From Candidatus Korarchaeum sp. (lineage in GTDB: Archaea; Korarchaeota; Korarchaeia; Korarchaeales; Korarchaeaceae): a stretch of DNA of 64,000 bases. The notes beneath the pieces are model-generated. The model was not told where the DNA came from. It saw only the letters and a list, made by a program, of their open reading frames with translations, and did no database searches. Below, one piece after another: positions 1-64,000 of this stretch (position 1 is its first letter; each line of letters starts with the position of its first letter). The stretch is taken from positions 620,001 through 684,000 of the forward strand of contig JAWAID010000001.1 in the NCBI GenBank assembly GCA_038888615.1. Direction: 5' to 3'. The translations under genes were made by a program, and so were the position numbers.

Positions 1-41
1 GAGGCCACAGCAATCAAAAGTTTAAACACCAATATCACCAT
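1..41 (-). CDS. N-terminal fragment of a hydrophobic (membrane) protein
   Basis: Only the first 13 codons are inside the window. They read MVILVFKLLIAVA, a strongly hydrophobic N-terminus that suggests a membrane segment or signal anchor. A GGGGGTGAGG stretch lies about 4-8 nt before the ATG and can serve as the ribosome site. An in-frame GTG at 65 would add eight residues. The gene starts 32 nt after the stop of the cysteine-rich secreted protein on the same strand, so the two are probably co-transcribed. The product cannot be identified from this fragment. Confidence 0.45.
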   Translation of the reverse strand, partial: MVILVFKLLIAVA

Positions 42-73
42 GAGGCCCTCACCCCCAATAATCACTATGGCTC

Positions 74-802
74 TTAATGATATCTCAAACATCTACACGC
101 GCAATGCGAGCTGATGCAGCAATGCGAGCACAGCCCCCCTGCATTTATCGCACAATTTACGCAGAGAAGGCATGAAAGTAGATCACCGGTCCCACACCTC
201 TTACACACTAGCACACAGCCTGTAATGCTAAGACCACACCGAATGAGGCATGGTCTGTCCCAATCATCACATATGAACTTGCAATCAGCGTACCTTCCGC
301 TAGGACAGCTTATCTGTCTGCTGCAACAGGGCCTACAGCCGCTGCTGTAGCAATCAGTACAACCAGCCTCAAGAGGCTCCACCCTAAGTTTACAGGCCCT
401 GCATACCCCATTCCCGAATATCGTGACGACCCCTGATCTGCTGAAGGAATCCAGAAGGATTCTATCACCTCTTATCAGGTAGAGGTATGCCTCAGAGTAA
501 CTGTCCTCATAAAGGATGAAGAGAAGCAGAGCTCCACCCTTGCCTCCGACGAGGGGCATCCCCAGCACAAGCCTGTCCTCTAACTTCACTGTGAGAGTCC
601 TCCCCACATCAAAGCTCCTCTCCACCTTAAAGCCAAGCGTTTTCGCTCTCTCAATGACATTAGCAAGGTCAGCTGACCTTTTAGCTTCCCCAATGAGCCT
701 TCCAAACTCATCATAGCTGAGCGGCTGAGCCCTGGATTCGAATGTTAGGGAGGAGAATAAGATCAAGGGTATGAGGAGAAGGGATGCCAGCTTATAATGC
801 AT
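74..802 (-). CDS. secreted cysteine-rich protein, possible halocin-C8-like precursor
   Basis: The 242-residue protein begins with a clear signal peptide: a short basic N-terminus, a leucine/isoleucine-rich core, and a likely cleavage near SRAQ around residue 25. Residues about 26-133 form a cysteine-free domain of mixed alpha/beta character. The last 109 residues hold 24 cysteines (22 percent) in CxxC, CC, CxC and spaced single patterns. This order of signal peptide, soluble domain and cysteine-rich tail is that of the halocin C8 precursor, whose N-terminal part is the immunity protein and whose C-terminal part is the bacteriocin. I see similar architecture and cysteine/glycine/hydrophobic texture, not a proven homology. 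A disulfide-rich surface or metal-binding protein is the alternative. A TATA box lies about 30 nt upstream, with GAGGGTTGC before the ATG. A membrane-protein gene follows on the same strand. Confidence 0.6.
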   Translation of the reverse strand: MHYKLASLLLIPLILFSSLTFESRAQPLSYDEFGRLIGEAKRSADLANVIERAKTLGFKVERSFDVGRTLTVKLEDRLVLGMPLVGGKGGALLLFILYEDSYSEAYLYLIRGDRILLDSFSRSGVVTIFGNGVCRACKLRVEPLEAGCTDCYSSGCRPCCSRQISCPSGRYADCKFICDDWDRPCLIRCGLSITGCVLVCKRCGTGDLLSCLLCVNCAINAGGLCSHCCISSHCACRCLRYH

Positions 803-830
803 AGCAACCCTCTGTTGTTAAGAAAATTTC

Positions 831-841
831 CATATATATAG
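831..841 (-). promoter_or_regulatory. TATA box for the cysteine-rich protein gene
   Basis: On the minus strand the sequence reads CTATATATATG, ending about 29 nt before the ATG at 802. It is one of the best TATA matches in the window and implies a very short leader. Confidence 0.6.
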
Positions 842-863
842 TTCGACGATTGTAGAGTTTAGA

Positions 864-1373
864 TCATATGAATGACGTATTAGCGCGATCCAGTCTCTTC
901 ATCCCCCTCTCCACAATAGCCCCTACTAGGGAATCTATACTGGAGAATCCGCCCTCAAGAGGTCCCCTCTCTGAGTAAGCACCTAAAAGGGGTGATACCT
1001 TCTCGATGAGCTGCCTCGCTTCGGATGGGCTGGAAGCCACTATGACCTTCGCGACCCTTTCCTCCCTCGCTAACTCGTCCTCGAACCCTAGGAAGATCAC
1101 AGCATCCGGTTCTATTGGTGCTAGATAAGATAAGGCCTTTATGAAGTCATTCAGGTCCTTAAGAGGGAAGTTTGAGGATATGAGCACCTTATCAGTTGAA
1201 CAAGCCATCCTTATCCCAGCTCCAGCCTCCGCATAATCCATAAGCTCCTCAGGAACCCTCAACCTCCTAACCTGGGTGACCGTAGCGACCCTATAGCCCC
1301 TACTAGCTAGAGCCCTGACTAAGGGCTTCATCAGGGCTTCCTTCCTGCTGCCCATGATGCAGAGCAAGAGCAA
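864..1373 (-). CDS. MobB-like P-loop-fold protein with degenerate Walker A
   Basis: This 169-residue protein opens like MobB (molybdopterin-guanine dinucleotide synthesis protein B): a hydrophobic strand, a glycine loop, then a helix and the strand RGYRVATV that is typical of MobB. A later strand, PDAVIFLGFEDE, occupies the place of the MobB segment that contacts the cofactor. The loop reads MGSRKEALM where MobB has GxxxxGK(S/T), so the Walker A lysine/threonine pair is absent and ATP/GTP binding is doubtful. The gene lies 4 nt after the ITPase/XTPase gene on the same strand. The window also encodes two pterin-dependent oxidoreductases, which would fit a role in Mo/W cofactor handling, but that is inference. 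Confidence 0.4.
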   Translation of the reverse strand: MLLLCIMGSRKEALMKPLVRALASRGYRVATVTQVRRLRVPEELMDYAEAGAGIRMACSTDKVLISSNFPLKDLNDFIKALSYLAPIEPDAVIFLGFEDELAREERVAKVIVASSPSEARQLIEKVSPLLGAYSERGPLEGGFSSIDSLVGAIVERGMKRLDRANTSFI

Positions 1374-1377
1374 GGGA

Positions 1378-1899
1378 TCACCCCGGCCATCTATCAGCTG
1401 CTACGAACTTAACTAGGGCCATGAGGACACCGTGAGTGTACAGATCGACCCTGTTAACAGTCCCCCTCGTGAAGAACCCTATCGCACCTTCCTCCCTCTT
1501 TATATCATCCTTCCCACTGAGCTTCGCCATGAGATCCCCTAGCTCAGTCCCGGTGAGTAGCTCAGGAAGGAAGCTGCGCGGGCACTCGAACCAGCCGCTC
1601 GTTCCAGTGCTTTGCGCGCCATCACTCCTCTCCACCCACACGAAACCGGCGCAGTAATAGTTGCCGAAGAGGTAGAAGATCCCCCCCTCTATGCCCACAC
1701 CGAAGTCAGCGTTGAGGGTCCTCAAAGCCTTCCTAGCCCTGTTCCTAGCCCCTTCCATAGCCGCAGCACCGAAGGGCTCAGCCGGCACTTCGCTATCCAC
1801 CTTCACCCCCCTTACCTCGACCTCCCAGAACCTCGAGAAGGCCCTCCTCACGGCCTCCACCTTGACGGGGTTAGTTGAGCCCACTGCCACCAGTAGCAT
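1378..1899 (-). CDS. inosine/xanthosine triphosphatase (YjjX/DUF84 family)
   Basis: The 173-residue protein matches the non-canonical purine NTPase family that hydrolyses ITP and XTP to the monophosphates and so keeps deaminated purines out of nucleic acids. Family marks are the N-terminal [11 protein letters not shown] segment, the PFG/GARNRA region around residues 42-57, the VGIEGGI strand near residue 70, and the [13 protein letters not shown]-like helix. Its length is normal for the family. The start ATG is 58 nt from the divergent TTG start of the YbjN-like gene. The MobB-like gene follows 4 nt downstream and is probably co-transcribed. Confidence 0.85.
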
Positions 1900-1956
1900 C
1901 GAGCCTTCAGGGCGGCTCCTTTTTATTGTGTTACTAGCGAGTGAGTAGGTGTTCGC

Positions 1957-2361
1957 TTGTCAGCCGAGTTGATGGACGAGGTTGAGGGATACCTGTCCGA
2001 GATGGGGGTCAAGTACCAGAGGGGTGAGGGCTACTTCGCCTCGCTCTGGAGGATAGGTGAAGGAAGCTACATGGTCGCCGTGCTTGTAAGCGACGACTGG
2101 ATAACCATAACCACGAGCATACTTGATAAGGAGAAGCTGAGGGATGAGGTGGAGTTCTACAAGGCCCTCCTGAACACCCATTACTCCTTGGCCGAGGTCA
2201 GGTACCACTTGGACGACGAGGGTAACCTGGGGGCCAGCACGACGATACCGGCAAGCGGGCTGAACAAGGAGCTATTCTCCTCCAGGTTCGACTCCGTGCT
2301 CTTCGCCATAGACTACTTCCTAGGATCGATAGCCCCTAAGTTCGGTATAGAGGTGGAGTGA
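1957..2361 (+). CDS. YbjN/type III chaperone-like small protein
   Basis: This is a 134-residue soluble acidic protein. Its pattern of an N-terminal helix, a beta sheet with a central [10 protein letters not shown] strand, and a long C-terminal helix resembles the YbjN / type III secretion chaperone-like fold. That assignment rests on secondary-structure texture only, and the function is unknown. The TTG at 1957 is preferred because AGGTG sits 5 nt before it and an in-frame stop lies just upstream. The first in-frame ATG is at 1972. The gene ends one base from the convergent dehydroquinate synthase gene. Confidence 0.6.
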
Positions 2362-2362
2362 G

Positions 2363-3370
2363 TTACCTCTCCTCTATGAACTCCTCAACGGCCATGCCGA
2401 AGTGCCTGGCTTTCTTGGGGGAGGTGTAAGCTAGCACGCTGTCCCCGGGCTTCAGCTCGGTCACGGACACGATGGAGCCGTCGGGACTCACTAAGGGGAT
2501 CGTCTCAGCCAACTGAAGCACGGCCCATCCCTCATCACCATCGATAGCAGCTCTCACTAGGACCATGGGTCTCCTCTCTATCTTAGCCCTGCCGACGCTA
2601 ACTACCCTCCTCCTCCCCTCCTTCGAGACGGCTATGACCTCGCTCCCCGACCTCACCTCGGAGAGGTAGAGGGTCCTCCCTCCCGGAGCTAATGTGTAGT
2701 TCGAGACAGCTCCCGCATTAACCCTGAACTCCCTGGGTGCGGTGAAAGGCGATTCTATGTTCTCACTGTGAACTAGGAGGAGGAAGGATGCTGAGCCCCC
2801 CACGAGCATCCCCTCCCCCCTCGAGAGCATCGAGGTGGTGTCGACGCAGACCCTGTCCCCCATCCCTATCTGCTTGACCTCAGTGACTTTAGCCGGCCTC
2901 AGGGGTAGGGGGGTGGCCTCCTCCGAGAGCCTTAACAGGGCCTCCAGCTGAGGTAGATCCTTGATTGGGATTACCACACCCTTAACCCCCACTTCGAGCA
3001 CCCCTAGAAGGGATCTAGCGTCCTCCAAGCTGTTCGCGATGGCATATACCCTCTCGTTACCAACAGCAGCTAGTATGTTCTCAAGCGGGATTATCCTCCA
3101 GCTTTCGCTGTCTATCAGGATCCTCGAATCCTGCAAGTCTCTCCTCAGCGTATCTATGTCCTCGGGCCCCTTGATCCTGAACAGCGTGAGCTCCCCTCTG
3201 GACGGCCACTCGCTCACGCTGATTATCATGGAGGGATCCAGGAATCCCCTTAGCCTGGTATAGGTCTCCTCATCAATGGCTGCCACCTTAATACCGCTCT
3301 TCACAGCCTTCTCAATGACGGAATCCGGCGAGGAGTCCGCTAGCACTATCAGCTCCTTACTATGCGGCAT
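2363..3370 (-). CDS. aroB': 3-dehydroquinate synthase II
   Basis: The 335-residue protein is the archaeal type of dehydroquinate synthase. In this pathway it converts 2-amino-3,7-dideoxy-D-threo-hept-6-ulosonate to 3-dehydroquinate by oxidative deamination, replacing the bacterial DAHP route. Diagnostic segments are VGGSASFLLLVHSE (about residues 190-203), the FRVNAGAVSNY stretch, and the C-terminal RHFGMAVEEFIEER. The length is normal for the family. The minus strand carries a CGTTAAATTGG TATA-like element about 30 nt upstream. The other shikimate genes aroE, aroK and aroA are elsewhere in this window, so the pathway is dispersed here. Confidence 0.9.
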   Translation of the reverse strand: MPHSKELIVLADSSPDSVIEKAVKSGIKVAAIDEETYTRLRGFLDPSMIISVSEWPSRGELTLFRIKGPEDIDTLRRDLQDSRILIDSESWRIIPLENILAAVGNERVYAIANSLEDARSLLGVLEVGVKGVVIPIKDLPQLEALLRLSEEATPLPLRPAKVTEVKQIGMGDRVCVDTTSMLSRGEGMLVGGSASFLLLVHSENIESPFTAPREFRVNAGAVSNYTLAPGGRTLYLSEVRSGSEVIAVSKEGRRRVVSVGRAKIERRPMVLVRAAIDGDEGWAVLQLAETIPLVSPDGSIVSVTELKPGDSVLAYTSPKKARHFGMAVEEFIEER

Positions 3371-3514
3371 TGAGCCTCGGTGCGTGGACCCAATTTAACG
3401 GATGAGTGCGGAGGGAATCGCATCGATGCTCGGTGGAAGCTATGGGGATATAGGAGGACGTAACCCGCCTAATCAGCAGTTTCAAAGGATAGATTATGTT
3501 TATAGATGGAGGCT

Positions 3515-3731
3515 GTCGAGGGTTGTGTTCCTCAACCCGAAAACGAGTAAGAGGTGCTCCGGATGTGGGATAGTAAATGCCCCGAAAGGAGACGCGGGTT
3601 GAGGATAAACAGGCAGCTTAACGCTGCAATAAATTATACCTTCAGATGGAGGATCTTTCTCCGAGCCCTAGGCTCTTCGAGGGGCTTATGGCTCGGAGAG
3701 GGTTCACCCTGACGGGGGAGGAGGCCCCTGA
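3515..3731 (+). pseudogene. tnpB: tnpB C-terminal remnant
   Basis: The reading frame gives VVFLNPK, then KRCSGCG and VNAPKG, which align with the zinc-ribbon and final RuvC region of the TnpB at 39314-40569. One copy of the duplicated CSxCG segment is absent relative to that gene, and the CxxC-containing stretch after APKG is also missing. The frame then breaks before DNA matching RQLNAA and the C-terminal tail. It is clearly non-functional. Confidence 0.75.
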
Positions 3732-3753
3732 TTTAGAGGCCGGTGAGTCCCAA

Positions 3754-3787
3754 GGGCTAAGTATGAATACTTATCCATACTTAGCCC
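3754..3787 (+). repeat. right-end hairpin of TnpB element copy 1
   Basis: GGGCTAAGTATG (3754-3765) and CATACTTAGCCC (3776-3787) form a perfect 12-bp stem around a 10-nt loop, 10 nt from the element end. In IS605-type elements such subterminal hairpins are read by TnpA on single-stranded DNA and also lie in the guide (omega) RNA encoded at the right end. The related copy at 40592-40627 keeps the stem with some base changes. Confidence 0.7.
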
Positions 3788-3821
3788 AGAACCCAGTGGG
3801 ATAGGGTCGTTACACGCAACC

Positions 3822-3829
3822 CTTTTATT
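3822..3829 (+). promoter_or_regulatory. TATA box for the NifX-like gene
   Basis: CTTTTATT lies about 22-29 nt before the ATG at 3851 and 25 nt beyond the end of the deleted TnpB element. It implies a nearly leaderless transcript. Confidence 0.5.
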
Positions 3830-3850
3830 CGACCGTACGCGAGTGGGCTT

Positions 3851-4216
3851 ATGAGGGTACTGGTACCCGTTATACCTATTAAGGACGGGCTCCTAATCTC
3901 CCCTCACTTCGGCAGGGCTGTAGCATTCGCTCTCTTTGAGGTAGAGGGGGGCAGCTATAGGTTCGAACTTCACAAAAATCCCGCTCCTCCTCAGCAGGAG
4001 GGGGGTAGGGGAAGGACCGTATTGAGTTTGGTGAATGAGTTAAAGCCGGATGCCGTTATAGTGAGGTCCATAGGCCCTGGGGCCTTCGAGAGGCTGATGG
4101 CGTCCGGAATTAGGGTGATGAGGAGTCGCGATAGGCTGGCTGAGGAGGCTATCAGGAGGTTCATCGGAGGAGAGCTTGAGGAGATGAGGGAGCCTGAATC
4201 AGGTCAAGGGCCTTAA
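3851..4216 (+). CDS. NifX/NifB-C-type (dinitrogenase cofactor family) protein
   Basis: The 121-residue protein has the fold pattern of PF02579: RVLVPVIPIKDGLLISPHFG at the N-terminus, with the HFG(R/H) segment typical of the family, then PDAVIVRSIGPGAFERL and GIRVMR. Bacterial relatives carry the iron-molybdenum cofactor precursor. Stand-alone archaeal members are found in organisms that do not fix nitrogen and their role is unknown. No nif genes are seen here. The tail after about residue 105 is acidic and probably disordered. A second, more divergent member may lie at 34548-34913. Confidence 0.75.
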   Translation: MRVLVPVIPIKDGLLISPHFGRAVAFALFEVEGGSYRFELHKNPAPPQQEGGRGRTVLSLVNELKPDAVIVRSIGPGAFERLMASGIRVMRSRDRLAEEAIRRFIGGELEEMREPESGQGP

Positions 4217-4865
4217 GTTTTCCCACATGATATGAGGAGGTGGGAAACCTGAAAGCAGTGGCGTTCGCGAACTCCGAGGTCAGCGTCACGGGAGCCGATC
4301 CTCGGCCCGTTGTAACGTGATGAACCTACCGTCTCCCATCCCTCCTCAGGATCGCTGGGGCGGGTATCCATTAGCTGAATTTTGGAGGATTTTCGAGCAA
4401 CCTCGAATCCCAGTGATCTTTCAAAGGTGAGCCCAGATACTGCTGACATCTAACCCACGGCGTGAGGTCACTCTCTGAAGGAAGGGTTCCTCTCGAGACC
4501 ATGGAGGCAGGGCACGCGAGGATCAGGGAATCACTCGCCATGGATCGTCGCCTAGAAGGGGCCAGATGGGACTCTGTATGGGCATCTCGGTGAAGCGACG
4601 TAAACTGAAGAAGCTGGCTGAGGTTCTCAATAAGCTATCTTCCAAGAGACCCGCTGAGCCACACCATCGTAGCCCCAAACGGACCAAGCTAGCGTCCCAC
4701 TACTAGCAACCATACGGGGGTGCCGGACCGTCGCGTACCCACATGGAAGATGAATGAACCGATCGAGACGAGGAAGAGGGCCACCGGCTCGTAACGCGTA
4801 GCAACTCGGTTCAATAACTAGCGCATGTGTGGTTAGGCGATCGATAAATGAAACTCAGGTAGATG
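4217..4865. other. 650-bp stretch without an intact gene; decayed ORF fragments
   Basis: No long open frame is convincing here. The plus strand holds several short coding-like fragments in different frames. One at about 4243-4320 begins VGNLKAVAFANSEV. One at about 4321-4431 contains DRWGGYPLAEFWRIF. One at 4578-4706 encodes a basic 42-residue peptide beginning MGISVKRRKLKKLAEVLNKL. Their order on one strand suggests one frameshifted gene, but I cannot name its family. The 78-codon minus-strand ORF at 4213-4449 looks like a shadow. I see no RNA gene here. Confidence 0.3.
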
Positions 4866-6377
4866 CTAAGCCCTCCTCCTGAGGCTGAGCCCCTCGACGA
4901 AGATGTCCGGAAAGTGATGATTTCCGGTCAATTCTATATGAACGATCTCGGCCAGGAGCGAGTTCGCCAAGTCAAAAGCTTCCTTGCTGATGAGCATGGA
5001 CTTGGCACCAGCTAGGGCCGAGTTTCCAATTGAGATGAAGCTGCTCTCATTAACGGGAGGTATTAAACCGATGTCCAGAGCGTCCTCGAACCTCACGAAG
5101 GTACCGAATGTCCCGGCCATGACCACCCTCTCGGGCCTCACCCTGGCTTCCTCCACAAGGGTCCTCCAGGCAGCGTAGATCGAGGCTACTCCTTTCTGGA
5201 CCTCCCTAATATCCCTCTGAGTTATCTCAACCCTAGGATCCTCCAGCAAAGTCACCCTTCCATTAAGATCCCTCCTCATTCTCCCGTTTTCGTCTATTAG
5301 CCCGTTCCTTAACATCTCCGCCACGGCTGAGATCAAGCCTGAGCCCGATAGTCCCCAAGGTCTTCCAGAGAACCTGAGCCTCCACTCCCCTCCCTCGAGC
5401 CTAACCTCCCTAATAGCCTCCTCAACTCCCGCGATCCCTGGGGGCACGCTTGTCTCGAAAGCGGAGCCCGCTGGAGCTGTAGCCACGAGGATCGAGCTTC
5501 CAGTATCTAATATGACCTCAGCATTCGTTCCAAGATCTAGGAGGAGGTAGGGAGCCTCAATTCTAAGCAGTCTAGCCGTGATGATGTCCGCAAGCGCATC
5601 TGAGCCAGCGAACCCCCCTAGCGAGGGTGGTATTATCGCTAGGGCATCGGGAAGTCCCAGCTCGGGCGCGGGGCCTATCAACCATCCCTTGAGGGGTGGA
5701 TCGAACGGAGCTCTGGCTAAGCTCTCAACATCGAGTCCTAAGAGGAGGGACTGCATGACGGAGTTCCCAACTATCAGGATCGATGATAAGCACCTATCCT
5801 TGGCTATCTTGGATAGCAGCTCAGTTATGCCCTTAACAGCCAGTCTCCTGAGCTCCTCCCCCTCCCCTCTGAGCGATCTCTCCACTCTGGTGATGAGATC
5901 AGCCCCCCTGGAGACCTGAGGGTTAACAACGAATCCCTCAGCTAGAGTCTCACCGGTGTCCAGATCGACTATGGCGCCTGCTATCTTCGTGGTACCCAAG
6001 TCAACTGCGAATCCCACTTCAGAGGAGCACTCCCCTCTTCTGAAGTACTTTGGCGTGGGATCCGGTCTGAGCCTGGGCATCACCCCGGAAAACACAGCAA
6101 TTGGTCTGAGCTCAGGTATCTCTATGACGACGTCCCCCTCAATCCTGGTCCTGCAGGCCAATCTCATCCCCCTCTCCAAGACGCCAGATATCCTCTCCTC
6201 AGGAGAAGGCTCCGAGAGGGCCCCCTTCACCATCCTGATGATACAGTTCCCACAGAAGCCAGCTCCACCACAGGGCAACTCGAATCCCAGCTCCCTGCTC
6301 AGCAGCTCCCCTAAGATATCCCCTCTCCTCGCAGTGAGCTCCCTGTTGAGGGGGAGTACAAAGACCTTCGGAGCTAT
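4866..6377 (-). CDS. corrinoid-activating ATPase with [2Fe-2S] ferredoxin domain (RACo/RamA-like)
   Basis: The protein has an N-terminal plant-type ferredoxin domain whose cysteines read CGGAGFCGNC plus a later LACRTR, then a large ASKHA ATPase part starting GFAVDLGTTKIAG. This is the RACo/DUF4445 architecture: ATP-driven reduction of inactive Co(II) corrinoid to the Co(I) state. The first standard start is TTG at 6278, which would cut off the first half of the ferredoxin fold. The frame stays open upstream and encodes a proper ferredoxin N-terminus (VFVLPLNRELTARRGDIL) back to 6377. There an ATA codon follows GGAGGTG with a 5-nt gap. No ATG, GTG or TTG exists between the upstream stop and 6278 in this frame. 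A core MetE in the same window is a likely client pathway. Family call is firm; the start is inferred. Confidence 0.8.
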   Translation of the reverse strand: MAPKVFVLPLNRELTARRGDILGELLSRELGFELPCGGAGFCGNCIIRMVKGALSEPSPEERISGVLERGMRLACRTRIEGDVVIEIPELRPIAVFSGVMPRLRPDPTPKYFRRGECSSEVGFAVDLGTTKIAGAIVDLDTGETLAEGFVVNPQVSRGADLITRVERSLRGEGEELRRLAVKGITELLSKIAKDRCLSSILIVGNSVMQSLLLGLDVESLARAPFDPPLKGWLIGPAPELGLPDALAIIPPSLGGFAGSDALADIITARLLRIEAPYLLLDLGTNAEVILDTGSSILVATAPAGSAFETSVPPGIAGVEEAIREVRLEGGEWRLRFSGRPWGLSGSGLISAVAEMLRNGLIDENGRMRRDLNGRVTLLEDPRVEITQRDIREVQKGVASIYAAWRTLVEEARVRPERVVMAGTFGTFVRFEDALDIGLIPPVNESSFISIGNSALAGAKSMLISKEAFDLANSLLAEIVHIELTGNHHFPDIFVEGLSLRRRA

Positions 6378-6595
6378 GCGACCACCTCCTCACTATATCA
6401 GAGCTCCTGTTAAACGTTCCGCAACGGAGGTGCTACCATCATGGGCCGGTACTTACGAACGCGCACTCACAGGTGGTCCTCAACACCACCCCTCAGGTTA
6501 GGGGTAAAGATCTGATGCTGAAGGGTAATTTCCTTTGGAAAGCAAACAAAAGAAATCGTTTTATCGAATTACGCATCCAATACGTGGTGTCTCTC

Positions 6596-7246
6596 ATGGA
6601 GGATGTTAAGAGAGTCCTCTCGGTGTTGGAAGCCTATGCATCCATACTACCCGGGATAGCCTGGGCCGTGTCGTACCTCATGTACCTAGTGGCAGCGCTG
6701 CTCGGATCTATTTCAGCAAGTATGACAATAGAGCTGCTGGGAGTTCAGGGGGCTCCTTCCATGTCGATCATTTACGGAATCTCGCTCTCAATACTCTTCA
6801 TAATTGTATCTGCAGGTATCATCAGGCTCTGGAGAGTTTTTACGATACTGGAGGCCTTCAGAACCAAATCAGAGGCTAAGTACGGAATTCACCCCCTACT
6901 GTTGTGGCCCTTAGCTTTCATTGTAGCGGCAGTTGTGACACTGCTGGTGAGGGCATCCTTCCCACAGTCCGTCGCTCTCTTCGTCTCCCTTGGGACGGGG
7001 TTGGGGAACCTTCTCATGGCCTTAGTAACGCCTGGAAAGGAGAAGTACGGACCGCTTCTGGTAGGAGTATACCTCATTGGGACAATACCTTCCTACTATT
7101 ACCTTCCTGGGATCGCCGTATCTCTGCTGTTCTTCCACCTGTCCCTCCCTTATTTGGTGGTTTCACTCTGGTACATATTCGAGGGACAGAGGACCGCTAC
7201 GGTGATACTCCATGCAGCCAGAGGAGGAAATAAGGAGGGTAATTGA
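6596..7246 (+). CDS. multi-pass membrane protein of unknown function
   Basis: The 216-residue protein has about six hydrophobic segments, starting with GIAWAVSYLMYLVAALLGSI and ending with LVVSLWYIFEGQ before a short polar tail. The ATG at 6596 is chosen because a TTTTATCG element lies about 30 nt upstream; the open frame extends back to 6473 but that part looks non-coding. The winged-helix gene begins inside its last 35 nt in another frame, so expression is coupled. I recognise no family. Pairing with a DNA-binding protein suggests the membrane protein may sense something for the regulator, but this is a guess. Confidence 0.65.
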   Translation: MEDVKRVLSVLEAYASILPGIAWAVSYLMYLVAALLGSISASMTIELLGVQGAPSMSIIYGISLSILFIIVSAGIIRLWRVFTILEAFRTKSEAKYGIHPLLLWPLAFIVAAVVTLLVRASFPQSVALFVSLGTGLGNLLMALVTPGKEKYGPLLVGVYLIGTIPSYYYLPGIAVSLLFFHLSLPYLVVSLWYIFEGQRTATVILHAARGGNKEGN

Positions 7247-7523
7247 GTTCAATGAAGTATTAGGAGATGGAGTGAGGCTAGCGATAATGCTCTACCTTAG
7301 GATTAAGGGAAAGGCCAGGTTCAACGAGCTTGCCTCAGGCCTTGGGATATCCTCCGGGAGGCTGGCTCACCACCTCGGCGTGCTGGAGGGATCGGGTTAC
7401 ATCAGGGTGGAGAGATTGAGGGAGGACTTGAGGGGTAGGATCATAGAGATCACTCCTGAGGGAGTGAACGCCTTAAGGGAGTATTTGTCTTCAATGGTCT
7501 CAATGGCCAGGAAGCTTCTATAA
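7212..7523 (+). CDS. winged-helix DNA-binding transcriptional regulator
   Basis: The 103-residue protein is a single winged-helix domain. Residues about 10-75 read as helix, helix and recognition helix (GKARFNELASGLGISSGRLAHHLGVLEGSGYI is the core, positions about 32-63), followed by a wing with RVERLREDLRGRIIEITPEG. It resembles the MarR/ArsR-like HTH_27 group of archaeal regulators. There are no metal-binding cysteines. It overlaps the preceding membrane-protein gene by 35 nt. The downstream gap holds two near-perfect or perfect palindromes that could be its operators, which is untested. Confidence 0.8.
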   Translation: MQPEEEIRRVIEFNEVLGDGVRLAIMLYLRIKGKARFNELASGLGISSGRLAHHLGVLEGSGYIRVERLREDLRGRIIEITPEGVNALREYLSSMVSMARKLL

Positions 7524-7556
7524 TACCACCGCTTTTTTTGTTTGGAAGCCTCATTC

Positions 7557-7574
7557 CATACAGTTGACTGTATG
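7557..7574. promoter_or_regulatory. 18-bp inverted repeat, possible operator or terminator
   Basis: CATACAGT and ACTGTATG are exact inverted repeats separated by TG. The site lies 34 nt after the winged-helix gene. The spacing suits a dimeric DNA-binding protein. It could also fold in RNA as a terminator stem, but the loop would be too tight. Confidence 0.35.
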
Positions 7575-7671
7575 AGTTTCCCCGGAGGACGCGGGAGGGT
7601 CGAACGGACTCCTGACAAACTCTTTTTCGTGGAGGCAGGGTCTTGTCGAAGGTGGAGTCGCATTATATCAT

Positions 7672-7687
7672 TATAACTATAGTTATA
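7672..7687. promoter_or_regulatory. 16-bp perfect palindrome, candidate operator
   Basis: TATAACTATAGTTATA reads the same on both strands. It sits in an AT-rich stretch between the winged-helix gene and the PLD-like gene. Nearby GAGAGAT (about 7690-7696) and ATCTCTC (about 7729-7735) form another inverted pair around an AT-rich core. The remaining 7524-7813 gap holds no gene that I can see. Confidence 0.4.
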
Positions 7688-7813
7688 TCGGAGAGATTGG
7701 ATTATTTTAAATAAAAATAGATTAAGATATCTCTCAACACCTCCTGAGATGGACGATGTCAGACGCTTAGTGATCACGTCTTTTTATTAAGTCCGGACGC
7801 TACTGCTCACTGT

Positions 7814-8347
7814 ATGAGAACCTACGTGGGTAGGAACTTAGGTGCTTTTCTCGAACTGATGATATTCAGTGCAAGCAAGTCCATCTGGTTATGCAGTCCG
7901 AGGATATCTCCTAACTTCGCTCAGAGGCTGTTAGAACATGCTAGGAAGGGGATTGATGTTAAAGTGATCACTGAGACTCATAAGAACGAGGAGAGCTTGA
8001 ACATAATAAAGAGGGCTTTGAGATCAGATAGGAACTCTGAGGTCATCGGAGAGGGTTCCTCGTCCCCGCAACTAGATTACCTTATCTTGAAATCGAATAA
8101 GGAGAATCTTCAGATGGGTATTTACATCGTAGACGGTAAGCAAGCTGTTATAGGTTCCGCTAACCTCGTTGAGTCCGATCTTTACGGAGGCATCGAGTAC
8201 GTGATCATAATAGACGATCCGAGGGATGTTGAGAAGGTAATTGAGGATTTCATAGCTCTATGGAGGCTCTACACTGGGTTAAGCGATGATGTTGTCGAAT
8301 ATACGAGGTCCTTCTCCAAGGAAGCGTTCTACCAACGTCTCAGGTGA
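7814..8347 (+). CDS. phospholipase-D-like domain protein, HKD motif degenerate
   Basis: The 177-residue protein has the single-domain PLD fold pattern: ISPNFAQRLLEHARKGIDVKV early, and YIVDGKQAVIGSANLVES (about residues 110-127) where active members have HxKxxxxD...GSxN. The D, the GS and the N are present, but the H and K are replaced (QxG), so phosphodiesterase activity is unlikely. Members of this group act as nucleases, lipases or, when inactive, as binding modules. A TTTTTATTAAG element lies about 25 nt upstream of the ATG. Its target is unknown. Confidence 0.65.
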   Translation: MRTYVGRNLGAFLELMIFSASKSIWLCSPRISPNFAQRLLEHARKGIDVKVITETHKNEESLNIIKRALRSDRNSEVIGEGSSSPQLDYLILKSNKENLQMGIYIVDGKQAVIGSANLVESDLYGGIEYVIIIDDPRDVEKVIEDFIALWRLYTGLSDDVVEYTRSFSKEAFYQRLR

Positions 8348-8398
8348 AAATTAAACTTCCTGATCATTCTCGGGCAAATGCCTACTAAAGTTTTCGAA

Positions 8399-8415
8399 TA
8401 CTCCCTGAAGGAGTA
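8399..8415. terminator. hairpin between convergent genes
   Basis: TACTCC-CTGAA-GGAGTA forms a 6-bp stem with a 5-nt loop between the convergent PLD-like and MetE-like genes. There is no strong T-run, so its role as a terminator is only possible. Confidence 0.3.
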
Positions 8416-8424
8416 GCATTCCGC

Positions 8425-9345
8425 TCACTCGAGGGACGAAGCGACATCGACTATGACCTTTAACTTCATCAAGGAGGTCTCATACGCATTTTCATACCCT
8501 AATAAACCCCTGAAACCGCAATCAGCGCTCACCAAATCTACTCTATCCCCTCCGAACCTCTCGATCAGGGCCTTAAGCAAGGAACTGACCTCATCGGGAG
8601 GTTCAACCTCGATGTCCCTAGCGCTCACGACACCCGGCGATATGATCTTACCGAACTCCTCGAGCTCTCCCCTCTCGAAGACCTCCAAGTTCTCCCTAGT
8701 ATCGTGGAACTCATGACTTAGGTATTTCACGGGGATCCTCACGAGGATCTCGGAGAGTAGAGGGGAGATCTTACCGCAAACATGTAGTCCAGTGTCATAT
8801 TTAAATTCGCTGAGGATCTCCTCATATATGGAGATGAGATCCCTCTCGGAGTAATTGAAGAGGATCCTCCTCCCCACGATCAACCCCAAGATGGGCTCGT
8901 CTATGAAGAGGTACCCTATTCCCTTATAGGACGCCCATTCCACTATCCCCTTCACGTAAGGGGTGAAGAAGGAGAGGACGACCTCCTTCTTAGCTAACAT
9001 GGATTTATGGAACCCCTCGCTCTCCCCTACCCTACTGGCCAACGTTAAAGGTCCAGCTACTGCGAATCTCAGGTTCCTGGGATCCGCTCCGGAGAGTTCT
9101 AAGAATTTCTCCACCTCCCCCGGATCAAATGAAGGATTATCAAGGTTTAGTGGGGCATATCTTCCCTCACTTACCCTCCTAAGTGTTCCATCCCTTACCA
9201 GCGGCTCTAAGTATATGTCAGTGAAGCTCCTCAACTGCGGGATGGGGGGGATCGATAGGCCCAGGCTCAGCGTATCTGAGTAGGCCCTGACCATGTTGGC
9301 GAGCGAATGCTCCAGTGGGTAGCTCCCCACATGCGAAGTCCTCAA
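8425..9345 (-). CDS. core MetE-like methionine synthase (methylcobalamin-dependent type)
   Basis: The 306-residue protein corresponds to the C-terminal catalytic barrel of cobalamin-independent methionine synthase only. It has HVGSYP at the N-terminus, YLFIDEPILG, the zinc-site segment LHVCGKI (about residue 188) and ADCGFRGL near the end with the second zinc-ligand cysteine. Archaeal core MetE proteins lack the folate-binding N-terminal half and take the methyl group from methylcobalamin or a corrinoid protein to homocysteine. The start is TTG at 9345, preceded by GGAGGGGTG. A corrinoid activator is encoded 2 kb away, which supports the corrinoid link. The corrinoid carrier itself is not in the window. 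Confidence 0.8.
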   Translation of the reverse strand: MRTSHVGSYPLEHSLANMVRAYSDTLSLGLSIPPIPQLRSFTDIYLEPLVRDGTLRRVSEGRYAPLNLDNPSFDPGEVEKFLELSGADPRNLRFAVAGPLTLASRVGESEGFHKSMLAKKEVVLSFFTPYVKGIVEWASYKGIGYLFIDEPILGLIVGRRILFNYSERDLISIYEEILSEFKYDTGLHVCGKISPLLSEILVRIPVKYLSHEFHDTRENLEVFERGELEEFGKIISPGVVSARDIEVEPPDEVSSLLKALIERFGGDRVDLVSADCGFRGLLGYENAYETSLMKLKVIVDVASSLE

Positions 9346-9411
9346 GTTCCCACCCCTCCGCTGCTCGCTGCACTCAAAGCTTAAGTCCTCCGGTTTAGGG
9401 ATTTAAGTGTG

Positions 9412-10266
9412 ATGGAAGGGCTGAGTTTAGACGCAAATACGAAGCTCACGTGTTTGCTTGGCCATCCAGTAGGCCACTCAGCATCTCCTGCGATACATAA
9501 CGCCTCCTACAGGAGATTGGGACTGAACGCTGTTTACCTAGCGTTCGATATCTTGAGGCTGAAGCCGGCCATCGACGGTCTGAGGGAGCTGGGCGCTATC
9601 GGTTGCAATATAACGATACCGCATAAGGAGGGAGTGGTGGAGCTCCTCGACCACGTGGATGAGGAGGCCGTGCTCGTAGGGGCTGTGAACGTGGTGAGGT
9701 TCGGGGAGGAGGTTGAGGGGTTCAATACCGATATCGAGGGGGTTAGGTACAGCCTAAAGCTCTTGGACGCTAGCGGTGATAAGGCCCTGATACTCGGAGC
9801 CGGAGGAGCCGCTAGATCAGTCTTAGCAGCTCTATCAGGATCTTTCAAGATGGTTTTCGTGACATCCAGGAACTTTGAGAGGACAAAAGCTCTAGCTAGT
9901 CTCTGCTCTAAGTTAGGGATTGACTTCCATCCCCTCCCTTGGGAGGAGAGGAGCTCCCCTTTAGCTGAGGTGGATCTAGTGGTTAACGCGACTCCCCTGG
10001 GGACCGGAGGAGGCGAGTTTCCCCTGGACCTGGGTAAGCTCAGGAGCGACACCGCGGTGCTGGACCTCGTTTACAATCCCTTGGAGACGCACTTGGTGAG
10101 GGAGGCCAAGAGGAGAGGTTGCAGAGCCATCGGAGGGCTGAAGATGCTCGTGAGGCAAGCAGCTGAGTCTGAGAGGATATGGTTCGATGTCGAGCCGGAT
10201 GAGGGCATCATGGAGGAAGCGGCCCTGAGGTTCCTGGGTGCGAGGCTTGGTGGTAGCGAGGGTTAA
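9412..10266 (+). CDS. aroE: shikimate dehydrogenase
   Basis: This NADP-dependent enzyme reduces 3-dehydroshikimate to shikimate. The substrate-binding half begins LLGHPVGHSASPAIHNASY; the catalytic lysine is in NITIPHKEGV and the paired aspartate in FNTDIEGV. The NADP-binding half has GAGGAARS near residue 134. The length is typical. An in-frame GTG lies one codon before the ATG at 9412. The 3' end overlaps the shikimate kinase gene by about 29 nt, so consecutive pathway steps are translationally coupled. Confidence 0.93.
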   Translation: MEGLSLDANTKLTCLLGHPVGHSASPAIHNASYRRLGLNAVYLAFDILRLKPAIDGLRELGAIGCNITIPHKEGVVELLDHVDEEAVLVGAVNVVRFGEEVEGFNTDIEGVRYSLKLLDASGDKALILGAGGAARSVLAALSGSFKMVFVTSRNFERTKALASLCSKLGIDFHPLPWEERSSPLAEVDLVVNATPLGTGGGEFPLDLGKLRSDTAVLDLVYNPLETHLVREAKRRGCRAIGGLKMLVRQAAESERIWFDVEPDEGIMEEAALRFLGARLGGSEG

Positions 10267-11068
10267 CGGGGCGATAACGGTCATTAATGCGATAGCCTCA
10301 TGGAGAGGGTCGGCTATAGGAATTGAGATGGAGGTTTCAGCCAAAGCAAGAGCTTCAAATGAGTTCTCAGTGAGTCCTGAGGACCCGCTGGTCGTCGAAG
10401 CAGCAAGAGAGGCCCTGAAGTTCATCGGAGGGAGGGGGATAGAGCTGGAGGTGACCTCTAACATACCCATCGGTTGGGGGTTGAAGAGCAGCAGTGCGGT
10501 AGCCAACGCTACTGTGCTGGCCGTGATAGGAGCTCACGGGAGGAGGATAAATCTTTTGGATGCGATCAAAATCTCGGTTAGAGCCGCTAGAAGAGCTGGC
10601 GTCACGGTGACCGGTGCTATGGATGACGCGGCAGCCTCCATGCTCGGAGGTCTCGTCCTGACCGATAACTCGAGGGACGAGCTCATAATGAGGGTCCCCG
10701 TCCCCGAACTGGACGTGGCCATACTCCTCCCACACGGGGAGTCAGCGAGACCCACCTCATCGGTGGACTCGAGGAGGATATCCAAGTACTCCTCACTGAC
10801 GAACTCGCTCATGGATCTCCTGCCCAAGCGACCTTGGGAAGTGATGACGCTTAACGGACTGCTCTACAGCGGGCTCCTGGGGTTCAATGCGGAGCCCGCC
10901 CTGAAGGCGATGGAACTGGGCGCCTTAGGAGCTGGGCTCTCGGGGACGGGGCCAGCCGTAGCTGCTGTCTGTAAGGATTGTAAGGAGGTTATCAGTTACT
11001 GGGAATCTCTAGGGAGAGTGATAAGAAGTAAGATAACTAACAGGAGGGCTGAAGTAGATTCCCATTGA
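10238..11068 (+). CDS. aroK: archaeal shikimate kinase (GHMP family)
   Basis: This GHMP-superfamily kinase phosphorylates shikimate to shikimate-3-phosphate, the non-homologous archaeal replacement for bacterial AroK. Markers are GAITVINAIASWRGSAIGI at the N-terminus, the ATP loop NIPIGWGLKSSSAVANA (about residues 74-90), TGAMDDAAASMLGG, and the C-terminal GLSGTGPAVAAV. GTG at 10238 has GAGG 7 nt upstream. TTG at 10247 or GTG at 10250 are possible shorter starts. It overlaps aroE and is in the same transcription unit. Confidence 0.9.
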   Translation: MRGLVVARVNGAITVINAIASWRGSAIGIEMEVSAKARASNEFSVSPEDPLVVEAAREALKFIGGRGIELEVTSNIPIGWGLKSSSAVANATVLAVIGAHGRRINLLDAIKISVRAARRAGVTVTGAMDDAAASMLGGLVLTDNSRDELIMRVPVPELDVAILLPHGESARPTSSVDSRRISKYSSLTNSLMDLLPKRPWEVMTLNGLLYSGLLGFNAEPALKAMELGALGAGLSGTGPAVAAVCKDCKEVISYWESLGRVIRSKITNRRAEVDSH

Positions 11069-11079
11069 CCTCGTGTGGT

Positions 11080-11448
11080 GAACAAGGCTGGGGAAATCGA
11101 AATTTCCGTTCCTTCGATCTCCCTGGGTGAGAGCGTCTCCTCACGAGGTCCGCCCTCCTCACGCCGGTGCGCGTCGAACATCTCATCGGATTTCAGCGGG
11201 ATCCAATCGTCTGAGGGCTGTAGTGCCAATGATCATCGAATATCGAGGTGATCGTAACGCTTCACCAACACCGGGGCGAGGGGGTCTATCTCATGGTCGG
11301 TTTCGAGGAAGGACAGGATCTATCGAGGTGAGGGCAGCGAACCTAACGATGAGCTCGTCAATGCTCCTCCCACTGAAAAATCTAATTCATGCAAACTCTC
11401 CCTAGAAGCGTGAACCACACCTAAATCCCACTCAATTATCCTCTTCAT
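11080..11448 (-). pseudogene. decayed protein-coding gene, family not recognised
   Basis: On the minus strand, coding-like segments follow each other in shifting frames. The first starts at ATG 11448 (MKRIIEWDLGVVHASRESLH), then SGRSIDELIVRFAALTSI, then ILSFLETDHEIDPLAPVLVK, then LQPSDDWIPLKSDEMFDAHR. Each segment has the codon texture of real genes here, and together they read as one protein with several frameshifts and a stop. The last part runs toward the aroK 3' end. I cannot assign the family. Confidence 0.4.
11092..11107. terminator. hairpin downstream of aroK
   Basis: GGAAAT-CGAA-ATTTCC gives a 6-bp stem with a 4-nt loop about 25 nt after the aroK stop. It lies inside the decayed minus-strand ORF. 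Its function as a terminator is uncertain. Confidence 0.25.
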
Positions 11449-11793
11449 TAGGTCATCGGCGATTTTTTAACAACAGCCTAACTTAAGCGTATAGGATATC
11501 CGTCAAAGCTATTTCCTCCTAGTCCGCTTCACGGTATCCTCCTCAGCAGCTCTCTCCGAGAGTCCTCCAGCTCCCTCACCTCCTTAGGTGACCAGCCCTG
11601 GCCCCCCTCGCGAGGGAGCTTGTCGCTACGAGGGAAGAGCCAGCTGGTAAGATGACGGCCCTCCTGCCCCGACTCTCAGCCCCTTAAGAAGTCATTCTCC
11701 CCCCATAATTATTCTTACCACTGCAATTAGATTTCCCCTGAAGAAGATCACATCCACTGATGTAAGGGAACACTGCCGAGCCGATGTCGAGGC
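11449..11793. other. non-coding stretch with a nested inverted repeat
   Basis: I see no gene here. A 58-nt nested fold lies at 11591-11648: ACCAG (11591-11595) pairs with CTGGT (11644-11648), CTGGC (11598-11602) with GCCAG (11639-11643), and CCCTCG (11605-11610) with CGAGGG (11629-11634). A short T-run lies at about 11463-11469. The remainder looks like eroded sequence. Confidence 0.35.
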
Positions 11794-13596
11794 TCAGAGA
11801 CCCCTAGCATCCCACCTAACTACCCTCACGTTCCACCTCACGAAGTCGGGGAGCAGGGAGAAGTAAGCCCTCCTTAGGAACCTCTCATCAGCCAGCAGGA
11901 AGGAGGCTTCGTCCTCCTCAGACCTTATCGCTCTCCCTAAAGCTTGAGAAGCTCTCCTCAGAGCTGGGACTACGTAAGCTAAGTACCTCCCCCTTCTCCT
12001 CCCGTAGATCCTCTCGCTGTACTCTATCTGGAGCCTCGTCTTAGTCGTTAACCTGTCGAATGGTATGCCCAGCAGCATTATCCCCTCTAGCTCCTCCCCC
12101 GGGAAGTCAGCGCCCTCTGCGAACCTCCCGCCTGCTGGAGCGATGAGAAGGCCCTCCTTTCCCACCTTAGGGAGGTTTTTGAACTCCCTAAGCATCTGAC
12201 TGGCTTCATCACCGCTCATATCCCTATTTTCGACGAATACCCTCCTGCCGCTCCCCTCCGCTAGCTCCCTTACACCGTCCAGAACCTCCTCCTGGACCCT
12301 GTAGCTGGCGGTGAATATGGCTAAGTTACCGGGAAGCTCTAGGAACGATTCCACAACCCTAAGGTACCTCCTGACCATCTCAGCCGATAGCTCTTCCCCC
12401 TTGGTGCTGACCCCCCTGACTATGACCGTGGACACCCTCTCAGGGTTGGCTATTGATGGAACGCTCATCTTGGAGAACTCCCTCAGTCCCACGGTCTCCG
12501 CGAATGCATCTATAGGCTCCAGAGTTCCTGACATGAATATCACAGACCTGAAGTCGCCCCATATGGATGATAGTATCTCTCTGGCCCTCATGTCCCACAC
12601 CTCCAGGCTGGGCTCATCCTCCCTGGAGTAGAGGTAAGCTACCCCATCCTCTCCCGCTTTCTCAAGAGCTGTGAGGAGGAACTCCGATAAGGAGTTGAGG
12701 TAGGACCTCGGCTCTCTTCCCCTCTTGATCTGATCGGAGTAAACGATGTCGATTAACTCGTGAAACCTCCTGAGGTCCTCGGGCTCAAATCCGGTTCGGA
12801 GGAGCATCTCCTCCAGGCGGAAGGTACCTTCCTCGTCCTTGGTTACGCTGATCATGAATTCCCTCAGGGAAGCTATCTTCCTGCGTAAGCCCAGGGAGTC
12901 CCTTGGATCGTACTTCTCATCCTCTTTAAGAGCTCTCTCAACACTAGACAGGCTTATGGATCTGCTGTTGAGCTCCTTCGCTATCCTATCTATGTTGTGA
13001 GCCTCATCGATAACCAGGAACGACTCCCTGAACTTGACCTTATGCCTTATCGCCCATCCCAAGGGGGAGAGCACGTAATTGTAACTGAGGGAGATGACCT
13101 TAGCCCTATCGAGCATCGAGATCTGCAGGAAGTAAGGACAAACGCTCAATCTAGAGGCTATATCCAGCACTTCAGAGAACTTGACTGGGTCCTCGAGCTC
13201 TATACCCTCACCCCTCCTCAGGTTCCTGAGGTAAGGGCAGCTCTCCCTCATCATCCTGCATAGGTTACTCACGCCCTCTTGACTGCTTATCCCCATCCTC
13301 CTAGCGAGTAAGCACATGTCCTTCTTCCCTCTGAAGGAGATCCCGAAGGAGCTTCTCCTCTTACTGATTACCTTTAGCTCCTCTATAGGCCTATCAGTCT
13401 CATTTCCAGTTCTAACTGCCCATATTATCCTACTTCCATCCTCAGCGACGTCGAGCAAGGCTGAGAGCACGACGGGGGTCTTGCCGAACCCAGTGGGAGC
13501 GTGCAGGCAGAAGCTCACCCCCCTCTCGGCGGCTCTCCTTATAGCTTCCATGACCTCCCTCTGGTACTTCCTAGGTGCGTAGGGGAAGTGCTTCAT
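11794..13596 (-). CDS. xpd: XPD/Rad3-family iron-sulfur DNA helicase
   Basis: This 600-residue superfamily 2 helicase unwinds DNA 5' to 3' and is the archaeal XPD, implicated in repair. Motif I is APTGFGKTP near residue 38. Four cysteines (in KDMCLL, SNLCRM, ESCPY and SVCPYF, about residues 113-173) form the [4Fe-4S] pin. The DEAH box is in LVIDEAHNID. Motifs V/VI are GGRFAEGADFPG and QALGRAIRSEED. The length is normal. It is divergent from the ribH-like gene, 60 nt away. Confidence 0.92.
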   Translation of the reverse strand: MKHFPYAPRKYQREVMEAIRRAAERGVSFCLHAPTGFGKTPVVLSALLDVAEDGSRIIWAVRTGNETDRPIEELKVISKRRSSFGISFRGKKDMCLLARRMGISSQEGVSNLCRMMRESCPYLRNLRRGEGIELEDPVKFSEVLDIASRLSVCPYFLQISMLDRAKVISLSYNYVLSPLGWAIRHKVKFRESFLVIDEAHNIDRIAKELNSRSISLSSVERALKEDEKYDPRDSLGLRRKIASLREFMISVTKDEEGTFRLEEMLLRTGFEPEDLRRFHELIDIVYSDQIKRGREPRSYLNSLSEFLLTALEKAGEDGVAYLYSREDEPSLEVWDMRAREILSSIWGDFRSVIFMSGTLEPIDAFAETVGLREFSKMSVPSIANPERVSTVIVRGVSTKGEELSAEMVRRYLRVVESFLELPGNLAIFTASYRVQEEVLDGVRELAEGSGRRVFVENRDMSGDEASQMLREFKNLPKVGKEGLLIAPAGGRFAEGADFPGEELEGIMLLGIPFDRLTTKTRLQIEYSERIYGRRRGRYLAYVVPALRRASQALGRAIRSEEDEASFLLADERFLRRAYFSLLPDFVRWNVRVVRWDARGL

Positions 13597-13629
13597 GCTT
13601 ACTTATCCCACAGGCTCCCTGAGATCCGA

Positions 13630-13638
13630 TTTTAAAAT
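13630..13638 (+). promoter_or_regulatory. TATA box for the lumazine-synthase-like gene
   Basis: TTTTAAAAT ends 19 nt before the ATG at 13657, indicating a leaderless transcript. Confidence 0.5.
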
Positions 13639-13656
13639 GATCATGCGAATTCCCGT

Positions 13657-14082
13657 ATGCGTTACAGGGTAGGTGTCGTATCAGCTGAGATGAAACCGGA
13701 GCTCTCGAGAAGGATGTTAGCGAGCTTGATCGGTAAGGCCCCTCAGTATGAAGTTGACGTAGTGAAGGTCTGTAAGGTTCCCGGGCTTCTAGAAGCTCCT
13801 CTAATTGTCAGTGAGCTCCTGAAGAGGGAGGATGTTGATGCTGTTATTGTGCTAGGATCTATAGTCAAGGAGACATCCTTGGAGGACTATATATTCAATC
13901 AGGTGGTGAGTAAGCTCTCCGACCTCTCGCTGAGATTCGGGAAGCCCGTGACGTTCGGCATCTCCGGGCCCGGCATATACTGGAGCGATAAGCTAGCATC
14001 ACTGGGAGCTGATGAGTACGCTGAGCTCGCCTTAAGGGCTGCTGTAAGGACCCTAGATGTTCTCAGGGATCTCAGGGGATGA
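13657..14082 (+). CDS. ribH: lumazine synthase-like protein (RibH family)
   Basis: The 141-residue protein has the fold signature of 6,7-dimethyl-8-ribityllumazine synthase: VCKVPGLLEAPLIVSELL (normally VPGxxELP), VDAVIVLGSIVKET, then NQVVSKLSDLSLRFGKPVTFGI. The enzyme joins the ribityl pyrimidine with the 4-carbon phosphate in riboflavin synthesis. The usual catalytic histidine after GET(P/x) is not there: the site reads KETSLEDY. Archaeal riboflavin synthase (RibC) belongs to the same superfamily, but its motifs fit less well. The stop overlaps an in-frame ATG of the next gene. The family call is good; exact activity is open. Confidence 0.7.
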   Translation: MRYRVGVVSAEMKPELSRRMLASLIGKAPQYEVDVVKVCKVPGLLEAPLIVSELLKREDVDAVIVLGSIVKETSLEDYIFNQVVSKLSDLSLRFGKPVTFGISGPGIYWSDKLASLGADEYAELALRAAVRTLDVLRDLRG

Positions 14083-14092
14083 CTCCGGACTA

Positions 14093-14100
14093 CTTTATAT
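14093..14100 (+). promoter_or_regulatory. TATA box inside the open frame upstream of the phosphoesterase
   Basis: CTTTATAT ends 23 nt before the ATG at 14124. It lies inside the N-terminal extension of the longer open frame (14079), which argues that 14124 is the true start. Confidence 0.45.
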
Positions 14101-14123
14101 CGCGTCCCCGTCAGTATAGGGGG

Positions 14124-14861
14124 ATGGGATTGGAAGTCAGGACGTTTCCCCTCGGGGTACTCGTGGGCGAGGCTCTAGTGGTGGCTGACCTGCACCTAGG
14201 GTACGAGGATGCCCTCAGGGAGAGGGGGGTTGAGCTACCTTACGAGCAGTACGGCTGGGTGAAGAGGGAGATAGTGAGTTACGTGGAGGAACTGGGCCCG
14301 GAGATCGTGGTGTTGAACGGGGACGTGAAGCACGAGCTCAGCGGAGCTCTGAGCCAGGAGTGGAGGGAGGTTCTCGACCTCATAAGCACTCTTAAAGGCT
14401 TAGGAGTAAAGTTAGAGGTCGTCAGGGGTAATCATGACAACTTCCTGATCCCGATAATCAGGAGGGAGGGGGTGGAGGTGAGGGACCCGTACCTCAGGCT
14501 GGGGGATGCTGTAGTGCTCCACGGTCACATCGAGGCAGCGTTGCCCGAGGGGGTGGAGCTCATCGTGATGGGGCACGAGCATCCGGCTATAACGGTTAGG
14601 GATGAGATAAGCGCCTCCCATAAGTTCAAGGTCTTCCTGGACGGGGAGTACATGGGAGTCAGACTCCTAGTGATGCCGGCGATATCGCCCCTAGCCCCCG
14701 GCACGGACCTGCTCAGCGTGAGGAGGAGGGATCTGCTATCACCCCTCCTCAGGAAGGCTGACCTAGATAGCTTCAGAGTGATCGTAGCTGATAAAGAAGT
14801 TGGTTTAGAGGATCTGGGACCTCTTTATGCGGTGAAGATGGCTGCTAAGGTGATTAGATGA
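14124..14861 (+). CDS. archaeal SbcD-related metallophosphoesterase
   Basis: This calcineurin-like phosphoesterase has the five metal-binding motifs in order: VADLHLGYE (D and H), VVLNGDVKH (GD), VVRGNHDNF (GNHD), VVLHGH and VMGHEHP. It matches the archaeal SbcD-related group of stand-alone predicted phosphoesterases, whose substrate is unknown. The open frame extends back to an ATG at 14079 that overlaps the previous stop. ATG 14124 is preferred because of the TATA box at 14093 and because homologous N-termini begin close to it. The HAD gene overlaps its stop as ATGA. Confidence 0.82.
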   Translation: MGLEVRTFPLGVLVGEALVVADLHLGYEDALRERGVELPYEQYGWVKREIVSYVEELGPEIVVLNGDVKHELSGALSQEWREVLDLISTLKGLGVKLEVVRGNHDNFLIPIIRREGVEVRDPYLRLGDAVVLHGHIEAALPEGVELIVMGHEHPAITVRDEISASHKFKVFLDGEYMGVRLLVMPAISPLAPGTDLLSVRRRDLLSPLLRKADLDSFRVIVADKEVGLEDLGPLYAVKMAAKVIR

Positions 14862-15355
14862 GATGCGCTGTCTTCGATATAGATAACACTCTATTCGATG
14901 CTAGAGCCAGGTACAGGGTAGCCGTATCCTTCTTCAACGTCTCCTCCCATAAGGAGCTACCTTTTAATGAGCAGAGGGAATTCTGGAGGAAGTTCCTGGA
15001 CCCGGAGCTGTTCTGCCTGGACACTCCGATAGGCAGGAGCTTGGAGATGGTGCTGGATGCGAAGAGGAGGGGGTTGAGGGTGGTCCTGATAACGGGAAGG
15101 TACGAGAGCCTGAGGAGGGATACCGAGCTGCAGCTGCTGCAAGCCGGCGTACCCTACGATCAGTTACTGATGAGACCGGATGGGAACTTCCAGAGGGATA
15201 GGGAGCTGAAGATAACGATCCTCAGGAAGCTGAACTGTGAGGTAGTTGAGTATCACGATGATGATCTGGAGACCCTCCTGGAAGTTAGGAAGGTCTTCCC
15301 TAAAGCCCTGCTACTCCTCCACAGACCCGATGGTAGCTTCGAGATAATCAGGTGA
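14858..15355 (+). CDS. HAD-superfamily hydrolase
   Basis: The 165-residue protein carries the HAD motifs: FDIDNTLFD at the start (nucleophile aspartate in the acid-phosphatase-like DxDNT form), VVLITGR near residue 75 (motif II), the lysine in ELKITIL (motif III) and YHDDDLETL (motif IV). It resembles LNS2/polynucleotide-kinase-phosphatase-like or acid-phosphatase-type HADs, which remove phosphate from small molecules or nucleic-acid ends. The ATGA overlap with the phosphoesterase gene points to a shared job. It ends 8 nt into the convergent AOR gene. Confidence 0.8.
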   Translation: MRCAVFDIDNTLFDARARYRVAVSFFNVSSHKELPFNEQREFWRKFLDPELFCLDTPIGRSLEMVLDAKRRGLRVVLITGRYESLRRDTELQLLQAGVPYDQLLMRPDGNFQRDRELKITILRKLNCEVVEYHDDDLETLLEVRKVFPKALLLLHRPDGSFEIIR

Positions 15356-17111
15356 GCGAGTTAGCTAAGCTCCTGTAACGATCTAGAGCCCTCCTCACGT
15401 AATCCTCCTCTATCCTACCGTGAGGGGAGGGGGTCTCGAGGACCCTCCTCGGTAACCTTAGCTCACTCGGGTCGAATCCCATCTCCATCTTCAGCCTGAG
15501 CTTCTCCCGGTATATCTCCCTCCCGAGGTCCCTCAGCTCCTCCTCGCTCATCTCGATCCCGAGTGGCCTCAAGGCTCTCGATATCATCTCAGGTTTGTAG
15601 ACACCTCTAACGAACAGGCAGAGGACGAGCGAAGTTAGGACCTGCCTCCAGCACTCCTCCTCAACGAGCTCATCGACTAGCGCCTCCGGGTCAGGATAAG
15701 CCCTTCCTAGGTACTTCTGATCGAGGGAGTAGCCCGCGTTATCCAAATGGCTATGCCTGAGACCTATCAAGTAGCCTATGTGGGATGCTGGTCCCGTGTG
15801 ATAACCCGGCATCTCATTACCACCGAAGGTAAGCGCGTAATCAGAGCCACCGTATCTCTCAGCAGCTTTCTCAGTTCCTTGAGCTAGGAGTTTGTAAAAA
15901 TCGTTTGGTTGTTCCACTATGAGCTCCAGGATTCTAAGATAAGTCCTCCAATCCCCCCACTCAGGTTTGACCAGGGTCTCCCTCTCGCTCAACTCACCCC
16001 TCTCGAAGGCCTCAGTAACCCAAGCTAGCGCTACACCAGAGCTTATCGCGTCCAGCCCGAGGATATCTACCTGTTCTATGAGCTTCAGAACCCCTTCGAG
16101 CTCGCTGACCCCTAGCATACTGCCAAGAGCGTATATGGGCTCATAATCGTAACTTATGTGCCTTGTGACGTAGAAGTACCTCTCGCCCGGGTAGAGCTCC
16201 CTTATCGAGGCTATGTGGATGCAGGCTATAGGGCAATGGGCACAAGCTATCCTCCTAGCCAGGCTCTCCTGGGCAAACCTCTCCCCGCTTATGAGCTCAG
16301 CTCCCTCGAACCTAGCTGACCTCAGGTTCCTAGTAGGCAGACCCCCGATCTCGTTGAGCGGGATGACGTTCTCGGCCGTCCCTAGCTCATGGTACTTCCT
16401 GGTCGCTGGGCTCCTGAGGCATCCCTCGAAGGCCTGTTTATAAGCTTCCCTGTAACCCCTAACATCGGCAACGGGGATAGCCCTCTTCCCACCTAACACG
16501 AGGGCCTTGAGTCTCTTAGAGCCCCATACTGCCCCCAATCCAAGCCTACCGAAGTGCCTGTATGTCTCTAGGATGACTGAGGCGTACCTCACTAACCTCT
16601 CCCCGGCCCTACCTATCCTCATTATGCTCCTGAGACCGGGCCAAGGCTCCCTCTCCCTGAGGACCTTACCTATCGTGAGAGAGCTCCTCACACCCCAGAG
16701 GGCGCTAGCGTCCTTGAACTCCACCCTTCCATCGTGGACGGAGAGGTAGATAGGTGTGTCACTGGCCCCCCTTATCACCAGAGCCCCGAAACCGGACATC
16801 CTCAGGGATAGAGCTGCCCTACCTCCCGCGTGAGACTCCCCCAGGTTGCCTGTGAGCGGGGACTTGAACATAGCGACTAGCTTGGAGGCAGCAGGGTAAA
16901 CGGCGGTGAAGACGCCTATTGCCATAACTACTACGTTCTCAGGGGATAGGGGATCTGCCTTAGGGTCCAGCTCCTCCTTGAGTATCTGCACGGCCACACC
17001 AGTGCCCCCCAAGTACTTCGAGAAGAGGTCCTCCCTCCTCCTCACCCTGTACCTCCTGTTCGTGAGGTCCACGTAGAGCACTCTAGCCAACTGCTCATCA
17101 GCTAGGGGCAT
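15348..17111 (-). CDS. tungsten-type aldehyde ferredoxin oxidoreductase, large subunit
   Basis: This 587-residue AOR-family protein oxidises aldehydes to carboxylic acids at a tungsto-bispterin site and passes electrons to ferredoxin. The N-terminal pterin-binding part has FSKYLGGTGVAVQ and FKSPLTGNLGESHAGG. The cluster ligands read CAHCPIAC (about residue 295) with the distal cysteine in SLVLCLFVR near residue 505. ATG 17111 (TGATG overlap with the ferredoxin stop, AGGTG 5 nt upstream) is preferred over GTG 17114. Pairing with a four-cluster ferredoxin subunit matches WOR5 of Pyrococcus rather than the homodimeric AOR. The aldehyde is unknown; amino-acid-derived aldehydes would fit a peptide fermenter. 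Confidence 0.88.
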   Translation of the reverse strand: MPLADEQLARVLYVDLTNRRYRVRRREDLFSKYLGGTGVAVQILKEELDPKADPLSPENVVVMAIGVFTAVYPAASKLVAMFKSPLTGNLGESHAGGRAALSLRMSGFGALVIRGASDTPIYLSVHDGRVEFKDASALWGVRSSLTIGKVLREREPWPGLRSIMRIGRAGERLVRYASVILETYRHFGRLGLGAVWGSKRLKALVLGGKRAIPVADVRGYREAYKQAFEGCLRSPATRKYHELGTAENVIPLNEIGGLPTRNLRSARFEGAELISGERFAQESLARRIACAHCPIACIHIASIRELYPGERYFYVTRHISYDYEPIYALGSMLGVSELEGVLKLIEQVDILGLDAISSGVALAWVTEAFERGELSERETLVKPEWGDWRTYLRILELIVEQPNDFYKLLAQGTEKAAERYGGSDYALTFGGNEMPGYHTGPASHIGYLIGLRHSHLDNAGYSLDQKYLGRAYPDPEALVDELVEEECWRQVLTSLVLCLFVRGVYKPEMISRALRPLGIEMSEEELRDLGREIYREKLRLKMEMGFDPSELRLPRRVLETPSPHGRIEEDYVRRALDRYRSLANSLT

Positions 17112-17515
17112 CACATCACCTTAATGACACCGTAAGGGCAGAAGTCAACGCAGTATCCGCAGTGAGTACATATAATGGGTTTACCCTCGACCTCATCCCA
17201 GAAAACAGCCCCGAATGGGCAAGCTTGAACGCAGTATCCGCAGCCTATGCATAGCCTAGAGTCGAGCGTGACGCCGCCCCCTCCCCTGAGCTTGAGGGCT
17301 GACGTGGGGCATACCTTAACGCAAGAAGGGGCATCGCAAGCCCTACAGACCACTACTGTGAAACCCCTCTCGACACCCCCAACGCTCCTGATGCGTATGG
17401 CTGAGTAGTTAAGGCCCGAATCCCCAAATCTCCTGGAGCACGCGAACATGCAGGACATACAGCCCACGCAGAGATCGGGATCGATGACCTCCAACCTCCT
17501 CCTAGTCAAGGCCAT
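17111..17515 (-). CDS. 16-cysteine polyferredoxin, partner subunit of the AOR
   Basis: The 134-residue protein has 16 cysteines in four groups, enough for four [4Fe-4S] clusters: LCVGCMSCMFAC, VCRACDAPSCVKVCP, LCIGCGYCVQACP and ICTHCGYCVDFCP. This is the electron-transfer subunit seen with WOR5-type and related multi-subunit aldehyde oxidoreductases, where it wires the large subunit to external ferredoxin. It is transcribed first, from a TATA element at 17546-17554, with GGGAGGAG before the ATG. Confidence 0.9.
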   Translation of the reverse strand: MALTRRRLEVIDPDLCVGCMSCMFACSRRFGDSGLNYSAIRIRSVGGVERGFTVVVCRACDAPSCVKVCPTSALKLRGGGGVTLDSRLCIGCGYCVQACPFGAVFWDEVEGKPIICTHCGYCVDFCPYGVIKVM

Positions 17516-17545
17516 CGAACTGCTCCTCCCAATGACGGACTCCCC

Positions 17546-17554
17546 CTATATAAG
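17546..17554 (-). promoter_or_regulatory. TATA box for the ferredoxin/AOR operon
   Basis: Minus strand CTTATATAG lies 31-39 nt before the ATG at 17515. A GGGAGGAG ribosome site lies between. Confidence 0.55.
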
Positions 17555-17703
17555 CTTAAGGAAGTAGCTTACGTTGAGCTAATCTGATATTCTTTAAGGG
17601 ATGATCGGGCTTTGAGGAAACTCATGGACCTCGCTTATTACATCCGGACATCAAGTAATTTTAATGTGGCGTTCAGGTAACCTCGCCCCTGCAGGGGAAG
17701 TGT

Positions 17704-20343
17704 ATGCTCGCGAAGGCGGCCAGGGAATACGGTAAGGAGGAAGTGCTAGCTGTACTCCACCCGGCGGTAGCCGACTGGTTCGATTCCAACTTCACGGACC
17801 TAAGCCCCCCTCAGAGATTGGCGATAATTCCCATACATGAGGGGAAGAACGTCCTCATATCCAGTCCCACTGGAACTGGAAAGACCCTAACGGCCTTCCT
17901 CTCAATAATAAGCGAGCTCTTCAGGATGGGAGAAAGTGGGGAGCTCCAAGACTCCGTTTACGCTGTTTACGTCTCTCCCCTCAGGGCATTGAACAACGAT
18001 ATATACAGGAACCTCGAGGTCCCGCTTAAGGAGATAAGGGAGAGGGACCCGGAGCTCCCCGAGGTGAGGCACTCCGTCAGGACGGGGGATACTACGCCAG
18101 CTGAGAAGTCCAAGCAGTTGAGGAAGCCTCCTCACATACTAATAACAACGCCCGAGACACTATCCATAATACTCACAGCTCCTAAGTTTCGGGAGAAGCT
18201 GAGGACAGTTAGATGGGTCATAGTGGATGAGATACATAGCCTAGTCGAGAACAAAAGGGGAAGTCATCTCTCCATATCTCTAGAGAGGCTCAATCACTTG
18301 ACCGGAAGGGAGTTCGTGAGGATAGGGTTATCGGCTACCATAAACCCGTTGGAGGAGGTAGCGAAGTTCCTAGTAGGTTATAAGGACGGGAAGCCTAGGG
18401 AGTGCTTGATAGTGGAGACCAACTGGGCTAAAGCATTGGATCTGGCGATGCTCTCCCCCGTTGAGGACTTGGTCAACACGCCGAGCGATCTGGTCTCCTC
18501 GAGGATGTACGAGCTGATATCCAGACTGATAGAGGAGAACAGGACCACGCTCATATTCACTAACACCAGAAGCGGGACTGAGAGGGTGGTCTTCCAATTG
18601 AAGAAGATCCTGGAGAACTCAGTGGAGGGGATAGACGAGCAGATAGCGGCGCATCACAGCTCCCTCTCCAGGCAGGTGAGGGGGGATGTGGAGGGGAGGC
18701 TGAAGAGGGGTGAGCTGAGGGCAATAGTCAGCTCAACTAGCCTCGAGCTCGGAATAGATATAGGTTACATAGACCTGGTGGTGCAGATAGGGAGCCCTAA
18801 GTCCGTTACTAGGGCTCTGCAGAGGGTGGGGAGGGCTGGACACAGGCTGCATGAGGTCTCTAAGGGTAGGTTCATAGTCGTGGATAGGGACGATGCCGTT
18901 GAAGTGGCCGTCATGCTCAGGGAGGCCATGAGGGGAAGGCTGGATAGAGTGCACATCCCGATGAAGCCCTTGGATGTCCTAGCCCAGCACATAGTTGGAA
19001 TGGCTGTCGAGAGGAAGTGGAACGCCCTGGAGGCTTACGAGCTAGCGAGGTCAGCTTACCCCTTCAAGGACCTCAGTTGGGAGGAGTTCGAGTCGGTGCT
19101 CAAGTACCTGGCTGGGGACTACGTCCAACTCGAGAGCAGGAAGGTATACGGGAAGATATGGTACGACCCGTCAGAGGGGGCTTTTGGGAGGAGGGGGAAG
19201 TACGCTAGGGTGATTTACACAGCTAACGTAGGTACTATCCCAGATGAGGTCGATGCGAAGGTCTACACGATCGATGGTAGACTGGTGGGTAGCCTGGAGG
19301 AGGAGTTCCTGGAGAGGCTGCTGCCCGGTGATAGGTTCGTCTTAGGGGGCAGGGTATATGAGTTCGTATCCGCTAGGGGCCTGAAGGTCAAGGTCAGACC
19401 GGCTTACGATCAGAAGCCAACGGTACCATCTTGGTTCTCTGAGATGCTCCCTCTGAGCTATGAGCTAGCTTTAGAGATAGGGAAGTTCAGGGAGAGCTTC
19501 TTCAAAATGCTAGAGGATGGGAGGAAGAGGGAGGAACTCATTAGAATGATAATGGAGACTTGTAATGCTAATGAGAAGGCAGCAATAGCTGTTTACAACT
19601 ACCTGAGGCAGCAGTACCTCTATCTCAGGTCACTAGGCTTAAGGGCAACGGATATGCCTTCTCACCGCGTGGTGCTTATCGAGAGCTACGCGGATGACGC
19701 TGGCCGCACGCACCAGGTGACTCACGCGCTCTACGGTAGGAGGGTCAATGACGCTCTCTCCAGGGCTCTAGCTTACGTAGCTGGTATGAGGGTCAGGAGG
19801 AACCTGGGCATCTCGGTTAAGGACACGGGGTTCTCGGTGATATACCCCAGGGGAGTTGAGCCGTCAGCTACTCTCGAGGACCTGATCGATCACGATCTAA
19901 GGGAGCTCCTGAAGAGGGCTATCGAGAAGACCGAGCTCCTCAGGAGGAGGTTCAGACACGTCGCAGCTAGAGGACTGATGATCCTCAGGAACTACAAGGG
20001 GTATGAGATAAGCGTCAATAAGCAGCAGATAAGCGCTCAGAGCCTCCTCAGGGTGGTTAGCGAGATAGGTGACTTCCCACTCCTGAGGGAGGCTTACAGG
20101 GAGATAATGGAGGACTACATGGATATCGAGAGGGCTGAGGAAGTCGTTGATGGAATAAGGAAGGGTAAGATAAGGGTCATAGATGTAGGGAGGCTGGAGG
20201 TCCCGACTCCCTTCGCTCAGGGAATAATACTGGAGGGCTTAAGCGACCTCATATTCATGGAGGATAAGATGAGCGCTCTCAGGAGGTTCCAGATGGAGAT
20301 TGAAAAAATTTTAAAGATTAGAGTTGGGGAAGATTCATTCTAA
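17704..20343 (+). CDS. lhr: Lhr-type superfamily 2 DNA helicase
   Basis: The 879-residue protein is an archaeal Lhr (large helicase-related) enzyme, an ATP-dependent 3'-5' helicase of DNA repair. Motifs in order: SPTGTGKTLTAF (Walker A, about residue 60), VSPLRALNNDIYR, TTPETLSIIL, VDEIHSL (Walker B), LSATINP, TNTRSGTERV, SSTSLELGIDIG and LQRVGRAGHR. The C-terminal 450 residues are the winged-helix and beta-barrel Lhr core region, and the total length is normal. It converges on the small ferredoxin gene with 9 nt of overlap. Confidence 0.9.
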   Translation: MLAKAAREYGKEEVLAVLHPAVADWFDSNFTDLSPPQRLAIIPIHEGKNVLISSPTGTGKTLTAFLSIISELFRMGESGELQDSVYAVYVSPLRALNNDIYRNLEVPLKEIRERDPELPEVRHSVRTGDTTPAEKSKQLRKPPHILITTPETLSIILTAPKFREKLRTVRWVIVDEIHSLVENKRGSHLSISLERLNHLTGREFVRIGLSATINPLEEVAKFLVGYKDGKPRECLIVETNWAKALDLAMLSPVEDLVNTPSDLVSSRMYELISRLIEENRTTLIFTNTRSGTERVVFQLKKILENSVEGIDEQIAAHHSSLSRQVRGDVEGRLKRGELRAIVSSTSLELGIDIGYIDLVVQIGSPKSVTRALQRVGRAGHRLHEVSKGRFIVVDRDDAVEVAVMLREAMRGRLDRVHIPMKPLDVLAQHIVGMAVERKWNALEAYELARSAYPFKDLSWEEFESVLKYLAGDYVQLESRKVYGKIWYDPSEGAFGRRGKYARVIYTANVGTIPDEVDAKVYTIDGRLVGSLEEEFLERLLPGDRFVLGGRVYEFVSARGLKVKVRPAYDQKPTVPSWFSEMLPLSYELALEIGKFRESFFKMLEDGRKREELIRMIMETCNANEKAAIAVYNYLRQQYLYLRSLGLRATDMPSHRVVLIESYADDAGRTHQVTHALYGRRVNDALSRALAYVAGMRVRRNLGISVKDTGFSVIYPRGVEPSATLEDLIDHDLRELLKRAIEKTELLRRRFRHVAARGLMILRNYKGYEISVNKQQISAQSLLRVVSEIGDFPLLREAYREIMEDYMDIERAEEVVDGIRKGKIRVIDVGRLEVPTPFAQGIILEGLSDLIFMEDKMSALRRFQMEIEKILKIRVGEDSF

Positions 20344-20562
20344 GGTTATAGCATCAACCGGGCAGGAATTAGCAGCTGTCTCGACACATTCCCTAAGATC
20401 TTCCCTTATTTCTCCTAAAGAAATGCTCTCAGTAGTCTCTATCGATAACTCCGGTTTGATCCTGTTCCTCCCGTCCTCGAGGTAGAAGACCTCGGGGCAG
20501 AGAGCTGGGGCCACACCACAGCCTATGCAGAGCTTCCTATCCACCTTAACCCTGATCGGCAT
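20335..20562 (-). CDS. small monocluster ferredoxin, third ligand cysteine replaced
   Basis: The 75-residue protein follows the thermophilic monocluster ferredoxin plan: KLCIGCGVAPALCPEVF at the N-terminus, an acidic middle, and RECVETAANSCPVDAI at the end. Normal members read CxxCxxC...C for the cluster plus two further cysteines that may form a disulfide. Here the position of the third cluster cysteine is alanine (CIGCGVA). It could bind a [3Fe-4S] cluster or recruit the next cysteine. It probably serves as an electron carrier for oxidoreductases such as the AOR. Confidence 0.8.
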   Translation of the reverse strand: MPIRVKVDRKLCIGCGVAPALCPEVFYLEDGRNRIKPELSIETTESISLGEIREDLRECVETAANSCPVDAITLE

Positions 20563-20659
20563 ACCTCAAGCTAAAAGGTTAGCTTATAAACGAGAGCAGT
20601 GCCTTCAAAGAGCTAACTCATTACCATAAGGATTTAAACTAGCGGGGAAAGTCATCGGG

Positions 20660-22555
20660 ATGCATAGGATAATATGCCAGAGGGACTGCCCCGATGCCTG
20701 CTCCCTGATCGTGAATCGCGATGTCCTGAAAGGGGATCCAGATCACCCAATCACGAGGGGCTTCATCTGCCGGAAGGCGAGAAGCTTCCTGAGGTACTAC
20801 AGGAGCGATAGGAGAGTGCTCTACCCCCATGTCAAGGTGGGAGATGGCTACGAGAGGATCAGCTGGGACGAAGCCCTTGACTTGATTGCCGATGAGCTGA
20901 AGCGTGTCTTAAATTCTTACGGACCTGAGGAGGTTCTGGTATACGATTACGCTGGCAGCACGGGGTTGATCAGCAGGAGGTACCCCAAGAGGCTCTTCAA
21001 CGCCATAGGAGCCACCTCACTACACTACACGCTCTGCGATGAAGCTGGGGAGGAGGCGATCGAGCTCCATTACGGATCTAGTTACGGGGCCTTTCCGGAG
21101 GACATGAGGGAAGCATCTCTTCTCGTCATCTGGGGGGCAGACGTATCCTCCTCTAGCGTCCACGCTTACAGGATAGCTGCTGACCTGAGGGCAGCTGGCA
21201 GGGAGATCTGGGTGATAGATCCGAGGGTCACGAGGACAGCTGTGCTAGGGAGGCACTTGAGACCGAGGCCGGGCACGGACGGATTGCTTGCGGTCGGGAT
21301 ATCCTGGTACATCATCAATGAGTTCGGTGTTGACTCCGAATTCATAGGGGAGTTCACGAGGGGATTCGAGGAGTACGAGTCCCTCATCTCCAGCTACTCC
21401 CCCGAGTTCATCGAGGGCATTACCTCCGTAAGGAGGGATGACATGAGGGAGCTCGCTGAGAGCTACTCGAGACTGAAGCCGAGCGTCACTTACATAGGCA
21501 AGGGCCTCCAGAAGACTAAGTACGGGGCTGAGGCAGTGAGGCTGATCTCCCTGATCCCAGCGCTGGTGGGAGTCCATAGGGGGTTCTTCTACTCGAACTC
21601 CTGGAGGGACTTCGATGAGCACCTGGCAGCGCAGCATCTAGGCTCCGGTGGGAAGGTGAACATGGTGGATGTCCCTAGGCTCCTTGCAGAGGGGAGGTTC
21701 AGGTTCATCTACATCTACAACTCCAACCCAGCTGCGACGCTCCCCAACGCTAGGTTGTTCAGGGAGGGAATGAAGAGGGAAGATCTTTTCAAGGTAGTCC
21801 ACGAAGTAGTTTGGTCAGAGACGGCTAAACTTGCGGATGTCGTACTACCGGCTACGAGCATGTTCGAGCAGGATGATTTCGTGACCAGCTGGTGGCACCG
21901 CTACATCGGCTACAGTAAGGGGGCCCTCGAGCCACTCGGTGAGAGCAGGCCGAACTGGTGGGTAACTAGGGAGCTCTCCAGGAGGTTGGGGATGCCCGAA
22001 CTTGAGGAGGACCCCATAGAGGTCATGAGGACAGCTCTATCTAAGAGCAAAATGGTGAGGAGCTTCGAGGAACTCCTCATCAAGCCTTATGTTGAGCTCG
22101 TTTATCCCAGCAAGAACGTCTATCAAACACCATCAGGTAAGATAGAGTTCTACAGTGAGTTAGCCCTGGAGAGGGGTTACTCTCCCCTACCCCGTGTCGC
22201 TTGGGAGGAGGCTGAGGACGATTACCCCTACAGGCTACTGACTAGCGCGGTACCCTGGGCCACATCTTCCCAGGACTTATTGGAAAGCAAGGACTTCATA
22301 CACATGAACGAGGAGGACTGCATCGAGCTAGGTCTGAGGGACGGTAGTCCAGTGATCCTAGAATCGAGGAATGGGGGAAGGGTCACTGGAATCGTTAAAA
22401 TGGATCCAAGTGTCCCTAGGGGAACCCTATGGGCTAGAAGGAGCGCTTTGATGCTTGATGGGATCATAAATGACGTGATAACGGATGAGAAGCAGGTAAT
22501 AAATGGGGGTAACTGCATAAACTCGACTTTCGTGAGGCTGGTGAAGTTGGATTGA
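20660..22555 (+). CDS. molybdopterin oxidoreductase (anaerobic dehydrogenase, catalytic subunit)
   Basis: This 631-residue member of the DMSO-reductase superfamily starts with a [4Fe-4S] site, CQRDCPDAC, and a fourth cysteine in GFICRKA. The pterin-binding core includes VIWGADVSSSS, IWVIDPRVTRTA, RPGTDG and YNSNPAATLPN. The C-terminal domain includes VLPATSMFEQDDF and TPSGKIEFYSE. A cysteine in TLCDEAGEE (about residue 128) is where formate-dehydrogenase-like enzymes place the Mo/W ligand. No twin-arginine signal is present and no iron-sulfur or membrane partner is adjacent, so it is likely cytoplasmic and ferredoxin-linked. The substrate cannot be told. Confidence 0.85.
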   Translation: MHRIICQRDCPDACSLIVNRDVLKGDPDHPITRGFICRKARSFLRYYRSDRRVLYPHVKVGDGYERISWDEALDLIADELKRVLNSYGPEEVLVYDYAGSTGLISRRYPKRLFNAIGATSLHYTLCDEAGEEAIELHYGSSYGAFPEDMREASLLVIWGADVSSSSVHAYRIAADLRAAGREIWVIDPRVTRTAVLGRHLRPRPGTDGLLAVGISWYIINEFGVDSEFIGEFTRGFEEYESLISSYSPEFIEGITSVRRDDMRELAESYSRLKPSVTYIGKGLQKTKYGAEAVRLISLIPALVGVHRGFFYSNSWRDFDEHLAAQHLGSGGKVNMVDVPRLLAEGRFRFIYIYNSNPAATLPNARLFREGMKREDLFKVVHEVVWSETAKLADVVLPATSMFEQDDFVTSWWHRYIGYSKGALEPLGESRPNWWVTRELSRRLGMPELEEDPIEVMRTALSKSKMVRSFEELLIKPYVELVYPSKNVYQTPSGKIEFYSELALERGYSPLPRVAWEEAEDDYPYRLLTSAVPWATSSQDLLESKDFIHMNEEDCIELGLRDGSPVILESRNGGRVTGIVKMDPSVPRGTLWARRSALMLDGIINDVITDEKQVINGGNCINSTFVRLVKLD

Positions 22556-22588
22556 GTGGGAGAGGGGCTTCTGACCTCCACATAAAAC

Positions 22589-22596
22589 ATTTATAC
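22589..22596 (+). promoter_or_regulatory. TATA box for GGPP synthase gene
   Basis: ATTTATAC lies about 31-38 nt before the ATG at 22628, followed by a GAGGTG ribosome site 5 nt before the start. Confidence 0.5.
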
Positions 22597-22627
22597 GTCC
22601 CATCGAGGCCTCAAGCGAGGTGAACGG

Positions 22628-23686
22628 ATGGAAATAGAGAGGGAGCTTAAGGAGAGCAGGGAATGGCTCGACGCTCTGATAGAGCAGCACTTCCCCAAGG
22701 AAGTGGATGAGGGGTACTTAGGATGGTTGATGGGGAAGGCGTCGAGGGGCTACGATCCTCAGACGATACGGGGGACGATATTCGAACCTATGTGGGACCT
22801 CCTGGCTAGAGGGGGTAAGAGGTGGAGGCCCTGGCTCTTCCTAGTGATGGCGAAGAACCTAGGGGTAGATCTGGAGAGGTACAAGAACTTAGCGGTCATA
22901 ATAGAGTTACTTCACAACGGTTCACTCATAGCAGACGATATAGAGGACGGAGCTGAGATCAGGAGGGGAGACAAAGCTATTCACGTGAAGTACGGCTTGG
23001 ATGTAGCCGTCAACCTCTCCTCAGCGATGTACTTCCTACCTATGAAGCTGCTGATGGAGATGGACGTGAGCGATCCCGTATATAGGAGGCTGATGAACGC
23101 TTACCTGGAGGACATGATAAGGATACACCTGGGCCAAGCGACGGATATAGGATGGCACAGGGGGATGAGGGATCCTGAGACGATAACCGTTGAGCACTAC
23201 TTGGAGATGTGCGCTAATAAGACCGGCGTGCTCCCTAGGATGGCGGCCAGGTTCGCAGCGATATCTGCCGGGTTGAACGAGGATGACGAAAGGAAGCTCG
23301 GGAGGTTCGCTGAATCGATAGGAGTTGCCTTTCAGATTCAGGACGATATACTGAACATCACCAGCGCTGAGAGCTTAGGCAAGGAGTTCGGTGAGGACAT
23401 CAGGGAGGGTAAGGTCACCCTGATCGTCATCTACACGCTATCTAGAGCAGATGATAGGGATAGGAGGAGGCTCAAGGAGATTCTATCGATGCACACGAGT
23501 GATCCCGAGCTCATCAAGGAAGCAATATCGATAATGGAGAGGTACGGGGCAGTTGAGGATTCGAAGGAAGTCGCTAGGAGGATAGTACTCGATTCTTGGA
23601 GGGATGTTGAGGGACTCCTCCCTGACAACGTTTACAAAGAGAGGATAAGGGAGTTAGCGATGTTCTTAGTCGAGAGGAAGTTCTAA
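22628..23686 (+). CDS. idsA: polyprenyl (geranylgeranyl) diphosphate synthase
   Basis: This trans-isoprenyl diphosphate synthase condenses isopentenyl diphosphate with allylic diphosphates to make the C20 (possibly C25) chains of archaeal membrane lipids. GGKRWRPWL binds IPP. The first aspartate-rich motif is ADDIEDGAEIRRG, about residues 99-111, and the second is IQDDILN with asparagine in the last place. GAGGTG precedes the ATG. At 352 residues it is slightly longer than average. Chain length cannot be predicted safely. It converges on guaB with a 4-nt overlap. Confidence 0.88.
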   Translation: MEIERELKESREWLDALIEQHFPKEVDEGYLGWLMGKASRGYDPQTIRGTIFEPMWDLLARGGKRWRPWLFLVMAKNLGVDLERYKNLAVIIELLHNGSLIADDIEDGAEIRRGDKAIHVKYGLDVAVNLSSAMYFLPMKLLMEMDVSDPVYRRLMNAYLEDMIRIHLGQATDIGWHRGMRDPETITVEHYLEMCANKTGVLPRMAARFAAISAGLNEDDERKLGRFAESIGVAFQIQDDILNITSAESLGKEFGEDIREGKVTLIVIYTLSRADDRDRRRLKEILSMHTSDPELIKEAISIMERYGAVEDSKEVARRIVLDSWRDVEGLLPDNVYKERIRELAMFLVERKF

Positions 23687-25116
23687 TCGAATATCCTCTC
23701 TAGGGGCTTAACATCATGAGGGGCTATCTCGCTCATGCCGGCATGGGAGATGAAAGCGACCTTAGCTTTAAGCTTCATCTCGTTTATGTTACTAGCCCCC
23801 ACGTAGCCGAACGCTGCCTTCAGTCCCGCCACGAACCTGTCAACGACGGTCGTCACATCCCCCCTGTAGGGGACCAACCCCTCTATTCCCTCGGCTATGT
23901 CCTTGGATGGCTTACTGTACCTATCCAGGGCGAACCTCCTCGATCTAGCCGAGGGACTCCCCATTCCCCTGTATATCTTGTACATCTTCCCTCCCACCAT
24001 CATGGTTGAGCCCGGGGACTCCTTCGTGCCAGCTAGAGCGTAACCCAGCATCACAGCATCGGCTCCCATCGCGAACGCCTTGGCAGCCTCAGCGGGTCCC
24101 CTGATGCCGCCGTCAGCTATCACAGCCACATCGGCCGAGTGCTTCCTCACGGCCTCGTAAGCCTTAGCCACCGCGTAGAGCGTGGGCGCGGCCACTCCCG
24201 TGACCTCACCCGTGGTGCATATGCTCCCGCTCCCTATGCCCACCCTCAGCCCCACCACATCGAGCCTACTCACCACGTCCTCAGCCGCCTCGTAAGTCCC
24301 CACGTTACCGGCTATTACCGGGACATCCAACTCGGATATCAACCTCCTGGTGGCATTAATCACGTTTTCATTGTGGAAGTGGGCTACGTCAGTCACCAGC
24401 ACGTCAACGTAAGGAGCTAGTGTCTTCGCCCTATCGATGTCAAACGGCGATATGGCTGCCCCGACCCTGAGCCTCCCCTCCTCATCCCTAGTCGCGAAGG
24501 GGTGCGACTCCCTGTAGAAGACGTCCTTAGCGGTAACCAATCCTATCAACTCCCCTGAGTCATTAACTACGGGGAGCTTCTCTATCTTATACCTAGCCAT
24601 TATCTTCCTAGCTTCCTGAGGGGTTATGTCCGGACCTACTGTGATAGGATCCTTAGTCATTATGTCCTTAACTAGGAGATCGCTCCCCTCGGAGAAGTAG
24701 ACGTCCCTCCTGGTGACTATCCCCACCAACCTGCTACCCACGACCACAGGAAGGCCCGAGATCCCGTGCTCCTTCATGAGTCTTCTCGCTTCCTCAACGC
24801 TGTCTTCAGGAGAGACGGTGATCACATCCCTTATTATGAAGGATTCGGCTCTCTTGACAGCTCTAGCCATGCTTACCTGCTCCTCGATGCTGCAGTTCCT
24901 GTGAAGAACTCCAAGACCCCCTATCCTAGCCATAGCTATTGCCATCTCCTCCTCAGTCACCGTATCCATTGGGGAAGAGATTATCGGGACGCTGAGCGTT
25001 ATATCCCCCACTCTGGTCGTCAGATCAACGTTGGAGGGCTCAACATCAGTCCTTCCGGGGAGGAGTATCACATCATTGAACGTGAAGGCGAATTCAATAC
25101 CGCTCGAGCTCCGCAT
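23683..25116 (-). CDS. guaB: IMP dehydrogenase with tandem CBS domains
   Basis: This enzyme oxidises IMP to XMP with NAD, the committed step to GMP. The 477-residue protein has the usual barrel split by two CBS domains at about residues 95-205. The catalytic cysteine loop reads GIGSGSICTTGEVTGV, followed by VIADGGIRGPAEAAKA, the GGKMYKIYRGMGS flap region and EGIEGLVPYRG. A TATA-like AAAGTTTAT element lies about 30 nt upstream. Confidence 0.95.
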   Translation of the reverse strand: MRSSSGIEFAFTFNDVILLPGRTDVEPSNVDLTTRVGDITLSVPIISSPMDTVTEEEMAIAMARIGGLGVLHRNCSIEEQVSMARAVKRAESFIIRDVITVSPEDSVEEARRLMKEHGISGLPVVVGSRLVGIVTRRDVYFSEGSDLLVKDIMTKDPITVGPDITPQEARKIMARYKIEKLPVVNDSGELIGLVTAKDVFYRESHPFATRDEEGRLRVGAAISPFDIDRAKTLAPYVDVLVTDVAHFHNENVINATRRLISELDVPVIAGNVGTYEAAEDVVSRLDVVGLRVGIGSGSICTTGEVTGVAAPTLYAVAKAYEAVRKHSADVAVIADGGIRGPAEAAKAFAMGADAVMLGYALAGTKESPGSTMMVGGKMYKIYRGMGSPSARSRRFALDRYSKPSKDIAEGIEGLVPYRGDVTTVVDRFVAGLKAAFGYVGASNINEMKLKAKVAFISHAGMSEIAPHDVKPLERIFD

Positions 25117-25139
25117 AAATGAGAGGGCCTCACGGCCTG

Positions 25140-25148
25140 ATAAACTTT
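25140..25148 (-). promoter_or_regulatory. TATA box for guaB
   Basis: Minus strand AAAGTTTAT lies 24-32 nt before the ATG at 25116. Confidence 0.4.
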
Positions 25149-25156
25149 ACTGCCCC

Positions 25157-25570
25157 TCAGGGGCTCCCGGCCTCGAGGGTCCTGACCTTAGGCACAAGGT
25201 TCCTCAGAACCTTCCCATCGTAGTATCCGGAGCCAGCGAAGAGATCCCCATACCTCACCAAGTAAACCCCCTTCTCAGGCAGGTCCTTCTCCAGATCCTC
25301 CCCCCTCATCCACCTCCTGAACTCCTCATCGCTGATATCAGCCACGTGCTTCCTAGCTCCCCTCCCGATGAGGAAGGAACCCTCTATACTTATTATGAAG
25401 CCGTAAGGCGCCTTCTTAGCTATATAAATGCCCCTGGTGAAATCCCTGACCTCCAGCTCCCTGAGCTCTCTTGAGCAAGCTCTTAGTTTTTCCTTACCAG
25501 ATGGGAAGATCTCCAGGTCTGGGAGCTCCGACCCGAACCACTCCTTGACCCAGTCCAAGAACTCCCTCAC
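25157..25570 (-). CDS. PUA-like RNA-binding domain protein partner of the m5C methyltransferase
   Basis: The 137-residue protein resembles the stand-alone version of the C-terminal domain of NOL1/NOP2/Sun methyltransferases such as RsmF: PYGFIISIEGSFLIGRGARK, DISDEEFRRWMRGEDLE and GVYLVRYGDLFAGSGYYDG. The open frame reaches back to 25696, but that part is a shadow of the methyltransferase gene. The GTG at 25570 overlaps the methyltransferase stop as GTGA, and is the likely start. The two proteins probably act together, with this one supplying RNA binding. Confidence 0.7.
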   Translation of the reverse strand: MREFLDWVKEWFGSELPDLEIFPSGKEKLRACSRELRELEVRDFTRGIYIAKKAPYGFIISIEGSFLIGRGARKHVADISDEEFRRWMRGEDLEKDLPEKGVYLVRYGDLFAGSGYYDGKVLRNLVPKVRTLEAGSP

Positions 25571-26511
25571 TCTGGTTTCCTCAGGGCCGCTACGAAGAAC
25601 CCTATCGTATCGTTGTCCTGAGGGTATATCCTCATGCATCTCTCCATCTCGCTCCCGAACTCCCAGTCCATCCACCTCCTCAACCCCTTCCTCCAAACGA
25701 GCCCCTCTACCTTAGGCTCCTCCAGGATCGCGCCCAGCTGGAGCAATTTAAAGACGACCCACTCGTTCTCCTTCGGCTCCAAGGTGCATGTGGAGTACAC
25801 CATCAAACCCCCCCGTTTCAGGGTCTCGTAGGCGGCCTTAGCCAGCGAGAGCTGCAGCTTGGATAATCTCTCCACATGCCTGGGGCTCCACCTCTGCAGG
25901 GCCCCCCAGTTCCTCCTGACCTCACCTAGGGAGCTGCAGGGACTGTCCAGCAGGACCTTATCGAACTTCTCCCTACCTAGAACGTCCGGGGCTCTCCTCC
26001 CATCGAACATAGTTACTACTACGTTGAGGGACCCCATCCTCTGGACGTTCGAGGATAGGGCATCGACCCTCTCCGGGCTGATGTCGTTCGCCACTACAAC
26101 CCCTCTGTGTAGCATCATCTCAGCGATCTGAGTCGTCTTGGATCCGGGTGAGGCAGCTAGGTCCAGCACCTTCTCACCCGGCTCAGGGGATAGAACGACT
26201 GGAGGGATCATGGAAGCAGCTTCTTGCACGTAGTAAAGCCCCAACTGATGCCACTCAGTGTTACCGAGTCTCTCAGGTCCCCTAAGCACCCTGAACCCCT
26301 TATCGTACCAAGGTACTCGGGATAGCACCCAGCCCTCGGACGCGAGGAGAGAGGTGAACCTCTCCGGAGCCACTTTCATGGGATTTACCCTTATGCTCGG
26401 GATAGGCCTCCTAGCCATGAAGGAAAGCAGGGTCTCGTACTCATCTCCCAGCAGCTCCCTGTACCTCCTCTCGAACTCTGGCTTTATCAGCCCGGCCGGT
26501 ATCGATTCCAT
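25567..26511 (-). CDS. NOL1/NOP2/Sun-family RNA cytosine-C5 methyltransferase
   Basis: This SAM-dependent enzyme methylates cytosine C5 in tRNA or rRNA. Residues about 1-85 form the N-terminal RNA-binding part with IRVNPMK. The Rossmann core has VLDLAASPGSKTTQ (SAM loop), VVANDISPERV, LLDSPCSSLG with the release cysteine, and YSTCTLEPKENE with the nucleophile cysteine. Length and motifs are complete. Which RNA it acts on is not visible. The PUA-like gene follows with a GTGA overlap. Confidence 0.9.
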   Translation of the reverse strand: MESIPAGLIKPEFERRYRELLGDEYETLLSFMARRPIPSIRVNPMKVAPERFTSLLASEGWVLSRVPWYDKGFRVLRGPERLGNTEWHQLGLYYVQEAASMIPPVVLSPEPGEKVLDLAASPGSKTTQIAEMMLHRGVVVANDISPERVDALSSNVQRMGSLNVVVTMFDGRRAPDVLGREKFDKVLLDSPCSSLGEVRRNWGALQRWSPRHVERLSKLQLSLAKAAYETLKRGGLMVYSTCTLEPKENEWVVFKLLQLGAILEEPKVEGLVWRKGLRRWMDWEFGSEMERCMRIYPQDNDTIGFFVAALRKPE

Positions 26512-26568
26512 CGGGACTTGGACCAGCTCAGCTTAATATCCTCTAACGGCCCATGAGCAAGAGGTACC

Positions 26569-28278
26569 ATGGAGGAGATCAGGGAGCTCGCGATAGCCCT
26601 AGCTGCTGAAAACGCGTTGAAGTACGGGAAGGCTGAGGTAAACGCTGTCATAGGGAAGATACTTCACATGAAACCGGAGCTGAAGCCCAGAGTAAGGGAG
26701 CTGATTCCGTTGGTTGAGGAGATCGTGAGGTCCGTTAACGAGATGCCCAGGGAGTCCCTCGAAGGGCTAGCAACCGGGGTCAGGAGGGAGAGGAGGGAGG
26801 AGGCGAGGAAGTGGCCTCCCTTAGCTGGGGCTGAGGAGGGGAAGGTGGTCACCAGGGTAGCGCCGGAGCCCAATGGATACCCCACGCTCGGGCACGCTAA
26901 GGGACTCCTCGTCCCCTTCATATACGCTAGGCTCTACAGGGGCAAGTTCCTCCTCAGGTTCGAGGACACGAACCCCAGGGTGGAGAGGCTGGAGTACTAC
27001 GAAGCCATAAGGAGCGAGTTCGCCAAGCTCCTAGAGGCATGCGAGGAGGAGCTCGGGCTTTCTCCGGGGAAGTGGGACGAGGAGATCATAGAGTCCTATC
27101 ATCTCCCTAAGATGTACGAGCTCGCTAAGAGGATGGTGGAGCAGGGTGATGCCTACGTCTGCACGTGCCCAGCTCACGAGGTGAGGAGGAGGAGGAAGTT
27201 GGGTATTGAGTGCGAGCACAGGAGTCAAGCGATCGAGGATAACCTTGAGCTATGGGAGAGGATGCTGAACGGAGCGTTCAGGGAAGGGGAGGCCCATCTG
27301 AGGATGAAGACCGACATGAAGCACCCTAATGTCACCATGAGGGACCCCGGGATATTCAGGATAATAGAGGAAGATCACCCCATACACGGGGATAGGTTCA
27401 AGGTTTACCCCGTCTACGACTTCTCGGTCAGCGTCATGGACTCCCTGACCGGGGTCACGCACGCATTCAGGAGTAAGGAGTTCGAGCCGCATGTCGAGGT
27501 GCAGAGGCAAATAGTGAAGAAACTGGGTCTAAGGGAGTATGAGATGATCCAATTCGGGAGGATAACTGTTGAAGGGATCCCTCTATCCAAGAGGTACATA
27601 AGGCCCCTGGTGGAGAGCGGTATCCTCGAGGGATGGGACGACCCCAGGATCCCCACCTTAAGGGGGCTCTTCAGGAGGGGAATGCTCCCAAGAGCCATAG
27701 TGAGGTTCTTCTATGAGCTAGGCCCTAGCAAGGTCGACGCGACCATCAACATGGGAGCCATAGCAGCTATAAACAGGAAAATAGTGGATCCCATAGCTAA
27801 GAGGTACATGTTCGTCACGGACCCCGTGAGGGCTAGGATAGAGGGACTCATCGTTCCGATTAGGGCGAGCGTGGAGGTACACCCGAATTCGAGGGAGACT
27901 AGGGAAGTGAGGCTGGATGAACCGGAGGTCTTCATATCATCCTCGGACTCGATGAACTTGAAGCCCGGCGATGAACTGAGGCTGAGAGGCTTGGCCACGG
28001 TGACGGTGAGGAGCGTGAACCCTGATGAGGTGTCCCTGAGGATCAGCAGCGAGCAGAAGGTCAAGGGGGTGAATATAGTGCAGTGGGCTCCTGTTAAGGG
28101 TGGTGTGCCCGCTAGGCTCCTTGTACCTGAAACGCCCTACAGCTTCAGGATGCTAGGGGGCTACGGTGAACCAGCTCTGAGGGAGATAGGGGAAGGGGAG
28201 ATTGTTCAGTTCGTCAGGGTAGGTTTCGCTAAACTGGACAGGAGGAGCCCGCTCACCTTCATCCTATCGCATGAGTGA
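26569..28278 (+). CDS. gltX: glutamyl-tRNA synthetase, archaeal type
   Basis: The 569-residue class I synthetase charges tRNA-Glu, and in most archaea only that tRNA because tRNA-Gln is made by transamidation. The N-terminal 100 residues are the archaeal helical extension. The HIGH signature reads RVAPEPNGYPTLGHAKG (about residues 101-117) and the KMSKS counterpart is PLSKRYI near residue 345. The C-terminal anticodon-binding beta barrels are of GlnRS type. A short divergent region separates it from the methyltransferase gene. Confidence 0.95.
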   Translation: MEEIRELAIALAAENALKYGKAEVNAVIGKILHMKPELKPRVRELIPLVEEIVRSVNEMPRESLEGLATGVRRERREEARKWPPLAGAEEGKVVTRVAPEPNGYPTLGHAKGLLVPFIYARLYRGKFLLRFEDTNPRVERLEYYEAIRSEFAKLLEACEEELGLSPGKWDEEIIESYHLPKMYELAKRMVEQGDAYVCTCPAHEVRRRRKLGIECEHRSQAIEDNLELWERMLNGAFREGEAHLRMKTDMKHPNVTMRDPGIFRIIEEDHPIHGDRFKVYPVYDFSVSVMDSLTGVTHAFRSKEFEPHVEVQRQIVKKLGLREYEMIQFGRITVEGIPLSKRYIRPLVESGILEGWDDPRIPTLRGLFRRGMLPRAIVRFFYELGPSKVDATINMGAIAAINRKIVDPIAKRYMFVTDPVRARIEGLIVPIRASVEVHPNSRETREVRLDEPEVFISSSDSMNLKPGDELRLRGLATVTVRSVNPDEVSLRISSEQKVKGVNIVQWAPVKGGVPARLLVPETPYSFRMLGGYGEPALREIGEGEIVQFVRVGFAKLDRRSPLTFILSHE

Positions 28279-28379
28279 CCTCTTTGGATCCCCTTATCAC
28301 CTTAGCGATCCGCATCAGCGTACTACCGTACTATTAGGTGTGATGAGATCCATTTAAAAAGCGCTGGTGAGTAGTAGGG

Positions 28380-31184
28380 GTGAAGGGTCGTTGGATGAAG
28401 GGGAAGCTATTCCTCCTACTACTGCTACTTATAGCGACTCTAAGAGTAACTGGTTACGACTTCTCTCCATCGGAGGTCTCAAGCATAAGGGCCTACAGTT
28501 CCAAGCCCCTGTTCACTATCCCGGCGCCCATCATCTACGGAGATTCGATCTACGCAGCGGGTGGTCAAGGGGACACCCTGCTCGCGGTGTCCCTGAGGGG
28601 TGAGGTGCTCTGGTCCCAGAGAGTGGGCGGGTTCATCGCAACCCCCCCGCTCTTAATCCCGGATGTCCTCATAAGCCCTACGAGGAGGGAGGCTTGGGTA
28701 GTAGTACTCACGGAATCCAACGAACTGAGGGCTTTTGATGCTAAAACCGGGGGGCTGAGGCTCTACAACCTGTTCGTCCCATCGCCGTCCGCCAGGGTAG
28801 GGCTTCAGTACGCGGGAGACGGTAGGACTGTGATAATACCACTTCAGAGCTCAATACAAGTGATAGATATTAAAACTAAAAGCGAAATTTGGTTTAAAAA
28901 TTTGACTTTTAGGATACTGTCACTTAAGTACATTAATAATGAACTACTAGCGATAGGCGAGAAGAACGCAGTTCTCCTGGATATGAGGGGGAATTCGAAA
29001 TGGGAGATAAGCTTCAACATCAGAATAGAGGCATTTGGGGCAGATTCTAATTACTTAGCCGTATTACTGGAGAACAAAACCCTACTCTCATTCGACTTAA
29101 GGAACGGAGCTCAGCGCTCCAGCCTGGACCTCTCCAGTGGTCTAGGGTACACCGCCCCCAGGGGCGAGTTCCCCGTGGTAGGGGGAGTAGCTGTCCTCAC
29201 GGGCTCCAGCGGGATCGTGTATCAAGTTGATCTGAGAAAGATGGAACTGAGGAGATCCATAAAGACGTGGGCTGAGCCGGTGAAGCAGCCCTCGATAGTG
29301 GAGAACGCCCTCCTCTACTTCAGTAAGGGAGGCTTAGTGAGGGTCTACCACCTTCCCTCGGGAATAAGGCTCTCGGACGTCAGAGTAGGAGGGGAAATAG
29401 GAAGTGACGTCGTCTTACAGGTGGATCCGGTTAACAGAAGCTATTATTCAGTTCTCTTCGATGATTCCGGAACACTGAGGATCATCAGATTCCCGGAACT
29501 CTGGATAAAGCTGCTCGAGGTTAGGGAGGAGGGAGGAGGTTACCTGATAGAAGGTTACGTTTGCAGCACCGCTGCGGCTGGATCACCAGCTCCTATCAAT
29601 ATCTACACGCTTGACTCCGAGGAAAAGCTCATTGGAGAGAAGCCGATAGGTTCTGTGAGCCCGGGTCAGTGTGGGGCTAGGTTCTCCACGTTCCTAAAGT
29701 CGAGAGGAGCTGTCGGCCTCATATCAGGGGGTTTCAAGTTTCCACCTAACTTAGTAGTGGGCATCAGCCCCGAAGAATGGATCTCCATGAAACCCGGGGC
29801 CACGACGACCACTAAGCCAGAGGTAGTACCCTCCCTTAGTTACGAAGCGCCTACCGAGTTGAAAGTGGGCGAGGAGCTCGTAGTGAGGGTTATGGGGATC
29901 AATGGATGGAGAGCGAGTAACTTAACTCTAATACTCGCGGGGGAGGGTATAGAGGAGGTCTCCAAGAGGCTTGACGTCGATTACGGCAGCTCATTCGATA
30001 TTCAACTGATGAGCGTCGCGAAGAGGAGGTCCGAGGACCTGAGACTGATCCTGATGGGGGACGGGGCTATCCTACTCGAGGAGACCCTACCCGTGAGGGT
30101 GGAGAGGGGGAAGCTGCTGGAGTCCCTGGAGGTACCCACTCAGGTTGAGGTCAATCGGAGCTTCAGGGTCAATCTGACTCTCGTGAACAGGTACGAGGAC
30201 GGTCAGCGATTCAGGGTGGTGGTCAGCTTAGGGGACTTGAGGGAAGAGGAGCTCACCGCACCCCTAGCCGCAGGGGCCTCCCAGACGCTGAAGTTCAGCT
30301 TGAGATCGGAGGCTAGCGGTAGTTCGCAGTTGATAACGCTCATCCTATCTCAGGATGGTACGGAACTGGAGGAGCACAAGGTACCTATCCTGGTGATTCA
30401 ACCCGTAACACAGCCCTCGGTGACTCAAACGACAACACAGATCACGCAGACAGTATCCGGAGTACCGATACCCATGGAGTACCTGATAGCAGCAGTCATA
30501 TCGCTCATGGCAGTCGCGGTGGCTGCCTCATTGGCGAGGCCAAAGCCCAGGAAGCCCGAGAGGAAAGTCGAGGTGATCGTCCCCAAGGAGGTCCCGCCAG
30601 CGGTTACTCCGGAGGAAGTTGAAGAGGTCGCGGAGGAGTACCCTCTGGAGAGGATCCCGTTCGAGTTGGAGGAATTTGAGAAGCCAACAGTACCCTTGGA
30701 GGAGAGACCATCGGTACCGGAGGTCAGGCCTCCTGCAGAAGCAGTAGAACGCTTGGAGAGGGATCTTAAAGCTCTGAATACGAAGCTGGAAGATTTAAAG
30801 GGGAGAATGAGGAGCATAGAGGACTTGATAGGTTTCGAGGTATCTCCCTACAGGATGGTAGATGCTGAGGCCTCGCTGGTGAACGCTGAGCTGAAGTTGA
30901 GGGAGGGTAGCCTGGATGAGGCTGAGAGGCTGATCAGATCCACCAGGGAATCCCTCGATGTCTTAACGGAGGAGGTGAAGGACGCTGAGAGGGTCTTCAG
31001 GGAGAACTGGGGAGCTGTGGAGAACAGGATAGAGATAATGCTCAGGGTCTGGGGGAAGGCGCCAGCTACGATGCTGACAATGGTGCCGCCTAGCTTCAGG
31101 ATAGCTGCTTTGGAGAGGTACATGAGGATGCATAAGGAGAAGAGGTTAGAGCTGAGAGGGGATGAGCTCGTCTCTATTTCTTGA
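28380..31184 (+). CDS. large membrane-anchored beta-propeller protein with cytoplasmic coiled coil
   Basis: The 934-residue protein has a signal peptide (KLFLLLLLLIATL). Residues about 30-370 hold PQQ/quinoprotein-like beta-propeller repeats with D-x-(K/R)-x-G turns such as FDAKTGG, DIKTKS and FDLRNGA. Two or three beta-sandwich (CARDB/Ig-like) domains follow to about residue 690. A single transmembrane helix near residue 705 (YLIAAVISLMAVAVAASLA) is followed by a basic stop-transfer, a Pro/Glu-rich linker, and a C-terminal helical region (about residues 785-934) with coiled-coil heptads. The topology places the propeller outside and the helices inside. A role as an envelope receptor or scaffold is inference. 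A short AT-rich patch occurs at about 28860-28960. The 3' end overlaps reverse gyrase by 39 nt. Confidence 0.7.
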   Translation: MKGRWMKGKLFLLLLLLIATLRVTGYDFSPSEVSSIRAYSSKPLFTIPAPIIYGDSIYAAGGQGDTLLAVSLRGEVLWSQRVGGFIATPPLLIPDVLISPTRREAWVVVLTESNELRAFDAKTGGLRLYNLFVPSPSARVGLQYAGDGRTVIIPLQSSIQVIDIKTKSEIWFKNLTFRILSLKYINNELLAIGEKNAVLLDMRGNSKWEISFNIRIEAFGADSNYLAVLLENKTLLSFDLRNGAQRSSLDLSSGLGYTAPRGEFPVVGGVAVLTGSSGIVYQVDLRKMELRRSIKTWAEPVKQPSIVENALLYFSKGGLVRVYHLPSGIRLSDVRVGGEIGSDVVLQVDPVNRSYYSVLFDDSGTLRIIRFPELWIKLLEVREEGGGYLIEGYVCSTAAAGSPAPINIYTLDSEEKLIGEKPIGSVSPGQCGARFSTFLKSRGAVGLISGGFKFPPNLVVGISPEEWISMKPGATTTTKPEVVPSLSYEAPTELKVGEELVVRVMGINGWRASNLTLILAGEGIEEVSKRLDVDYGSSFDIQLMSVAKRRSEDLRLILMGDGAILLEETLPVRVERGKLLESLEVPTQVEVNRSFRVNLTLVNRYEDGQRFRVVVSLGDLREEELTAPLAAGASQTLKFSLRSEASGSSQLITLILSQDGTELEEHKVPILVIQPVTQPSVTQTTTQITQTVSGVPIPMEYLIAAVISLMAVAVAASLARPKPRKPERKVEVIVPKEVPPAVTPEEVEEVAEEYPLERIPFELEEFEKPTVPLEERPSVPEVRPPAEAVERLERDLKALNTKLEDLKGRMRSIEDLIGFEVSPYRMVDAEASLVNAELKLREGSLDEAERLIRSTRESLDVLTEEVKDAERVFRENWGAVENRIEIMLRVWGKAPATMLTMVPPSFRIAALERYMRMHKEKRLELRGDELVSIS

Positions 31185-34100
31185 CGATCTCCTGAAGACT
31201 TTTTCCCTTATTTCATCGAATAACTCGTTTAAGAGATCTTGATAGTCCGAGGTACCCTCCTCGATGCTATCCATCTTCCTCTCCAGGGCCCTGGTTCTCT
31301 CCTCGTTAATGAGATCGGGGTAGTTGTTCACGAGGAAGTTGTAGACATCCATCCCCAACTTAGTTGGGATGAGCTTCTCCCCTCTCTCTATTACGTATCC
31401 CCTCCCCAAGATCTTCTCCACTATGGTAGCGTAAGTGGATGGTCTCCCGATGCCCCTCTCCTTCATGAGCGTTATCAGGTGACTCTGCGTGTAGAGGGGC
31501 ACCGATGGGACCCGCTGATGCTCTATGGTGACATCGTAAGTCCCCTCATTCAACTCGGGTTCGATCGTGTGGTGGAAGGGGTACCAGTCAAGCCAACCTC
31601 CGCGAGCACCGATGAGCCTAGTTACCTCAAACTCCCTTCCTTCCACTCTGACACTAGCTATCTGCTTGACTACAACTCCTTCCTTAGACTGAGAAGCGAT
31701 GAATCTCCTGAATATCAGGTCATAAAGCTTTAAATGATCCCTCGTTAGTCCCTCTATGACGATTATGCCCTCCCTCAGGTAGTCACTCAGATCCCTCATT
31801 GAGAGGGGTTTAGTGGGCCTTATGCACTCATGAGCACCGCCCTCACCCCATTTCCTCGGGGTGAACTCCTCTCCTAAGACTATGGAGGCTACTCTAAGTC
31901 CAGCATCGCTCACTCTGGGACTATCGGTCCTGTGATAAGTTATGAGACCGGCTTCGAAGAGGAACTGAGCTAGCTGCATAGTTTTACTAGCTCCGATCCT
32001 GAGCACTCTATTAGCTTCGCTCAGCATGGTATCGGTGGTGAAGGGTGGAGGGGGTTTCACTACCTCCTCCTCAACCCTCACCGTTCTCACTTCCAGCTTA
32101 GAGACCCCCTCCTCCCCAACCCTACCGTCTACCCTCAGGAAGATCCCTTCTCCTCTTATCACGGAGACGGTCCTCCTGGCCCGGTGCTCCCTGTACCTCT
32201 GTATGACCCACCCGAGCACCGGTGTCTGGGCCCTTCCCGCCGAGAGGTACCTCTTACCGAACTTCTCCTGCACCTCAGCGCTCAACTCAAATCCTATCCA
32301 TCTATCCTCAATCCTCCTGACTATCTGAGCTTCAACCATCCTGTCGTTCACTTCCCTGAGCCTCCTCAGCGCTTCCACTATTGCCCCCTTAGTCACCTCA
32401 TGGAACTCGGCCCTGTATATCTCATTGGAAGCGTCCCTTATGAGCTGGTACACATCCCAAGCTATCTTCTCTCCCTCCGTATCCGGATCGGTCCCTATTA
32501 TCACTCTAGATACTTCGAAGCTGAGCTTCCTCAGGCCCTCTATCAAGCTCCTGCTATCCCTGATGTCATGGGACCCGCACCTCGGGCACTTATCGAAGTC
32601 GGTGAACTGGTTACCGCACGAGTTACATCTCCTTATCGATGAGTAGGCAGGTACGAAGATCCTTCTACCATTCCCCCCCTCCACGAGGACACCGTGGTAC
32701 CCTACTCTGGTTGAGAGGTCCACTACGTGACCTCCTGTGGCGACCACAGTTAGCACGTAATCCCCCGTGGTTACTTCGTAAGCTGGGATGCCATTGAGGA
32801 ACCTCTTGCTAGGTCTCCCGAAGAACTTCGCAATTGTTTTAGCCTTATTTGGACTTTCTACAATGAAAAGAGCGGCCTTCAACAATTTAGCATACTCATA
32901 ACCGCTTTTCATTGAGGAGAGGAGTTCCCTGCTCCTATCTATCTCATCCCTCAGCTCCCCCACATCCACCTCGCTCAGCGGTATGAAATCGAGCTCCTGA
33001 GCCTTGGCTCTCTTTATGAAAGCCGTAAGCACTGGATCCTCATCCCACAAGAGGCTAGCTCCCTTAGTTATACCTCCAGGGAAAAGTCTGGATGTCCTCC
33101 CTGATCCCTGAATGTACGTCCTGATATCCGGTATGATTATCCTGTTGGAGGAACCATCTATCACCACATCAGTGGTACTTGAGAGAGAACGGAGCTTCTC
33201 CTCATCGGAGAGCACCTCCTCGAGCATCTGCCTCGCCTTCTTAAGATCCTCCTCCCTAGGGTTCCTCCTTATCCTCATCGCGAGCTTCTCAGCATCACCA
33301 CTCAGGGCCTTGGAGAGTATCAGGAAGAGGGAAGCTAGTGAGGAGTCCCTCATCTCCTCAACATCCTTCAGCGTTAGCTCGAACCTAGGAGCACCGTAAA
33401 AGATGACGTACCTTATCCTCTTGGGGAGATCGACTCCTCTCACCAGTACACCGTAAGGCTTAGCAGCCCCTATGAGGAAATCCAGTCTTCCCTCGCTGAA
33501 GTCCCTGACCTTCCCCTCCTCATAACCGTGCATTATCTCCCCTCTGAAACCAGCTGACTCCATGAGCATCAAAGCCTCATCCGCCAGGGACATGCTGGGG
33601 ACGAAGAGCAGGAACCCATCCCCCATCCCGAGGGCGAACTCCCTGAGGTCCTCCCTACTCCTCGTGAAAGTATCGACCACGTTCCTGAGGAGCTCGGGTC
33701 TCATCACACCGACTTCGAACCCCAAGAGCGACCTGAATAAAGCCGCCCTCTTCCCGGGTTTCCCGGTAGCGGTCGAGACCACCAGAACGCTACTGACCTC
33801 AGTGTCGACCTCCTCACCACGCGAAGCTCTCCTTATATCCTCCTCACTGAAACCCATGAGCTGAAGGGCTTTATCGACGTTCCTCGAGTTCTTAAGGAAT
33901 GAGTCCACGTCATCCACGAAGACGAAGGAGAACCTGTCAACAGAACTCCTGAGGAGCTCGTAATTCACTGAGAGGTACTGCGAGGTGGTCACGAGGACAT
34001 CGAAATCCCCGGATTCGAGGGAAGAGATGAACTCACTCTTCTCCCTCCCGTTCATCTTGCTCTTGTAAGAGAGGACCCTCAGGGAGGTATTGGAGGAATC

Positions 34101-34463
34101 GAGGTACTTCATCAGGTTGGAGTGTATCTGATCCACTAGCAGAGAGGTCGGGAGGATCAAGTAGGACTTCCCCCATCCACGGTGAGGGAAGTAAATACCA
34201 GTTATGGATCCGAAGGCGGTCTTCCCTACGCCAGTTGGTGCTATGGCTGCGAAGCTCCTCCTAGCGAGAACGCGCTTAGCCCACATCAACTGGACTTCCC
34301 AAGGGGGAGATCCGAGGCAGGACTCGAAGAACCTCTTGAAGTCCTCGAGATCCGATGATACGACCTTCAATTCCTCTTCAATGCAAACCGCTCTCTGATG
34401 AGTCCTCAGCTCCTTCACCGATGGGCAGAGGTCTAAGAATACCGCAGGTATCATCGTCTTCAC
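31146..34463 (-). CDS. rgy: reverse gyrase
   Basis: This 1105-residue fusion of a helicase-like module and a type IA topoisomerase introduces positive supercoils and is the hallmark of hyperthermophiles. The helicase half has IAPTGVGKTAFG (Walker A, about residue 76), TTSQYLS and FVDDVDSFL (Walker B in the reverse-gyrase DDVD form). The topoisomerase half begins near residue 535 with the Toprim segment FIVESPNKAKTIAKFFG. A zinc ribbon (RRCNSCGNQFTDFDKCPRCG) is inserted at about residues 610-630. The active tyrosine is in AGLITYHRTDSPRVSD. The N-terminal zinc finger found in most reverse gyrases is degraded: only two of its four cysteines remain (LCPSV and AVCIEE). Confidence 0.95.
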   Translation of the reverse strand: MKTMIPAVFLDLCPSVKELRTHQRAVCIEEELKVVSSDLEDFKRFFESCLGSPPWEVQLMWAKRVLARRSFAAIAPTGVGKTAFGSITGIYFPHRGWGKSYLILPTSLLVDQIHSNLMKYLDSSNTSLRVLSYKSKMNGREKSEFISSLESGDFDVLVTTSQYLSVNYELLRSSVDRFSFVFVDDVDSFLKNSRNVDKALQLMGFSEEDIRRASRGEEVDTEVSSVLVVSTATGKPGKRAALFRSLLGFEVGVMRPELLRNVVDTFTRSREDLREFALGMGDGFLLFVPSMSLADEALMLMESAGFRGEIMHGYEEGKVRDFSEGRLDFLIGAAKPYGVLVRGVDLPKRIRYVIFYGAPRFELTLKDVEEMRDSSLASLFLILSKALSGDAEKLAMRIRRNPREEDLKKARQMLEEVLSDEEKLRSLSSTTDVVIDGSSNRIIIPDIRTYIQGSGRTSRLFPGGITKGASLLWDEDPVLTAFIKRAKAQELDFIPLSEVDVGELRDEIDRSRELLSSMKSGYEYAKLLKAALFIVESPNKAKTIAKFFGRPSKRFLNGIPAYEVTTGDYVLTVVATGGHVVDLSTRVGYHGVLVEGGNGRRIFVPAYSSIRRCNSCGNQFTDFDKCPRCGSHDIRDSRSLIEGLRKLSFEVSRVIIGTDPDTEGEKIAWDVYQLIRDASNEIYRAEFHEVTKGAIVEALRRLREVNDRMVEAQIVRRIEDRWIGFELSAEVQEKFGKRYLSAGRAQTPVLGWVIQRYREHRARRTVSVIRGEGIFLRVDGRVGEEGVSKLEVRTVRVEEEVVKPPPPFTTDTMLSEANRVLRIGASKTMQLAQFLFEAGLITYHRTDSPRVSDAGLRVASIVLGEEFTPRKWGEGGAHECIRPTKPLSMRDLSDYLREGIIVIEGLTRDHLKLYDLIFRRFIASQSKEGVVVKQIASVRVEGREFEVTRLIGARGGWLDWYPFHHTIEPELNEGTYDVTIEHQRVPSVPLYTQSHLITLMKERGIGRPSTYATIVEKILGRGYVIERGEKLIPTKLGMDVYNFLVNNYPDLINEERTRALERKMDSIEEGTSDYQDLLNELFDEIREKVFRRSSRNRDELIPSQL

Positions 34464-34510
34464 CGCGTATTACCTTAGGTATATCGACGTCTAACATACG
34501 GCTGGGGAGC

Positions 34511-34517
34511 TTTATAT
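34511..34517 (+). promoter_or_regulatory. TATA box for the second NifX-like gene
   Basis: TTTATAT lies 31-37 nt before the ATG at 34548. It supports that ATG over the TTG at 34527, which would fall within the promoter region. Confidence 0.5.
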
Positions 34518-34547
34518 CGCTTACAGTTGGAAACTGTTAGATGGAAA

Positions 34548-34913
34548 ATGAAGATCGCCTTCCCTATTAGAGAGGTAAATCCGAATATAAAGTTATGCAA
34601 AATCTCTGAAAACCTGGAAAATGTTAAATTCATTGCAATTGTGGAGGTGAGCGACCTAGGGCTGGTAACTGACGTCATGCTGTTCGAGGTGGAAGGGGAT
34701 CTCGACCTCCTACCGGAACTGCTGCTTGAGTTAGAGCCAGATCTCTTCATAAGCAACGGGGTCAACATGAAGATAGCTGAGATGGTAATCGGAAATGGCT
34801 CCAAAATAGCTGTAACTCCCTCCAATGTCTTGTGGGAGGCTGTGAGGGACCTCATCCTAGGGAAGGCGGAGGTGATCCCCAGGGGTAAAGTATCATTAAG
34901 GTACGCTAACTGA
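34548..34913 (+). CDS. divergent NifX-like protein
   Basis: The 121-residue protein begins MKIAFPIREVNPNIKL and has the alternating strand/helix pattern of the dinitrogenase cofactor fold, including LEPDLFISNGVNMKIAEMV where the family has PDAVI(T/V)xxxGxxA. The resemblance is weaker than for the protein at 3851-4216 and lacks HFG. It is divergent from reverse gyrase and 6 nt upstream of a small basic protein gene. Function unknown. Confidence 0.5.
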   Translation: MKIAFPIREVNPNIKLCKISENLENVKFIAIVEVSDLGLVTDVMLFEVEGDLDLLPELLLELEPDLFISNGVNMKIAEMVIGNGSKIAVTPSNVLWEAVRDLILGKAEVIPRGKVSLRYAN

Positions 34914-34919
34914 TCCCCT

Positions 34920-35114
34920 ATGCCCTACGTTAAGCTGAGGGTGAAGAGGTGGAGGGTGGAGGATAAGGAGTACGTGAGCTACCAGCTCACGGCACCAAAA
35001 CCCCTGATAGAGAAGCTTGGCTGGAAGGTAGGGGAGGTAGTACGCGTTAGGATAAAGGACGGGGAGCTCGTTTACTCCAAATCCGAGGGAGGTCTTCTGA
35101 GGTATTCGAAGTGA
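34920..35114 (+). CDS. small AbrB/SpoVT-like protein
   Basis: The 64-residue protein has the texture of a single swapped-hairpin AbrB domain: KRWRVEDKEYVSYQLTAPKPLIEKLGWKVGE, with the Lxx(L/I)GWKxGE(x)V signature, then VRVRIKDGELVYSK. Such proteins bind DNA or act as antitoxins. It starts 6 nt after the NifX-like gene and is probably in its operon. No toxin gene is adjacent. Confidence 0.6.
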   Translation: MPYVKLRVKRWRVEDKEYVSYQLTAPKPLIEKLGWKVGEVVRVRIKDGELVYSKSEGGLLRYSK

Positions 35115-35407
35115 ACGCACCATCTGAGGAGCTTAACCCAGATGAGAGTGATCCTGGGAAACGGAGATCCCATGATCCCCATCTTGACTCCTATCTTACT
35201 TGCTTCTCTACCGTTGGACATGCGAGCACGCTCTATCACCTCCCAACTGCTGCTTCTCAGCGATCTTATCCACCTGTCGACCGACTCCTGAACGGAAACG
35301 GATATCTCAGGCCCTCTGGCTAAAACATCTTCCGCAACCCGTCTCAATTCTTGAGCTGAATATCCCAGCCCGTTGCTCAGGAGCTCCTGAGCTCTCCTAA
35401 CTAGCGC
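35115..35407 (-). other. 293-bp gap with a possible eroded minus-strand ORF
   Basis: Between the AbrB-like gene and the methyltransferase stop, the minus strand stays open from just after 35408 to 35072. It reads as coding-like sequence (RRAQELLSNGLGYSAQELRR, then EISVSVQESVDRWIRSL). No ATG or GTG fits its beginning; the first standard start is TTG at 35347. Its end runs into the convergent AbrB-like gene. It may be a real small gene read through from the methyltransferase, or a remnant. I cannot assign a family. Confidence 0.3.
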
Positions 35408-36577
35408 TCAGGTCACCTGGAGCACGTATCCCTTCAGGTAGAGGGTCCAGGGGTGCTTGGGATCGAAGGGATGATCGGGAGAGGGCTGGAGCTCCTTCAG
35501 GATCTTCACCTCCCTAGCAGCTCTCCTAGATGCCCTCTCGATTACCCTCCTGAACTCCTCCTTGGATATGAAGAGGCTACATGAGCTAGTTATGATCAAC
35601 CCCCCCGGAACCACTTTAGAGAGCGCTGACGCATTAACGGCGACGTAAGTCCTCTTAGCGATCTCGACCATATCCCTGCGAGGAGCGAAAGCAGGAGGAT
35701 CGACTACTACTATATCGTAAAGTTCCTGATCCCTTTCCAGGAACTCCTTGACTCTGGATTTGACGATGTTAACGTTAACAGAGTTTAAAAAAGCGTTTCT
35801 CCTCATCTCAGCTACAGCGTAATCCGACTCCTCAACAGCAGTCACGTAAGCTCCTGATATAGCTGCATGCATCGAGAAGCCGCCCGTGTAGCTGAAGAGA
35901 TCTAGTACCCTATCGCCCGGGCCCGCTAACCTCCCCAGCTCGAGCCTGTTCATCCTCTGGTCTATGAAGAAGCCCGTCTTCTGCCCCTCCATCGCGTCTA
36001 CGTGAAATAGAGCTGAACCCTCCCTGATGACGGCCCTGCTCTTACTGCCCTTGATGATCCTCCTCTCCAGGGGTAAATCTACCTCCTTCCTGGGTCTACT
36101 GTCGTTCCTCAGCACGATGGAGGAGGGTCTATAGATCCTCTCCACCATGGAAGCTATGCTCTCGATCCTCAGGTCCATCCCTATGGACGTGGATGAGAGG
36201 ACCACTACGTCATCGTAAGCGTCCACTATGAGCCCCGGTAGGGAGTCAGCCTCACTGTAAACCCACCTGAAGAAATTATCAAGCTTGAGCCTTTCCCTCA
36301 GGCTAAGGGAGTCTCTCAGCCTCTCCTCCACTACTTGAGCAGGATCGCTCAGCTCCCTACTGAGCACCCTAACTAGTATGCTTCCCACGCCCTCGTAGAA
36401 GCCGATCCCGAGGAACTCACCGCTCTCATCCTTAATAGCTACTAAGTCCCCCTCACTGACCGGCCCTCTGACGGAGCTAAGCCACTTCTCATATATATTC
36501 AACTGGCCGCTCTCTACCCTCTCAGCACCCTCCTTCCTCAGGAGGACCTCTCCAGCTAGGCTCCAGCGCAAGGTCAT
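35408..36577 (-). CDS. RlmI-like SAM-dependent RNA methyltransferase with PUA domain
   Basis: The 389-residue protein matches the RlmI/RlmK family of 23S rRNA methyltransferases. The N-terminal PUA domain (residues about 1-85) ends with GIGFYEGVGSILVRVL. A middle domain holds LPGLIVDAYDDVVV. The Rossmann core has GQKTGFFIDQRMNR, VLDLFSYTGGFSMHAA, VVVDPPAFAP and SSCSLFISKEEF. All expected motifs are present. Bacterial RlmI makes m5C1962; the archaeal target is not known. Its start overlaps the peptidase stop as ATGA. Confidence 0.88.
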   Translation of the reverse strand: MTLRWSLAGEVLLRKEGAERVESGQLNIYEKWLSSVRGPVSEGDLVAIKDESGEFLGIGFYEGVGSILVRVLSRELSDPAQVVEERLRDSLSLRERLKLDNFFRWVYSEADSLPGLIVDAYDDVVVLSSTSIGMDLRIESIASMVERIYRPSSIVLRNDSRPRKEVDLPLERRIIKGSKSRAVIREGSALFHVDAMEGQKTGFFIDQRMNRLELGRLAGPGDRVLDLFSYTGGFSMHAAISGAYVTAVEESDYAVAEMRRNAFLNSVNVNIVKSRVKEFLERDQELYDIVVVDPPAFAPRRDMVEIAKRTYVAVNASALSKVVPGGLIITSSCSLFISKEEFRRVIERASRRAAREVKILKELQPSPDHPFDPKHPWTLYLKGYVLQVT

Positions 36578-37722
36578 CTCCTCATGTAATCCGGGTCCTT
36601 AGGGAGCTTATCGGTGAGGGATATCCCCCTGCTCTTCCCCACGAGCACCGTGTCCTCTATCCTTATTCCCCCCCACCCCCTGAGGTAGATGCCGGGCTCG
36701 TCCGTGAAGACCATCCCCTCCTCCATCGGATCCCTCCTCCCAACCAGGAGCCTTGCCTCCTCGTGTACCTCAAGCCCGATGCCGTGACCAAGCGAGTGGA
36801 CGTAGTACTCGAGGAGACCGAAGCCCTTGAGCACCTTCCTGGCCTCTATGTCGGGCCTCTCGAGCGGGACCCCTGCCTTAATGTGATCCATCGCCTTGAC
36901 CTGAGCGCTTAGGACGGCCTGGTATCTCCTTAAGAACTCCTCCGTAGGGGTCCCGATGAAGTAAGTCCTCGTTATGTCGATACAGTAGCCCTTGTACTTA
37001 GCCCCGAAGTCTATGAGCAGGATATCTCCCTCGGAGATCCTCCTCTCGGTGGGTATGTGATGGGCGTTGAAGGAGTTCATCCCGCTCGCGACTATCGTGG
37101 GGAAGCTGCTGCCCTCGGCCCCGAGCTCCCTCATCCTGAATTCCAGGAGGTTGGCTACCTCCCTCTCGCTCGCCTTAGGTGATATCTCCAAGCTCTCCAG
37201 GGCCTTTATTGAAATAGAAGCGCTTTCCTTCATCAAACTCACCTCATACTCACTTTTGACTGCTCTCATCCTGTTCAGCTGTGGCCTAGCATCTACCACA
37301 GCCACGCTCTTCTTTCCCCTCCTGAACACCCTCCTCATCTTCCCCAGCATCTCCCTCCTATCTGCGAAGTCCACCGCCACCCTCTTAGCCCCACCTGATC
37401 TCTCAATTAGGACCTTGAAGGGATTCGGTTCCTCAGACTCCGATTTACTCAGACCGAAGAAGGGTTTGTAAACTTCAACGGGGAACGGAGACCTCTCCCT
37501 AGCTATCTCGTCCCCGAAAGCATATCTAGCTATGAGGTAAGGCTCGCCGTCCAACGGAACAGCTAGGAGCTCTGACTCCATCGTACCGGAGAGATAGAGC
37601 ATGTTGGGACCTGATGAGAAGAGGCAGAGGTCCACGCCTCTCCTTCCCATCCACCTCCTGAGTCTTCTCACCCTGAGTTCGAGTTCCTCCTTAGGATACA
37701 TAGGTCTAATCACCCGAATCAA
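36574..37722 (-). CDS. pepQ: M24-family Xaa-Pro dipeptidase/aminopeptidase
   Basis: The 382-residue protein has the creatinase-like N-terminal domain followed by the pita-bread metallopeptidase fold. Metal ligands are seen in LIDFGAKYKGYCIDITRT (two aspartates), SLGHGIGLEVHE (histidine), TDEPGIYLRG (glutamate) and GIRIEDTVLV (glutamate). It would cleave Xaa-Pro peptides, the last step in using proline-rich peptides imported by transporters such as the Dpp system nearby. Dipeptidase and aminopeptidase cannot be told apart by eye. It sits between two ATGA overlaps. Confidence 0.88.
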   Translation of the reverse strand: MIRVIRPMYPKEELELRVRRLRRWMGRRGVDLCLFSSGPNMLYLSGTMESELLAVPLDGEPYLIARYAFGDEIARERSPFPVEVYKPFFGLSKSESEEPNPFKVLIERSGGAKRVAVDFADRREMLGKMRRVFRRGKKSVAVVDARPQLNRMRAVKSEYEVSLMKESASISIKALESLEISPKASEREVANLLEFRMRELGAEGSSFPTIVASGMNSFNAHHIPTERRISEGDILLIDFGAKYKGYCIDITRTYFIGTPTEEFLRRYQAVLSAQVKAMDHIKAGVPLERPDIEARKVLKGFGLLEYYVHSLGHGIGLEVHEEARLLVGRRDPMEEGMVFTDEPGIYLRGWGGIRIEDTVLVGKSRGISLTDKLPKDPDYMRR

Positions 37723-39164
37723 CCTAAAACCCTAATCGGCTCTTCCCGTCTCGGGAGGATCACCCTCCCCCTCATCCTCCTGGGTAGGAAGGCATCGAAG
37801 AGATCAGGGTGCTCCGTGTGAATCGGTACGATGAGGTTTGGGTTAACGGAATCTACGAACTCACTTATATGGTCTGATAGCATATGTCCCGAGACGTGTA
37901 TCCTGTAATACCTCTTCACATTGTGCAATGTCAACCAGTTCATCAACCTGTCCATCGAGAGGGCCGATTCCTCGCTGAAGGGCTCTGATCTACTCAGTAT
38001 GAACTCTATCCTCGCTTCGACATCAATTGGAACTTCATAAAGGAACCTAGTAGCGTTACTCGTTAATACTAAGAGTTCTTGGGGCCGCCTTAGGACTTCC
38101 CTCCTTCTCTCACCCCAAATGACTCCCTCCTCCCCTAGCTTGTCCTCAAACCTGGTGATGAATTCCCTCAGGACCCTCCTCTCGCTCCTACCGAACTTAA
38201 CCTCCTTTCCCTCGCTCCCCCTCCTCTTCCTCCTCCAGAGGAGGTAGTCGCCTGGGCTCGGGAGTCTCTCTATCCCAGCCCCCAGCAAAGCCTCGATCAT
38301 GAAAGCCACTCGCTCATCCATCACGAGCTTCCTCCCCAACTTATTAGCTACTTTAGAGAAGCTCCTTATCCTATCAGCATCAGATGAAGATACCTCGACG
38401 AGCATCAGGGAATCAGATCCCTCCATAACGGAGAGGACCCTATCGACGACCTCCCCTTCGTTAGAGAGCTCGAACCCTATCCTCTTAGGAGGGTTCACTC
38501 CCCACCTGTAGAGGACCCTCCCCTCCAGCAGCCTTACGAGCGAGGCCTCGGGATCGTTCTCAGGGGCCACCTTAGTGGCCTCCGTTATGAGGAGATCAAC
38601 GCCTTCCGAGGATGCTCTCTCGATGAAATCGAGTGTCATGTCCCTTCTAGGACCATGCATCCTCAGATCCCCTGTGTAAGCAACTCTCCTCCCGCAGCAC
38701 TCGATGAGGAACCCGTAGGATCCGGGGACCGAGTGATCGACGTGCACCGGCACCACAGAGAAGTCCCCAGCTCCTATGACGTCTCCGGTCCTGAACGTGC
38801 TGAACTCCATCGTCAGCTCATCCGAGTGACCCAGCTCCACTTGAGCGCCTATTATCACCTTAGCGGCCCGTCCCACGAAAACGCTCGAACCCCTAGGAAG
38901 CAAGCTCAAGTAACCCCAGTGGTCCTGGTGAGCGTGGCTTATGAAGACGCCCTTGATATCCTCGCTGCGTATCTCCATGGGGCTGATCAGCCTCGCCCTC
39001 AAGTAGTCCTCCTCGGAGGTCGGTTGCATGAACGGCTTCTGAAAGAGCTCCTCCTCCTTTAGGAAGTTCTTACCGTAATCGAAGAACAAGACACCGCTTC
39101 TAGATCTGATCATGATCCTGTTACCGCCTATCTCATTTACCCCACCGAGTATCGATAGTTCCAT
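37719..39164 (-). CDS. RNase J-like beta-CASP ribonuclease
   Basis: This metallo-beta-lactamase/beta-CASP nuclease starts LGGVNEIGGNRI, as RNase J does. It has the metal motif SHAHQDHWGYL (about residues 75-85), VDHSVPGSYGFLI with a ligand histidine, YTGDLRMHG, and a late HVSGHM plus PIHTEHPDLF. RNase J degrades RNA 5' to 3'. ATG 39164 is preferred over GTG 39209 because it follows a GGTAAAAAGG element by about 20 nt and gives the usual family N-terminus. The TnpB element begins 50 nt upstream of this start. Confidence 0.85.
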   Translation of the reverse strand: MELSILGGVNEIGGNRIMIRSRSGVLFFDYGKNFLKEEELFQKPFMQPTSEEDYLRARLISPMEIRSEDIKGVFISHAHQDHWGYLSLLPRGSSVFVGRAAKVIIGAQVELGHSDELTMEFSTFRTGDVIGAGDFSVVPVHVDHSVPGSYGFLIECCGRRVAYTGDLRMHGPRRDMTLDFIERASSEGVDLLITEATKVAPENDPEASLVRLLEGRVLYRWGVNPPKRIGFELSNEGEVVDRVLSVMEGSDSLMLVEVSSSDADRIRSFSKVANKLGRKLVMDERVAFMIEALLGAGIERLPSPGDYLLWRRKRRGSEGKEVKFGRSERRVLREFITRFEDKLGEEGVIWGERRREVLRRPQELLVLTSNATRFLYEVPIDVEARIEFILSRSEPFSEESALSMDRLMNWLTLHNVKRYYRIHVSGHMLSDHISEFVDSVNPNLIVPIHTEHPDLFDAFLPRRMRGRVILPRREEPIRVLG

Positions 39165-39313
39165 AAGTGAGGTGGGTGGGAAGGCCTTTTTACCGTTGTC
39201 GGTCCTCACAGCTCGCCGTAATCAGCAGTTCCAGGATAGATAGGTCTAAGTATAGAAATGCGGAGCAGATGTGGGATAATTTTTTTAAATAAGGTGAGCT
39301 AGTAGGAAGCTGA

Positions 39314-40569
39314 ATGCAAAACCACAACACTAAGCGAGTGCCAGTGAGCTACAGAGCTTACAACATCAAGCATAGATACGATGTCTCAGAGTTCCTAGAA
39401 GCGTACAGACTGCTGCTTCAGAGGGCTTTGGATGGGATATGGACCGAGATCATATGGAAGCATGATGGACGCAACCCAGTAATACCCAAAGGTGGGGAGT
39501 TCAAGAAACGGCTGAGGGATGAATTAGTGGAGGATTGGGGCTACTCGAAGCACTACGTTGATTCAGCTATAAGGGAGGCTTACAGCATCCTGAAATCCTG
39601 GAGGAGGAACTACTTGAAGGGGAGAGGAAAGGAGAAGCCCGTTATAAGGAGGAGGTTCGTTAGGGTAAAGGGAACGCTTTACAGCTATAAGGAGGGGAAA
39701 ATAAAGGTTAGCATAAGGCCCTATGAGGAGTACTTAATTTTCGATATCTCGAGGGCCTGGTTCTCGAGGAGGGTGAAGGGTGAAGAGCTGGGAGAGCTCA
39801 TACTGAGGGAGAGGTACCTAACGATAACCTTCAAGTTCAGAAGAAGAAAGGAGGAAGCGGTTGGGAAGATAGCATGGGACTACAATTTGAAAAGTTTGGA
39901 TGGCTTCAATCCGAAGCTTAGGTGGATCAGGATCGATTTAGGAAAGCTTTTCCACATCCACAGGGTCTATGAATTGAAGAGGGGGAGGCTGCAGTCTAAG
40001 GTATCCAAGAAGCCCTCTCTAAAAAGAGTTTTGGCCAAGTACTCAAGGAGGGAGAGGAACAGAGCTAAAGACTTCGTTCATAAGCTGCCACTTCCCTATC
40101 TAGGGAGTACAGAGGATATGTGCACGGTTTCGAGGATCTGAGGAAGGATAAGATGTTCAGAAGGGGAAAGAATGCGAGAAAGCATAATAGGGAAGTGGCT
40201 AAGAGCGATTGGAAAATTATACAGTCTCTTATGTCATATAAGTCGAGGGTTGTGTTCCTCAACCCCAAGGATACGAGTAGGAGGTGCTCCAGATGTGGGA
40301 GGATTGATAATAAGAAGAAGTTTAGTGCTCCGAAAAGCCTCAACCCTACGGGAAGCTCCGGATGTGGGATGGTAAATGCCCCGAAGGGAGCTTTCGTATG
40401 TGAATGCGGGTTGAGGATGGATAGGCAGCTTAACGCTGCCGTAAATTTGTACCTTCAGATGGAGGGACTTTCTCCGAGCCCAGAGCTCTTTGAGGAGCTT
40501 ACGGCAAAGCTCTTCAGAGCTGATGAGGGCCCGGAGTGGGTTCGCCCTGACGGGGGAGGAGGCCGATGA
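39314..40569 (+). pseudogene. tnpB: tnpB, RNA-guided nuclease gene interrupted by a frameshift
   Basis: Two overlapping frames together give a full TnpB. Frame one (39314-40141) contains the helical N-terminus and the RuvC-I aspartate in IAWDYNLKSLDG. It stays matched up to DFVHKL near 40085. The continuation is in the other frame: REYRGYVHGFEDLRKDKMF with the RuvC-II glutamate, VVFLNPK, a zinc ribbon, and the RuvC-III aspartate in LRMDRQLNAAVN. A single-base indel near 40085 splits them. The zinc-ribbon region also contains an extra segment: RRCSRCG is followed by a second, partly repeated SSGCGMVNAPKG before VCECG. I judge it non-functional unless frameshifting occurs. Confidence 0.8.
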
Positions 40570-40591
40570 TCGGGAGTCTGGTGAGTCCCAA

Positions 40592-40627
40592 GGGCTAAGC
40601 ATGGATATACTTATCCGTACTTAGCCC
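40592..40627 (+). repeat. right-end hairpin of TnpB element copy 2
   Basis: GGGCTAAGCATGG pairs with CCGTACTTAGCCC. The outer 8 bp match the copy at 3754-3787 exactly; the inner part has one mismatch and one G-T pair. It ends 10 nt before the element end, as in copy 1. It probably forms the 3' part of the guide RNA scaffold or the TnpA-recognised end. Confidence 0.65.
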
Positions 40628-40734
40628 AGAACCCAGTCCCACGGGATCCGAGTTCAGCAGCCGGTGTATCGGGGACGCTCTGCTCCCTAAAACCGACATG
40701 CTAGCGAGCTCCAAACATGGTGCCCCCTCAGAAA

Positions 40735-40744
40735 AGTTTATAAT
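40735..40744 (+). promoter_or_regulatory. TATA box for tRNA-Asn
   Basis: AGTTTATAAT lies 27-36 nt before the first base of the tRNA, the expected archaeal spacing. Confidence 0.6.
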
Positions 40745-40770
40745 ACTCTCTAGAGGTACTCCGAACGGAA

Positions 40771-40844
40771 GGCGGGGTAGCTCAGCTAGGTAGAGCACCC
40801 GGCTGTTAACCGGGGGGTCGTGGGTTCGAGTCCCACCCCCGCCG
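40771..40844 (+). tRNA. tRNA-Asn (GTT)
   Basis: A complete cloverleaf can be drawn. Acceptor GGCGGGG pairs with CCCCGCC (40837-40843) with discriminator G. The D stem is GCTC/GAGC. The anticodon stem is CCCGG/CCGGG with loop CTGTTAA and anticodon GTT at 40805-40807. The T arm is GTGGG-TTCGAGT-CCCAC. There is no intron and no encoded CCA. A T6 run at 40919-40924 may end the transcript. Confidence 0.96.
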
Positions 40845-40965
40845 TGATGAGCGGCTTCAAAGGGCCTCTATAAGGGATGTTTAACGTTCCGAAAAGAGCG
40901 ATAAACCTGTAGACGATCTTTTTTCACCCATGAAGCTCCTTAAAACCAGTGAGGGGAGCTCGAAA

Positions 40966-40974
40966 GCTTAAAAG
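40966..40974 (+). promoter_or_regulatory. TATA box for mevalonate kinase gene
   Basis: GCTTAAAAG ends 22 nt before the ATG at 40996, implying a leaderless transcript. Confidence 0.45.
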
Positions 40975-40995
40975 TACTGAACTACCATCCTCCAT

Positions 40996-41967
40996 ATGTC
41001 TAAAATAAGCCCCTCGGAGTGGGAGGTGAGGGCATCAGCCCCCTCTCAAGCGTTCCTGCTCGGAGAGCATGCTGTGCTTTACGGCTCCCCGGCCCTGGCG
41101 ATAAGCCTTGACAGGAGGGCTTATGCAGAGGCCTCTAAACTAACAGGAGGCAATTTGATAATAGAATCGGAGATCGGAACGCATAGGGAGAGAGATGGGG
41201 AGGTCCTAGAGTCTAATGAGGAGTTATCAAAGTTAGCGGAGGGCCTGAAGGAGCTCCTCAGGAAGTACGGTGTGGAGAGCGGGGTCCACCTGAGGGTGAG
41301 GTCCGAGGTGCCCGTGAGCAGCGGGATGGCGTCCTCGGCATGCGTAGCCGCAGCGATATCCAAAGCTGTGGATGGCCTCTTCAATCTAGATCTGAGCACC
41401 TCAGAGCTCTTAGAAGCTGTCTACACGTTCGAGAGGATAATACACGGGAGAGCGAGTAAGACCGGTCCCGCCTGCGCAGTACTGGGTGGGATCATATGGG
41501 TGGAGTGGCGCGATGGGGAGATGGTGGCCTCCAGCTTAGGATACAGGGAGGTTCCCTTAGCCTTAGCCTGCACTGGAGAGCCCAGCAGGACGAGGGAGAT
41601 GGTGCAAGAGGTCTCGAAGATGAGACAGGCCTTTCCCTACGTCCACGGGAGGATAGTGGAAGCTATAGCCGATATCGTGAGGAGGGGAAGGGAGGCCCTC
41701 GAGAGGGGGGACCTCAGGACCCTCGGTTCCCTGATGAACGTGGACCAGGGCTTGCTTTACTCACTCGGTGTGAGCAGTTGGCCCATAGAGAGGATAGTCT
41801 GGGAGGCTAGGATGAGGGGCGCGTTGGGCGCGAAGCTCTCGGGCGCTGGAGGAGGGGGTTGCGTCGTCATCCTGCATGAGGACCCGGAGGAAATGGCCAA
41901 AAGCCTGGTATCAGCGAAACTCTCCTTCCCGGCGAGGGTCTCAAGAAAAGGAGCCTCCCTAGAGTGA
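40996..41967 (+). CDS. mvk: mevalonate kinase-like GHMP kinase
   Basis: The 323-residue protein has the mevalonate kinase N-terminus SAPSQAFLLGEHAVLYG, the ATP loop VPVSSGMASSACVAAA (about residues 107-122) and the C-terminal LGAKLSGAGGGGCVVIL. Mevalonate kinase starts isoprenoid lipid synthesis together with the GGPP synthase found here. After ERIIHG the family normally has (N/K)xPSG(I/V)D or a similar stretch holding the catalytic aspartate; here it reads RASKTGPACAVLGG without an aspartate. The family is clear; the exact substrate and mechanism are worth checking. Confidence 0.8.
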   Translation: MSKISPSEWEVRASAPSQAFLLGEHAVLYGSPALAISLDRRAYAEASKLTGGNLIIESEIGTHRERDGEVLESNEELSKLAEGLKELLRKYGVESGVHLRVRSEVPVSSGMASSACVAAAISKAVDGLFNLDLSTSELLEAVYTFERIIHGRASKTGPACAVLGGIIWVEWRDGEMVASSLGYREVPLALACTGEPSRTREMVQEVSKMRQAFPYVHGRIVEAIADIVRRGREALERGDLRTLGSLMNVDQGLLYSLGVSSWPIERIVWEARMRGALGAKLSGAGGGGCVVILHEDPEEMAKSLVSAKLSFPARVSRKGASLE

Positions 41968-41971
41968 GTAG

Positions 41972-43168
41972 TTAAATAGTCTCCCCCAGATCCCTCAGCT
42001 TTCTTAATAACTCCTTCGTCCTCCTGTTGAGTTCCCTCAGGTCCTCTATGCGGTACCTCACCTTCCCCCCGTCCACCACCCTGATGTAAGCGTACCTCAT
42101 CCTCCTCCCGCACCTGCTGCACTCTGGGACCTCCCCCACTCTCACCGCCTCGTAGACTAAGTGATCGTCGCAGACGTAGAGGTCCTTGGCCCCGCTCCTT
42201 ATACCCCTCTTGGAGATGGGCCTTCCCTCCACCTCCACTATGTCCATGCCGAAGTCCACGGGCCTGGCCCCTATTATGTGGGACCCCACTCCGAAGGCAT
42301 CGGCCCCAGCCTCGGAGAACTCCCTGACCGTGTACTCGTTCAAGCCCCCTGAGACGAATATCTTGACGTGCCTGAATCCCCTCAGGTCCAGCTCCCACCT
42401 GACCTCCCTTATTATCTCCGCCATATCTCCCCTTCTGGAGCTCGGAGTGTCGAGCCTGACGCCAGCTAACCTCTCCCCCAGGGCCTCAGCAGCCATCAGA
42501 GCCTCGGTCTTCTCATCGTAGAAGGTATCCACTAGGGCTATCCTCGGGACATCATCAGGCATCGACTCATCGAAGGACTTCCAAGCGAGCACCTGGTCAC
42601 CGAAGAGTATTATCATAGCGTGAGGCATGGTCCCAACCGGCTTGAAACCCAATTCCTCAACGAGTATTCCTGAGGAACCGTCTAACCCTCCTACTAAACT
42701 AGCTTTCTCAAACGCCAAGCTAATGGCCGGGTGCTGCCTCCTTATCCCGAAGTTGACGACCGTCTTATCTCCCGCGGCCATCTTCACCCTAGCCGCAGCA
42801 GTAGCCACGCCAGAGAGGCTGCTCAGGAACCCCAGTATGGAGGTCTCGAGGGTCCCGAACTCCGAGTAAGGACCCTCTATTCTCATGACGGGGGTCCAGG
42901 GTCTGAAGAGGCTCCCATCGGGGAGCGAGTAGACATCCACGTTCTTACCCTCCAGCAGCTCAGCTACCTCCTCAACACCGGCTAGGATCCCCCACTTAGC
43001 CTTATTGGGAAGGGACCTGGCTGCTACCTCCATTACCACTCTCCTATCAGCCAGCCCCTTGGCTCTCAGGACCTCCATAGTCCTGATGAAGTAGACGTCA
43101 GTGACCCTCCCCTCCCTGATGTCCCTGCCGGAGACTATGTAGAAGTCCTCCCTTTTCACCGGGATCAC
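41972..43168 (-). CDS. pncB: nicotinate phosphoribosyltransferase
   Basis: This enzyme makes nicotinate mononucleotide from nicotinate and PRPP in the NAD salvage route. Signatures are YFIRTMEVL, FGTLETSILGFLS, VVNFGIRRQHPAIS (about residues 137-150 from the chosen start), VRLDTPSSRRGDM and VSGGLNEYTVREF. A C-terminal CxxC-type metal site (ECSRCGRRM plus YVCDDH) is typical of archaeal members. The open frame extends to ATG 43270, but GTG 43168 follows a TTTTTTAAGAG TATA-like element by about 20 nt and gives the usual N-terminus (IPVKREDFYIVSGRDI). It converges on the mevalonate kinase gene. Confidence 0.87.
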   Translation of the reverse strand: MIPVKREDFYIVSGRDIREGRVTDVYFIRTMEVLRAKGLADRRVVMEVAARSLPNKAKWGILAGVEEVAELLEGKNVDVYSLPDGSLFRPWTPVMRIEGPYSEFGTLETSILGFLSSLSGVATAAARVKMAAGDKTVVNFGIRRQHPAISLAFEKASLVGGLDGSSGILVEELGFKPVGTMPHAMIILFGDQVLAWKSFDESMPDDVPRIALVDTFYDEKTEALMAAEALGERLAGVRLDTPSSRRGDMAEIIREVRWELDLRGFRHVKIFVSGGLNEYTVREFSEAGADAFGVGSHIIGARPVDFGMDIVEVEGRPISKRGIRSGAKDLYVCDDHLVYEAVRVGEVPECSRCGRRMRYAYIRVVDGGKVRYRIEDLRELNRRTKELLRKLRDLGETI

Positions 43169-43270
43169 CAGGATGAGCTTGAGGGTTCTCTTAAAAAAGG
43201 GTGGGCTTCCCCATAGAGCCCCGTTAGGGAGCCGGGATCCCACCGGTGGGTGAGTCAACCTAATGACCAT

Positions 43271-43549
43271 TCACATCTAAAATCATTAATAATACCTATC
43301 CATTAAAATTTAAAGCTTTTCATTAAAATGGGATAATAATTTTAAAATCTTACTTCACAAAATAAAAAAATTGTATGTAATATATACTTAAATATCGTGT
43401 AGTTTTTAATAAATATTTCCTATAAATTCTAAATAAAATCTGAAAAGTTGAATTTTCCAGTGATTTTAATAATGATTAATGGGATCGCGAAGTAAAGTTA
43501 ACGCTTCCTTTTATATTCTAACGTGAGTGGTGAAACTAGGTGAGGGCCG
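43271..43549. other. AT-rich intergenic island
   Basis: From about 43270 to 43500 the sequence is roughly three-quarters A+T, in sharp contrast with its neighbours. It contains direct repeats of CATTAAAAT, several TTTTAAAAT- and AATAAAAAAATT-like tracts and no coding frame. It separates the divergent pncB and ino1 genes and must contain both promoters; TTTTATATTC at about 43511-43520 is a good TATA candidate for ino1. An origin or nucleoid-protein site is possible but no origin-binding gene is adjacent. Confidence 0.55.
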
Positions 43550-44632
43550 TTGAAGGTCAAAGTAGCTCTAGCTGGCATAGGAAACGTTGCATCAGCCATA
43601 GTTCAGGGAGTTTTCAAGTATAGGGATCTCCCAGATGATGGTTGGGCTCCCGGGATAATGCACGTCAGGTTCGGTCCGTACCACATCTCAGACATAGAGT
43701 TCGTGGCGGCATTCGACGTTGACGCGAGGAAAGTAGGTAAGGATCTCTCCGAAGCCATATTTTCAGCACCTAATGTCCTAGAGAAGTTCGCTGATGTCCC
43801 GAAACTGGGAGTGGAGGTGTTGAAGGGTCCCGTGCTCGATGGGGTAGCTCCTCATATGAGGGACTTCAGGTACGGTGAGGGGTTCAAGGTAGACGATTCC
43901 CAACCGAGTGTGAACGTGGTTGACGTCCTCAAGGAGAGCGGGGCTGATGTACTGGTGAACTTAATACCGGTGGGGAGCTACGAAGCCAGTAGGGCTTACG
44001 CTAGGGCTGCTCTAGAGGCTAAAGTCGGCTTCGTAAACGGCATACCGGAGTTCATAGTGAGTGACCCCGAGTGGGGGAGGCTGTTCGAGGAGAGGAAGGT
44101 GCCAGCCGCTGGTGATGACTTCAAGAGCCAAGTGGGAGCTACGATAGTCCACAGGACGCTGGCTAGGCTCTTCGTGGATAGGGGACTCAGGATAACGGAC
44201 ACCTACCAGCTGAACATAGGAGGTAATATGGACTTCCTGAACATGATAGAGGAATCCAGACTCTCATCCAAGAGGATAAGCAAGACCGAAGCTGTCACTA
44301 GCATGGTTCCCTATCAGATAGGAGCTAGGGTGGGGCCCAGTGACTACGTGCCGTTCCTAGGGGATAGGAAGGTGATGTACCTCCACATGGAGGCTGAGCA
44401 GTTCGGCGGTTTCAGGATATATTTAGATGTGAAGCTGAGCGTGATGGACTCCCCGAACGCAGCTGGAGTAGCTTTGGATGCGATAAGAGCGGTTAAGCTG
44501 GCTATGGATAGGGGGATCGGAGGGCCCCTGGTGAGCGTCTCATCTTACTTCTTCAAGCATCCGCCTAAGCAGGTCCCGGACTACATCGCCAAGGAGCTCG
44601 TCGAGGCCTTCATAAGGGGTGAAGCCGTGTAA
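43550..44632 (+). CDS. ino1: myo-inositol-1-phosphate synthase
   Basis: This enzyme isomerises glucose-6-phosphate to L-myo-inositol-1-phosphate with NAD, for inositol phospholipids and di-inositol-phosphate thermoprotectants in hyperthermophiles. The NAD loop is VALAGIGNVASA. Other signatures are VLVNLIPVGSYEASR, FVNGIPEF, GDDFKSQVGATIVHR and NIGGNMDFLNM. The start TTG at 43550 is supported by AGGTGAGG about 4-5 nt before it. At 360 residues it is the compact archaeal form. Confidence 0.93.
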   Translation: MKVKVALAGIGNVASAIVQGVFKYRDLPDDGWAPGIMHVRFGPYHISDIEFVAAFDVDARKVGKDLSEAIFSAPNVLEKFADVPKLGVEVLKGPVLDGVAPHMRDFRYGEGFKVDDSQPSVNVVDVLKESGADVLVNLIPVGSYEASRAYARAALEAKVGFVNGIPEFIVSDPEWGRLFEERKVPAAGDDFKSQVGATIVHRTLARLFVDRGLRITDTYQLNIGGNMDFLNMIEESRLSSKRISKTEAVTSMVPYQIGARVGPSDYVPFLGDRKVMYLHMEAEQFGGFRIYLDVKLSVMDSPNAAGVALDAIRAVKLAMDRGIGGPLVSVSSYFFKHPPKQVPDYIAKELVEAFIRGEAV

Positions 44633-44652
44633 AAATCTGAAAAAGTCAATCC

Positions 44653-44874
44653 TCAACTCCTCAAGCTATCTATCTTTTCTACGATCCCCTCCAGGGAGAA
44701 GAAGGCTTTGGCGAAGATACCCTTACCCTCCCCCCTCATGTAAATCCAGGCCCTCGAGAGAGGGTCTATTATCACCTTCTCATCCCCCAGCTCGGCCTCT
44801 ATCCTCCCGTCCCCCCTCCTCTTTATCAGGAAGCCCTTACTCATCAGAGTATCCGTTACCCTATCCAGAGCCAT
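44653..44874 (-). CDS. small conserved-looking protein of unknown function
   Basis: From ATG 44874 the product is 73 residues: MALDRVTDTLMSKGFLIKRR, then a beta-rich EAELGDEKVIIDPLSRAWIY and a C-terminal helix. The fold may be a small alpha/beta domain. GGGGGTGAG lies just before the ATG, and ATAAAAGG lies about 60 nt upstream. The frame is open to 44946 but without a good ribosome site. It follows the membrane-protein gene on the same strand. No family recognised. Confidence 0.55.
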   Translation of the reverse strand: MALDRVTDTLMSKGFLIKRRGDGRIEAELGDEKVIIDPLSRAWIYMRGEGKGIFAKAFFSLEGIVEKIDSLRS

Positions 44875-44924
44875 TCGACTCACCCCCGATGCATATCCTG
44901 GATTGAGCCGAGGAATATTACCTT

Positions 44925-45443
44925 TTATGCGTAAGGTCGTGAGCAAGATCGGGATGGCTTCGCCCTCTTAGAGCTCAGGTAGTGGGAGGATATCAGCGAG
45001 ATGGCTAATACCGATGTGAGGAGCTGAATGACGACCATCGTTAGGAGTAACCTATCATCGAAGGAGGCGTAGTGAATCCTCAAATGGCAGCTAGCTTCAT
45101 CAGTCTGCCAAAGTGTGAGGGAGACCTCACTAGGTCCCCTCACGAAGTACTCGCGATCCTCGGAGCTGATGAGTCCCTCACCCGATAGGTTGACCCTCGA
45201 GAGCACGCCTCCTTCTTCATCTAAGAAACTCAGGATCACTTCGAGAGGTTTCGAGGATTGACAGGAAATGTTGTAGTGTAATGAGCTCGTAGGTGGGGGA
45301 ACTAACGCGAAGGACCTTGAGACGCCGTGCTTCAATGAGAAGCTCTCATCCAACATCAACCTAGGTGACTCGTAGTACATAGCCCCTATCCCCATGAGAA
45401 ACGATATTAGGAAGAGGAGGATGCCTATCGGCAGTACCCTCAT
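44925..45443 (-). CDS. membrane protein with extracytoplasmic domain, last gene of the Dpp operon
   Basis: The 172-residue protein has an N-terminal transmembrane helix (IGILLFLISFLMGIGAMYY), about 95 residues of beta-rich extracytoplasmic sequence, and a second helix (LLLTMVVIQLLTSVLAISLI) before a basic cytoplasmic tail. Its ATG overlaps the stop of the last ABC ATPase gene as ATGA, so it is co-translated with the transporter. It may be an accessory subunit. I recognise no family. Confidence 0.65.
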   Translation of the reverse strand: MRVLPIGILLFLISFLMGIGAMYYESPRLMLDESFSLKHGVSRSFALVPPPTSSLHYNISCQSSKPLEVILSFLDEEGGVLSRVNLSGEGLISSEDREYFVRGPSEVSLTLWQTDEASCHLRIHYASFDDRLLLTMVVIQLLTSVLAISLISSHYLSSKRAKPSRSCSRPYA

Positions 45444-46399
45444 TTCGGATACCAGCACTTAACGAAGTGACCTGTGAATACCTCAAACTCAGGGGGCTCC
45501 TCATCGCACTTACTAGTGGCTATGGGGCACCTGGGCTTGAACCTGCAACCGGGGGGCGGATTTATGAGGCTGGGAGGTTCTCCAGGTGGGACCTCCCTGA
45601 GCCTTAACCTGTTCTCAGGATCGGGATCAGGTATGGCGTTGAACAGAGCTCTAGTGTAGGGATGCATGGGGTTCCTCAGGATCTCCCGAGTTGGAGCCCT
45701 CTCCACTATGTGACCAGCGTACATTATGAATATCTTCTCGGAGAAGTACCTAGTCGTTGACAGGTCGTGCGTTATGTAGATGACACTCATCTCGTGAGCC
45801 CTCTGGAGCTCCGCGAAGAGGTTCAATATCTCCACTCTCACCGAAGCATCGAGCATGGAGACGGGCTCGTCAGCTATTATCAACTTGGGGTTCAGTATCA
45901 TGGCCCTAGCTATCGCTACCCTCTGGAGCTGTCCTCCGCTGAGCATGTGGGGGTACTTGAAGGCGAACTCCTCCGGAGGTAGCCTGACCTCCCTCAGGAT
46001 GTCGTATATCCTCTCCCTCCTCTCACCCTTATCCCCTATCTTCTGCACTATGAGAGGCTCCTCTAAGATCTTGTATACCGTGAAGTGAGGAGGTAGTGAA
46101 CCGTAGGGATCCTGGTGCACGATTCCAGTTTCCCTCCTGTACCAGAGTATATCCTTACCATCTAGGTACGTTATATCCCTCCCATCGAATATTATCCTCC
46201 CGTCATCAGGTTTGTAGAGCCTCAACACGGTCTTACCAAGTGTAGTCTTCCCGCTCCCGGATTCCCCGACCAAGGAGACAGCCTCTCCCTTCTCTAGCTC
46301 GAAGTTGACGTTCTCCACGGCTCTAACGTACACGGTCTTCCCGAAGATCCCCTTCTTCATGGGGAACCACTTCCTCAACTTCTCCACCTTGAGGAGCAT
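45440..46399 (-). CDS. dppF: oligopeptide ABC transporter ATP-binding protein (DppF/OppF)
   Basis: This is one of two ATPase subunits powering peptide import. Walker A is GESGSGKTTLG, the signature LSGGQLQRVAIAR, Walker B LIIADEPVSML, and the C-terminal family tail has CRFKPRCPIATSKC and KCWYP. ATG 46399 is preferred over the frame start at 46423 because AGGTGA sits 5 nt before it, overlapping the previous stop. Confidence 0.92.
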   Translation of the reverse strand: MLLKVEKLRKWFPMKKGIFGKTVYVRAVENVNFELEKGEAVSLVGESGSGKTTLGKTVLRLYKPDDGRIIFDGRDITYLDGKDILWYRRETGIVHQDPYGSLPPHFTVYKILEEPLIVQKIGDKGERRERIYDILREVRLPPEEFAFKYPHMLSGGQLQRVAIARAMILNPKLIIADEPVSMLDASVRVEILNLFAELQRAHEMSVIYITHDLSTTRYFSEKIFIMYAGHIVERAPTREILRNPMHPYTRALFNAIPDPDPENRLRLREVPPGEPPSLINPPPGCRFKPRCPIATSKCDEEPPEFEVFTGHFVKCWYPK

Positions 46400-46404
46400 G
46401 GCTC

Positions 46405-47376
46405 TCACCTGTACAACCAGCACTTAACTGAGTGCCCCTTCTCGAACATGGGTGGCTCCTCCCTCCTGCATACATCCATGGCCCTATCGCACCTGGGGTG
46501 GAACCTACATCCTGAAGGCGGATTTATGAGGTTCGGGGGGGCGCCGGGTATGGATTCCAGCGTCTTCTCTCCTCTCAGCGTTGGGACGCTTCTCATCAGC
46601 TTCTGGGTATAGGGATGAAGCGGGTCACTGTAGAACGCATCTGCAGGGGCTATCTCGACTATCTGCCCAGCGTACATAGTCGCTACCTCATCGGCGAGCT
46701 CACTGGCAACGCTTATATCATGCGTTATGAACATGAAGGTCTGTTCCCTGCTCCTCTTCAGGTCCTTCAGCATGTTCATTATGTTGGCCTGGGTTATGAC
46801 ATCGAGGGCTGAGGTCGGCTCATCCAGTATTATGAGGTCAGGGTTCGTTATGAGAGCCATGGCTATGACGACCCTCTGCTTCATCCCACCGCTCAGCTCG
46901 AAGGGGTAGCGATCAGCAAACGTCTCATCGAGCCCCAGCCTGACTAACATCTCCCTAGCCCTCCCCAAAGCCTCCTCCTGATCCATCCTGTAGTGTATCA
47001 TCAGGGGCTCGGCCACCTGATAGCCCACCTTGAGGACAGGGTTAAGGGCATTGAGGGCGCCTTGAAACACCATCGAGATCTTCTTCCACCTCACATCCCT
47101 CCTGAAGTCCTCCTCACTCAAGCTCATCAGGTCCACTCCGTTCAACATGACCCTACCCTCGTAAGTGTGAACGTTCCTGGGTAGGAGCCTTATTATCGCC
47201 TTAGAGAGGGAGCTCTTTCCACAGCCGGACTCGCCCACCACGGCAAGGGTCCTCCCTTTCTCTAAATCGAAACCGATACTATCAACCGCCTTGACAACGC
47301 CCTTCGTCGTCCTGTAGTAGAGCCTCAGATCGGAGACGCTCAGTATCTTGCTAGTCGAGTCCCTCACAAAACTCAT
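46405..47376 (-). CDS. dppD: oligopeptide ABC transporter ATP-binding protein (DppD/OppD)
   Basis: The second ATPase subunit has Walker A GESGCGKSSLS, signature LSGGMKQRVVIAM, Walker B LIILDEPTSAL and the oligopeptide-family C-terminal tail GCRFHPRCDRAMDVC. ATG 47376 follows GGGGTG by 8 nt; GTG 47385 is an alternative. It lies between dppC and dppF. Confidence 0.92.
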   Translation of the reverse strand: MSFVRDSTSKILSVSDLRLYYRTTKGVVKAVDSIGFDLEKGRTLAVVGESGCGKSSLSKAIIRLLPRNVHTYEGRVMLNGVDLMSLSEEDFRRDVRWKKISMVFQGALNALNPVLKVGYQVAEPLMIHYRMDQEEALGRAREMLVRLGLDETFADRYPFELSGGMKQRVVIAMALITNPDLIILDEPTSALDVITQANIMNMLKDLKRSREQTFMFITHDISVASELADEVATMYAGQIVEIAPADAFYSDPLHPYTQKLMRSVPTLRGEKTLESIPGAPPNLINPPSGCRFHPRCDRAMDVCRREEPPMFEKGHSVKCWLYR

Positions 47377-47394
47377 CCCACTCACACCCCTTTC

Positions 47395-48783
47395 TCAGAT
47401 CTCCCTCAGCCTGGGGTTAACTATCCTATCCAGAGCTAATCCTATCAGAGCGAAGGATATCGCTGTCAATATCAGCATGGTGGAGGGTATCAGCACCCAG
47501 TGGTAGTAGCCCTTGTAGACAGCGCCATTGGCGAAGGCCTCCTCGATTATCCTACCCCAACTGACTACCTTAGGGTCGCTCAAGCCTAAGAGCGCTAAAG
47601 CCGCCTCCAGGAAGACGTAGCTAGGTATCGAGAGCACCAGGGATGGTACTACCGGCGGTAGGATCCTGGGGAGTATGTAAAGCGATATTATCCTGAGGTT
47701 ACTGGCACCGTAAGCGAGGGCTGCCTCCACGTAAGGTGAGGTCTTAAGCTGCATCACCCACACCCTGTAGGTCTTGACCGAGGTTCCGAATATGCTGAGG
47801 AATATCACCACCAGGAGGAGTCTCCATATATCCAGACCGTAGAGAAGCGAGATCATCACTAGGAACGGGAGGAACGGGAGGATCATGTAGATCTCGGTTA
47901 GCCTCTGTATGAGGGAATCTATCTTCCCCCCGTAATAACCGCTTATCGCAGCGAAGATCAGCTGGACGAAGGTTATGGTTACTGAAGCTATTATGCCGAA
48001 GGAGAGGGCTATGGGGGCTCCCCAGATTATACCGAGCTCCAGCGGTCTCCTGTATACATCGGTACCAGCTATACCGTAGACCTTCCCATGCATCAGCAAT
48101 CTGTAGCTGAAAGTGTCGCTCCTATTGGCGAGCGTCACCCTTAACTTGAGCTCGTAATCTCCCTTCATGGCACTTAGCTCCTTCCCGTAATCCATGAAGA
48201 GAGCTACGGGTATCGTTACACTGTACTCGGGTTCGTATCCCAATCTCTCTATCACGTGATCCTTGAGCTTCTCCTCCAAGAGTATGTTGTTGGTTATGTA
48301 GATACTGTATGATACGTTCCTAGGCGTGTAAGTACCCAAGTCGAGCTCCTCACCGCTCGGTTTCACCCAGGAGACCTCAACCCTAGGTGGCGCTTCCGAA
48401 TAAGTAGAATTTACGATTAACACTAGCTCCGTTGGGAAATCATCATAATTATAAGTGAATTTATCACGGTAATTTATTATTTTAAATTCCCCTTCAATTT
48501 CCTCTTTTTTCTCGTGACCGCTCAACCCCTCCCCCAGTAACATGCTCGGTGGCAATTTCCTCTGAGAGAACAGGTTGTACCACTCGGGAGCCGCGTTCCT
48601 CGGGTAAGAGAGCCAAAAGTTCTGATCGTTCCACATATCGCCGGCTTTGGAGTAAGGTGTGAAGAGTATAGCGTATATTGAGAGCGCTACTAGGAAGGTT
48701 ATTATGGCGAAACCGACCAGTGCACTCTTGTAACGTAAGAGTTCCCTCAGGATCCCCCTTAAAGTGTACTCCTCCACGCTCAT
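47395..48783 (-). CDS. dppC: peptide ABC transporter permease (DppC) with large extracytoplasmic insert
   Basis: The 462-residue permease has TM1 at about residues 18-37. The typical GTDxxxR-type segment appears only near residue 235 (GIAGTDVYRRPL), followed by the conserved permease core with five helices and the EAA-like loop EAALAYGASNLRIISLYILPR. Between them lies an extra domain of roughly 190 residues, beta-rich and outside the membrane. Ordinary DppC proteins are about 300 residues. Its start overlaps dppB as ATGA. Confidence 0.87.
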   Translation of the reverse strand: MSVEEYTLRGILRELLRYKSALVGFAIITFLVALSIYAILFTPYSKAGDMWNDQNFWLSYPRNAAPEWYNLFSQRKLPPSMLLGEGLSGHEKKEEIEGEFKIINYRDKFTYNYDDFPTELVLIVNSTYSEAPPRVEVSWVKPSGEELDLGTYTPRNVSYSIYITNNILLEEKLKDHVIERLGYEPEYSVTIPVALFMDYGKELSAMKGDYELKLRVTLANRSDTFSYRLLMHGKVYGIAGTDVYRRPLELGIIWGAPIALSFGIIASVTITFVQLIFAAISGYYGGKIDSLIQRLTEIYMILPFLPFLVMISLLYGLDIWRLLLVVIFLSIFGTSVKTYRVWVMQLKTSPYVEAALAYGASNLRIISLYILPRILPPVVPSLVLSIPSYVFLEAALALLGLSDPKVVSWGRIIEEAFANGAVYKGYYHWVLIPSTMLILTAISFALIGLALDRIVNPRLREI

Positions 48784-49850
48784 ATCCCCTCAACCCCCGC
48801 CCTTATCCTGGGATCAACTATACCGTACACTATCTCCAGTATGAAGGTTGTTATAGCGATGAGGTAAGCGAAGACGACCGTTATTCCCACTATGACTGGG
48901 ACGTCGAAGAAACCTATGGCCATGGCAAATGTCCTCCCTAAACCGGGCCAGTTGAAGACTGTCTCAGTTATTATAGCCCCGCTCCACGATAGCACCACTG
49001 CGAAAGCGAAGGAGGTTATTATTGGTGGTAGAGCCGGTCTCAGGATGTACCTTCTCTCTATCTGCGAGGGAGGGACTCCCTTAGCTCTAGCTACCTCAAC
49101 GTAATCCTCAGTAGAGTAAGTCAGGAAGAAGGACCTGTTGTAATATATCTCTATGAAGAAGCTAGATATCACCCAAGCGGAGACGGGGAGTATCATGTGC
49201 TTGAGCACGCTCAGGAAGTAGGCTAGGGGTTCATCGGGTGGTGGGTAGTCCACCATGCCACCCGGAGGCAGCAGGTGGAGGTAGCTGTAGAATATCAGTA
49301 TTAGGATTATCCCGTAGAACCAGCCGGGTATGGCCGAGGTTGGGGAGAGGTACACCGTAAGCTTATCCAATAGGGAACCGAAGTTCCTAGATAAGTAGAG
49401 CCCTCCGAGTATCCCTATCAGGAATATTATGACGGTAGCCGTTGTAAATAGGAGTATCGTCTGGGGAAGTCTCTCGAGTATGATCAGCTTAACTAACCTG
49501 GATCCGCTATCGCTGGTCATCCACATAGCCCTGCCTAAGTCCAAGGTGAGGGCGTTCCACAAGTAGATAAGGCTCCTCACGGGGAAAGGCTGGTCCAACC
49601 CTCTCTTCCTGATCTCCACCTCCACTAGCCTCTCAATGAGCTTGTTCCTCTCTTCAACGCTGAGACCCTTGTATAGGGGATTCGCGCTGACCGCCTGTGC
49701 TATGTTGAACCTTATCTCGCTTATCATTATCTCGTCAACATAGCCCCCTGCGTTCGCTATCAGTATCGTTAAGTACGTGACTATGACCACCATCAGGAGT
49801 AGGACCAGAGCTCTTTTCACGAGGACCTTAACGAAGGGAGGTACCTTCAT
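48780..49850 (-). CDS. dppB: peptide ABC transporter permease (DppB)
   Basis: The protein has TM1 (ALVLLLMVVIVTYLTILIANA), a long extracytoplasmic loop of about 100 residues, then the BPD_transp_1 core with the EAA loop VEVARAKGVPPSQIERRYILRPALPP and a terminal ERK-free tail ending PRIRAGVEGI. ATG 49850 has GAGGTG 6 nt upstream; the frame begins at 49859. It partners DppC to form the membrane channel. Confidence 0.9.
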   Translation of the reverse strand: MKVPPFVKVLVKRALVLLLMVVIVTYLTILIANAGGYVDEIMISEIRFNIAQAVSANPLYKGLSVEERNKLIERLVEVEIRKRGLDQPFPVRSLIYLWNALTLDLGRAMWMTSDSGSRLVKLIILERLPQTILLFTTATVIIFLIGILGGLYLSRNFGSLLDKLTVYLSPTSAIPGWFYGIILILIFYSYLHLLPPGGMVDYPPPDEPLAYFLSVLKHMILPVSAWVISSFFIEIYYNRSFFLTYSTEDYVEVARAKGVPPSQIERRYILRPALPPIITSFAFAVVLSWSGAIITETVFNWPGLGRTFAMAIGFFDVPVIVGITVVFAYLIAITTFILEIVYGIVDPRIRAGVEGI

Positions 49851-49910
49851 CGCGCACACCTCTCACGGTATCACGCAGGGTACCTTAAAAGGCTGCTTGA
49901 GAAATGATGG

Positions 49911-49926
49911 AAAATTAGTAAAAAAA
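49911..49926 (-). terminator. T-rich terminator after the substrate-binding protein gene
   Basis: On the minus strand the 78-nt gap between the binding-protein stop and dppB contains a run of seven T followed by ACTAATTTT, the usual archaeal intrinsic terminator type. It could partly uncouple the binding-protein message from the permease genes, which have a TTTTAAGG element at about 49882-49890. Confidence 0.4.
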
Positions 49927-49937
49927 TATGGGGAAAC

Positions 49938-52541
49938 TTAGGCTCTCTGTAATTCAACAGTCACCTCATTCGGATCAACAGCTCCGTTCCTATTCGTATC
50001 CTGCCACTTAACGACAATAGTTCCACTCTCAACCTTGTTCTTCAGTACGTAGAGCAGCGCAGCCTCAGTACCGAACCTACTAGTTCCAGCGACGTAGAGG
50101 TCCTTATCTATTAGAGTAGCTATACCGTAGTCCAAGCTACCGTACTTAGATTCGTACTTCTCTCCAGTGGGTAACACTAATGACTTGGAGTCCATCTTTA
50201 TCCCGGCCTTCTCGAATGCTAGCTTCGTGTGTATGTTAACTACGGGCCCTCCAACTATCAGGCTGACGCCCTCAGGTCCTGTCTTCACCTCAGCAGCTGG
50301 GAAGTACTTCCATATTATGCTCTTATCGTGACCTATGCCGACGAGGGTGTACGGGAATAACTTGAACTCCTCTATGGTTCTCGCTATCTCCTCTAGCCTA
50401 TACGGTAGTGTCCTTATAGATTTGATAGTAGCTGTATGCGCTATTAGATCAGCTTTAGCCAGGTAGTAAGGACCATCTCCAACGAAGAAGTGCCCATAAC
50501 TCTTGTAGAACTCGTTGAGTAAGGAATACCTCCTCTTCGCCTCCTCTACCGTTATGTAATCCTTCATGAAGTTCGGGAAGGGTATCAAGCCCTCGCTATA
50601 AGCCTTATCCAGGTACTTCTTGAGCACCTCTAGGCTCGGACCTCCTATGTAGTTGGTCCATTCCACCTTGAGAGCGTTGGACTTATCGGCGCTGAAAGCG
50701 AGCTCCCTGTTCTCCTCAGCCAGAACTCCTATGTAGTAAGCGTGCCAAGGTGTGGAAGGCCAGAACGTGTAAGTATAAGCTATTAGCTCGGCATCCAAGT
50801 GTATATAATCAACATAGTACTCTATCTTCAGCGGATCCGTGCTAACTATCCTCCAGGCCTTAAGTTGCTCGTAGACCGAGCTGAAGTAATCGGCTATAGA
50901 TTCGTCGTAGAGCTTGCTCTCGGGACTCATCCTCTCATGATCTATTATGAAGCCGAATAGGAAGTCAGCCAATGACCTCTTAGAACCGTCATGGTAAGCT
51001 ACCTTCCCCAAGACGGGGCCATAGTCAACTACGAACTTAACTTTGGCTTCCCTCACACCAGCCTCTCCTGCTGTAACCATCCTCTGAGCTTTAACGTCCC
51101 AAGTGGCCCAGGCATCGGAAGGTATCGTTACTTTATCCACCCACTTCAGCGTGAACCAGTCCTTGGTCTCCTCATTTTGGTGCGTCGGGGTACCCTTCAC
51201 TACCTCCATGTAGACGCTCTTAACGTTCAACGGAATAGCCATACCTGTCTGTGGGTGAAGCAAGTATGCACGACCCCATAAAGCATAGTCGTATATCATA
51301 GAGTCGTATATCCAGTTTGAAGCACCACCACTTCCTCCCGTTGGGTTCCATGGGTCTATGATAACCTCAGCGCTGGATATCCTCGCGGTTCCTCCAACTT
51401 TGCCCTCCCTGTTAGCAGTGAAGGCCCAGGATTGAGCAGCGTAGCCAGCAGCGTAATCAGCCACTAGGCTGATCCCCTTCCTACGGGCCCAGACAGCGGT
51501 TTGGTCAACTATCCACAATCTGACACTGTCCTCTATGGCCATCCACAATGCTTTCCTCATCATCTGATCTCTTTCCTCAATTGTAGCGAACTTCTTCATC
51601 GCTAGTTTGTTAGCTATGTCCCTGAAAGTCGGATCCGGATTGTAGGCACGCCAGAGAGGACTCCAAGCTTGCGCACTATCTTGTGTATAGTAGAACTGGA
51701 AGTTATCTGAGTCATCCCTCGTCACTTGAGTGGTTATCCATCCTCCTGTGTAGAGATGCCACTTCCCCTCCGCCGGATCTCCCCTGATCCAGAGGGGTGA
51801 TGCTTCTCTGCTCGTCTTGTACATCCTATCGACGGTGAACCCGAGCTTCTCAAGCTGTGTCGCTATGTAGTCACCTATCGCCTTCCTTGCATCCTCAACC
51901 CTTATTATGAAGTGCAGAGTTACGGGCTTGCCCTTGAAGTACCACTTCCCTCCGACTAACTCAGCCCCCATCTTCCTCATCTCGCTCTCTATTATCGCTC
52001 TACCCTTCTCGAAGCTGTAAGCGTACTTAGTCTCTATCTTCGTTATCTCATCCAAGTACCTCTGGCCCTCCGGAAGCAATTTTATGAATGGCACGAACTT
52101 AGGCATGGCTAGGCCGCCCATTATCTCGTTGACTATGTAATCCCTATCTATTATGTAGTTCATAGCCTCCCTTATCTTCTTGTTACTGAACGGGTTTAAC
52201 TCGCCCGTCTTCGGGAATGTCGGACCCACGGGGTTAAACGTGAGGTCGTAATATAGACCGAATGAGAAGTCGTAGGAGAGCTCAGGACTCTGCTTTATCT
52301 TCCTGTATAAGTCGGGCTCAGAGAGATCTATGAAGTAGGAATCTATATCACCCTTTATCATCATCTCCACAGCTTTAGCATGGTCGGGCTCTCCGAAGAA
52401 GACTATGGAATCGAACCAGCCGTACTTATTGGGCTTGAACTCGACTGGGGCTGCGGAAGCTGGAGCTAAGCTCGGCAGCATTAGTAAGGCTACCATAAGA
52501 GCTAGAATGAACTTAGTTGCTCGATACATTCTAACACCCAT
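49938..52541 (-). CDS. dppA: extracytoplasmic peptide-binding protein (SBP family 5), unusually long
   Basis: The 867-residue protein has a signal peptide (FILALMVALLMLPSLAPASA) and the family-5 solute-binding fold: the NKKIREAMNYIIDRDYIV segment near residue 125 is diagnostic. Usual members are 500-600 residues; this one has an enlarged second half. It ends with WQDTNRNGAVDPNEV, which reads like an EF-hand/dockerin calcium loop (DxNxNGxxDxxE). There is no lipobox cysteine and no C-terminal membrane anchor, so retention at the surface is unexplained. ATG 52541 follows GGGGTGG by 4 nt, and a strong TATA box lies upstream. Confidence 0.88.
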   Translation of the reverse strand: MGVRMYRATKFILALMVALLMLPSLAPASAAPVEFKPNKYGWFDSIVFFGEPDHAKAVEMMIKGDIDSYFIDLSEPDLYRKIKQSPELSYDFSFGLYYDLTFNPVGPTFPKTGELNPFSNKKIREAMNYIIDRDYIVNEIMGGLAMPKFVPFIKLLPEGQRYLDEITKIETKYAYSFEKGRAIIESEMRKMGAELVGGKWYFKGKPVTLHFIIRVEDARKAIGDYIATQLEKLGFTVDRMYKTSREASPLWIRGDPAEGKWHLYTGGWITTQVTRDDSDNFQFYYTQDSAQAWSPLWRAYNPDPTFRDIANKLAMKKFATIEERDQMMRKALWMAIEDSVRLWIVDQTAVWARRKGISLVADYAAGYAAQSWAFTANREGKVGGTARISSAEVIIDPWNPTGGSGGASNWIYDSMIYDYALWGRAYLLHPQTGMAIPLNVKSVYMEVVKGTPTHQNEETKDWFTLKWVDKVTIPSDAWATWDVKAQRMVTAGEAGVREAKVKFVVDYGPVLGKVAYHDGSKRSLADFLFGFIIDHERMSPESKLYDESIADYFSSVYEQLKAWRIVSTDPLKIEYYVDYIHLDAELIAYTYTFWPSTPWHAYYIGVLAEENRELAFSADKSNALKVEWTNYIGGPSLEVLKKYLDKAYSEGLIPFPNFMKDYITVEEAKRRYSLLNEFYKSYGHFFVGDGPYYLAKADLIAHTATIKSIRTLPYRLEEIARTIEEFKLFPYTLVGIGHDKSIIWKYFPAAEVKTGPEGVSLIVGGPVVNIHTKLAFEKAGIKMDSKSLVLPTGEKYESKYGSLDYGIATLIDKDLYVAGTSRFGTEAALLYVLKNKVESGTIVVKWQDTNRNGAVDPNEVTVELQRA

Positions 52542-52587
52542 GCGACCACCCCCACCGAGGGGTCTAGCTAGTAGAGGCCGGCTACAT

Positions 52588-52597
52588 CTTATAAAAA
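52588..52597 (-). promoter_or_regulatory. TATA box for the dpp operon
   Basis: Minus strand TTTTTATAAG lies 47-56 nt before the ATG at 52541, followed by a GGGGGTGG ribosome site. It is a strong match, fitting a highly expressed binding protein. Confidence 0.6.
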
Positions 52598-52631
52598 TTA
52601 CTAAAAATAATACAGTGACATATCTAGCCAT

Positions 52632-52979
52632 CCGCTAACTCATTACCCCTACACTCACCCTCTGTAAGGAAAACTTTGTAGCTTAGGACCGTTTCCTCCC
52701 CCATGCTAGTAAGGAATGCAGTCATGGACATATGTCCGTAGGTATCTGGAGTTTGGGATTCAAGCCCAACCTCCCGCTCATTTCCAGCGCTCTAGGGACA
52801 TCTAAAATCCCTCGATATCTAGCTAAAGGACTCCTAGAGGCGATGGGAGCATTACTCCGAGTCTAGGGTAAATGGAAGTCGTGCCTTTGAGCTCAATACC
52901 GCTCATAAGCCCCTAGGAGGGCTTCTATGATTAAAGTTTGGTATCTAGGGACAAACGGAAATCGGACTATAAGTCAGCG
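52632..52979. other. 348-bp gene-free region with hairpins and short repeats
   Basis: No coding frame is convincing. Structure seen: a 12-bp palindrome GGACATATGTCC at 52726-52737; a hairpin GGAG-T-TTGGG/CCCAA-C-CTCC at 52748-52774; AAGCCC-CTAGGA-GGGCTT at 52907-52924; and a loosely repeated TCTAGGG motif at about 52787, 52862 and 52946, the last two followed by GGAAnTCG. It lies between the HTH gene's 3' end and the dpp promoter. An uncharacterised RNA is possible. Confidence 0.4.
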
Positions 52980-53411
52980 TCACTCTCCGATGATCCTCCT
53001 CACCTTCTCGCTATCCCTAACTGAATCGTAATCCCTGCAGACGATGTCTAAGGCATGCTCGTACTTCCCCTTCAGCTTGACCCTCGAGTCCCTGTACAAG
53101 CCCCTCCTCCTTACCTGATAGCACACCTCACAGGTTAGCGTGGACGCATCCAACCGGCTCAGGCTACCCCTGGCCAGGCCCTCGGCTATCCTAGTTATCA
53201 CCGAAGCGATGCTGTCATCACGGCTGAGGTCGAAGACCCCTCCCCTGGCCCCCCTGATGTACTGGCTCACGGCCGCTTGAGTGACCCCGAGCAGCTTAGC
53301 CACCTCGGCCTGCTTCAACCCGTGCCTCTCTATCAGCTCCCTCGTTATCGCCGCCCTCACTGAAGGTATGAGCGTCCTCACTATTATCTCGCAGGGTTGT
53401 ATCAGAACCAT
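52980..53411 (-). CDS. XRE-type HTH transcriptional regulator (archaeal COG2522-like)
   Basis: The 143-residue protein has a helix-turn-helix at about residues 24-58 (HGLKQAEVAKLLGVTQAAVSQYIRG is the core, positions about 30-54), followed by an acidic linker and a TCEVCYQVRRRGL segment with a CxxC pair. This layout is typical of archaeal regulators of the COG2522 type. The CxxC could bind metal or sense redox state. It is the last gene on this strand before the gap upstream of dpp, and ends the AglB region. Its target is unknown. Confidence 0.75.
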   Translation of the reverse strand: MVLIQPCEIIVRTLIPSVRAAITRELIERHGLKQAEVAKLLGVTQAAVSQYIRGARGGVFDLSRDDSIASVITRIAEGLARGSLSRLDASTLTCEVCYQVRRRGLYRDSRVKLKGKYEHALDIVCRDYDSVRDSEKVRRIIGE

Positions 53412-53437
53412 CAAACCTTAACGCAGTTATACCTATA

Positions 53438-54544
53438 TTAAGCTTCCCCTAATGAGGTGATCACCGCCCTGTTTGCCCTTTTCAGGTCGTTGATCATCTG
53501 GGGCATGACGGCCCAGGTGCTGTGAATCAGCACCTCCCCCCATTCCGAGCTCACCAAGCCCATCGATAGGGCCGATAGCAGCAGCATGTCGAAACGCTCC
53601 TCCCTAGAGAGCTTCACCTCATCGCTCAGCAGCTCTATCAACCTAGCGGCAACTATGGAGTCCTCTATCCTCTCAGCGATCCTCCCCTTACCCGAAGGAT
53701 CTGCTGGCATTCTAGCGATCCTAACGGCTTCTGATTCAAGCTCCTTCAGCAATTTAGATGCCTTGAACGATATCCTAGCCTCTATCTCCATTAAGGCGAT
53801 CCTCTCATCGTCCAGGGGGAGATCCTTAGATACGACTTCAGCTTCCCTGTCCAAGGCCTCCTGAAGCTCGTACCTTCCCGCCTCGAGGAGGTCGAGCGCC
53901 TCCACCTTCACCGAGTTGAAGAAGGCCCACCTGGAGAGGCTGATGGGCTCCTCCGGCGAGAGCTCCGCTGGATCATAGCTAGCGCTCTCGCTAGATAGCA
54001 TGGCATCCAGGACCTCCTCCATCTCGAAGAAAACCAAGGCCTCCCTTAGAGCTGATGCCGGATCGTCCGCTGCATGTATGACGTTAAGGGCCCTGTTTGC
54101 CCCCTTCATATCGTACCTTATGTTCCCCGGCTTACCCGCCTCGGGAGTGGTGGGTCCCACGACCTCCCTCAGCCTGGAGCTAGCATCACCCTCCTCGTGC
54201 AGGAGCAGGACAGCCACTACCGGGGCTTGGTTGAAGACCTTAGGCATTATCCACCAAGAATCCGAGTAACGCTGCTTCACGAACATGTAGAGCTCATCTA
54301 TCATGGCTGGATCCATCTCAGTCAGCTTGATCGCCCCTATCAGGAAGCCTGAGTCCTTGAGCCTCTCCATGACCTCGGGGACGAGCCCTCTAGCGAAGGT
54401 ATCCGGCTTGAGCAGTGCGAAGGTGAATGAATCCAGGGCTCTCAAGTGCTCATCATCGGCTTCTGAGAGGAAGATCTCCTTGAGGCGTGAGAAGACCTCC
54501 CTCTCCAGGGGATCCCTCCTATCGAAGTGGGAGAGGGCCCTCAT
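53438..54544 (-). CDS. nucleoside-diphosphate-kinase domain fused to a novel helical domain
   Basis: Residues about 40-175 match NDP kinase: FALLKPDTFARGLVPEVMERL, APVVAVLLLHEEGDASSRLREVVGPTTP, PGNIRYD, and NVIHAADDPASALREALVFF with the catalytic histidine. Residues about 1-39 and 176-368 are additional, mostly helical sequence that I do not recognise. Ordinary NDP kinases are about 150 residues. The ATG overlaps the stop of the oligosaccharyltransferase gene (ATGA), so the two proteins are made together. A role in nucleotide or phosphate handling for glycosylation is inference. Confidence 0.7.
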   Translation of the reverse strand: MRALSHFDRRDPLEREVFSRLKEIFLSEADDEHLRALDSFTFALLKPDTFARGLVPEVMERLKDSGFLIGAIKLTEMDPAMIDELYMFVKQRYSDSWWIMPKVFNQAPVVAVLLLHEEGDASSRLREVVGPTTPEAGKPGNIRYDMKGANRALNVIHAADDPASALREALVFFEMEEVLDAMLSSESASYDPAELSPEEPISLSRWAFFNSVKVEALDLLEAGRYELQEALDREAEVVSKDLPLDDERIALMEIEARISFKASKLLKELESEAVRIARMPADPSGKGRIAERIEDSIVAARLIELLSDEVKLSREERFDMLLLSALSMGLVSSEWGEVLIHSTWAVMPQMINDLKRANRAVITSLGEA

Positions 54545-56562
54545 CCCCCCTTCACCCTGAACACCGCTACCTCAACGTAGCCCTGGTTCTTCCCGACGTG
54601 CACGAGCTCGAAGTAGTTCATCCTACCCATGCCTATCGAAGCCAGGGCCATCTTGTAGAGCGTGGTGTTCAGAGCGTAGTCAGTTGGTATATACCTCCCG
54701 CTAACGCTGTCGTAGTAGAAGAACTTTGGCATGTCCTGGGCGAGCCACTTCCTCACCTCATCGGCCCTGTAGGGGCTGTACTGGAAATGGCCAGCTATCC
54801 AAGCCATCGCCATCCACTTCCCCCCTCCGGAGAAGCTCCCAACTTCGGCCGGCACGTCAACGATGACGTAGCTAGCGTTGAACCTGCTAGCTAGGTCGAG
54901 CATCCTCTCCTCAGGGCCCATGAAGGCCTTAGCTATGAGCGTTATCTGGCTCGAGTTTATGGTCAGACCATCGGCCAGGGTCACGCTTCCCGAGCCCAAC
55001 TGCAGCCAGTACCCGTAGTCCCACCACGATATGGCCACTTCATCAGGCCTGCTGTTATTCTTAAGCCAGCTAAGAGCGTCCTTCCATCCCTCGCTGAACC
55101 CCAGCGGATAGTTCATTGCTTCCTCGTATGAGAGAACGTAGCTGCTGAACTCACCACCGTACTCCCTTATGTGCCCCTGCAGCGCCACTGGGAGCACCAC
55201 CAGGAGGATCATCAGCAGGACGGGAACCCTCAGCATAGTTAGCTTTCTGGCCAACGGAAGGGAGGATCCCCTCCTGACCTTAGACCTCTCCAGGGCCCTC
55301 ACCCTCCTCATGTAGGGCTCGGAGAAGACCAACAGCCTCTGGGTGAAGTAGCCGGAGCAGAGGGCCAGGAAGGGGGCCGCTAGCGGCGGGAGCCTGACCA
55401 TGCTTACGGCGAAGTACAGGGATACGAAGGTCATGACCGTAAGCGTGAGCTCCTCCTCCCTCCTCCACCTCTCGACCATCATCGAGAGAAGCCCAAGCGA
55501 GGCCGGTACGAGGAGCGTGGTGAAGGACTCGAAGCTCTCACCCGCTCCGTGCTCAGCTACCGTCTCGACCACGTTGCCCTGAGGGAGCTTCACCGAGGGG
55601 AAGAGTACCCTCATCAACCTGCCGGTGAGCGGTTGGTAGATACCCAGCCCGAGGAACGCGGTTAGGAGGACTAATCCAGCTGCTATTGAAACCTCCCTCC
55701 TTCTCCTCTCAAACCCAAACTTGGGAAGGGTCAGGTAAACGAGGGCAGCCAGCAGAGAGGCCCATACTAACGTGCTCTCGAAGCTCACGTAGAGCCTCCT
55801 GTAAGCCAGGTTGGGTAAAGCCCCCAAGGAGGCGATGAGGACGTAAAGAGGTGGTATCCCCAGCGCTAAGGCGTTCCTCCAGCTGAGCCTGTTTAAGAGG
55901 AGCAGTAGAAACATTATGAGGGCATAGCCATCATACAAGGCCCTGAAACCGGCCCAGATACCTGAGGCATAGACTAGGAAAGCGCCGCTCAGCCCCGAGT
56001 AAGCCACCACCTTCCATTCCTCGCTCGATCTCATCGCCTTGAGCGTGAAGTAGAAGGAGCACATGAGGAGAGGGATAGCGAATTGCTCATGCCTGTACCA
56101 GCCAGCTAGGGATCTGCTGAGGTAGGCCCAAGATAGGGAGATGGCGAACGCCGACGTTATGGCACCCCCTCTCCCCCAGAGTTCCTTAGACGTGAGGTAG
56201 AGCGGTATCACCACCAGGGGGGCGAAGAAGACGGGTACGTAAACTACCACCGTGTAGAGGTCGCTGAAACCGAGGAGAGAAGCTATCCTGTAGATGACGG
56301 CCCCGGTGTAGTAGTGAAGGACGGGAAGCACTTCAGTAGGGTTGAAGCTCCAAGGGTGCCAGGATAGGGGATCGTAAGTGGGTAGATGACCGTTCCTCAC
56401 CAAATAGTCAGTGATCCTGTAGTGGAGGAGTGGATCGTCCGCCGTCAGATTAGCTCCGTACTTGAAAGTAGGTAAAGCCCTTATCAGGACTCCTAAGATG
56501 TAGGAGGAGATCATCGCGATAATATCGATAGCTAGGCCCTTGATCCTCTCCCTATCGGCCAA
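54541..56562 (-). CDS. aglB: STT3/AglB-type oligosaccharyltransferase
   Basis: This membrane enzyme transfers oligosaccharide from a dolichol phosphate carrier to Asn-X-Ser/Thr sites on exported proteins. About 13 hydrophobic segments are followed by a soluble domain. An early acidic motif reads LTADDPLLHYR, DPLSWHPW lies in the first loop, and the hallmark WWDYG is in SWWDYGYWLQLGSG near residue 490. The open frame reaches ATG 56589, but a TATA element ends only 4 nt before it. TTG 56562 with AGGTG 8 nt upstream is the better start. The NDP-kinase fusion gene follows. Confidence 0.9.
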   Translation of the reverse strand: MADRERIKGLAIDIIAMISSYILGVLIRALPTFKYGANLTADDPLLHYRITDYLVRNGHLPTYDPLSWHPWSFNPTEVLPVLHYYTGAVIYRIASLLGFSDLYTVVVYVPVFFAPLVVIPLYLTSKELWGRGGAITSAFAISLSWAYLSRSLAGWYRHEQFAIPLLMCSFYFTLKAMRSSEEWKVVAYSGLSGAFLVYASGIWAGFRALYDGYALIMFLLLLLNRLSWRNALALGIPPLYVLIASLGALPNLAYRRLYVSFESTLVWASLLAALVYLTLPKFGFERRRREVSIAAGLVLLTAFLGLGIYQPLTGRLMRVLFPSVKLPQGNVVETVAEHGAGESFESFTTLLVPASLGLLSMMVERWRREEELTLTVMTFVSLYFAVSMVRLPPLAAPFLALCSGYFTQRLLVFSEPYMRRVRALERSKVRRGSSLPLARKLTMLRVPVLLMILLVVLPVALQGHIREYGGEFSSYVLSYEEAMNYPLGFSEGWKDALSWLKNNSRPDEVAISWWDYGYWLQLGSGSVTLADGLTINSSQITLIAKAFMGPEERMLDLASRFNASYVIVDVPAEVGSFSGGGKWMAMAWIAGHFQYSPYRADEVRKWLAQDMPKFFYYDSVSGRYIPTDYALNTTLYKMALASIGMGRMNYFELVHVGKNQGYVEVAVFRVKGG

Positions 56563-56592
56563 GCTGTTTTCACCTCGCGTAACCCTCATCCT

Positions 56593-56603
56593 CTTATAAA
56601 AAA
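56593..56603 (-). promoter_or_regulatory. TATA box for aglB operon
   Basis: Minus strand TTTTTTATAAG is centred about 36 nt before TTG 56562. It is too close to ATG 56589 for that codon to be in the transcript. Confidence 0.5.
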
Positions 56604-56701
56604 TTGACCGTCATACCCGTGGCTTAAAGATCCAGTGTCGTCCGAAGCGGTCCGCTCAACGGGACCTGAAACCTTAAAAGTCCCAACTGAGCTGTGCCGT
56701 C

Positions 56702-57712
56702 ATGAGGTTCAGGTCCGTCACGCTCCACCTGAGGGACCCTGAGGACTTCCCATCGTACTCGGACTACCTCCTCAAGCTCTCCGAGAGACTGGGCTCCATG
56801 TCCGCCAGGGTCGTTTCGAGCGAACCCTCCGACGATTTGGATGTTGAGCTGAAGGCCGTTCACTCCGGAACTGGACCCTCAGCATTCGGGAGAGCATGGG
56901 AGCTCCTTAAGGATGGTTACTTCACCTCAATATCCCTGGGAGGCAACTCAACTGACCTCCTGAGGGCGGCTGATTTCATATTCAGGATATCTGAGGATCT
57001 GGGTCCTGAGTACGCCACTATGTTCGCTCTGAGCTCAAGCGATCCCCCTGAGGGCCCATACTTCCCGGTGACGAAGGCTGAGTCCTTCGGGATGAGCTTC
57101 TCGCTCCTCTACCCATCCGATCTCTACGGGGTTCTAGCGGAAGCCGAGGAACCTCAGGCAGTGTTGGGCTACGCCCTCTCCAGGATCTTCAGTGAAGCTC
57201 ATTCGGAGGTGAGGAGAGCGACATCGGATCTCGGGGAGGAAGTCCCTTTCCTGGGGATGGACTTCTCCCTCAGCCCCTGGATGGAGGAGAGCTCAGCCAG
57301 GGTGGTGAGCTTGCTCGCCAGATCCCCCTTCCTGGGACCCGGGACCCCCTCGGCAATAGCTGAGCTCAACTCGAGGATAGATGAGGCATCGAGGGGCTTG
57401 AGGAGGCTGGGGTTCAATGAGCTCATGCTCCCGATGGCGGAGGACGATGTCCTCAAGGAAGCAGCTCTAAACCTCGAGATGACCGCTAGGGACTTAGCAC
57501 TACTCACTCCCTACTGCTTAGCTGGCTTGGATATGGTGGTGCTCCCGTTGAGCGTGAGCAGGACGGATCTAGCGAAGCTGATAGGTGACGTCGTGACGTC
57601 GGGTCGCGTGAAGGGGAGGACTGTGGGGGTGAGGGTGATACTGGTTGAGGCGGAACCCGGGGAGGAGGTGAACCTGGGGAGGTTCGGGAAGGTCCCGGTC
57701 ATGATGCTATGA
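56702..57712 (+). CDS. DUF711-family protein, paralogue of the UPF0210 protein downstream
   Basis: The 336-residue protein shares the PFL-like DUF711 fold texture with the protein at 59000-60370: an RSVTLHL start (compare RSVTLGVSL), [22 protein letters not shown] (compare VDLSLAPTPA), [10 protein letters not shown] (compare GLDMIPIPGD) and a closing [14 protein letters not shown] (compare GDEVHFGGLLGSSPV). It is about 120 residues shorter and more divergent. The family's activity is unknown. It converges on the thioredoxin reductase gene with a 6-nt overlap. Confidence 0.7.
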
Positions 57713-58681
57713 AGCTCCCCCGAAGATCCTGCTGTTTATATCTACAGCGGCCCTCACGCCATCTCCGACGGCCTTAGCTATCTGCATGGGCTCGCCAGTC
57801 ACATCTCCTACGGCGTAGACCCCGGGTAAGTTGGTCCTCTGCCAGTGATCCACCTTTATGAACCCCCTCTCGTCGACCTCGACACCGGACTCCCTGGCTA
57901 GCTCGCTCCTGGGCTCGACCCCGACGAATATGAAGACGCCATCCACCTCCACTAAACTCTCTTCCCCGCTTCCCAGGTCCTTCAGTAAAGCTCCCTCTAC
58001 TTTGCTGCTCCCAACCACCCTAGTGATCACGCTGTTAAGCCTGAACCTCACGTTAGCGGTAGCTCTCAGCTTATCCACTAACGCCCTCTCAGCCCTCATG
58101 CTGGCTCTCCTATGAACCAATATGACCTCACTAGCTATCCTGGAGAGGTGGAGCGCTGAGATAGCAGCTGTATTTCCTCCTCCAACCACTAAGACCCTCT
58201 TACCCCTGAAGAAGGGGGCATCGCAGACAGCGCAGTAGCTAACTCCCTTACCGAATAGCTCCGCTTCCCCCGGTACCCCGAGCCTCCTCTCCTCGGCTCC
58301 CGTAGCTATGACCACAGCCCTGGCCACGAACTCCCTCCCCGATCCCGTGTAGACCACCTTCATCTCCCCCCCCAGGTCGAGCTTCACCACCTCCTCCGGT
58401 GAGAGCACCGAGGCCCCGCACTTCAGGGCATGCGCATGCATCTTCCTAGCGAGCTCCTCCCCGCTCACGGACTCGAAGCCGGGGTAGTTCTCTATGAGGG
58501 GGTTCACGTTGACCTTACCTCCGGGAGCGCTTCTCTCTATCACTAGGGTCTTGAGACCGTACCTAGCCAGGTAGATAGCTGCAGTCAATCCACCTGGACC
58601 TCCTCCCACTATCACGACGTCCTGCTCCCTATCCGCCCTCCGAGCCTGGGGCAGTACGAAGCTGGCTAGGCTCATCCTCAC
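57707..58681 (-). CDS. trxB: thioredoxin reductase-like flavoprotein
   Basis: This FAD/NAD(P)H disulfide reductase has the FAD loop [18 protein letters not shown], the redox pair CAVCDAPFF near residue 148, the nucleotide loop [14 protein letters not shown], and the closing FAD segment [12 protein letters not shown]. It would keep thioredoxin or glutaredoxin-like proteins reduced. The GTG start overlaps the ASCH gene's stop as GTGA; ATG 58675 is an alternative. Confidence 0.9.
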
Positions 58682-58995
58682 TCCCTCCTGAGCTCGAACC
58701 TTATCAACTTAAACTTGTTCCCGCTCCTTAAAGCTTCAACGCCGTATATCGACCCGAGCTCGTTCAGGAGTTCACTTAAGCTCTCGAAACCGTCCTCCCT
58801 AGCGATCTCATCGCTTAGCTCGTCCACCACGATCTCCTCAACGCACCTTATCAGGGCCTCACCCAACCTCTCCCCTCCAGCCTCTATCAGAACAAAATCC
58901 CCGGGTTTCAGGTCGCTTTCCCTCCTGACCGTAGCTCTCTTCCTACCGGAAGCTATAGCATGCTTGTACTTTCCCTTGAACCTGAGGACCTTCAG
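58678..58995 (-). CDS. ASCH-domain RNA-binding protein, probable CTG start
   Basis: Read through from just after the UPF0210 stop, the frame gives a full ASCH (PUA-like) domain: [20 protein letters not shown], then [20 protein letters not shown] and [19 protein letters not shown]. The first standard start, TTG 58866, would delete the first third of the domain. The best fitting start is CTG at 58995, 4 nt after GGGTGA, with no ATG, GTG or TTG in this frame between there and 58866. ASCH domains are thought to bind RNA or modify it. It is coupled to trxB by a GTGA overlap. Confidence 0.65.
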
Positions 58996-58999
58996 GCTC

Positions 59000-60370
59000 T
59001 CACCCCCTGAGCAGCCTGTTGACCATTGGGGGGACCACTCCCCCTCTAGCCAGTAAGCGCTCCGACCCGAGTTTGGGGACCTTCAAGACGGGGGATGATC
59101 CCAGAAGCCCGCCGAAGTGGACCTCATCTCCCTCCTCAGCTCCCGGAACAGGGATGAGCCTAACTCCCAGCGTCTTGTCGAGCACCACGCCCAGGGCCAT
59201 CACGTCCCCTATTATAGCTGATATCACGTGGCTCTCAACATCCCCGGGGATGGGTATCATGTCCAGCCCGGTGCTGCAGACAGCGGCCATTGCCATCAGC
59301 ACCTGCAGGCTCAGAAACCCCTTCCTAGCTGCCTCAGCCATGCCTGAGTCCTCACTCACCGGTATGAAGGCGCCGCTCAGGCCCCCGACCGAGGACGTAG
59401 CCATGGCGCCTCCCTTCTTGACGGCATCGGTGAGCACAGCCAAGGCCAGAACGCTCCCCGGGGCCCCGACCTCGCTCACCCCCATGGCCTTGAGGACCTC
59501 AGCCACGCTATCCCCTACCGCTGGAGTGGGGGCCAGCGAGAGGTCGACGGACCCGAACTTAACCCCCATCTCCCTGGCAACCTCCCTCCCGACGAGCTCA
59601 CCCAACCTGGTTATCTTGAAGGAAGCCCTCTTTATCGAATCGTGGATTGTCCTTATGTCTCCTCCCTCGGAGAGTTTAACTACGCTCTCTACAACCCCTG
59701 GACCGCTTATCGCAACGTTTATGACGGGATCCTCCTCTCTACCATCGTGAAAAGCTCCTGGAATGAAGGGAATACCGCTAACAGCGTTTACGAAGACCCC
59801 GAGCCTAGCGCATCCCCTTCCGTTACTCAGCTCAGCGGTAACCTTAACGATATCGCCCATCATGGAGACGGCATCGAGGTTTATGCCGTGCATCGTTGAG
59901 GCCGCGTTGACCAGCGAGGAGACCCTCTCCGTCAGCGAGAGCGCTTCGGGTATCGATTGGATGACACCCAAATCCCCCAGGGAGAATCCTGAGTCAACGA
60001 AAGCAGCATAACCACCCACGTAATCTATCCCAAGCTCTTTAGCAGCTCTCTCCAACTGTTCAGCTATTCTCAATCCCAGCCTCCTGGCTTCCTCTATGTT
60101 AGAGGCTCTAGAGTCTATGAGATCGCATACAGGACTCACCGCTACCCTCTTAGTCACGATCCTCACTCCTAACCTCTTAGATACCCTCTCTACTGCCTCG
60201 CTGAGCTTCGAGGCCCTCTCGAGTAGCACGCTGTGGACACCCTCAGCTATGTCCTCATGCCTCAGGGCCGGGAGCAGGCTGACACCTAACGTGACCGATC
60301 TCACGTCCAAGTTCTGGAAGGAGAGCATCTCCACTATCTCGGATACCTCATTGGCGTCGTACTTCGGCAT
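59000..60370 (-). CDS. UPF0210 (DUF711) protein
   Basis: The 456-residue protein is the conserved UPF0210 family member, with a pyruvate-formate-lyase-like fold but no known reaction. Signatures are LDVRSVTLGVSLLP near the start, VGGYAAFVDSGFSLGDLGVIQSIP, AVSGIPFIPGAFHDG, FGSVDLSLAPTPAVGDSVAEV, CSTGLDMIPIPGDV and VHFGGLLGSSPV. It is nearly always found next to an ACT-domain UPF0237 gene, as here. ATG 60370 is preferred over GTG 60376, with GAGGGTG just upstream. Confidence 0.88.
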   Translation of the reverse strand: MPKYDANEVSEIVEMLSFQNLDVRSVTLGVSLLPALRHEDIAEGVHSVLLERASKLSEAVERVSKRLGVRIVTKRVAVSPVCDLIDSRASNIEEARRLGLRIAEQLERAAKELGIDYVGGYAAFVDSGFSLGDLGVIQSIPEALSLTERVSSLVNAASTMHGINLDAVSMMGDIVKVTAELSNGRGCARLGVFVNAVSGIPFIPGAFHDGREEDPVINVAISGPGVVESVVKLSEGGDIRTIHDSIKRASFKITRLGELVGREVAREMGVKFGSVDLSLAPTPAVGDSVAEVLKAMGVSEVGAPGSVLALAVLTDAVKKGGAMATSSVGGLSGAFIPVSEDSGMAEAARKGFLSLQVLMAMAAVCSTGLDMIPIPGDVESHVISAIIGDVMALGVVLDKTLGVRLIPVPGAEEGDEVHFGGLLGSSPVLKVPKLGSERLLARGGVVPPMVNRLLRG

Positions 60371-60372
60371 AA

Positions 60373-60651
60373 TCACACCCTCTGCATGAACCTGAGAACG
60401 CTCTCGTGAAGTACTAGAACCTTAACACCCACACGCTCACCTCTCCTCTCTAGCTCCTCTCTGAGGGAGTTCAGATCTAGCTCGCTCCTCGAGATGTCCA
60501 CCACCATTATCATCGAGAAGAACCCCCTGAGCACGGTCATCGATATGTCTATGATGTTAACGTTAGCTCCAGCTAAAGCTGAGGATATCTCCGCCACTAT
60601 GCCGGGTTTATCGACGCCCAGCACGGTAACTATGGCTAACTCATTTGACAT
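60373..60651 (-). CDS. ACT-domain protein (UPF0237)
   Basis: From ATG 60651 the product is a 92-residue single ACT domain: AIVTVLGVDKPGIVAEISSAL, then VNIIDISMTVLRGFFSMIMVVDI. The DKPGI(V/I) ligand loop suggests binding of an amino acid or similar small molecule. It precedes and overlaps UPF0210 and is presumed to regulate it. A GGCATAAATC element lies about 25-35 nt upstream. The frame extends to 60696 without a better start. Confidence 0.85.
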   Translation of the reverse strand: MSNELAIVTVLGVDKPGIVAEISSALAGANVNIIDISMTVLRGFFSMIMVVDISRSELDLNSLREELERRGERVGVKVLVLHESVLRFMQRV

Positions 60652-60711
60652 AAGCTGCGGTACCGATATGCGATTTATGCCTTTCGCGTGTTGCACCCTA
60701 AGAGGACATCA

Positions 60712-60774
60712 ATGGCATTGGGAAATTACTTCTATGTCACGGGGGCGGTCCTGATACTAATGGTCCTCACGTGA
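60712..60774 (+). CDS. candidate 20-residue hydrophobic microprotein
   Basis: The ORF encodes MALGNYFYVTGAVLILMVLT. AGAGG lies 6 nt before the ATG and a GATTTATG TATA-like element about 36-43 nt before it. The peptide would be a single short membrane helix. It lies divergently from the ACT gene in an otherwise empty 330-bp region. The signals are good but the length makes chance occurrence possible. Confidence 0.35.
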   Translation: MALGNYFYVTGAVLILMVLT

Positions 60775-61027
60775 TGGGGACCCGATGTGGGCAGATTATA
60801 CTATAATCGAACTATGTGGGTGCTATCTCGTCCCTCCCTAGTATATCAGCAAAAGCTTTCGTATGGGAATCCTACTTAAGAAAATATAAGATTATCTCCA
60901 CGAAAGTGCGAAGATATATTCAACACCTCGGCTTTAAATATAAAATAATGTTGTTAGAGGTGAATGTCGAAGCTCAACACTTATATGTATGACTATTGAA
61001 CAGGTAGACACCATCCGAGGTGTTGGT
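60775..61027 (+). promoter_or_regulatory. upstream region of the permease gene with two TATA elements
   Basis: GGCTTTAAATATAAAA at about 60930-60945 is a strong TATA box. A second, CTTATATG at about 60980-60987, is nearer the start at 61028. Between them is an 11-codon ORF (60964-60999, MSKLNTYMYDY) that might be a leader peptide, although its GAGGTG is only 1 nt from the ATG. Nothing else is seen here. Confidence 0.4.
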
Positions 61028-62638
61028 ATGGGAGAGGCGCCAACGATCTTCGTGAGGAGATCCTCCGGCCTCATCAGAGAAGTTTATCCTAAGGATTCCC
61101 TCATATACAATATCTACTTCACGGCATACTTCACCGCACTAGTCTTCGTCTACCTAATAGCCCTCTACGTAGTCCCGGCACAAGCCCTAGTACCGGGGTT
61201 AATGCTCTCAACGGTCCTGTTTGCTTTCCAAGTTCTAGTTTATGCTCTGATGTCGACGGCGATGCCCAGGAGCGGTGGAGATTACGTGATAATAAGTAGA
61301 GCGTTGCACCCACTCTTGGGCTTCATCTCCAGCTGGAACTGGTTCATCTGGCTAGCATTCTGGTTTGCATTCGGTGGTTATACGTTTTCCTGCGTCGCTC
61401 TCTCTACGATGCTCATGACCCTGGGGCTTGTAACGAACAACGCCTCCCTGGTATCCCTTGGAGAGGAGCTAGCGAATCCGATCCCCTCTCTGATCGTCGG
61501 TACCCTCATAATGGTGACGTTCCTCCTCTTGACGTCATTCGGCCTCAGGAGGTTCCTGAAGGTGCAACTGGTCACGTTCGTAGTGGGTGTGGTAGGGGTT
61601 CTGATAGGCCTGATCTACCTGGCGTCATGCGACCCTGCCGCATACGCCTCTACGCTCAACAAGCTGATGAGCCAATACACCGGGATCCCTGATACCTACA
61701 ACGCGATAATAGATGCTGCTAAGGGCTTAGGATGGGGAACAGAGAGGGTTTACGGGTTCACAATAGAGCACCTGATAAAGGTGCTCCCGGCAGCTTATCT
61801 AGCTGTCCCCTGGACGATGGGAACTGTTTTCATAGCGGGCGAGGTAGCTCAGGTCAGGAGAGCTCAGTTGATAGGAGGAGTAGGTGGATTAGCATTCATA
61901 GGCGGTCTTACGGTCCTGATAGCTTTCCTCCTTCAGAAGGCCATGGGCATTGAGTTCCTTTCAGCTTTCTCGTACCTATTCTACAACCCTCCGGAGAACC
62001 TAAATATACCGATACAGCCTTACTTCAATACCCTAGCTTTCTTGATCATAGAAAACCCATTACTGAACTTATGGGCGAATCTGGGGTTCATCTTCTTGGG
62101 TTGGATGTATATGGCCCAGAACCTCCTGAACGACAGTAGGCTGCTCTTCGCTTGGTCCTTCGATAGGCTAATCCCTGAGAAGTTCGCTGAGGTGAGCGAG
62201 AGGTTTAAGTCCCCAATTTACGCACTTCTCACCGTTTTCATAATAGCAGAAATCTTCCTATTCGCTATAATCTTCGTTCCTGAGTTACAAGTGATCTCCA
62301 GCATAATGGCGCTTTCCTTCTCAGTCATCATAATGTCATTGGCCGCGATATTCTTCCCCTACCTGAGGAGGGAGATGTTCGAGAGGTGTGAGGTGAATTG
62401 GAGGGTATTTGGGGTCCCCGTGATAACGATATTGGGCGCCCTATCCCTCACAGTGAACTTGATCGCTAACTACTACTGGATAACGGATCCGAACTACGGT
62501 GCGGTGAATGACATCTCAGTAGCGGCGATGCTGACCGTGATACTGGTGGGCATCGTGATATACTCGATCGGCATATACAGGATGAAGAGGAAGGGAATCG
62601 ATGTATCTAAAGTCTACACGCAGCTCCCACCGGTCTGA
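61028..62638 (+). CDS. APC-superfamily amino acid/polyamine permease
   Basis: The protein has about 12 transmembrane segments and the APC signature in the first helices, PRSGGDYVIISRALHPLLGFISSWNWF (core around residues 80-106 from the chosen start). Other helices include FIWLAFWFAFGGYTF and AYLAVPWTMGTVFIAGEV. It would import amino acids or amines with a cation. ATG 61028 has GAGGTG 5 nt upstream and is preferred over ATG 60989. The acetamidase/formamidase gene follows 56 nt downstream with its own TATA element, so a functional link is plausible but not proven. Confidence 0.85.
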   Translation: MGEAPTIFVRRSSGLIREVYPKDSLIYNIYFTAYFTALVFVYLIALYVVPAQALVPGLMLSTVLFAFQVLVYALMSTAMPRSGGDYVIISRALHPLLGFISSWNWFIWLAFWFAFGGYTFSCVALSTMLMTLGLVTNNASLVSLGEELANPIPSLIVGTLIMVTFLLLTSFGLRRFLKVQLVTFVVGVVGVLIGLIYLASCDPAAYASTLNKLMSQYTGIPDTYNAIIDAAKGLGWGTERVYGFTIEHLIKVLPAAYLAVPWTMGTVFIAGEVAQVRRAQLIGGVGGLAFIGGLTVLIAFLLQKAMGIEFLSAFSYLFYNPPENLNIPIQPYFNTLAFLIIENPLLNLWANLGFIFLGWMYMAQNLLNDSRLLFAWSFDRLIPEKFAEVSERFKSPIYALLTVFIIAEIFLFAIIFVPELQVISSIMALSFSVIIMSLAAIFFPYLRREMFERCEVNWRVFGVPVITILGALSLTVNLIANYYWITDPNYGAVNDISVAAMLTVILVGIVIYSIGIYRMKRKGIDVSKVYTQLPPV

Positions 62639-62654
62639 GAACGGAACCCCTAAC

Positions 62655-62664
62655 TATTTTTATC
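62655..62664 (+). promoter_or_regulatory. TATA box for the amidase gene
   Basis: TATTTTTATC lies 31-40 nt before ATG 62695. Confidence 0.5.
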
Positions 62665-62694
62665 TTCCCCTCCAATAGGAGTTTGGGGGTCCTC

Positions 62695-63588
62695 ATGAGG
62701 AGGGTAAGTAAGGAGAACGTGATATACACGTTCAGCCCAAAGCATAAACCAGTTGAAGCAGTCAGTCCGGGAGATTACGTGCTATTTGAGACGGAAGATG
62801 CGTTCGGTGGCCAAGTGAGAGGGGAAGAGACCCCTCCAGATAAACTCGACTGGTCTAAAGTCGATGGAGCTACAGGACCCGTTTACGTAGAGGGGGCGGA
62901 GCCCGGGGATACTCTAGTGATCGATGTACTCGATATAAAGCTTCAGGAGAGGGGTGCCATAGCCGTGATACCCGGATATGGGGGCTTATCTCACCTCGGC
63001 TTCTCACCTAAGGCGAAGGTCGTGAGAATAGACAGAAGCTTCGTTTACTTCGACGACCTCAGGATCGCTGTGAAACCCATGATAGGTACGATAGGCGTCG
63101 CTCCGGAGGATGGTGAGATCCAAACTGGCTATCCCGGAAGGCACGGGGGTAATATGGATGTGAGCGAGCTTGGGATAGGGAGTAGGCTTTACCTCCCGGT
63201 CTTCTGCAAGGGAGCGTTGCTGGCTTTAGGAGACCTCCACGCTGTTCAGGCGGATGGTGAGCTCTGTGTATCGGCTATAGAGTCCCCTGGTGAGGTGCTG
63301 GTGAAGTTAGACCTCATAAAGGGTAGGAGGGGTAGTTGGCCTATCCTAGAGACTGAGGAAAGCTTTCAAGTGATATCAGCCGGTAGGTCCCTGGATGAGG
63401 CGATGAGGGAGGCTGCAGAGGAAGCGGTCAAAGCTTTGATGAGGGCTAGGAGGATCCCCTTCGAGGAAGCCTACATGCTAGGGAGCCTCCTGGTGAACCT
63501 GAGGATAAATCAAGTGGTGGATCCCCTGCTAGGTGTGAGAGCAGTGATCCCGAAGAGCTTAGTTAGTATAAATGACTTCTTAACATAA
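62695..63588 (+). CDS. acetamidase/formamidase family protein
   Basis: The 297-residue protein matches the FmdA/AmdA family that hydrolyses formamide or acetamide to ammonia and the acid. Segments include SPGDYVLFETEDAFGGQV, GATGPVYVEGAEPGDTLVIDVLDI, RHGGNMDVSELGIGSRLYLPVF and ALGDLHAVQADGELC, which carry the family's metal-site residues. ATG 62695 is preferred over TTG 62683. Its neighbour permease may bring in the amide or a precursor. Confidence 0.87.
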   Translation: MRRVSKENVIYTFSPKHKPVEAVSPGDYVLFETEDAFGGQVRGEETPPDKLDWSKVDGATGPVYVEGAEPGDTLVIDVLDIKLQERGAIAVIPGYGGLSHLGFSPKAKVVRIDRSFVYFDDLRIAVKPMIGTIGVAPEDGEIQTGYPGRHGGNMDVSELGIGSRLYLPVFCKGALLALGDLHAVQADGELCVSAIESPGEVLVKLDLIKGRRGSWPILETEESFQVISAGRSLDEAMREAAEEAVKALMRARRIPFEEAYMLGSLLVNLRINQVVDPLLGVRAVIPKSLVSINDFLT

Positions 63589-63704
63589 CGTTAACGCTTG
63601 AACAAAGTTTCCCCCTATTTTAAGTTCGGTTCCCAATTTCCTGATCAGACGGTGTTTTCGCTTCAACCTCCTCGGAGCGATGCAGCCGTAGGTGAACAGC
63701 CCCG

Positions 63705-63713
63705 TTTTTAAAT
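63705..63713 (+). promoter_or_regulatory. TATA box for aroA
   Basis: TTTTTAAAT ends 20 nt before ATG 63733, implying a leaderless message. Confidence 0.5.
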
Positions 63714-63732
63714 GTGGTTTCCCGTTCCCAGG

Positions 63733-64000
63733 ATGATAGAGGTACTCCCCTCAGTGATAGAGGGCAGTCTACTCGCCCCACCATCTAAGAGCTACTCACA
63801 TAGAGCTCTAGCTATCTCCCTGATATGCGAGCGGAGGTCTGAGATAGAGGGGGTATCGACCTCTAGGGATGTCGCTGCTACGCTGAACGCCATCTCAATG
63901 ATGGGAGCTAATATTGAGGTCAAAGGGGAGGGAAGCGGGCTGAAGGTGAGCGTAGATCCTCCGGAGAGGCCTAAGGTCCCGAACGATGTCGTGGACTGTG
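63733..64000 (+). CDS. aroA: EPSP synthase, N-terminal part (cut by the window end)
   Basis: The 89 codons present start MIEVLPS and include GSLLAPPSKSYSHRALAISL, the PEP/shikimate-3-phosphate binding segment with the conserved lysine and arginine, then STSRDVAATLNAISMMGANI, the conserved DVxxTLxAxxxMGA stretch. The enzyme makes 5-enolpyruvylshikimate-3-phosphate, the step after AroK. The rest lies beyond the window. Confidence 0.92.
   Translation, partial: MIEVLPSVIEGSLLAPPSKSYSHRALAISLICERRSEIEGVSTSRDVAATLNAISMMGANIEVKGEGSGLKVSVDPPERPKVPNDVVDC

Follow-up and report, generated by a model that had tools for sequence, protein, structure and literature searches.

Most of the peptide or protein antibiotics known from archaea are halocins and sulfolobicins (PMC10105419). 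Of these, halocin C8 is made from a precursor (ProC8) with a PF22862 N-domain and a TIGR04449 C-domain, is exported by the Tat pathway (PMC11509114), and has an immunity protein, HalI, in which a helix-loop-helix is essential according to the title of Mei et al. 2008, cited in PMC11509114. The precursor gene described here resembles ProC8 in that it encodes an exported protein with an N-part followed by a Cys-rich, hydrophobic C-part, and a possible helix-loop-helix opens the N-part in both (in our precursor, in a low-confidence model). It differs in cysteine number (22–24, against 10 in halocin C8), in its Sec-type rather than Tat signal, and in its hosts, which are Korarchaeia and Thermococcus-like genomes rather than haloarchaea. 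The neighbours differ as well: just downstream of the precursor, the haloarchaeal loci that we examined carry a short ORF with a single hydrophobic stretch, whereas the genes beside our precursor are larger and multi-TM. The polymorphic-toxin/VARTIG-like hypervariable modules of archaea (PMC8416519) share a variable C-terminal part, adjacent membrane genes and a location in accessory islands with the precursor family, but they are built around a large Ig-domain surface protein and not a small Cys-rich peptide.

We analysed a 64,000-nucleotide stretch (the window; G000:C1:620001-684000) of a 1.67-Mb korarchaeal genome. Its precursor gene is best read, and on balance probably so given its sequence and context, as encoding a disulfide-rich archaeocin precursor, a peptide antibiotic directed against related archaea, with membrane proteins as immunity or export partners.

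A two-domain precursor in an accessory island

The precursor gene (window 74..802, minus strand), recognised as an ORF with homologues, encodes a predicted secreted two-domain protein of 242 aa with 24 Cys. Residues 1-25 (728..802, minus) form a predicted Sec-type signal peptide, read by eye as MHYKL..LLLIPLILFSSLTFESRA|Q and cut at ...FESRA|Q, with a hydrophobic stretch at residues 5-23; a twin arginine was sought by reading the signal MHYKLASLLLIPLIL and none was found, so the signal does not qualify as a Tat signal. The N-domain that follows (residues 26-133; 404..727, minus) is free of cysteine, and the whole-protein AlphaFold model, of low confidence (mean pLDDT 43.9), gives it a helix-loop-helix and then about 6 strands. 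Ahead of the ATG is a Shine-Dalgarno-like stretch, GAGGGTT, within GAGGGTTGCT (803..812, minus), and further upstream a TATA-like promoter element, ACTATATATATGGA (829..842, minus), whose box ACTATATATATGG lies about 34 nt from the ATG; the element is also present in a paralogue of the gene at nearly identical spacing. The signal peptide, the 108-residue cysteine-free domain and the promoter claimed in an earlier note on this DNA are thereby borne out, the signal as a plausible one of Sec type.

The gene lies in the right end (window 1..863) of a 4.1-kb AT-rich island, delimited by comparison with three congeners lacking it, with 47% GC against 55–56% in both flanks; the island holds the precursor and three hydrophobic ORFs. 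In the congeners (G010, G011 and G012) the site is empty, and the two flanking genes adjoin under about 100 bp apart. The precursor locus is accessory and patchily distributed. Neighbours of the precursor include a DUF84 NTPase, MobB-like, TM, PDDEXK and Arcadin_1-like genes, the last of these being the gene across the island (L004:6426-6773; G000:C1:616426-616773), which matches Arcadin_1 (PF18653) at E 1e-6. An adjacent modification enzyme, of lanthipeptide or sactipeptide type, was sought among the locus neighbours and none was found.

Directly downstream and on the same strand, a multi-TM gene begins 32 nt from the end of the precursor, its likely ATG at window position 41 behind GGGGGTGAGG. 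Its 5′ end alone falls in the window (1..41, minus) and the gene, a candidate immunity or export protein, runs on to G000:C1:619487 left of the window. Read past the edge, the complete ORF is 201 aa long (184 aa from the likely ATG) with about 6 hydrophobic stretches, so the hydrophobic-protein gene proposed at this spot from its cut-off start is real. It is followed by a second homologue and then by a third, shorter hydrophobic ORF.

The cysteine-rich C-domain

All 24 Cys of the precursor fall at residues 134-238, within the C-terminal domain of residues 134-242 (77..403, minus), as had been claimed for the last 109 residues. Against a background of 0.56% Cys in window ORFs of at least 300 aa, 24 in 109 residues has a binomial probability of about 5e-31 and is not chance. 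The density is by far the highest among window ORFs; the runner-up is an ordinary 134-aa 4Fe-4S ferredoxin with 15 Cys (window 17111-17515, minus).

Between the two halves lies a motif, VEPLE (V-x-P-[LMT]-x; residues 141-145; 368..382, minus), found by alignment; all 11 aligned homologues share P143 of the window protein. We regard it as a candidate processing boundary. Since C134 and C137 precede the motif, the conserved Cys-rich part of the window protein has 22 Cys. In the eight independent members, a set that excludes the frame-shifted paralogue and duplicates of near-identical sequence, the Cys past the motif number 22, 22, 18, 20, 16, 20, 14 and 13, and the even count in seven of the eight fits complete disulfide pairing (chance alone, about 3.5%). 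The window C-domain contains 6 CxxC pairs and a hydrophobic, Cys-lined stretch at residues 183-229 (116..256, minus; GRAVY +1.04), predicted from low-confidence models to form a helical hairpin. AlphaFold mean pLDDT was 44 for the whole protein and 49 for the C-domain, too low for a fold search. In thermococcal members the C-domain carries a net acidic charge, which is unusual among membrane-active peptides and counts against a membrane-active archaeocin.

Family and distribution

Only 3 of 29 Korarchaeota genomes carry the precursor. The korarchaeal members are the window gene and a paralogue in the same genome at C1:73015, to which G016 contributes two copies and G005 a fragment; a genome scan named an uncultured archaeon MAG and the Thermoproteota MAG Aegir_M25_B147 as relatives. 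The window gene and its paralogue (L005:7016-7753; G000:C1:73015-73752) share 54% identity in the N-part and 64% in the C-part. A frame shift close to the 3′ end of the paralogue leaves the conserved Cys tail in another frame, so this copy is either decaying or mis-sequenced. The second G016 copy (L015:1516-2856 and 6223-6969) lies near TnpB-like pieces and a CRISPR-like repeat array at a contig end.

Distant homologues were detected with E down to 1.5e-10 (profile A4) in Thermococcus-like genomes (the phylum of G033), presumed from their gene content to be Thermococcaceae, and the korarchaeal and thermococcal C-domains are homologous (hhalign 97.2%, E 3e-11, 0 of 60 shuffles). Members share a signal peptide, a Cys-poor N-part, the V-x-P-[LMT] motif and a Cys-rich part of 90–111 residues. 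Searches of Pfam, NCBIfam and PDB with the window protein and the family gave no credible match, no credible homologue was found in viral contigs or plasmids, and in three other archaeal phyla (152, 398 and 228 genomes searched) profile A7 returned nothing credible, only matches of E about 0.007 to the N-half or to short stretches. The WAP four-disulfide core (PF00095) was rejected as a candidate: its best match, in one relative, had E 0.012 and 16.3 bits against a cut-off of 20.8, and the window protein had none.

Conserved and orphan membrane genes

A multi-TM gene stands directly behind every precursor copy readable past its end, on the same strand and with an overlap or a short gap; across the korarchaeal and thermococcal groups this linkage is defined by position and multi-TM character. 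The precursor proteins form a family of accessory nature, linked to a TM gene and provisionally regarded as new.

Homologues of the TM gene also occur on their own. G010 and G012, both lacking the precursor, each carry two elsewhere in the genome, as expected for orphan immunity genes, and short pieces of TM genes are present in G000 and G005. Orphans in both genomes (L060:4194-5215 in G010 and L062:3639-4667 in G012) sit behind an 86-aa ORF, and the C-terminus of this ORF matches the C-terminus of a NuoN-like gene at L059/L061, which suggests a segmental duplication of the junction.

Swapped halves in thermococcal alleles

Two thermococcal loci, L033 and L037, are closely similar in one part of the precursor and diverged in the other; the swap of C-halves described here is seen in these relatives, not in the window genome. 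Their signal and helix-loop-helix share 84–93% DNA identity (77 of 88 residues), the second half shares 38–58% (25 of 61 residues in the rest of the N-part, 30 of 91 in the C-part), and identity returns in the downstream TM gene (87–93% of DNA over most of its length, 82 of 105 residues). Immediately behind its swapped C-part L037 has an extra 58-aa hydrophobic ORF. The pattern looks like the swap of a toxin core together with its cognate immunity gene. As the larger TM gene travels with the N-half, it is not simply the cognate immunity protein of the C-part; only the 58-aa ORF fits that role, and the larger gene could serve as a general partner. The pattern might also stem from a chimera, since the contig bearing L037 is 3.9 kb long and belongs to an 80% complete MAG.

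Weighing the readings

The earlier note had called the protein a possible thermophilic relative of halocin C8. In proposed function the likeness finds support: the precursor looks as if it works like halocin C8, and the analogy gains independent support from the two-gene unit in two lineages, the empty site, the orphan TM genes, the C-half swap and the motif between the halves. Family membership is not supported. The check proposed in that note, Pfam and profile comparison of both halves with halocin-C8-like domains, gave no match: TIGR04449 was not matched at E<=10 in NCBIfam by the window protein or 5 members, nor found in 41 genomes, and PF22862 had no Pfam match in the family and none at the locus when the genome was searched at E<=10. 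For profile comparisons we used haloarchaeal plasmid loci and TIGR04449 proteins, the latter present in 7 of the 115 genomes of the G033 phylum. Set against column shuffles and unrelated window proteins, the hhalign similarity to halocin C8 stayed below threshold, both over the full length and for the separate domains, PF22862 included. That the precursor nevertheless belongs to the halocin C8 family as a genuine but far-diverged member, with both domains of common ancestry, is suggested by the same order of parts, by an N-half modelled (with low confidence) to begin with a helix-loop-helix, and by a full-length profile comparison that outscored each of 40 shuffles; T2a, a borderline TIGR04449 group, does no better when compared with haloarchaeal members. 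Yet unrelated window proteins score equally high in the full-length comparison, the C-domain profiles compare at shuffle level (27 of 60, hhalign), and with both domain models unmatched and a Tat signal absent we consider such ancestry very improbable.

The many cysteines could instead belong to a secreted or surface protein with a metal-binding, redox or structural role, stabilised by disulfides, the TM gene then encoding a membrane anchor or assembly factor. The CxxC pairs of the C-domain would also fit metal binding, extracellular proteins of hyperthermophiles may use many disulfides, and the weak matches that were obtained are to Cys-rich extracellular domains (WAP, below its cut-off in one relative, and thrombomodulin, E 0.1). 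This reading is unlikely, however, given Cys counts past the motif that vary from 13 to 22 and are nearly always even, the lack of a family match and the patchy accessory island; a housekeeping binder would not be expected to have mosaic alleles or orphan TM genes. A clear match to a metal-binding or S-layer family, or the lack of a conserved cleavage site between the halves in orthologues, had been named beforehand as speaking against a peptide antibiotic; there was no clear match of this kind, and the boundary motif, a candidate cleavage site, is conserved. A variable C-half beside a conserved TM partner is also what one would see if the adjacent TM protein were a receptor for the C-half, the precursor being a secreted recognition molecule (a kin or self/non-self marker, or a pheromone), and hypervariable surface modules with membrane genes behind them are described in Thermococcales (PMC8416519). 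Against this, a recognisable signalling protein is absent beside the gene and TM genes orphaned from any ligand fit immunity better, so that a role in recognition seems quite unlikely.

Of the features expected of an archaeocin, an adjacent conserved membrane gene is present, the locus is accessory and patchy with swapped cores (the swap in thermococcal relatives), and a secreted precursor with a separable Cys-rich peptide is seen at the level of sequence anatomy only. If it is an archaeocin precursor, the protein would be exported by Sec and lose its signal, as its sequence suggests, and all or nearly all Cys of the C-domain would pair outside the cell to give a heat-stable, Cys-stapled hydrophobic helical hairpin, a step to which the even Cys counts, the hydropathy and a weak model point. 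By analogy with halocin C8, a cut near the V-x-P-L/M motif would release a peptide of 11 kDa, and the Cys-free N-domain would be a pro-region and perhaps also the immunity part. The peptide might then attack the membrane of competitors, whilst the adjacent multi-TM proteins would shield the producer or aid export, as their conserved linkage, duplication and orphan copies suggest.

More tentatively, the whole could well be a new archaeocin family of hyperthermophiles, spread over Korarchaeia and Thermococcus-like archaea, with a peptide of 7–11 disulfides, a two-part precursor, swapping of C-halves and multi-TM proteins that counter the peptide and whose genes also spread by themselves as orphans conferring resistance. 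To our knowledge, an archaeocin here would give Korarchaeota their first candidate interference system. A family common to a barely cultured phylum and to Thermococcus-like archaea would open antagonism between deep-branching hyperthermophiles to experiment in a host with workable genetics. It would also supply a peptide scaffold very dense in cysteine and presumably stable to heat, along with candidate immunity proteins for which natural swap variants exist.

Core swapping in TIGR04449 proteins

The TIGR04449 proteins of Thermococcus-like genomes (L024-L032) resemble the precursor in having a signal peptide, a Cys-poor N-part, a Cys-rich C-part and small TM genes downstream. They differ in Cys spacing, and their profile similarity to the precursor family is not above the shuffled maximum. 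A swap of cores, as between L033 and L037, is found here in a tandem copy: at L026:513-2472 a TIGR04449 gene is followed by a truncated copy whose N-part is 94% identical in DNA, joined to a different C-part of 12 Cys. Judged from these sequences, the tandem copy is a case of core swapping within a recognised archaeocin family.

Follow-up and report, generated by a model that had tools for sequence, protein, structure and literature searches.

Where does translation of a gene begin when the domain at its N-terminus extends upstream of the first canonical start codon in its frame? The question is raised by a RACo-type corrinoid activator gene of Candidatus Korarchaeum sp., found on a 64,000-nt stretch of contig JAWAID010000001.1 (positions 620,001 to 684,000; assembly GCA_038888615.1), referred to here as the window. 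All coordinates are those of the window, whose genome is called G000. An initial annotation, made from the letters of the window, proposed an ATA at 6377 as the likely start of the activator, and the analysis described below supports this as the best reading. The features concerned are:

4866..6377, minus strand: ORF for a RACo-type corrinoid reductive activator, with 503 codons plus stop when counted from the ATA, identified by its open frame and domain matches
6276..6278, minus strand: TTG at codon 34, the first canonical start in the RACo frame, rejected as the start
6375..6377, minus strand: ATA, the proposed start codon, with a stop 5 codons upstream and a Shine-Dalgarno (SD) sequence 5 nt upstream, conserved in the relative G011
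6383..6389, minus strand: SD sequence GGAGGTG, complementary to the 3′ end of the genome's own 16S rRNA, at the modal spacing and identical in G011
6390..6392, minus strand: in-frame stop TGA, which rules out a longer upstream start
6407..6415, minus strand: TATA-like GTTTAACAG, a probable promoter element, identical and at the same spacing in G011

Start region and its signals

After the TGA at 6392-6390, the frame reads GGA GGT GGT CGC ATA GCT CCG AAG and stays open to the stop at 4866. As the initial annotation had it, there is no ATG, GTG, or TTG in the RACo frame between this TGA and the first Cys codon except TTG 6278, and GGAGGTG ends 5 nt before the ATA, the spacer being GTCGC. The 16S rRNA gene of the same genome ends GGATCACCTCC, which the GGAGGTG fits. 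Spacings of 5 nt are the commonest in this genome: they occur at 9 of the 16 examined SD-ATG sites that head an ORF of 80 aa or more and have fewer than 60 open codons upstream.

The TATA-like element reported upstream of the SD is also present: GTTTAACAG is centered about 34.5 nt before the ATA. In a survey of 48 window ORFs, the TA-rich boxes of SD-led genes fell in the bins from -45 to -31, and those of genes without an SD mostly in the bin from -25 to -21; both SD-led and leaderless modes are to be expected, since 41.1% of genes in K. cryptofilum are reported to be leaderless (PMC3160421). A box at -34.5 would make for a short leader, and transcription could begin inside the SD, with part of it left out of the mRNA. 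The predicted RNA folds around the start are ordinary (z of 0.43, -0.04, and -0.14), and a special fold was rejected.

Domains and predicted fold

The 503-residue protein read from the ATA contains Fer2 (26.8 bits, against a cut-off of 21), Raco_middle (112 bits), and RACo_C_ter (165.5 bits) domains, all scoring over their Pfam cut-offs, and its best match among solved structures, by sequence as well as by fold, is RACo (PDB 3zyy). In an AlphaFold model the pLDDT is 81-87 over residues 1-20, and the N-terminus is predicted to form strands at residues 4-8 and 12-15 and a helix at 22-30. The initial annotation had read the frame upstream of TTG 6278 as the N-terminus of a [2Fe-2S] ferredoxin.

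Conservation in the nearest relatives

The nearest relative, G011 (73% identical; sister to G000 with support 0.994), also has ATA at the start position: in an ungapped alignment the two genomes are identical at 15 of 15 bases of GGAGGTGGTCGCATA, and differ at 26 of the 51 bases upstream of it. A sequencing error in one genome is argued against by the ATA in G011, and a base error at 6375 was rejected for this reason. Outside the N-terminus (codons 34-503), the G000-G011 comparison gives a dS of 1.61 and a dN/dS of 0.12. For codons 2-33 the dN/dS is 0.36, vs. 1.14 and 1.61 in the other two frames (30 codons each), a result in favor of translation ahead of TTG 6278. The segment is short, however, and under weaker constraint: these 32 codons evolve faster than the rest of the gene (0.36 vs. 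0.12), a point against the AUA start.

Other observations also count against it. G011 has an in-frame ATG 42 codons upstream and a GTG at codon 7, and the sister clade formed by G010 and G012 uses ATG, aligned with codon 3 in the former and codon 2 in the latter. A longer conserved N-terminus, corresponding to the G011 frame back to its upstream ATG, was considered and rejected, as G000 has a stop 5 codons before the ATA. At codon 7, Val is encoded by GTA in G000 and G013, and by GTG in their respective sisters G011 and G007; this synonymous drift in two pairs argues that the codon lies inside the coding sequence, and against the GTG as a start. In G010 and G012, a TATA-like box is found about 28 nt before the ATG, with no SD (distances counted by eye), and these two genes look leaderless. 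Homology begins at codon 4, and the canonical starts of G010 and G012 are at codons 3 and 2. Orthologues were expected to carry a standard start codon where 6377 aligns. These two genomes come close to this, with a displacement of one or two codons; G011 does not, and keeps the ATA.

Overlap with a core-MetE-like gene

Fifteen genomes of the same genus were compared with G000, and 13 genomes, G000 included, have a readable RACo 5′ end; those left out are G009, where the RACo start is off the contig, and G002 and G005, where no RACo was seen. Eleven of these genomes have, at the RACo site, an SD followed after 5 nt by ATA (two) or ATC (nine); the two without it are G010 and G012. The SD and its spacing recur, with ATC as the codon, in intact copies from eight more distant relatives and in a broken copy in G003. 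Because G011 has ATA and the distant relatives have ATC, the non-standard codon is a shared and old feature, and not an oddity of one genome.

A likely source for this arrangement is a neighboring gene:

8425..9345, minus strand: core-MetE-like methionine synthase gene (Meth_synt_2; NCBIfam methionine synthase models below cut-off)

In eight genomes (G015, G008, G001, G004, G006, G014, G013, and G007), RACo overlaps the end of a homologue of this gene, as does the broken copy in G003. The metE sequence for Glu-Val-Val-X-Ser, GAG GTG GTN NNA TCN, is read in the RACo frame as the SD, 5 nt, and then ATC. The base before TC is A in all nine RACo-adjacent metE copies, as part of an ACA, GCA, AGA, or CGA codon; in metE copies no longer adjacent to RACo it is G (G011, TCG TCC) or T (G000, GCT TCG). 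This suggests that the in-frame AUC may itself be under selection, although shared ancestry may also explain the constant A.

Six of the overlapping genomes have a GTG overlapping or just before the metE stop, a possible canonical start in the NTGA arrangement, which is reported to be the most frequent spacing motif in prokaryotic gene pairs (PMC12548453). In relatives where GTG overlaps the metE stop (GTGA), the RACo start may be either ATC or GTG. The first canonical start in G013 is a TTG lying 10 codons from the Cys; the only one in G007 is a GTG 29 codons ahead of the Cys.

The metE-like gene directly precedes RACo in other species. In the window the two are separated by plus-strand genes at 6473-8347, encoding a membrane protein, a winged-helix regulator, and a PLD-like protein; the PLD-like gene is the one of these listed in G011. 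In G003 (L028, ~1744-1440, minus strand), frameshifts and stops disrupt the RACo copy that follows the metE-like gene; this pseudogene relic keeps GGAGGTG, 5 nt, and ATC.

As an addition to the account in the initial annotation, the segment from SD to start codon would then have been inherited from an overlap with the core-MetE-like gene. A broader scenario can be put forward more tentatively, as one somewhat less likely than not: AUH behind a strong SD would be the ancestral and selected start throughout the genus, born in the overlapping end of core-MetE, with the stub kept after the genes separated and AUC changed to AUA, making it a lasting archaeal case of translational braking.

Frequency of non-canonical starts

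Of 53 family loci from archaea and bacteria, 50 offer a canonical start at a distance of 25-70 codons ahead of the first Cys. The exceptions are the G000 gene, G013, and the contig-end case L118, whose frame runs off its locus. The 53 were drawn from 111 sources (the window, L001-L030, and L107-L186) as frames in which the Cys motif and D[LIVF]GTT occur together, duplicates being counted a single time. An alignment-based scan of genome contigs yielded 80 loci, with L107-L111 (G014, G015, G013, G007, and G009) as the only near relatives. Orthologues beginning at the TTG position, which would speak against the ATA, were looked for, and no orthologue was found that has the TTG site (2 codons before the Cys) as its only start.

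Within the genome, the pattern SD-N4-7-ATG is enriched (77 occurrences vs. 30 in a reversed-pattern control), and SD-N4-7-ATH hardly so (112 vs. 92). From the 112 ATH matches, 103 site/spacing combinations were put to a strict test: the site had to head an ORF no shorter than 80 aa, preceded by an in-frame stop and with no intervening canonical start. The RACo ATA was the only one to pass, vs. 8 of 30 ATG sites. Widespread AUH starts in this genome were rejected on these counts, which make the ATA start an exception and not a genome-wide habit.

Two other window ORFs drew attention by their translations. The one at 39314-40141 gives the impression of an IS-associated transposase/TnpB N-terminus, apparently cut short; that at 53438-54544 resembles nucleoside diphosphate kinase in its N-terminal part, with a long helical extension.

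Alternative explanations

Translation from TTG 6278, the choice a standard gene caller would make, would produce a truncated ferredoxin domain. This codon has in its favor that it is the first canonical start in the frame and that all four Fer2 cysteines (residues 36, 42, 45, and 75, counted from the ATA) lie downstream of it; the initial annotation was right that they would be retained, but its estimate that half of the fold would be removed is somewhat high, the loss being 33 of about 89 ferredoxin-domain residues. These would nevertheless include, in the model, both N-terminal strands and the helix. The TTG is preceded by no SD of at least 5 letters, the corresponding codon in G011 is CTT, and of the 52 other family loci only G013, with its TTG 10 codons before the Cys motif, and the cut L118 are limited to a start so near that motif. 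We regard a TTG start as very unlikely. The same can be said, with about as little doubt, of a decaying pseudogene or lost start, in which the ATA would be a mutated ATG or GTG and the N-terminus would not be made. The broken copy in G003 is a precedent for decay, and constraint on codons 2-33 is weaker than on the rest; against this stand 503 codons without an internal stop, the low dN/dS over codons 34-503, and the ATA held in common with G011 despite a dS of about 1.6 outside it, with SD and spacing also conserved.

Initiation might also occur at another non-canonical codon (GTC at codon 5 or GTA at codon 7), or the frame might be entered from a short upstream frame by frameshifting or reinitiation. 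The GTG at the codon-7 position in G011 and G007 is compatible with the one, and a GTG upstream in another frame in G000 with the other. However, the ATA is the only candidate with the SD at the 5-nt spacing that is modal in this genome, the codon-7 Val toggles between GTA and GTG in both sister pairs, and the upstream GTG is GCG in G011, so that initiation by these routes has scarcely any probability. The grounds for the ATA itself are matters of observation: an open frame, an SD, conservation, homology, and a lack of alternatives.

Predicted function

RACo/AcsV (PDB 3zyy and 4c1n), with the same architecture of Fer2, middle, and ASKHA C-terminal domains, is the best structural match to the activator. 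The activator nevertheless scores 220.9 bits with the AcsV model (NCBIfam NF040756), below the cut-off of 800, and its Pro302 aligns by phmmer to the Ser398 that is reported to be a cobalt ligand of RACo (PMC4934906). CdhD (PF03599, corrinoid iron-sulfur protein) is found in none of five genomes (G000, G011, G010, G015, and G013), the RACo-type activator notwithstanding. On these three grounds, the activator is predicted to work like RACo but not to be AcsV. Around residue 302 the genus family has APAGSAFE where RACo has CSAGPAFE, as if Ser and Pro had swapped places.

RamA-type methylamine corrinoid activase (TIGR04270) has the C-terminal ATPase-like region in common with the activator, which scores 121 bits with this model against a cut-off of 500. 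RamA has C-terminal 4Fe-4S clusters, and the activator has a Fer2 domain in their place.

B12-binding proteins occur in all five of the genomes just named, and one of them is a 215-236-codon frame in each. Given the core-MetE neighbor, the activator likely serves to reactivate a small methyltransferase-type corrinoid protein that would feed the synthesis of methionine or the transfer of methyl groups. For core methionine synthases, corrinoid proteins are the presumed methyl source (PMC7857596); the neighbor at 8425-9345 is core-MetE-like and is assigned here to none of the four families MesA-MesD, all its NCBIfam scores being below cut-off.

Probable initiation at AUA and its precedents

Taken together, RACo is very probably translated from the AUA at 6377-6375 by SD-driven Met-tRNAi initiation, giving the full ferredoxin domain. 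The anti-SD of the 30S subunit would pair with GGAGGUG, putting the AUA in the P site, where initiator Met-tRNA (anticodon CAU) would pair with A and U; the third-base mismatch would be tolerated at a reduced rate. The protein would begin Met-Ala-Pro-Lys-Val-Phe-Val-Leu-Pro, with a complete [2Fe-2S] ferredoxin domain, and the weak start probably keeps an activator that is needed catalytically scarce. The ATA has gone uncorrected to ATG in both G000 and G011 over a long divergence, which suggests that low RACo output is tolerated or useful. Use of the AUA in vivo, the promoter, Met at position 1, and the purpose of a weak start are what we infer from the sequence comparisons.

Comparable cases have been described in bacteria. 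Staphylococcus aureus infC, ccpN (AUA), and cvfC1 (AUU) are reported to have conserved starts with extended SDs; reporters for ccpN, cvfC1, and citZ gave about 10% of AUG expression, with ccpN reaching up to 30% in rich medium. These genes and E. coli pcnB (AUU) likewise combine a rare AUH and a strong SD with conservation, and are taken to limit expression (PMC13009471). The start predicted here differs in involving an archaeal gene and ribosome, and a redox activator instead of a regulator, and in that its SD-start segment appears to stem from an overlap with a second gene. Across 36 groups of bacterial and archaeal genomes, a survey reports AUG-to-AUU switches at 1 in 61,358, and AUA does not figure in its text (PMC5622118). 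Full-text searches of open PMC papers brought up no case of a conserved AUA start in an archaeon.

Implications

Beyond the start codon originally proposed, the comparison adds its conservation in G011, an AUC counterpart in other lineages, and an origin by gene overlap. A gene caller limited to ATG, GTG, and TTG would cut this protein short, and its ferredoxin domain would go unnoticed. Use of the AUA (AUC in relatives) would mean that archaeal ribosomes can initiate at AUH when a strong SD is present, and that the codon has persisted over a divergence long enough to saturate synonymous sites, though a single transition would restore AUG. The start signal would then derive from coding sequence of the gene upstream, and start-codon braking would become testable in archaea.
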